DNA of 20,772 nucleotides from a virus: positions 1-20,772 of IMG/VR virus record IMGVR_UViG_3300020215_000843; one strand, given 5' to 3'. The translations under genes were made by a program, and so were the position numbers. Of the stretch, positions 1 to 20,772 are shown in pieces. Below the pieces are notes generated by a model. It saw only the letters and a program-made list of their open reading frames with translations, did no database searches and was not told where the DNA came from. Each line of letters opens with the position of its first letter. Positions within the stretch are counted from its first letter, which is position 1.

Positions 1-448
1 CCATGTCGGCAATGTCTCGCGCATTATCTAATTTCCGGTTTCCCACTTCGAAATCATGAAGCAAGTCAGATGTCTGCTTGTTGAAGGCCTGCTTCCTGAG
101 TTGCTGCGACTGGTTGTATTGCTGCCGCTGCATCTCTCTATTTTGCTCCTGGTCTGCCTGCATGCCTGCAAGTTCTTCCGCCTGCATCCTACCCTGCTGC
201 AACTGGTTGCGCAGAGACAGTTGCCCCTGCTCTGCTGCGGCGATTTCAGCAGCGTTGTACCGGTTAGGCTGCGCTCCTGCTTCCTGCGCCTTGCCCGTAA
301 GTTTGGTACGCAGCAAGTTCTGAACCTGCTCTGTCTGACCGAGCTGCGGACTGGGTGTAACTTCCGGAGATGCGATTTTATTACGAAGTGCATCGAGTAG
401 TGTTTTTGGTGCAGCACTAGGCTGTGGCTGGAAATTAGAAGCTACCAT
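1..448 (-). CDS. Gln-rich coiled-coil virion protein candidate (3' end outside window)
   Basis: Reading the minus strand from ATG at 446-448 gives 149 codons without a stop up to the window edge, so the gene continues past base 1. The start is well supported by GGAGGAGG at 454-461, five bases upstream, and it overlaps the end of the 848-residue gene by 14 bases. The protein begins MVASNFQPQPSAAPKTLLDA. It is rich in Gln, Ala and Glu, and residues of about 60 to 140 form a Gln/Arg-rich helical stretch (for example LRNQLQQGRMQAEELAGMQA) that looks like a coiled coil. No family is recognised. Lying directly behind the nozzle and the 848-residue protein, it is plausibly another internal or ejected virion protein; that role is inferred from position and composition only. 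Confidence 0.8.
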   Translation of the reverse strand, partial: MVASNFQPQPSAAPKTLLDALRNKIASPEVTPSPQLGQTEQVQNLLRTKLTGKAQEAGAQPNRYNAAEIAAAEQGQLSLRNQLQQGRMQAEELAGMQADQEQNREMQRQQYNQSQQLRKQAFNKQTSDLLHDFEVGNRKLDNARDIADM

Positions 449-2981
449 ACGAACCTCCTCCGCCGAGTGCCTGCGCCCAGTCAGGCAAATCAATGTTCAT
501 AAATTGTCCGAGAATGCCATTTGCAGCTTCTTGAGCTGAGGTTGTCCCACCAGAACTTCCAGCAGGGGACCAGTCTACAGTGCCGTCCCAAATCCCGGTA
601 ACAGGTCCGATGTCGACAGGTCCAATGTCGAAGCTGCCCCCGCCGCCACCTATGTTCAATGAGATGTCCAAATTTTTGTCGCGCTTGAATGGAAGCTTGC
701 TGCGTGCTTCCATCAGTTTGTACTGGTAATGCGTCAATATCTGTTCAGCCGCCCCTTGCAACTCGCCGGCTTCCTTCTTCTCTCCAATCCACTGCAGAAC
801 TTTGTCTATCGCATCGGAGTCACGATGCAGCTGACTATTATTGAGCGGAGAAATAGCACCGCCTGATAGTTGCTGCAGCACGACCGGAACTGCTGCGTCG
901 TAAAATTCCTTGCGAGCTTCCGGCGAGAATATTTGCCAGACAGTGCTGCCCGGGAATGCTTGGATAGAATCCCACGTCAGTTGTGGTTTCAGTTTCTGCG
1001 CCTCGTACCTATCTATCTTGCCGTCGCCGACATATGGTTCGACTTGTTGGTAAAGAGGGTCCGAATCTCGCGCCTGCACGAAACCGGACAATGCTTCCCC
1101 GGAGTCAAATGTTCGCCGCCAGCTGCCCTGTGCGATGTCAGTAATCTTGAATGTCTTGTCCAACACCCGGCGCAAATTGGCAATTGTCCTCACCCAGTCA
1201 ATTCCACTCGGACTGATACTGGAGAGCTGGAAATATGGAAGCAAATCCGAGATACCTGAAGAGTCGAATAGTCCAGAACCAGCCATGAGCTTGGCGCGCT
1301 TAACTGCAGCGCCTGCCTGTTTCGCATTTTCAAATCCAAGCACCTGCGCAATGTAGTCGACATTCAAGTTGCCCTCCCTACGTTCTTTACGTATGCGATC
1401 CTCCGCAACAGCTTTCTGTGCCATCGTGTATTTCGGCAACGTTTCGTTTAGAAACTCATTCAGCTTTGCCGGATCTCGATCGAGGAATCCCAACTTCTTC
1501 CAGGTTCCCAGGTCCATATGTTTCAACACTCGGTCGAGAACTTGCCGGTTGCCGCTCTCGTAGATCTGTGACAGCGCTTGGACGACTTGTTGCGCATCCA
1601 CTGGATCCCAGTTAGGGTTGTTTACGAGTTGAGCAAGGAAAGGAGATTTCTTGGATAGTGCGCTACCCAAGGATTCGACGCCAAGATCCCTAAACCCTGG
1701 CAGCAAGTATTCTAAAATTCGATCATCTATTTTCGCCCCTGTGTTACCTAGCTTACCGACATCTCGGCGCTCAGCCTGGATGTCTGCCACTTCCGCAACA
1801 GCACCTTCCTTCAACTCATCTACTACTTGCGTCAGGGCCCCCTCATGCTCCTCTACCAACTGAGCAATGTCCGGTTCTGCAGTCGCAATTTCGTCTTTTG
1901 TTTGCGCGTCTCCGTTCACGTATTCCTCGACGACCTTCGCAACTTCCTCGTCTGCAAGTGCTTCGGAGATAGGAACCAGCTGACCACGCCACTGCACCAA
2001 TGTGGCAGCATTGACTTTATCAACCAAACTTGCAAACTGAGATTCTGTGTCTTCCAGCCCTGCGGCACCAAGTCCGGCCAACTGTTTGCGGATTTCGATA
2101 CGCTCTGCATTACCTAGACTCGGATCTGCGAGCATGCCGCGAAGTTCTTCCACCGTCCGGTACTCTGTTTCAAGTTCCTGCCCAAGAAGCTGACCGAACT
2201 GCGTAAATGTCAAGTCACCCAAGCCTGTCCGGCCCAGTATCCGCTCGAGATCCTGCAGCGATGCATATCCCATTTCCTGCAGCTGTTTAGTTGACAAGTC
2301 TTTAAGCTTCGGTTCTGTAACTTCTGCTTGCACCTGGCCGACAATCGCTTTGCTTCCAAGCCCGGACAGGTCAATAAGTTCCTGCGCAGTAAGCAGATTG
2401 GAAGCGTCCCGTCCGAGTAATTTATTTGCATCCACCAGAGCAGCAGCATCTTGCGGATTCTGGAGCAGAGTTTTGATATCTCTCTGCAATTGTTTAGTAG
2501 TCTCGCCAGAAAACTTGGCAAGTTCCGCCACAGGTGTATTCCGAGCCTTAGTAAGTGCTTCCTGCAACTTTACCGTTTTCAACTGTTCGACCTGCTTCTC
2601 CAGGAAACTCAGGCCCTGCAGGCTCTTTGCTTCTATTGCCCGCGCCTCGGCCAAGTCTTTGTACGGGGATGCATTACCTGCAGCCTCACCGGTGCGCAGT
2701 CTCTCCGACAGTGTCGCAGCAGGGGGAGGGGCTACACGCTGTGCCTCGAGGGGCTGCAGCCCGGCAGCCTGCTGCAATGATTTGATTTTCTGTGTACGTG
2801 TGCCGGCCATCTTGGCTACGTCCGGACTTGCCCCAATAGTCGCTGCAGCTGCGGGATTAATAGGAGGGGCCTGGCGCCCTGCTGCACGAGATAAAGACTG
2901 CAGCTCCTCCGACTCCTCTTCGGAAGTCTTGTAGAGGCTACCCGTCTGCGTCTTGCTGAGTATATCTTGCAGAGATGCCAT
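435..2981 (-). CDS. Large internal virion / ejection protein candidate, 848 aa
   Basis: An 848-residue, mostly helical protein with no motif I can assign. ATG at 2979-2981 lies three bases after the nozzle stop codon, and GGAG sits nine bases upstream. Residues of about 90 to 260 are rich in Ala, Leu, Lys and Gln and look coiled. The middle (about 400 to 720) is more globular. Residues of about 760 to 848 are low-complexity and Gly/Ser-rich (GGGGGS, GGGGSYGSF at the C-terminus). Long helical proteins encoded right behind the tail nozzle in short-tailed phages are often packed in the head core and ejected with the DNA, so this role is inferred from position. No lysozyme or transglycosylase signature was seen. 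It could equally be a hub-associated structural protein. Confidence 0.7.
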   Translation of the reverse strand: MASLQDILSKTQTGSLYKTSEEESEELQSLSRAAGRQAPPINPAAAATIGASPDVAKMAGTRTQKIKSLQQAAGLQPLEAQRVAPPPAATLSERLRTGEAAGNASPYKDLAEARAIEAKSLQGLSFLEKQVEQLKTVKLQEALTKARNTPVAELAKFSGETTKQLQRDIKTLLQNPQDAAALVDANKLLGRDASNLLTAQELIDLSGLGSKAIVGQVQAEVTEPKLKDLSTKQLQEMGYASLQDLERILGRTGLGDLTFTQFGQLLGQELETEYRTVEELRGMLADPSLGNAERIEIRKQLAGLGAAGLEDTESQFASLVDKVNAATLVQWRGQLVPISEALADEEVAKVVEEYVNGDAQTKDEIATAEPDIAQLVEEHEGALTQVVDELKEGAVAEVADIQAERRDVGKLGNTGAKIDDRILEYLLPGFRDLGVESLGSALSKKSPFLAQLVNNPNWDPVDAQQVVQALSQIYESGNRQVLDRVLKHMDLGTWKKLGFLDRDPAKLNEFLNETLPKYTMAQKAVAEDRIRKERREGNLNVDYIAQVLGFENAKQAGAAVKRAKLMAGSGLFDSSGISDLLPYFQLSSISPSGIDWVRTIANLRRVLDKTFKITDIAQGSWRRTFDSGEALSGFVQARDSDPLYQQVEPYVGDGKIDRYEAQKLKPQLTWDSIQAFPGSTVWQIFSPEARKEFYDAAVPVVLQQLSGGAISPLNNSQLHRDSDAIDKVLQWIGEKKEAGELQGAAEQILTHYQYKLMEARSKLPFKRDKNLDISLNIGGGGGSFDIGPVDIGPVTGIWDGTVDWSPAGSSGGTTSAQEAANGILGQFMNIDLPDWAQALGGGGSYGSF
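454..461 (-). promoter_or_regulatory. Strong ribosome binding site GGAGGAGG
   Basis: The minus strand reads GGAGGAGG, then five bases, then the ATG at 448. The site lies inside the last codons of the upstream 848-residue gene and fixes the start of the partial gene, so the two are probably translationally coupled. Confidence 0.75.
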
Positions 2982-2984
2982 GTA

Positions 2985-5900
2985 TTATTCTCCAGTTCTC
3001 GCTGCCTTCGTGATACCTCGATCCGACATACCAGACACCCGCCAATCCACACGCGTCAACTCGAAGGGCTCATCTATGGTAGCATTTTGGAATTTTAACT
3101 GAAAATATATGCCACGGTCCGACTGGAAATTAGTCTGAATAGTATTGATATCAACAGCATTACCGGAGGAATCAGCACTCGAGACCACAAATGCATCTGA
3201 CAACTCATAGGCCGAATTGAAATCGCGTCCGAGGCTCAGCGTTGTCCCGGCTGCATCCAGAGCAGTATAGTGACTAGCAACACTGCGAACCATTTTGCGT
3301 ATTCCACTATCTCCAAAATCCATGCCCCTTGTAACTACTTGCATGTCAACCGCATCATGTCTATCCCGGTAGTCTGTACTATCTCCAGCTCTCCTGGTTG
3401 CGAATACTATTCCGTGCGTCGAGGCGAAATATGTACCGCCTTGCAGGTTTGCCCAGCCGATTGCAGGGTGATTCGTATAAGTTGACCAGCTCCCAACTCC
3501 TGCCGCCTGGTCTCCGTAGTATTCCCGCACATGGTTATAGACTGCGACTTCCGATGGCGCATCTCCCCCGGCTACCGCATACGACAACTTGTATTGGTTA
3601 TCGATCGCAGCATGGTGTCCAGCACCCACAACCTCACTTATCTGCACATCCACATCGTCTCGCCACCTGCCTTCGTATTTGCGGCCTACATAGTCGAGAG
3701 TCATGTCCCTGTTGAGCCTGTAGATACCTGTCTCATTCGCAAACATAATTCCGTTGCGCGTAACCGCAACCGAATATGGGAACGTGCATCCCTTGCCTTG
3801 CGTCTCGAGCCGCTGCACTGCAACACTACCCGCAGCCTTAGCATTGAGATCTTGCAGGTAGATAGAATTTTGTTTGAAGCCGACTACGATGCCGCTCTGC
3901 AGAGCTGCACCGAAGGCTGAGTCGCCAAAAAAGGGAATTACGCTGGTAAGTTGTTGTCCGTCAGACGGGTTGACATCTATTGCCGAGAAACTATCGGAGT
4001 CAGACGCTGCAGCTGGTGCATCGAATAGTTCTGGGAAGTTGTTTATGGATGCAATGGTGCGGCTGGGGAATACAAGTTCCCTGGCAGACGCGCTGGAACC
4101 TTCACTACGCTGCACATCATTCACGTAGAAATCTCGATCTGTCCATGCAGGCAATCTGACTTCCATGGTCGTATCGAATACCCGAGGCTGCTTCACGAGT
4201 AGCTGCCCCACGCGGAAATCGTTACCTGCGTATGCCGCCATCCAAGCCTCGAATCCGGACATGGAAGAAATATTAGCTGCATCGGTGCGGCGCATAGTGG
4301 CATTAATTGCATCAGCAAGTCGTCTAATTGCAACGAACGTGTAACCAATCCCCGTCGCGGTCCTATTACCATTTGTGGTCCCGTAATTGGCATCTGCACC
4401 GATTGGAACTGGTACGTCTGCCGCTGCTGCAGCAATGAGCACCCTATTTACATGCGGGCCAGCAGATACCCCGGAATTGGCCCAGGCGAATTCGAACTTA
4501 GTCGCAGATACGACGGTATGGACCTGGTGCCACCCAGCATAGTCCAAATAGTAGCCACCAGCAGGATTTGCGGTTCGAAACAGATATACCCAGTCGCCTA
4601 CTGCCCGACTATGTGGAGTAGTAGTTTCGATCTCAATAGTGGACGAGTCCGGAGCCGTGATACCAGCAATGCTCAGTGCAGTAGAGACGTCGCGGAAGTC
4701 GTACTTGACGCGATTTACCATGTCAGTCGTAGTTCCACTATCTGTGTTATCTTTTCGGAATAAGAAATTGTCGGCAACAAACGTAGATGCGGTAAGCAGG
4801 ACATCCCGCTGCAGTACCTGGATATCAAGTGTGGGGTAATCTGTTAGGTTTGCGAGGATTAGACGGTTGCCCGAACTAGTCAAATATTTTGCGCGGGGTG
4901 CAGCATCGAGTCCAGTTAGAACTGTCTCGCCTGCAATCTGCGTCGAGAGTACGTCCAGCTCGAGCAGGTCGTCATCCGAAGTCGTGTCAATAATGTCCAC
5001 GTAGCCACCTCCGGAAGAGAAGGACAGCTTCTTAGTGGCGAGCTTGTAGAAGACAGAAAGTGTGTTGCCCTTCGTCCGGAATACTTCAATTTCCAACCTG
5101 TCGTAGTCGTATGCGCCGAATACCGGGAGCCCGACACAGCGCAGGACAACCACAGCATTGGCACCCAACTCGACCTGGAAATCTGCGAGACCTGTTGCGG
5201 CAGACGCAATGATGCTGCCATTTGCGTCCACCATGTTGAGCCGGACGTAGTATCGGAAGGTTGTGGTTTTAGTGATGGTCGTTGCTGCGGTAGCTCCGGA
5301 AATAGTTCTGTCCACCCACACGTAACCAGTTCCACCTACCTGCTGCACCTGGCGCACTGTATAGATCTCGCCCGAGCTGCTGTGCTTGATTCTGTCGCCT
5401 ACCTCAATGAGCCCTGTATCAGCAGCGGTCGTGAGTGTGAACTGGTTTGATGTCCACCCGGTGCTCGCAACTACAGGATTCCCCACGACGATGCTTCCAG
5501 TTGCACCTTCCAGAACATTTGCAAATAGGTGTGAGTTCCACCGGGGAAGAGTTGCGCGGTGCAGATTCACGCCGTCAAACTTGAACAGCTCGTCCTGGCC
5601 GTTAGTCAGGTACAAGGAGTCTTTTACCATCACGCTTCTCAGAAATAGTTGCTCGTCTTGGCCGAGACTCTCGAAGTATCTGGTGTGAGTTGGAGGTGTT
5701 AGATCGTATGTGTCGTCGGGCGCCTCTACGGGCAGCCACCTGCGCGCGACATAAAATGCCTGCTCGTTTGTGCTGGAGTCTGATATGGGAAGAGACTCGT
5801 CGATATGAACTGTTTTCCCGACCTGAGTCGCAGTGTCTGCGTCTGTATAACCAGAAGCAATCGTGTAAGTAGTTCCGGAGTCGACAGATAGAATCTCGGC

Positions 5901-8141
5901 AACGTGGCCCCTGTACACGGAGCCAAATGCAATCAATACCTTCTCGCCGGCCCACAACGTGCTTGTGTCTCCGGACAGCATCGTGACTTGCGCAGAGGTT
6001 CCGTTCCCGGCTGCCACAGATACTGCAATGTCTCCGAGTTCGTTTACATACAGGACTTCGATTTCCCGAGTCATGTCGCCGTACCGCAACATGTCGCCAC
6101 GCACGAGATTAGTAACTGACGCCAGACCTGCTGCACTGCGCAGGGGAACAACACTCGAAGTTCGATCTGCGAGGAAAATCAGACCGGCAGGGACGGACAT
6201 CTTGTCGGTAAGTCCGGACACTCTAGCCGTACTACCGGAGCTGCCCAGGCACACGATCACATCAGCATCATCACTAAATAAATCGGTGCGCATCCTGTCG
6301 TCGGGAATGAATGGACTACTTGCAAGGAAAGTTACTGCATCAGATGAGATTCCAGCGTATCCCCCACTCCCTGCAATGTCCCAATCCGCCGAACTTACTC
6401 GAGAATTGTCGACATAAATTTCAAGCGTGGAGGCACTTGCTGCAACTGCTTGCCTGATTTCGAATTGGCCGTTGTGAATCTGATACGACGCACCTGTAAC
6501 TTCCAGAACGTCCGGCAAGACTCCAGAATTAATAATCGTACCCAGCACTCCCACTACGCTCATGCCCGGAACTAGAAGCGTGTACTTGACCCATCCAGTT
6601 CCCGAGTCCCACTCCACTGAACTGATTGCGACTGCATGTTCCTGCCCCTCAAACATCGTGCCGGTAATGTAGCCCCGAGTGAGTGCAGGAGTCTCGCCTG
6701 ACGCCCAGAAGACTGGACCGAGATTTGTGTCTGCTGCAAGCACAGCCTGTAGTCGAGGGTACAGGGTAGGAAGCAAGTAAGTTGCCGCAGAAGACGAATA
6801 CTCTCCAGTCGCGTAGAGATTGCCGCCGAGCCCTGCAACCAGTTTGTTTTCAGCAGCTGCGCGGTAGGAATCGATATGTGTCACCCATCCGCCTCGTGTG
6901 CCTGGCTGGTACAATAAATCGTGCTCGAGACCCCAAACAGTAAGTTGCGGAGCCTCGTCTGTATAAGTCGCAGAGGAGCCCTGCGTGACGGTCAGGAAGT
7001 TTGTAGTGAAGGGAACGAACTGCCAGTAAACCGTGAAGTTAGCCGCAGATCCGCCACCATTGATAAAGCTGATGGACAACGTGTCTGCAACTACGTCAAC
7101 AACTACCGAAGTCGGCTGCACCAGGCTAATAGGGTTGACACCGTCGTCAAGGTAGCAGCCCACAAATACAAATGGAGTCCGAGAAGGATAAATTGACAAG
7201 TCGATTGTTTCAGTGTGCGACGAACCAGCACCCACGGCACTGGAAGCATAGTTCTCAGTTGGGCAGACAGACAGCGAGAATGCAATTGACTTGCTGCTTC
7301 CGGAATTATTCGTAAGGTTGTACACAACTTGGAACGTTGTTTTGTCAACCGTAACCGTGTCCGGCATGATCTCCACCCAGTCACCGGCAGATGACTCGAA
7401 AACCTTAGCAACCAACCTGCCTGTACCTAGATTGTGATCTGCTGCAGAGAGAGTAAAACTTGTGCTGCCGCCAGATGGAAGTGTCGCTGTTGCTCCAGAC
7501 ACGCCCAGATCGTCGCCGAAGTAAGACTCGCTGGCAACTGTCTGCTTGTCTGCAATGTACACGTACCCTTTGAAGCTAGATCCTGTGCCATTCGTGTAAG
7601 TCAGGACGATATCATTTGTTGCCTGGTCTACTGCGACACTGTCCGGCAGCACGATAGAATTTGTTGCATTAGCCTCACTCGTACTCTGTCCGATACCTAC
7701 CCACAATTTATCGGAGGAGAATCCGTGTGACCCCGCAGGAATAGTAAGTGTCTGCCCTGTGCCAACCACAAATGTTTCACGGAAGTCCACGTCTACTGTC
7801 GAGTAGTAGTGCGCGCTATCTGTAGTTGTGATATCGCCGCCAGTCGAGTTGCTGCTGCGCCCGTACACTACAATTGGAGTTGACTTGTGCGACGACATGT
7901 TAATTGCAGAGTCGAAAACCAGATCGAGAGCCGTGCCGTCAGACCGGATGCGAGTTACCCGGAGAGGCACCCACCCACCATATGTTTGGTATCCCCGGCG
8001 CTTAGAAATTGTGCCAGTAGGTTGAGGATCGGCATTGCGCGCCTCCTGTACGTACCCCGGCTGCAGTTGGTTGACAGCGGATTGTGTGTCGAGGCCTGCG
8101 CCGAAATCTGTTTCGCGTATTGTTACAAGTTGAGCTGGCAT
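2985..8141 (-). CDS. Tail nozzle / hub-like structural protein, 1718 aa
   Basis: A very large virion protein. The N-terminus has the pattern GLDTQSAVNQLQPGYVQEAR followed by TGTISKRRGYQ (about residues 16 to 52). This 'G-L-D ... L-x-P-G ... N ... T-G ... K-R-x-G-Y' start is typical of podovirus tail tubular B / nozzle-type proteins. Residues of about 118 to 378 hold three tandem beta-sandwich-like repeats. After them come segments resembling beta-propeller blades: NKLVAGLGGNLYATG, KDSLYLTNGQDELFKFDG, NGIMFANETGIYRLNRD and GTYFASTHGIVFATRR. It starts at ATG 8139-8141, 27 bases after the adaptor stop, with GAGGT 11 bases upstream. It is about twice the length of T7 gp12-type nozzles (roughly 800 residues), the excess being repeats and inserted beta domains. 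Nozzle is the preferred call; a generic tail hub protein is the alternative. Confidence 0.7.
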   Translation of the reverse strand: MPAQLVTIRETDFGAGLDTQSAVNQLQPGYVQEARNADPQPTGTISKRRGYQTYGGWVPLRVTRIRSDGTALDLVFDSAINMSSHKSTPIVVYGRSSNSTGGDITTTDSAHYYSTVDVDFRETFVVGTGQTLTIPAGSHGFSSDKLWVGIGQSTSEANATNSIVLPDSVAVDQATNDIVLTYTNGTGSSFKGYVYIADKQTVASESYFGDDLGVSGATATLPSGGSTSFTLSAADHNLGTGRLVAKVFESSAGDWVEIMPDTVTVDKTTFQVVYNLTNNSGSSKSIAFSLSVCPTENYASSAVGAGSSHTETIDLSIYPSRTPFVFVGCYLDDGVNPISLVQPTSVVVDVVADTLSISFINGGGSAANFTVYWQFVPFTTNFLTVTQGSSATYTDEAPQLTVWGLEHDLLYQPGTRGGWVTHIDSYRAAAENKLVAGLGGNLYATGEYSSSAATYLLPTLYPRLQAVLAADTNLGPVFWASGETPALTRGYITGTMFEGQEHAVAISSVEWDSGTGWVKYTLLVPGMSVVGVLGTIINSGVLPDVLEVTGASYQIHNGQFEIRQAVAASASTLEIYVDNSRVSSADWDIAGSGGYAGISSDAVTFLASSPFIPDDRMRTDLFSDDADVIVCLGSSGSTARVSGLTDKMSVPAGLIFLADRTSSVVPLRSAAGLASVTNLVRGDMLRYGDMTREIEVLYVNELGDIAVSVAAGNGTSAQVTMLSGDTSTLWAGEKVLIAFGSVYRGHVAEILSVDSGTTYTIASGYTDADTATQVGKTVHIDESLPISDSSTNEQAFYVARRWLPVEAPDDTYDLTPPTHTRYFESLGQDEQLFLRSVMVKDSLYLTNGQDELFKFDGVNLHRATLPRWNSHLFANVLEGATGSIVVGNPVVASTGWTSNQFTLTTAADTGLIEVGDRIKHSSSGEIYTVRQVQQVGGTGYVWVDRTISGATAATTITKTTTFRYYVRLNMVDANGSIIASAATGLADFQVELGANAVVVLRCVGLPVFGAYDYDRLEIEVFRTKGNTLSVFYKLATKKLSFSSGGGYVDIIDTTSDDDLLELDVLSTQIAGETVLTGLDAAPRAKYLTSSGNRLILANLTDYPTLDIQVLQRDVLLTASTFVADNFLFRKDNTDSGTTTDMVNRVKYDFRDVSTALSIAGITAPDSSTIEIETTTPHSRAVGDWVYLFRTANPAGGYYLDYAGWHQVHTVVSATKFEFAWANSGVSAGPHVNRVLIAAAAADVPVPIGADANYGTTNGNRTATGIGYTFVAIRRLADAINATMRRTDAANISSMSGFEAWMAAYAGNDFRVGQLLVKQPRVFDTTMEVRLPAWTDRDFYVNDVQRSEGSSASARELVFPSRTIASINNFPELFDAPAAASDSDSFSAIDVNPSDGQQLTSVIPFFGDSAFGAALQSGIVVGFKQNSIYLQDLNAKAAGSVAVQRLETQGKGCTFPYSVAVTRNGIMFANETGIYRLNRDMTLDYVGRKYEGRWRDDVDVQISEVVGAGHHAAIDNQYKLSYAVAGGDAPSEVAVYNHVREYYGDQAAGVGSWSTYTNHPAIGWANLQGGTYFASTHGIVFATRRAGDSTDYRDRHDAVDMQVVTRGMDFGDSGIRKMVRSVASHYTALDAAGTTLSLGRDFNSAYELSDAFVVSSADSSGNAVDINTIQTNFQSDRGIYFQLKFQNATIDEPFELTRVDWRVSGMSDRGITKAARTGE
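7008..7790 (-). repeat. Three tandem beta-sandwich-like repeats within the nozzle protein
   Basis: Residues of about 118 to 378 contain three copies of a unit of roughly 83 to 94 residues. The alignable cores are PDSVAVDQATNDIVLTYTNG (from residue 166), PDTVTVDKTTFQVVYNLTNN (from residue 260) and PTSVVVDVVADTLSISFING (from residue 343). Each is preceded by a 'Gly/Ser ... Leu/Ile-Ser/Pro ... His' strand and followed by a Gly/Ser-rich turn and another strand. A weaker fourth copy may lie at residues 57 to 94. The repeats are clear in the protein but diverged in the DNA. Confidence 0.65.
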
Positions 8142-8168
8142 AGTAGTAGATACCTCGCGTCCGAAAGA

Positions 8169-9143
8169 TCAGAAATTGCGGAGTAGCCGAGACATCCGTG
8201 CGTATGGATTGCGATTACGCACCCGGACAGCATTCGGTCTCTGCACCCAGGTCCGCTCCACTTGCGTCTCGAATTTGTCCAATACAGCTGCCTCCACTCC
8301 AACCTCGCCCTGGAATTTTCTTGTCAGCTCCGAGACTGCGTACTGGACACAGAAATTGGTGAGGGGGCTGCGAAGAAATGGAACACAGCTACCGGGAGCA
8401 AGACATACATAGTCATCCACTTCCGGAGACAGATCGAGACCGACAAGCGATGTGTCTACTGGCAAGTCGAAAACTGTGCTACGCGTGGGCACGGTCTTGA
8501 ATACGATTTTCTTGGGATCGATAATGAGATCTTGCACCTGCATCGTGCATTTAATTTTGCCTGATTTACCGTCGACGATGTTCACGAAACTCTCGAGTAG
8601 TTCGGAGTCTGAGGTCAGGTCTGCACCAAGGCTGTCAACAGTCACGTAGTTGCTGGCTGCTACCACTGAGTTGATCCGCCCCTGCTCCTGCACGAAAGGT
8701 GCGGGCTCTTTTGTGTACCAGAGTCGTAGATCGAATGCGCCGGATGGGGCCGGAAGCAGCTTGAATTGATTTCCGATAACCGTGTAGTACATCGGAACTG
8801 CAACTGTCTGATTTGCAATATCGTAGTAAGAAACGTCCCTGTAATCGATTTCAGCAATTGGAATAAATTCGGTCCCGGTGTTGACTTCGATGCGCAACAA
8901 TCTTGCCTCGAACGCGTCTTCGGGGATCTCAAACAAGTCCTCGCCTGCTGCAACTGGTGTGTCAATTGTCGCGAGCAAAGCCTGGGGGTACTTGCGGGCA
9001 ATCACATCCGATGCGTAGTTGAGAGCACGATTAAGCGCAGGTATGATATCTAACTCATCGTCCAGAGCTGCACGGTTGTCCTCATCGAGTTGGCGACGTA
9101 CATCCGACAACATGGCTCCGACAGTGTAACGTAGCTGGGTCAC
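8169..9143 (-). CDS. Head-tail (neck) adaptor protein, 324 aa
   Basis: A protein of the size and pattern of podovirus neck adaptors. The helical N-terminus (MLSDVRRQLDEDN, then IIPALNRALNYASDVIARKY) resembles the helix bundle that docks on the portal. A beta-rich centre follows with an ExYxxxP-like region (IAEIDYRDVSYYDI, MYYTVIGNQFKLLPAP, LRLWYTKEPAPF). The start is GTG at 9141-9143, chosen because GAGGAGG at 9149-9155 sits five bases upstream. It directly precedes the nozzle gene, which is the usual adaptor-nozzle pair linking portal to tail. The family assignment rests on these patterns and on context, not on a database match. Confidence 0.65.
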   Translation of the reverse strand: MTQLRYTVGAMLSDVRRQLDEDNRAALDDELDIIPALNRALNYASDVIARKYPQALLATIDTPVAAGEDLFEIPEDAFEARLLRIEVNTGTEFIPIAEIDYRDVSYYDIANQTVAVPMYYTVIGNQFKLLPAPSGAFDLRLWYTKEPAPFVQEQGRINSVVAASNYVTVDSLGADLTSDSELLESFVNIVDGKSGKIKCTMQVQDLIIDPKKIVFKTVPTRSTVFDLPVDTSLVGLDLSPEVDDYVCLAPGSCVPFLRSPLTNFCVQYAVSELTRKFQGEVGVEAAVLDKFETQVERTWVQRPNAVRVRNRNPYARMSRLLRNF

Positions 9144-9148
9144 GTGTG

Positions 9149-9155
9149 CCTCCTC
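9149..9155 (-). promoter_or_regulatory. Ribosome binding site GAGGAGG before a GTG start
   Basis: GAGGAGG lies five bases upstream of the GTG at 9141-9143. It decides the non-ATG start of the adaptor gene. Confidence 0.7.
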
Positions 9156-9195
9156 GACAATTGAGTTTTAGTATGCGGGCAGGTGTGGCAAACGG

Positions 9196-9486
9196 TTATT
9201 TCTTCGGCACTGCCGGCTCTGCTGCCTCGACATCTCCCGCGCCACCCATGTCCACTAGACCGCGCGCATGCAATTCGGCCAACAAATCTTCGTCACTAAA
9301 CTCGCCAAGCGGACTCGCGACTTCCGGAGCATCTTCCAGCTCCTCCCCGCCCCCCACAGCATCTCCCGAGTCTCCGAGTAGTGCATCTAAATCCTCGTCT
9401 GCCTCAACTTCAGCAGCACTTGCGGTAGGAGCCTTCATATTCTTTAGCAACTCTGCACGTGGCTTTTCTTGCTTTTCTTTTAGCAT
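9196..9486 (-). CDS. Small acidic protein of unknown function, 96 aa
   Basis: The start is ATG at 9484-9486 with AAGGA about nine bases upstream. The protein opens with a basic stretch (MLKEKQEKPRAELLKNMK). It then becomes very acidic, low-complexity and rich in Ala, Gly, Glu and Asp (EVEADEDLDALL, GGGEELEDAPE). It ends with a short helix (FSDEDLLAELHARGLVDM) and a basic PKK tail. It is probably largely disordered. No family is recognised. It sits between the XhlA-like membrane protein and the adaptor, 30 bases after the former. Candidate roles are an assembly chaperone, a minor virion protein or an acidic inhibitor, none of which the sequence proves. Confidence 0.7.
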   Translation of the reverse strand: MLKEKQEKPRAELLKNMKAPTASAAEVEADEDLDALLGDSGDAVGGGEELEDAPEVASPLGEFSDEDLLAELHARGLVDMGGAGDVEAAEPAVPKK

Positions 9487-9516
9487 GATCTTAATTCCTT
9501 CTAGCTATTGGTTAGA

Positions 9517-9729
9517 TTATCGGGAAGGGAATACGTATGAAACAATTGCACCGACTCCTGCGATAATACCGGAGCCTACTGCCTTTATCCACCAGATGTC
9601 CGACGTGTTGCGCTGCAGCTGCAGCAAGGTTTTGTCGAGCTTGGCATCTTGTTTGTCAAGTTGCCTGTTCATCTTATCGAGTTGGCCGACAATCAACTCG
9701 AAACTTCCTGGATCATGTGAATTATGCAT
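9517..9729 (-). CDS. XhlA-like coiled-coil membrane protein, 70 aa (holin-associated candidate)
   Basis: The N-terminal half is a heptad-patterned helix: residues of about 10 to 45 with IVGQLDKMNRQLDKQDAKLD. One hydrophobic segment follows at about residues 46 to 66 (WWIKAVGSGIIAGVGAIVSY), then a short FPSR tail. This layout of coiled coil followed by a single C-terminal membrane segment is that of XhlA / holin-accessory proteins. The ATG at 9727-9729 is chosen over an upstream in-frame TTG because GAGGA at 9738-9742 fits it. It overlaps no coding sequence but its ribosome site lies in the last codons of the fibre gene. No endolysin is present here, so a lysis role is tentative; a virion-anchoring membrane protein is the alternative. 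Confidence 0.65.
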   Translation of the reverse strand: MHNSHDPGSFELIVGQLDKMNRQLDKQDAKLDKTLLQLQRNTSDIWWIKAVGSGIIAGVGAIVSYVFPSR

Positions 9730-9733
9730 AATT

Positions 9734-12700
9734 TTATTCCTCAAAATTATCAATGCGCACTAAAGCGGCCGCCAGCTGTTCCTGTAATTGTTGCACTGCA
9801 CGAACAAGCACGGGAGTCAATCTGCCGTAGTCAATGCCCCAAGGGTTCCGCAAGTCACCGTTCGAAACCAAATCATCGCTACCTACTGACACAACTTCAG
9901 GCAAAACTTCATATAGCTCCTGCGCGTAAAACCCCTTATTGCGCACTCCCGGATTAGAAATCCATTCAAACTCACGAGGCTGCATAGCTGCAATAATGGC
10001 CAAACCATCAAACTCTGTAGGATTCTGTTTCAATCGCGCATCAGATGAGCCAGTAAATGTTGTTGTCGTGTTGCTTGCGGCCTCTATGCGACCAATTGTA
10101 GTTCCTGCCGAATTCAAACAGGTGTAGAAATATCCACCTGTGCAGTCAGTATCGACAGTAAATTGAGCATCGTATACACGATCCGTACTAGACGCAGTTG
10201 CAGTGCTATTCTTCGTAGCCACAACACCGGAGCCGGACAAAGGATTAGGCCCAAATGTCCAATTACCTGCTAACCCAATAGAACCCATCAAGGTGCCGGT
10301 AGCTGTACCTTGCCGAAAACTGAAGTTATTACTACCACTGTCAAATCCTTGTGCCCAACGATTAGTCGCACCTTCACTAAAGGTAATGTATCCTGCTTGG
10401 CCAGAATCTGGCTTAATATTGAGCATTCCTGCTGTGGCGTTCGGAACACCTGATAGAACAGTAGGCAGAGTGCCAGTAATGTTAGTGCTGTTGATAGTTA
10501 GACGTGGTCCGCCACCCGCTGCAACATTCAAGGTGCCCGCTCCGCTGCTGTACAAACCGGTGCTAGCATCATTCGTGAAACCATAACCTACAGCACTTGC
10601 GGTACCTGCAATGGATTCAATGCGAGACGTTGTTATAATTTTGGAATTCGGTTCATCAATGGTCAGCCGAATATTGCCTCCAGCAGAGAAACGTAACACT
10701 GTCGCGGCAGAGATGTACATTCCGGTACTTGTGTCGTTAGTGAAGGAATGCGCAGGAGCTGTGTTTGTTCCATCTGCTGTGCGTACTGGTACCGAATACA
10801 TTGCTTCAGTTGCATTCAGTGTCATGCGTGCTGTGTTTGCCGTCGAAAATCCCAGTGTGCTCGAGCCGGCATGATACATCCCAGTATCGAGATCCGAGGT
10901 GAAGGAATAGGAAGGGTCACCAGCTGATCCAGAAATATTGCTATGCGCAACGGTAGTAGAGAGCGCTGTGCTGGTCACAGACATGCGATCTGTCCCGCCC
11001 GCAGCCAGACTCACCGTGCCCGCTGCACTACGGTGTATGCCTTCTGTCGGAGTTGTCCCTGTGGTGTTGAAATTCCAAGAGCCATTGACTCCGTGCACAC
11101 TAGTGCCACCAGCTGCTCCAACCGCAAGTACGCCTGCCGCAGAAAGTGTAAGGGACTCAGCTGTACCCGGCTGCCAACTGAATCCTGTCGACGCATCACC
11201 CACAAATTCTGCAGTGCTGCCAGTATACTGCATCGTCAATTTCTTAGTGTTAGTTGCATCTCCGTGCAGAACATAACTTCCCGGGCCAACATGCACACTT
11301 CTCCATCTTAAGGCTGTGGTGCCCAGATCAATTGTGTTGTCGGTGGAAGGATTGACCGGCAAGGAACTAGAAATTGCAGACGTGCTGATGGAAAGTCTAT
11401 TAACCCCTGCAGTTGCAAAATCCAAGGTTGTTGCGCCAGAACTATAAATACCTGTGCTTGTGTCACCAGCAAATGTGTAGCTAGGAGCGCCCGCACTACC
11501 TGCAGCATTGTAGTACGGCAAGGTAGGATTGATTGAAGTTGTGTTGATATTAAGCCGGTTCACTCCAGCTGTTGCGAAATCTAAGTTCGAAACGCCTGAG
11601 CTGTAAATACCGAGACTTGTATCTCCGGTAAAACTGTAGCTAGGAGCACCAACCGTGCCTGCAGGTGAGATATGCGGCAGGGTTGAAGTGAACGCCGAAG
11701 TTGAAATGGTTGCGCGATTCACGCCACTCGTCGCAAACTTTATATTTGTAGCTGCATCGGAATACATCCCAGTACTGGTGTCTGCGAGAAAGCTATAAGA
11801 TGGAGCTGCAGCAGTTCCGCCAGAAGGGGCCAGAACAGAGACCCATGTTGGGGCTGCCGCACCATTTGCCTGAAGATACTGATTAGCAGTTCCGCTATCT
11901 AACTTGGTTGCAGTTCCCCCTGCCCCGCCGTAGATCATGTCTCCCGCAGAGTCCATCGGGTTGACGAGTGGGGAGACCCAGCTCATTGCACCTGCAGTTG
12001 TTGAGGAAAGGACTTGACCGTTGGATGCAGGTCCTGCAGCGGGCAGAGTATAATCCAAGCTGGCAGTTGTAGTCGCGTCGGCTTTCAGGCCTGTGTAATT
12101 AGATCCGTCCGAATCAGTGAAACGCACAATGCCGGAGTTGCTTGTAGTTGTAGTTCCGGACAGTACCCCGTTCACGACAGTCTTGTTGGAAAGAGATTCA
12201 CTTCCTGCAAGTGTCGACAGAGTTCCAGAACTAGGTAGGGTAACGTTCGTGCTACCGGTTGTTGTCAGAGTCAGATCGTGCGATGCAGCCTTCGTCAAGT
12301 TACCTGCTAGGGTTAGCGTCCTGCTGCCATCTTCTACGTCGACCGTGAGTACGCGACCAGGTGCAGTCAGTGTGGAAGTCGATTGAATTGCCAAGTTGAA
12401 TGCACTGTCAGAATCATCGAGAGAAAAAGTAGTTGCCCCGCCGATAGCCGGAGCGTTTAAAGTTGCACCATTCAGGGTTTTACTTGTTAGTGTCTCTATC
12501 CCGGCAAGAGTTGAGAGTGTGCCGGTAGTTGGCAGGGTTACGTTTGTTACGCCCGTGGTAGTCAGGGTTGTTGCATGTGTGCCAGCCTTGGTTAAGTCTC
12601 CAGCCAGATTTAAATTTCCGCCAAGGGTAAGTGTTCTATTTCCGTCCTCAGCATCGAGAGTAATAGTGCGCCCTGCAGTCAGAGTAGAAGTCGACTGAAG

Positions 12701-12970
12701 AGTCAGGTTGAATGCGCTATCTGTGTCGTCCAAGGAAAACGTCGTGGCGCCTCCAATTGCAGGGGCATTTATTGTAGGAGCAATGAGAGTTTTTCCAGAA
12801 ATATTCTGAGGCTGACTACTCAAAATTACTTCTTGTGTAGTTCCTGCCATATTCGGAATTTGAATAACTGAATCCCCAGTAGTCTGGGAGTTAGGGAGGA
12901 TAGTAACTTTACGTGAATTGCTACGAAATATGAGACGCTCGAGCTCTTCCCACAAACCAAAAATCTTCAT
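9734..12970 (-). CDS. Tail fibre/spike with C-terminal S74 intramolecular chaperone, 1078 aa
   Basis: The receptor-contact candidate. The N-terminus (residues 1 to 55, LWEELERLIFRSNSRKV, then IQIPNMAGTTQEVILSSQ) probably attaches to the virion. Residues of about 59 to 264 are two copies of a unit of about 103 residues. Residues of about 380 to 835 carry six copies of a Gly/Ser/Thr-rich DTSTGxYSSGxxxLxFATxGxxRLxI unit. Residues of about 972 to 1078 are a peptidase S74 chaperone: SSDARLKQNPTEFDGLAIIA, then FEWISN, GFYAQELYEVLPEVV and a terminal coiled coil (LVRAVQQLQEQLAAALVRID). In this family the chaperone trimerises the fibre and cuts itself off just before the Ser of SDxRxK (here Ser976, with Lys981). 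The start at ATG 12968-12970 has GGAGGAG six bases upstream. Its place between capsid and neck genes is unusual. Confidence 0.9.
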   Translation of the reverse strand: MKIFGLWEELERLIFRSNSRKVTILPNSQTTGDSVIQIPNMAGTTQEVILSSQPQNISGKTLIAPTINAPAIGGATTFSLDDTDSAFNLTLQSTSTLTAGRTITLDAEDGNRTLTLGGNLNLAGDLTKAGTHATTLTTTGVTNVTLPTTGTLSTLAGIETLTSKTLNGATLNAPAIGGATTFSLDDSDSAFNLAIQSTSTLTAPGRVLTVDVEDGSRTLTLAGNLTKAASHDLTLTTTGSTNVTLPSSGTLSTLAGSESLSNKTVVNGVLSGTTTTSNSGIVRFTDSDGSNYTGLKADATTTASLDYTLPAAGPASNGQVLSSTTAGAMSWVSPLVNPMDSAGDMIYGGAGGTATKLDSGTANQYLQANGAAAPTWVSVLAPSGGTAAAPSYSFLADTSTGMYSDAATNIKFATSGVNRATISTSAFTSTLPHISPAGTVGAPSYSFTGDTSLGIYSSGVSNLDFATAGVNRLNINTTSINPTLPYYNAAGSAGAPSYTFAGDTSTGIYSSGATTLDFATAGVNRLSISTSAISSSLPVNPSTDNTIDLGTTALRWRSVHVGPGSYVLHGDATNTKKLTMQYTGSTAEFVGDASTGFSWQPGTAESLTLSAAGVLAVGAAGGTSVHGVNGSWNFNTTGTTPTEGIHRSAAGTVSLAAGGTDRMSVTSTALSTTVAHSNISGSAGDPSYSFTSDLDTGMYHAGSSTLGFSTANTARMTLNATEAMYSVPVRTADGTNTAPAHSFTNDTSTGMYISAATVLRFSAGGNIRLTIDEPNSKIITTSRIESIAGTASAVGYGFTNDASTGLYSSGAGTLNVAAGGGPRLTINSTNITGTLPTVLSGVPNATAGMLNIKPDSGQAGYITFSEGATNRWAQGFDSGSNNFSFRQGTATGTLMGSIGLAGNWTFGPNPLSGSGVVATKNSTATASSTDRVYDAQFTVDTDCTGGYFYTCLNSAGTTIGRIEAASNTTTTFTGSSDARLKQNPTEFDGLAIIAAMQPREFEWISNPGVRNKGFYAQELYEVLPEVVSVGSDDLVSNGDLRNPWGIDYGRLTPVLVRAVQQLQEQLAAALVRIDNFEE
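9737..10057 (-). other. Peptidase S74 self-cleaving chaperone domain of the fibre
   Basis: The last 107 or so residues of the fibre contain S-D-A-R-L-K (residues 976 to 981), the Ser/Lys pair used for autocleavage in endosialidase-type chaperones, and the conserved GFYAQELYEVLPE helix. Cleavage before Ser976 would release about 103 residues. Confidence 0.85.
9738..9742 (-). promoter_or_regulatory. Ribosome binding site GAGGA inside the fibre gene end
   Basis: GAGGA overlaps the final Glu-Glu codons of the fibre gene, eight bases upstream of ATG 9729. It favours the 70-residue form over a TTG-started 78-residue form of the XhlA-like protein. Confidence 0.6.
10466..11833 (-). repeat. Six copies of a beta-structured repeat in the fibre shaft
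   Basis: Cores begin near fibre residues 397, 450, 503, 693, 746 and 801: DTSTGMYSDAATNIKFATSG, DTSLGIYSSGVSNLDFATAG, DTSTGIYSSGATTLDFATAG, DLDTGMYHAGSSTLGFSTAN, DTSTGMYISAATVLRFSAGG, DASTGLYSSGAGTLNVAAGG. Most are preceded by an 'AGxxGxPSYSFxx' stretch and followed by R-x-x-I/L-x-x-S/T. The spacing is 53 residues in both triplets (397/450/503 and 693/746/801, within one or two). A different segment at residues 540 to 690 separates the triplets. Confidence 0.8.
12179..12796 (-). repeat. Two tandem copies of a unit of about 103 residues in the fibre N-terminal region
   Basis: Fibre residues 59 to 162 and 163 to 264 align nearly end to end. They share NAPAIGGATTFSLDD-[TS]-DSAFNL, QSTSTLTA, D-x-EDG-[NS]-RTLTL, the GNL and LTKA stretches, LTTTG-[VS]-TNVTLP and GTLSTLAG. 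The first copy carries a few extra residues around LNLAGDL. The repeat is also visible at DNA level, suggesting a fairly recent duplication. Confidence 0.8.
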
Positions 12971-13043
12971 CGCCTACTCCTCCACACTCCCGCTCTCTCG
13001 CGCTGCCACGGTCCCGACATACACTGCTTCCTGACTCATCTAC
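12971..13043 (-). other. 73-bp gap between the beta-rich protein gene and the fibre gene
   Basis: Apart from the GGAGGAG ribosome binding site of the fibre gene (12977-12983), nothing recognisable is seen: no hairpin followed by a T-run and no clear promoter. Confidence 0.5.
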
Positions 13044-13478
13044 TTATTCGTTTGGAAGGAGATACCGGACATAGAAGCGAATCTTTCCTGCAGTAGCTGC
13101 GGCAGTCGCAATTGCAATGTTCAGTTCCGAGGCTGCTGAAATAAGAATCCCAGCAGCAGATCCGGCCAGAGCCCGCGACTGGATTCCCGCATCGCCGGTG
13201 AAGTCGATCGCGCCTGTGAGTGCTGTGCTGCCCGCCTTCAGCGTAATAGACGTTGCACCTGTAACTGCTGTCAGCTCCTGGGAGATGACACCGATAACCA
13301 TGGCATTTGCTGGGAGGAGCCGCCCAAACGAAATAGTAGAGATAGCTCCACCATCTTGCGAGAAGTCCCACACAACCGACTCACAACGAGTACCGCCAGC
13401 ATTCAGCACTCCTTCATCGTGTGCAGAAGGAAACCCTGCGCCGAATCGACCTGCTTTTAATTTACGTCGTGCTTGCAT
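13044..13478 (-). CDS. Beta-rich virion protein candidate (decoration / head fibre-like), 144 aa
   Basis: ATG at 13476-13478 has GGAG nine bases upstream. Its first 17 bases overlap the end of the HNH gene. The N-terminus is basic (MQARRKLKAGRFGAGF). The rest reads as alternating strands and turns: VVWDFSQDGGAISTISFGRL, ANAMVIGVISQELTAVTGAT, ITLKAGSTAL, AIDFTGDAGIQ, ELNIAIATAAATAGKIRFYV. This looks like a small beta-sandwich. Without the HNH insertion it would follow the capsid gene directly, a usual place for head decoration or head-completion proteins. No family is firmly recognised, and a fibre-associated minor protein is another possibility. Confidence 0.7.
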   Translation of the reverse strand: MQARRKLKAGRFGAGFPSAHDEGVLNAGGTRCESVVWDFSQDGGAISTISFGRLLPANAMVIGVISQELTAVTGATSITLKAGSTALTGAIDFTGDAGIQSRALAGSAAGILISAASELNIAIATAAATAGKIRFYVRYLLPNE

Positions 13479-13905
13479 AAATTTTCTCCATTTGAAATCT
13501 AATTAATCTCGCCATCCAGTCTTCGAATTCAGCTAGGCTCTTCGCGGCTTTCGCTCGGTTGCAGGGGGCACAGCAGGGCACACAGTTTGAAGGTATGTAA
13601 CCAATCGAGCTGTCAACACGATCAATTCCATTAATTTTATGGACTGATTCACCCTCACTTGGCTTACTCCCACAATAGGTACACGGTGAGTTTATCAGAG
13701 ACCAAACCTCATGATGTGACAGCTCAAATGCGAGCCCCTTTAGTCGCATACGTTTTTTGTGATCTCTAACTGCTTCTATTGCAATGCGCGGTAGACAGTA
13801 CCTCAAGCGGGAAGACGTGGGAGAGGAAGAAAAACTGCCCGGCATACTCGCCGAGACAGATTCCTTCCCTACACCTGCAACTCCGCATGGAGTCTTGACT
13901 GCCAC
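13462..13905 (-). CDS. Free-standing HNH endonuclease (homing-type), up to 147 aa
   Basis: The C-terminal half has a complete phage HNH pattern. Zinc-type pairs are C75-x2-C78 (CTYCGS) and C112-x2-C115 (CCAPCN). The active-site stretch NGIDRVDSSIGY is at residues 92 to 103, with N107, N116 and K119 following, then a terminal helix EFEDWMARLIRF. A helix with RDHKKRMRLKGLAFELSHHE (residues 48 to 66) precedes it, as in this family. The GTG start at 13903-13905 lies 11 bases after the capsid stop and has no evident ribosome site. ATG at 13843-13845, which has a purine-rich GGAAGGA rather far upstream, is an alternative that would drop 20 poorly family-like residues. Such enzymes cut a cognate site and spread by repair; the target is probably the capsid region of relatives, which is an inference. 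Confidence 0.85.
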   Translation of the reverse strand: MAVKTPCGVAGVGKESVSASMPGSFSSSPTSSRLRYCLPRIAIEAVRDHKKRMRLKGLAFELSHHEVWSLINSPCTYCGSKPSEGESVHKINGIDRVDSSIGYIPSNCVPCCAPCNRAKAAKSLAEFEDWMARLIRFQMEKIYASTT

Positions 13906-13916
13906 GTACTACGCGA

Positions 13917-15308
13917 TCATGCGATAGTGAAGTTATGGATAACTGCAATTGCTGCGGGGTGATTCACAATAAAGTTCCCGTACGCTTCCATGAAGGTCTG
14001 CACCTTGCGCTCGTACCCATTGCTGGAAGTTTTCAGCATGAATTCACTGGAATCGTTAACTTTAACGGTCTCGTAATCCGAACCGTAATATTCGATTACT
14101 TTATTCTGGTTACCTTTAACTTCAGGAATCATGTAGATGCGGTTCTTCGGGCAATACTCTGTCACATAGCTCTCAACGAAATCCTGGCGATGCTGGTAAC
14201 CGAATACCTTGGTGCCGCGCTTGGCGTCTTCCATGGTCGCAAATCGGCGATCGGTTTCGCGAGACTCAACAAAACTCGAGTGAGTTTCGGGGGCCATGAT
14301 TCCGCGCTTGTAGCTGTATGCACCTTCGCCAACCGCAATCTTGGCGTCGTTCAGCGCACTCTCATAATGGGACAAGTCGATATTTACTGCACCTGCGTCG
14401 AACCGCGAGCCGCCAGTGAAACCTGACATTACCAAGCCGTTAACGGTCCGACCATCATTGGCAGACAGAGACTCGAGGCCAGTCTTGACTTCAGTCGCAA
14501 AGCCCCAGTCCGAAATGGAGGAGAGGTTAGGAATAGTTGGCTGACCGTATCGGTAAAAGACGTCGCCTGCAGTGGTAGGAGTGGTGATACTTGCCACCGT
14601 AACTGCAGTCAGAGTAGAATCCAGACCCTGGAGAGTTACCGTGTTGTTGCGACGATCTCTGTTCACTACGAGCCAGTATGCAGGCTCAGTTGCCAAGTTG
14701 GAATCAAACGCCGAAGTGCCACCAGCAGCGGTCTTCAGGACAAGAATATCGTTTTTCTCGAAGAATCCGACGTGACCTTCTGCCGTGTTGCTTGAGGACA
14801 AAGTGAAGACCACATTGCCGCCGGACACTGCGTTGGTTGCTGAACAAGTACCGACTACGCCCGAACCCGAACCGTACAAATCTGCACAGTCACGGCGTTT
14901 CGCCATGTCCATCTTAGATTGCATTTCGAGAGCCAAGCTGTCGAAATAGCGACGATCTGGAGACTTTTGGAGACGCTTCCACAAGTTGTAGTCGATCTCG
15001 ATAGTCATATCGATTTCTTTGTATTCGGCTTCAAGTTCCTGGGTTGTGACGCGTTGAGCGGCAGGGAAAGTAGCAGACGAGGAAAAACCAGAACCTGCTG
15101 TTTGATTTGCATTGCGATACTGGATTGCGGCAGGTCCACCCGATGTCTGCAGCAAGTAGTCAAGTGCACGACCTTTTGCGTCCGATACCTTCCACTGCTT
15201 AATCATGTCCCAGTCGCGATGATCGCGAGAGAGTTGGTAACGTACGCCGTTGCTAAACATTGTTTGCAAGAGCTTCCCGAGTGCCAATGAACTAATTGCT
15301 GCTGCCAT
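13917..15308 (-). CDS. Major capsid protein, HK97-fold type, 463 aa
   Basis: Identified by position directly after portal and scaffold, by size, and by features of large HK97-type coat proteins. These include an N-terminal helix, an E-loop-like strand pair with VTTQELEAEYKEIDMTIEID (residues of about 90 to 107), and a long helix with DSLALEMQSKMDMAKRRDCADL. A beta-rich insertion domain covers residues of about 150 to 260 (DILVLKTAAGG, YWLVVNRDRRNNTVTLQGLD, GDVFYRYG). The C-terminal half carries P-domain-like and A-domain-like strands up to the end (FMEAYGNFIVNHPAAIAVIH). ATG at 15306-15308 follows GGGG by seven bases. The frame is intact to its stop, so the adjoining HNH gene has not disrupted it. 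It forms the icosahedral shell around the scaffold core. Confidence 0.8.
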   Translation of the reverse strand: MAAAISSLALGKLLQTMFSNGVRYQLSRDHRDWDMIKQWKVSDAKGRALDYLLQTSGGPAAIQYRNANQTAGSGFSSSATFPAAQRVTTQELEAEYKEIDMTIEIDYNLWKRLQKSPDRRYFDSLALEMQSKMDMAKRRDCADLYGSGSGVVGTCSATNAVSGGNVVFTLSSSNTAEGHVGFFEKNDILVLKTAAGGTSAFDSNLATEPAYWLVVNRDRRNNTVTLQGLDSTLTAVTVASITTPTTAGDVFYRYGQPTIPNLSSISDWGFATEVKTGLESLSANDGRTVNGLVMSGFTGGSRFDAGAVNIDLSHYESALNDAKIAVGEGAYSYKRGIMAPETHSSFVESRETDRRFATMEDAKRGTKVFGYQHRQDFVESYVTEYCPKNRIYMIPEVKGNQNKVIEYYGSDYETVKVNDSSEFMLKTSSNGYERKVQTFMEAYGNFIVNHPAAIAVIHNFTIA

Positions 15309-15344
15309 GTATGATCCCCTTCCCTTTTATCTACCTCTGTGCGG

Positions 15345-16454
15345 CTACTTCCCGAATGCGCGCATCAGGAGGTCTGTAAAATTCCCTGACTTAACTGCTT
15401 GAGATAACTGTTTGTCTACTGACTGTTCCGCCACTCCTCGACGCACTGTGAGCTGCGCCTTTGCTGCGGCGTCTGCTTTCTTCTCTTCCACCACGTTGCG
15501 TGCTTTATCTTGAGCCTGCTTATCCAGAACTTTCTTGTAGATACCAGCTACTGTGCGAAACTCTTTGTCGATCAACTGTGCACTGAGCTGCGTATCTTCT
15601 GGATACTGCGCAAGTCGTGACATTGTCTTAGCCCAGATTGCTTCATCGATTGCATCTTCTGCCGCCTCGTCTCCAAGCCTTCCGCGTACACGGTGCTTCT
15701 CGAAACTTGGTGTCAACCTCGACTGCAACTCAACCTCAGCTGCTTTCGTTTTCTGAGCTTCCAACTCTTCCAGCATTTTCTTGTGACGACTTTCGATGGA
15801 ACTCTTTTCAAGCTGGTGCTGTTTCTCGCGCTGCTGCAACTGCAACTGGTACTTCTCTTCTGGAGATAGCGCTGCAATATGTTCCCGCTGTTTGAGTTCA
15901 GCTTCGACCATCTTTTCCCAGCTGCCGGCTCCGCCTAATCTCTCGACCAGGCCTCGAGCACCCTGCTCCTGGAAAACGCGATCCAACTCTCCAAAGTTTC
16001 CATTAAGCTCTTCGAATTTTTTCTGTAACTCTGCCCTCTGTTTTCGCTCCAAATCACGCTCAGTCTTGAACTTGTCCATCCCCGCAGCTCTTGCAAATGC
16101 CTTCTTGATTGCTTCCTTGTTGGAATAATCAATTGTGATTTGACGTCGCTTGCCGGTATGATCCGTGACCCACATCGTGTCCGCTGCGCCCTCTGTAGGA
16201 GCAGCCTTCTTGATCACTTGCGCCGAAGTTTCACTACCTGCAACTACGTCCTCTGCATCTGCTGCGTCGAAATTCACTGGTTCGAACTTAGGGTTGTCGC
16301 CTCCCGCATCCGTTGCTACCGGCTCATCTCGCTCTACAGGTTTCCCTGCCGCTTCATTTGCTGCATCCTTCAAGAAGGTTTGAAACATGTCGTCTGTTGG
16401 GTCTTTGTCGTTAAAGTTCACTGACGTTGCTGATTCTGCTGCTAAAGGGGGCAT
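15345..16454 (-). CDS. Scaffolding protein, 369 aa
   Basis: An acidic, helical protein between portal and capsid genes, which is the standard place for a scaffold. The N-terminal third is acidic and disordered (DPTDDMFQTFLKDAANEAAG). The middle is a long coiled coil (ERDLERKQRAELQKKFEELN, then KYQLQLQQREKQHQLEKSS). The C-terminus is basic-helical and ends VKSGNFTDLLMRAFGK. C-terminal helices of this kind contact the coat protein in other phages. ATG at 16452-16454 is chosen because a longer reading from TTG at 16538 adds 28 unconserved-looking residues without a ribosome site. The site at the chosen ATG (AGAGAG) is weak. The capsid gene follows after 36 bases. No protease domain was seen. Confidence 0.8.
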   Translation of the reverse strand: MPPLAAESATSVNFNDKDPTDDMFQTFLKDAANEAAGKPVERDEPVATDAGGDNPKFEPVNFDAADAEDVVAGSETSAQVIKKAAPTEGAADTMWVTDHTGKRRQITIDYSNKEAIKKAFARAAGMDKFKTERDLERKQRAELQKKFEELNGNFGELDRVFQEQGARGLVERLGGAGSWEKMVEAELKQREHIAALSPEEKYQLQLQQREKQHQLEKSSIESRHKKMLEELEAQKTKAAEVELQSRLTPSFEKHRVRGRLGDEAAEDAIDEAIWAKTMSRLAQYPEDTQLSAQLIDKEFRTVAGIYKKVLDKQAQDKARNVVEEKKADAAAKAQLTVRRGVAEQSVDKQLSQAVKSGNFTDLLMRAFGK

Positions 16455-16570
16455 AGTGTTGACTCTCTGTGTAATAGGTTTGGTTTGGCGCCCTGAATTT
16501 TTGGGTTGGCCTATGCTTCTTAGGCACTGGTGATGCAAGCTGTGCGATGGGATATAGATGCAACCTAAGC

Positions 16571-16599
16571 TGCACCTGGTCCCGGAGGACAGGTATGCA
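16571..16599 (-). other. Imperfect inverted repeat (hairpin) upstream of the scaffold gene
   Basis: Arms ACCTGGTCC (16574-16582) and GGACAGGT (16587-16594) pair with one bulged G around a four-base CGGA loop region. An outer TGC/GCA pairing extends the stem with one bulged A. The stem is not followed by a T-run on either strand. It could be an RNA structure, a processing site or a regulator-binding site. Confidence 0.5.
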
Positions 16600-16611
16600 A
16601 CAAGGTTAGAC

Positions 16612-16638
16612 TGTATAGGATGTTGGGTGATTATGCAA
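16612..16638 (-). promoter_or_regulatory. Weak sigma70-like promoter candidate for scaffold and capsid genes
   Basis: On the minus strand TTGCAT (16633-16638) is followed after 15 bases by TATACA (16612-16617). If TTTGCA is taken as the -35 box, the spacing is 16. The -10 box is fair and the -35 box and spacing are poor. It is listed because it is in the only large gap and points at highly expressed genes. Confidence 0.2.
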
Positions 16639-16675
16639 AAAATGTGCCATTATCGGCAGCAAGAATCGTGCCAGG

Positions 16676-18667
16676 CTACATGGCGACGGGTGCAGCGCCG
16701 GCGAGATCCGGTAATGCAGGCTGTGCAGGTAACTCCGAAGCAGCCTCCGGAGGTGCAGCACCGCCAGCTACACCTTCTGCTGCAAGCAATGCCTGCCGCT
16801 CCACCACATGCTTCCTGATCAACACCTTGGATTCAATAGGCAAGTATTTGAAATCGCTAGTCATTAAATACATGGAGCAGTAGGCTAGCATGTTCTTGTG
16901 GTCCTGTAATTTCTCTGGTGCGATGTATCTGTTTGTCGCAATCATTTCGTCGAACACTTCTCGCTGCCTGTCGTAGGCCAGGTCCAACAAGTCGTATGCA
17001 CTTGAGAGCTCATTGAGTTTGAGCATTTTAAGAATTTGTCGAGGCTCGATACCCGCTTTCTCAAACAGTGGCATCATGCTCAGCATCTCGTCTCGGCGAG
17101 CTGTAGGATCGAGAGACAGACTGGCACCGTATTCAACATATAAGTCGTACCCGCCAGCAATATCTGCGCCCATGATGTCCATGGATTCAAACGCCTTCTC
17201 CTTGCCCAGCGTGCGAATAGTGCGCGCAACTTCCCAGTTCTTCTGGACAATCATAAGAAAACGTTCGTAAACCTGCTTCACTGCGCGACGGTATTTATTG
17301 AACAACCTGTAGCGAATCATGTTGCCCTGGCTCACTGCATTTTGCATGAGAAATCCAGACTGTTCTCTGCTCTGCTGTCCAAACATCGATTCATTCACAC
17401 CGGCCATATCGTCCACACCTGCCTTGTACCGATTCATGAGTAGAGGCATTGCTTCCGGCAGCGGCATCGGCTGCATATAATGGAGCGGCTGGGAGCCGGT
17501 GATTTTTATTACGTCCCACGGAGAATTTGTCACAGAGTCAGCGGCGACATCTGCAGTTTCTGGCAAGATAAGCCGAGGGATTCCATGCGCCTGTGCACCG
17601 TCCAGTGTCATGGAGTCGATGCGATTCAACTTGTCCTGAATTACAGATGCGTACTCGACAAAGCTCTTACCATAGAGGGTGTCAGGCACATCTATGTCTG
17701 TCAGCACATGGTAGGGCAACACGGCAACAGGTATCTTTTTCGGAGATTTAGACGTAGAACGGGGCGGAACATACCGCTCGGGATTTAAGCAGTCGTCCAT
17801 GCCCAGAATCTGGCCGTCGCGCGTACAAATATAGAATCGTCCCTGCATACCGTTCGAAGGTAAGCCCTTCTCCCAGTATTCGTACAACTCCACAACATCC
17901 CATTTGCGCTTCTGAAATGAAGAATTGATTGTTCCGTGGTCCGCCGCATCGCCGTAGCTACTTGGAAGTTCCCCCGCTTGTATGCGATTTGCTCGAAGCA
18001 ATTGCGCCTGCTCCGGCCACCTGAACACCGCTTCGTCGTAGGGGACAAGAATGCGCTCGAATGCGTAATTCATCGTTTGTTCGTTTTCGGCGTCGGGATC
18101 CGGGAAGAAATTCCAGATATTGATATCGTTAAATTTGAAGTCACCATCCAGCACGACGTCGCCAGTTTCCTCGTTTACATCCAGCAACTCGCCAGCATGC
18201 GGGTCCCAGTATGTCTTGGCAACCGCGTATCCATACAGCAGTACCTTAGATGTCCACTGATCAAACTTCTCTTGAAAGTCGTACTCCACTCTGGCAAATC
18301 TGAGCAGCCTATCCGCCGCATCTGCAGCTCTGCGATCCGACATGTCGTTACTCACTGCGCATGGAATAACTGATGGTGGATTGGCGCTCAACTGTGCGTG
18401 CACATATCTCCAATTTTTGAACACATAGTTAATTTCGACATTCGCATCAGAACTTGCAGCTTCAGGCGAGACATCTTCCCCGTCTCCCAGAATCATGGAC
18501 TGCTGTGACCTTGCCGGCCCCAAGTCGCCATATAGATCGGGAAACACTGTGCGCTCATTCGCTCGCCAAGTGGCTTCGTATTTTCTGCGCCCTTCCCGTG
18601 CCTCCTGCAACCTGCGTTTCAACTGTGCTTCTGCTTCTTCTTGACTCCATACGACAATCTTAGGCAT
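16676..18667 (-). CDS. Portal protein, 663 aa
   Basis: The dodecameric head vertex through which DNA enters and leaves. Length and sequence pattern fit podovirus-type portals. There is a charged helical start (EEAEAQLKRRLQEAREGRRK), WRANERTVFPDLYG, the early segment INYVFKNWRYVHAQLSANPP, DFQEKFDQWTSKVLLYGYAV with KTYWDPHAGE, a FNDINIWNFFPDP strand pair, and PKKIPVAVLPYHVLTDIDVP. A stem/crown-like helical region follows (GVNESMFGQQSREQSGFLMQ, then RRAVKQVYERFLMIVQKNWE). The C-terminal 35 or so residues are a disordered Ala/Pro tail. ATG at 18665-18667 starts one base after the upstream stop codon; GGGGGG lies eight bases before it. It is flanked by terminase on one side and scaffold and capsid on the other, which supports the call. 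Confidence 0.85.
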   Translation of the reverse strand: MPKIVVWSQEEAEAQLKRRLQEAREGRRKYEATWRANERTVFPDLYGDLGPARSQQSMILGDGEDVSPEAASSDANVEINYVFKNWRYVHAQLSANPPSVIPCAVSNDMSDRRAADAADRLLRFARVEYDFQEKFDQWTSKVLLYGYAVAKTYWDPHAGELLDVNEETGDVVLDGDFKFNDINIWNFFPDPDAENEQTMNYAFERILVPYDEAVFRWPEQAQLLRANRIQAGELPSSYGDAADHGTINSSFQKRKWDVVELYEYWEKGLPSNGMQGRFYICTRDGQILGMDDCLNPERYVPPRSTSKSPKKIPVAVLPYHVLTDIDVPDTLYGKSFVEYASVIQDKLNRIDSMTLDGAQAHGIPRLILPETADVAADSVTNSPWDVIKITGSQPLHYMQPMPLPEAMPLLMNRYKAGVDDMAGVNESMFGQQSREQSGFLMQNAVSQGNMIRYRLFNKYRRAVKQVYERFLMIVQKNWEVARTIRTLGKEKAFESMDIMGADIAGGYDLYVEYGASLSLDPTARRDEMLSMMPLFEKAGIEPRQILKMLKLNELSSAYDLLDLAYDRQREVFDEMIATNRYIAPEKLQDHKNMLAYCSMYLMTSDFKYLPIESKVLIRKHVVERQALLAAEGVAGGAAPPEAASELPAQPALPDLAGAAPVAM

Positions 18668-18668
18668 G

Positions 18669-18998
18669 TTATTTGCCCCCCTGTTTAGTCAACAGCTTGG
18701 CACCATCAAGAAGAGGGGCAAGCTCAGCATCATCTCGGGCATATTTGAGCATCAGTGCCAGCAACGCTTCCCATACGATCGCATATTCCGGAAATTTCGA
18801 GCCGCAGTGCTGCAACTTCAGAAACATTCTGCGAAGGTATTGCCACTGGTAACGAGTCACGTTGCGTCCACCAGACTCCACATCTGCACAGTACTCAAGA
18901 ATTTTGTCGATCAGCTGCGCGCGACTGGTTTCACATTGCCGTCTATCAGGCATCTTCGGAGTAGCAATCTTGAGCTGCAATCCAATAGAAACAGACAT
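18669..18998 (-). CDS. Small protein of unknown function, 109 aa, next to portal
   Basis: No family is recognised. The protein is mainly helical and mixed in charge: MPDRRQCETSRAQLIDKILE, then RYQWQYLRRMFLKLQHCGSK and ALLALMLKYARDDAELAPLL. ATG at 18996-18998 has a near-perfect GGAGG (19004-19008) five bases upstream, embedded in the last codons of the 60-residue membrane protein gene. It ends one base before the portal start, so the three genes look translationally coupled. Small genes between terminase and portal sometimes encode packaging factors or portal-associated proteins, but nothing in this sequence shows which. Confidence 0.75.
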   Translation of the reverse strand: MSVSIGLQLKIATPKMPDRRQCETSRAQLIDKILEYCADVESGGRNVTRYQWQYLRRMFLKLQHCGSKFPEYAIVWEALLALMLKYARDDAELAPLLDGAKLLTKQGGK

Positions 18999-19000
18999 AA

Positions 19001-19183
19001 CTACCTCCGCACACGAGTGGAATTCAGCGACAAGGCTGCAACGTTGCGCAGGACCTGGACCAGCAATTTATCCTTCCGCTTAATCTCTGCTCGAATCCCA
19101 AGTAGCAACAAGCCGAGAGCCGGCAACAAAAATAGCTGCGCATAGATAATCCACATCCAAACAATTAGTTCGCGCTCTTCCAT
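19001..19183 (-). CDS. Small single-span membrane protein, 60 aa
   Basis: Residues of about 6 to 30 (LIVWMWIIYAQLFLLPALGL and on to LLLGI) form one long hydrophobic segment. A strongly basic stretch follows (RAEIKRKDK), then an amphipathic tail. By the positive-inside rule the C-terminus should be cytoplasmic. ATG at 19181-19183 is chosen because GGGGGAG lies seven bases upstream; a TTG five codons earlier is less likely. It overlaps the last 19 bases of the terminase gene. It could be a holin-like or superinfection-related membrane protein, but neither is supported by a motif. Confidence 0.7.
   Translation of the reverse strand: MEERELIVWMWIIYAQLFLLPALGLLLLGIRAEIKRKDKLLVQVLRNVAALSLNSTRVRR
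19004..19008 (-). promoter_or_regulatory. Ribosome binding site GGAGG inside the membrane protein gene
   Basis: GGAGG lies just before the TAG stop (19001-19003) of the 60-residue gene and five bases upstream of ATG 18998. It fixes the start of the 109-residue gene. Confidence 0.7.
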
Positions 19184-20772
19184 TTTTTTCTCCCCCAACC
19201 GTACACATTGCGCACAACCCTGCCGCCGCTACTCTTCTCTATTTTTTTGGCAGCTTGCTCCCTCTCCTTGCGCTCTGCATTTTTCTTGCGCAACTCGAGA
19301 TACCAAGGCAAAACACGCTGCGACTCGTCGTACGGTGGCATCAGGTCCACAAAATATTGAGATGCATCTAACGTGTGGTACTTGCTGCTGTTAATAATCC
19401 TGTCAGAAGTCTCGGAAAATTGACAGGACTGAATCTCCTCAACAAACGTTTCACACCACGATGCGATCTTTATCTTGCCCATAGAGATGGCAAGTTGCAG
19501 ATTTTTTATCAGCTCGCCTTTGCGATTGCTCTTGTCGTACGGGTACATGTAAGCCTGCTTGTGTTTCGCAGCCTGCCCGATAAACCAGGACTCGTGCGGA
19601 TCCGAGATACGGCGTACAATGTTCAGGTGTCTGATGCGGGTATTCACTTCCGCAAGCAAGTCGTCAACATTCAGCTTGTTTTCAATGTATGCGTCGTTGA
19701 TCAGATACCACGTGCCGTCAGTCGGATCTTCTGCCCACAACGTGAAGCCACACTTGCTTTTCAATGCCGGGTCAACCGACACTATGTGCCTCCAACTTGC
19801 ACCGTAGCCAGGGATCTCCTTGACCACAGAAGAAGCATAGTCAAACTGATAGACAGCCGAATCGCCGACAAACCAGTCCCCATAGAGAACTGTGTTGCGA
19901 TACGAGTCAGAATACCCCTCAAGCTTTTTGATTTCCTCGTGCTTGCGTTCTGCGTAAAGTGGATTGTCTAATTTTGTCAGTCTGTAACGCTTACCAATCG
20001 GAAACTCGAGTGCATCGACAACCTTGCGGATGGCTTCATTACGAATCTTGGGCGTGAAGGTCACAATAAAATAGCCGCGTCGAGATGCAACACGCTGCTG
20101 CAGCTCCTCAAGAATTTTGATATCTCGCGGCATTTCGTCTAGCCACACATAATGGGCAACGTACCCTTGCATGTGCTGCCGATTCTTGTCAGATGAATCA
20201 TTGTGGGACAAGAAAACAATCTTGTGACCATGCTTGCGGTGTTCCACAAAATTAAGAACGCCACCCACACGAGCTTCCCGCCACTCAGCCATGTCGAGGA
20301 AGGGTTTCAGCTTCTTAGTCCACAACTCAATTTCCATCTGCTTGCGGTCCTGACCTGCAATCAGAATAAGAAGAGGCTCGTCTCCCCACTCCTTAGGACG
20401 CACCCATGTTGGATGTGTATCAGTTACGATCCAAGCAATTTCCCTTGCAGCAACAGACGACTTGCCGGAGTTATGTGTGACCAGACCATTAGCTAAAAGA
20501 TACAGATTACTAGGACTATCTACGTGTATGTCGTAAGTCTCTGCCTCGCGCGGACTACTGCCCCAACGCATTCCAATATATTTAGGATTTGTCCTGCGAC
20601 CACCAATCTGCGAGTACGTGTCTTTCCATTTTTTCTGGGGACTCACTAAATAATCATTCAGCTCTTCCATAATCTCAGCAACAAACCGCGCATTACGTGT
20701 ATATGCCGAATATACCGGACCGTTCTTATACTTATCTCTATTATCTGTGGTGACATTCAGCGGAACTTGCCA
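19165..20772 (-). CDS. terL: Terminase large subunit with an intein in the ATPase P-loop (5' end outside window)
   Basis: The DNA-packaging motor ATPase and nuclease. The frame is open from the window edge through 20670 to the stop, so the ATG at 20668-20670 is internal. After the intein, 434 residues of the mature protein remain. Counting from the first one, SGKSS (1 to 5) is the second half of Walker A, YVWLDE (D111, E112) is Walker B, and TFTP (137 to 140) is the coupling motif. The RNase H-like nuclease carries acidic residues in SVDPA (D233), ISDPHES (D290) and HTLDASQYF (D368). The basic C-terminus (GRKKWK) may contact portal or DNA. The N-terminal part, including the first half of Walker A, lies beyond base 20772. 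Without protein splicing the P-loop is broken and the motor should be inactive. Confidence 0.92.
   Translation of the reverse strand, partial: WQVPLNVTTDNRDKYKNGPVYSAYTRNARFVAEIMEELNDYLVSPQKKWKDTYSQIGGRRTNPKYIGMRWGSSPREAETYDIHVDSPSNLYLLANGLVTHNSGKSSVAAREIAWIVTDTHPTWVRPKEWGDEPLLILIAGQDRKQMEIELWTKKLKPFLDMAEWREARVGGVLNFVEHRKHGHKIVFLSHNDSSDKNRQHMQGYVAHYVWLDEMPRDIKILEELQQRVASRRGYFIVTFTPKIRNEAIRKVVDALEFPIGKRYRLTKLDNPLYAERKHEEIKKLEGYSDSYRNTVLYGDWFVGDSAVYQFDYASSVVKEIPGYGASWRHIVSVDPALKSKCGFTLWAEDPTDGTWYLINDAYIENKLNVDDLLAEVNTRIRHLNIVRRISDPHESWFIGQAAKHKQAYMYPYDKSNRKGELIKNLQLAISMGKIKIASWCETFVEEIQSCQFSETSDRIINSSKYHTLDASQYFVDLMPPYDESQRVLPWYLELRKKNAERKEREQAAKKIEKSSGGRVVRNVYGWGRKKWKSAN
20470..20772 (-). mobile_element. 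Intein, C-terminal part, inserted in the terminase Walker A motif
   Basis: The last 101 residues of an intein are visible; the rest is outside the window. Block F is seen as ETYDIHVDSPSNLYLLANG and block G as NGLVTHN, with the penultimate His (20473-20475) and terminal Asn (20470-20472) needed for branch resolution. The next residue is Ser (20467-20469), a permitted +1 nucleophile and also the Ser of SGKSS. Splicing would therefore rebuild a G-x4-GKS type loop. The visible part shows no LAGLIDADG or HNH motif, so whether a homing endonuclease is present cannot be told here. Inteins commonly insert at nucleotide-binding loops because the site is conserved. Confidence 0.9.

Follow-up and report, generated by a model that had tools for sequence, protein, structure and literature searches.

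The packaging genes of the window

The window analysed here is the whole IMG/VR record, i.e., 20,772 bases with nothing beyond position 20772. On its minus strand, a frame of 535 codons is open, with no stop, from 20772 to the stop that ends at 19165; this frame encodes a large terminase (TerL) with an intein entering its Walker A loop. The features of the packaging block are as follows (minus strand throughout).

16676 to 18667, minus strand: portal protein, P22-type, in the same packaging gene block as the terminase (PF16510, E 1.3e-19; phrog_156, E 4.6e-30)
18669 to 18998, minus strand: ORF of 109 aa between terminase and portal, with no family match
19165 to 20469, minus strand: C-extein of TerL, comprising the ATPase core and the RNase H-like nuclease (PF03237, phrog_2, likeness to relative L002)
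20455 to 20469, minus strand: start of the C-extein, SGKSS, the second half of the Walker A loop (L002 reads FVIAGNQ.SGKSS)
20470 to 20772, minus strand: C-terminal 101 residues of the intein, running off the record (TIGR01443; alignment to relative L003)

An initial annotation, made from the letters alone, had named the interrupted protein as the phage packaging ATPase, and profile searches bear this out; the match to PF03237 (Terminase_6N) begins at residue 102 (E 1.7e-11; 44.6 bits, above the cut-off of 22) and phrog_2 matches the frame with an E of 2.4e-15, while residues 1 to 101 are non-terminase. The window protein retains Walker B (VWLDE) and the motif TFTPK and has the composition of a large terminase, with an ATPase domain that carries Walker A and B and an RNase H-like nuclease; PF17289 scored below its cut-off (13.6 against 22.6). 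No close terminase was found among named phages, where the best match had approximately 29% identity over partial length, and a search of solved structures by sequence, with the window protein alone, matched none. With regard to neighbouring genes, L002 has an ORF of 117 aa at the position equivalent to that of the 109-aa ORF. An HNH or endonuclease VII-like ORF lies amid the structural genes of the window (13465-13905, minus strand; phrog_1035, E 4e-16), and L002 carries an HNH-like ORF, recognised by eye, at 119-637, shortly upstream of its terminase. The window also encodes a repetitive tail fibre of 1078 aa with a C-terminal Peptidase_S74 chaperone domain (9737-12970, minus strand).

An intein end inside the Walker A loop

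The profile TIGR01443 (intein_Cterm) matches residues 78-102 of the frame (E 6e-6; 26.3 bits, above the cut-off of 15.6) and the intein-alignment profile A7 matches the visible intein part with an E of 1.3e-44. This part consists of the tail of a LAGLIDADG endonuclease domain, followed by splicing blocks F and G (TYDIHVDSP...YLLANGLVTHN), which end in a penultimate His and a last Asn and are followed by a +1 Ser. The junction, THN↓SGKSS (the arrow marks the intein boundary here and below), falls at 20470/20469, with the Asn codon at 20472-20470 and the +1 Ser codon at 20469-20467, precisely where the initial annotation had placed it. That annotation had also equated the +1 residue with the P-loop Ser; the residue does belong to the Walker A loop, at its variable x position before GK, whereas the Mg-binding Ser of GK[S/T] is at +4. 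In intein-free relatives, the +1 position is taken by S, A or T.

Since the record ends inside the intein, relatives were used to reconstruct the remainder. The 101 residues of the window align to residues 236-336 of the 336-residue intein of L003 with 65% identity, and such identity across all 101 residues to a complete intein excludes a chance resemblance. By this alignment, some 235 residues of the intein are missing from the window, together with an N-extein of roughly 50-80 residues. Only relatives thus show the N-extein and the first two thirds of the intein, and the LAGLIDADG motifs, too, are located off the record. When the end of the contig was searched for as an exact 28-base pattern, no other viral contig matched.

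Intein-free and intein-bearing relatives

The sister terminase L002, which is 67% identical to that of the window, is intein-free and reads uninterrupted through the site (AGNQSGKSS; FRFVIAGNQSGKSSLAAREIAW). An alignment to intein-free terminases had been proposed as a check on the initial annotation; in such an alignment L002, L026, L031 and others are continuous across the site, so that the window carries an in-frame insertion that homologous alleles lack. By contrast, the L003 terminase contains a complete intein at the identical point and in a single frame, with the junctions GNQ↓CLIKGTQVLTPKG...TYDIHVDSPTNLYLLANGLITHN↓SGKSQ. The claim that the intein splits the Walker A loop is supported. 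The L003 intein starts with Cys1 (CLIKGT...), has a TxxH block B (TEDH), ends in HN↓S and shows the LAGLIDADG-type motifs ALLGDGC and AGLLDTDG. PF14528 exceeded its cut-off of 22.5 in L004 (30.0) and fell below it in L003 (16.5). Complete one-frame inteins with Cys1 and HN↓S at the same junction were found in L003, L006, L028, L036/L037 and L039; Cys1 and block B, which are off the record for the window, are thus present in the same frame in its relatives.

Three further sequences are of separate interest. At L032:1866-2276, a 137-aa intein of the window kind occupies the same site without an endonuclease domain. At L034:3136-3543, the same terminase codon holds a mini-intein of 136 aa that is unrelated and starts with Ser (SIPGWSLV...YLTGN), pointing to an independent invasion of one site. 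Finally, L023:3001-3756, on a 316-kb contig, is a related endonuclease-bearing sequence that has neither a normal HN end nor an evident extein and may be a degenerate intein or a free-standing nuclease.

Structure models of L003 and L002 agree with these assignments. For the L003 intein, an AlphaFold model (pLDDT 93.9) superposes on PI-SceI, the yeast VMA1 intein, with Z 23.5 and rmsd 4.1 across 310-314 residues (Foldseek E 7e-17). The L002 terminase, modelled with pLDDT 84.5 and pTM 0.60, matches the whole large terminases of D6E (E 5.7e-21) and Sf6 (E 3.4e-14), and its model places the junction in the loop between the strand 51-56 and the helix 62-75, as expected of a P-loop.

Distribution and insertion registers

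Viral contigs were scanned both with the intein (20 loci) and with the terminase (16 loci), and, to avoid selection bias, the share of intein-bearing terminases was taken from the terminase-based scan only. There, 7 of the 16 loci (including one near-duplicate pair) carry the intein, i.e., about half of the sampled TerL family, the closest relative L002 included, is without it. On a terminase tree of 18 rows, intein presence requires 8 changes.

The insertions occupy two registers. Register I, x↓[S/C]GK[S/T], is that of the window and is found in L003, L006, L028, L036/L037, L039, L032 and, for the unrelated mini-intein, L034, as well as in the unrelated terminases L008, L010 and L004/L012 and in the AAA-type ATPase L011, for which AAA_21 scored below cut-off and the loop FGENG↓CGKST was read directly. 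Register II, GK↓[S/T], is found in L007, L009, L013 and L016-L020 and also in a kinase-like protein, L014/L015 (DNMK below cut-off). L007 (3001-4020) is a terminase of the window family whose related intein sits three residues further on (GNRAGK↓...↓TT); one P-loop has been invaded in two registers across the TerL family of the window. The contig of L010 carries a second intein relative, within an 889-aa frame (G011 C1:15914-16543).

In distant pairs, the inteins are more alike than the exteins. The inteins of the window and L003 are 65% identical and their terminases only 42-43%, and between the window and L004 the corresponding values are 48% for the inteins and 19-21% for the exteins; this excess is not seen in every pair, as the L028 intein (51%) is less similar to that of the window than is its extein (56%). 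On the intein tree, rows group by register with 2 changes (at most 1 in 500 shuffles was as low) and not strictly by host protein, with most branches weakly supported. Because intein presence flips between the closest terminases and the same lineage occurs in unrelated P-loop proteins, we infer that the intein is a mobile element. Whether the lineage is specialised on Walker A loops, and has moved among unrelated P-loop proteins and between two registers, we regard as evenly balanced; were it so, the P-loop codons of packaging motors would have been targets of repeated invasion, with L034 as a case in which an unrelated mini-intein took the same codon. Among bacterial genomes of 84,980 species, there were only two weak intein matches, which therefore gave no clue to a host or prophage.

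Proposed splicing and homing, and alternative explanations

Taken together, the window very probably holds the final third of a class 1 LAGLIDADG intein that is contiguous, resides in the TerL Walker A loop, between NQ and SGKS, splices itself out and spreads by homing. The established class 1 mechanism consists of acyl shifts carried out by Cys1 and the +1 Ser, cyclisation of the Asn and joining of the exteins. The terminase would accordingly be translated as a single precursor containing the intein, which would be excised through an N-S acyl shift at Cys1, transfer to the +1 Ser and cyclisation of the Asn; joining of GNQ to SGKS would restore the P-loop. The off-record part is presumably intact; the intein of the window should splice, and its endonuclease should cut. 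The proposed targets are intein-free terminase genes of co-infecting phages, cut at their conserved P-loop codons, and by cutting these alleles the element would spread by homing.

The initial annotation had stated that packaging depends on protein splicing, and this deduction is sound. The unspliced precursor, its P-loop broken by approximately 336 residues, should be unable to bind ATP normally, and in each contig that carries a gene of the TerL family of the window only one was found (the contigs may be incomplete; those with the intein reach 58 kb); packaging should thus need splicing, and most likely the motor can bind ATP only once the intein has been removed.

One further role, compatible with homing and additional to it, is phage competition, in which the endonuclease would disable co-infecting intein-free relatives by cutting their TerL gene. 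An intron-encoded homing endonuclease of phage PhiPA3 is reported to aid competition with another phage (PMC11620839), and the TerL inteins of BAKA and Bethlehem cleave partner alleles (PMC5050341). The target codons are conserved at the protein level between intein-free and intein-bearing alleles, but synonymous differences occur in the DNA surrounding the site; cleavage by this lineage is a prediction. We consider such a role rather doubtful.

A more far-reaching proposal of the initial annotation was that splicing acts as a timing or environmental switch, with TerL inactive until a signal (redox, temperature or metal) or a given time of infection, which would gate head filling. The insertion would indeed block ATP binding, endonuclease-free mini-inteins persist at the same site (L032, L034), and conditional splicing has been reported for other ATPase inteins, e.g., those of RadA and mycobacterial DnaB. 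This analysis found no positive evidence for a splicing switch, however, and the patchy spread across unrelated genes fits homing. The visible third of the intein contains no cysteine, though the off-record part may have some. Since the closest terminase, like half of its family, does without the intein, and since five tested mycobacteriophage TerL or TerL-like inteins splice readily (PMC5050341), we rate a switch as very unlikely.

The visible part might also be the C-terminal half (IntC) of a split intein whose N-terminal half (IntN) is encoded elsewhere. Natural split TerL inteins exist, e.g., AceL-TerL, with an IntN of 25 aa and an IntC of 104 aa (PMC11766414), and the contig stops before the upstream part. 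Every close relative in which the region is intact encodes the intein in one continuous frame, however, which makes a split arrangement barely credible; in addition, the open frame of the window already contains part of the endonuclease domain, tblastn gave only chance matches for an N-intein or N-extein elsewhere in the 20.8-kb window, and the +1 residue of AceL-TerL is Cys and that of the window Ser. Finally, a decayed or chance remnant, in which a dead gene or a chimeric contig carries an intein-like C-terminus, is scarcely tenable; while the feature does lie at the edge of the contig, where misassembly is most frequent, the frame is open, all C-terminal splicing residues and the terminase motifs are intact, and the whole visible part resembles an intact intein at the same codon.

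Comparison with known terminase inteins

Terminase inteins, those in the P-loop included, are a well documented class (PMC5050341), to which the window contributes a further lineage and a putatively new register of insertion; the findings reveal no new regulatory principle. The intein-bearing and intein-free sister alleles provide a clean system in which to ask whether homing endonucleases cut the packaging genes of rivals, and the same pair suits the question of whether splicing ever limits packaging.

The mycobacteriophage TerL inteins at sites a-f (Kelley et al. 2016, PMC5050341) likewise lie in the TerL ATPase domain and are patchily distributed, with sites a and b in the Walker A loop. 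Splicing and homing-endonuclease activity are demonstrated for some; of the TerL or TerL-like inteins examined there, five spliced readily when placed in a reporter, and partner alleles were cleaved by two (PMC5050341). They differ from the window intein in their phages and in position. TerL1-a is inserted between the Lys and the Thr/Ser (GK↓T), as in L007, and TerL1-b one residue away, whereas the insertion in the window is at x↓SGK, three residues before GK↓[ST]. The atypical split inteins AceL-TerL and GOS-TerL (PMC11766414) also come from phage large terminases in environmental DNA; they are split, with an IntC of 104-115 aa and a +1 Cys, whereas the lineage of the window is contiguous in its relatives, has an endonuclease and has a +1 Ser.

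Similarity to the L003 intein also identified P-loop inteins in Lactococcus phages 949/AM4, Klebsiella phage YC1, Methanosarcina virus MetMV and Shewanella phage FishSpeaker; these are 22-24% identical, are inserted at GK↓T and mostly start with Ala or Leu. Such distant inteins of named phages (L042, L043, L044, L046, L047 and L048) are at GK↓T, and because several start with Ala or Leu rather than Cys, non-class-1 splicing is suggested for them. The register x↓SGK was absent from the seven inspected matches in named records, six of which are at GK↓T and one, crAss-like, apparently after GK; nor was it found in the part of the intein literature that the analysis covered, and we regard it as a candidate new register.

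By the L003 model, the intein is built like PI-SceI, from a Hint splicing domain into which a LAGLIDADG endonuclease is inserted; it differs in sequence (14-20% identity), in its host protein, which for PI-SceI is a vacuolar ATPase, and in the +1 residue, which is Cys in PI-SceI and Ser in the window.
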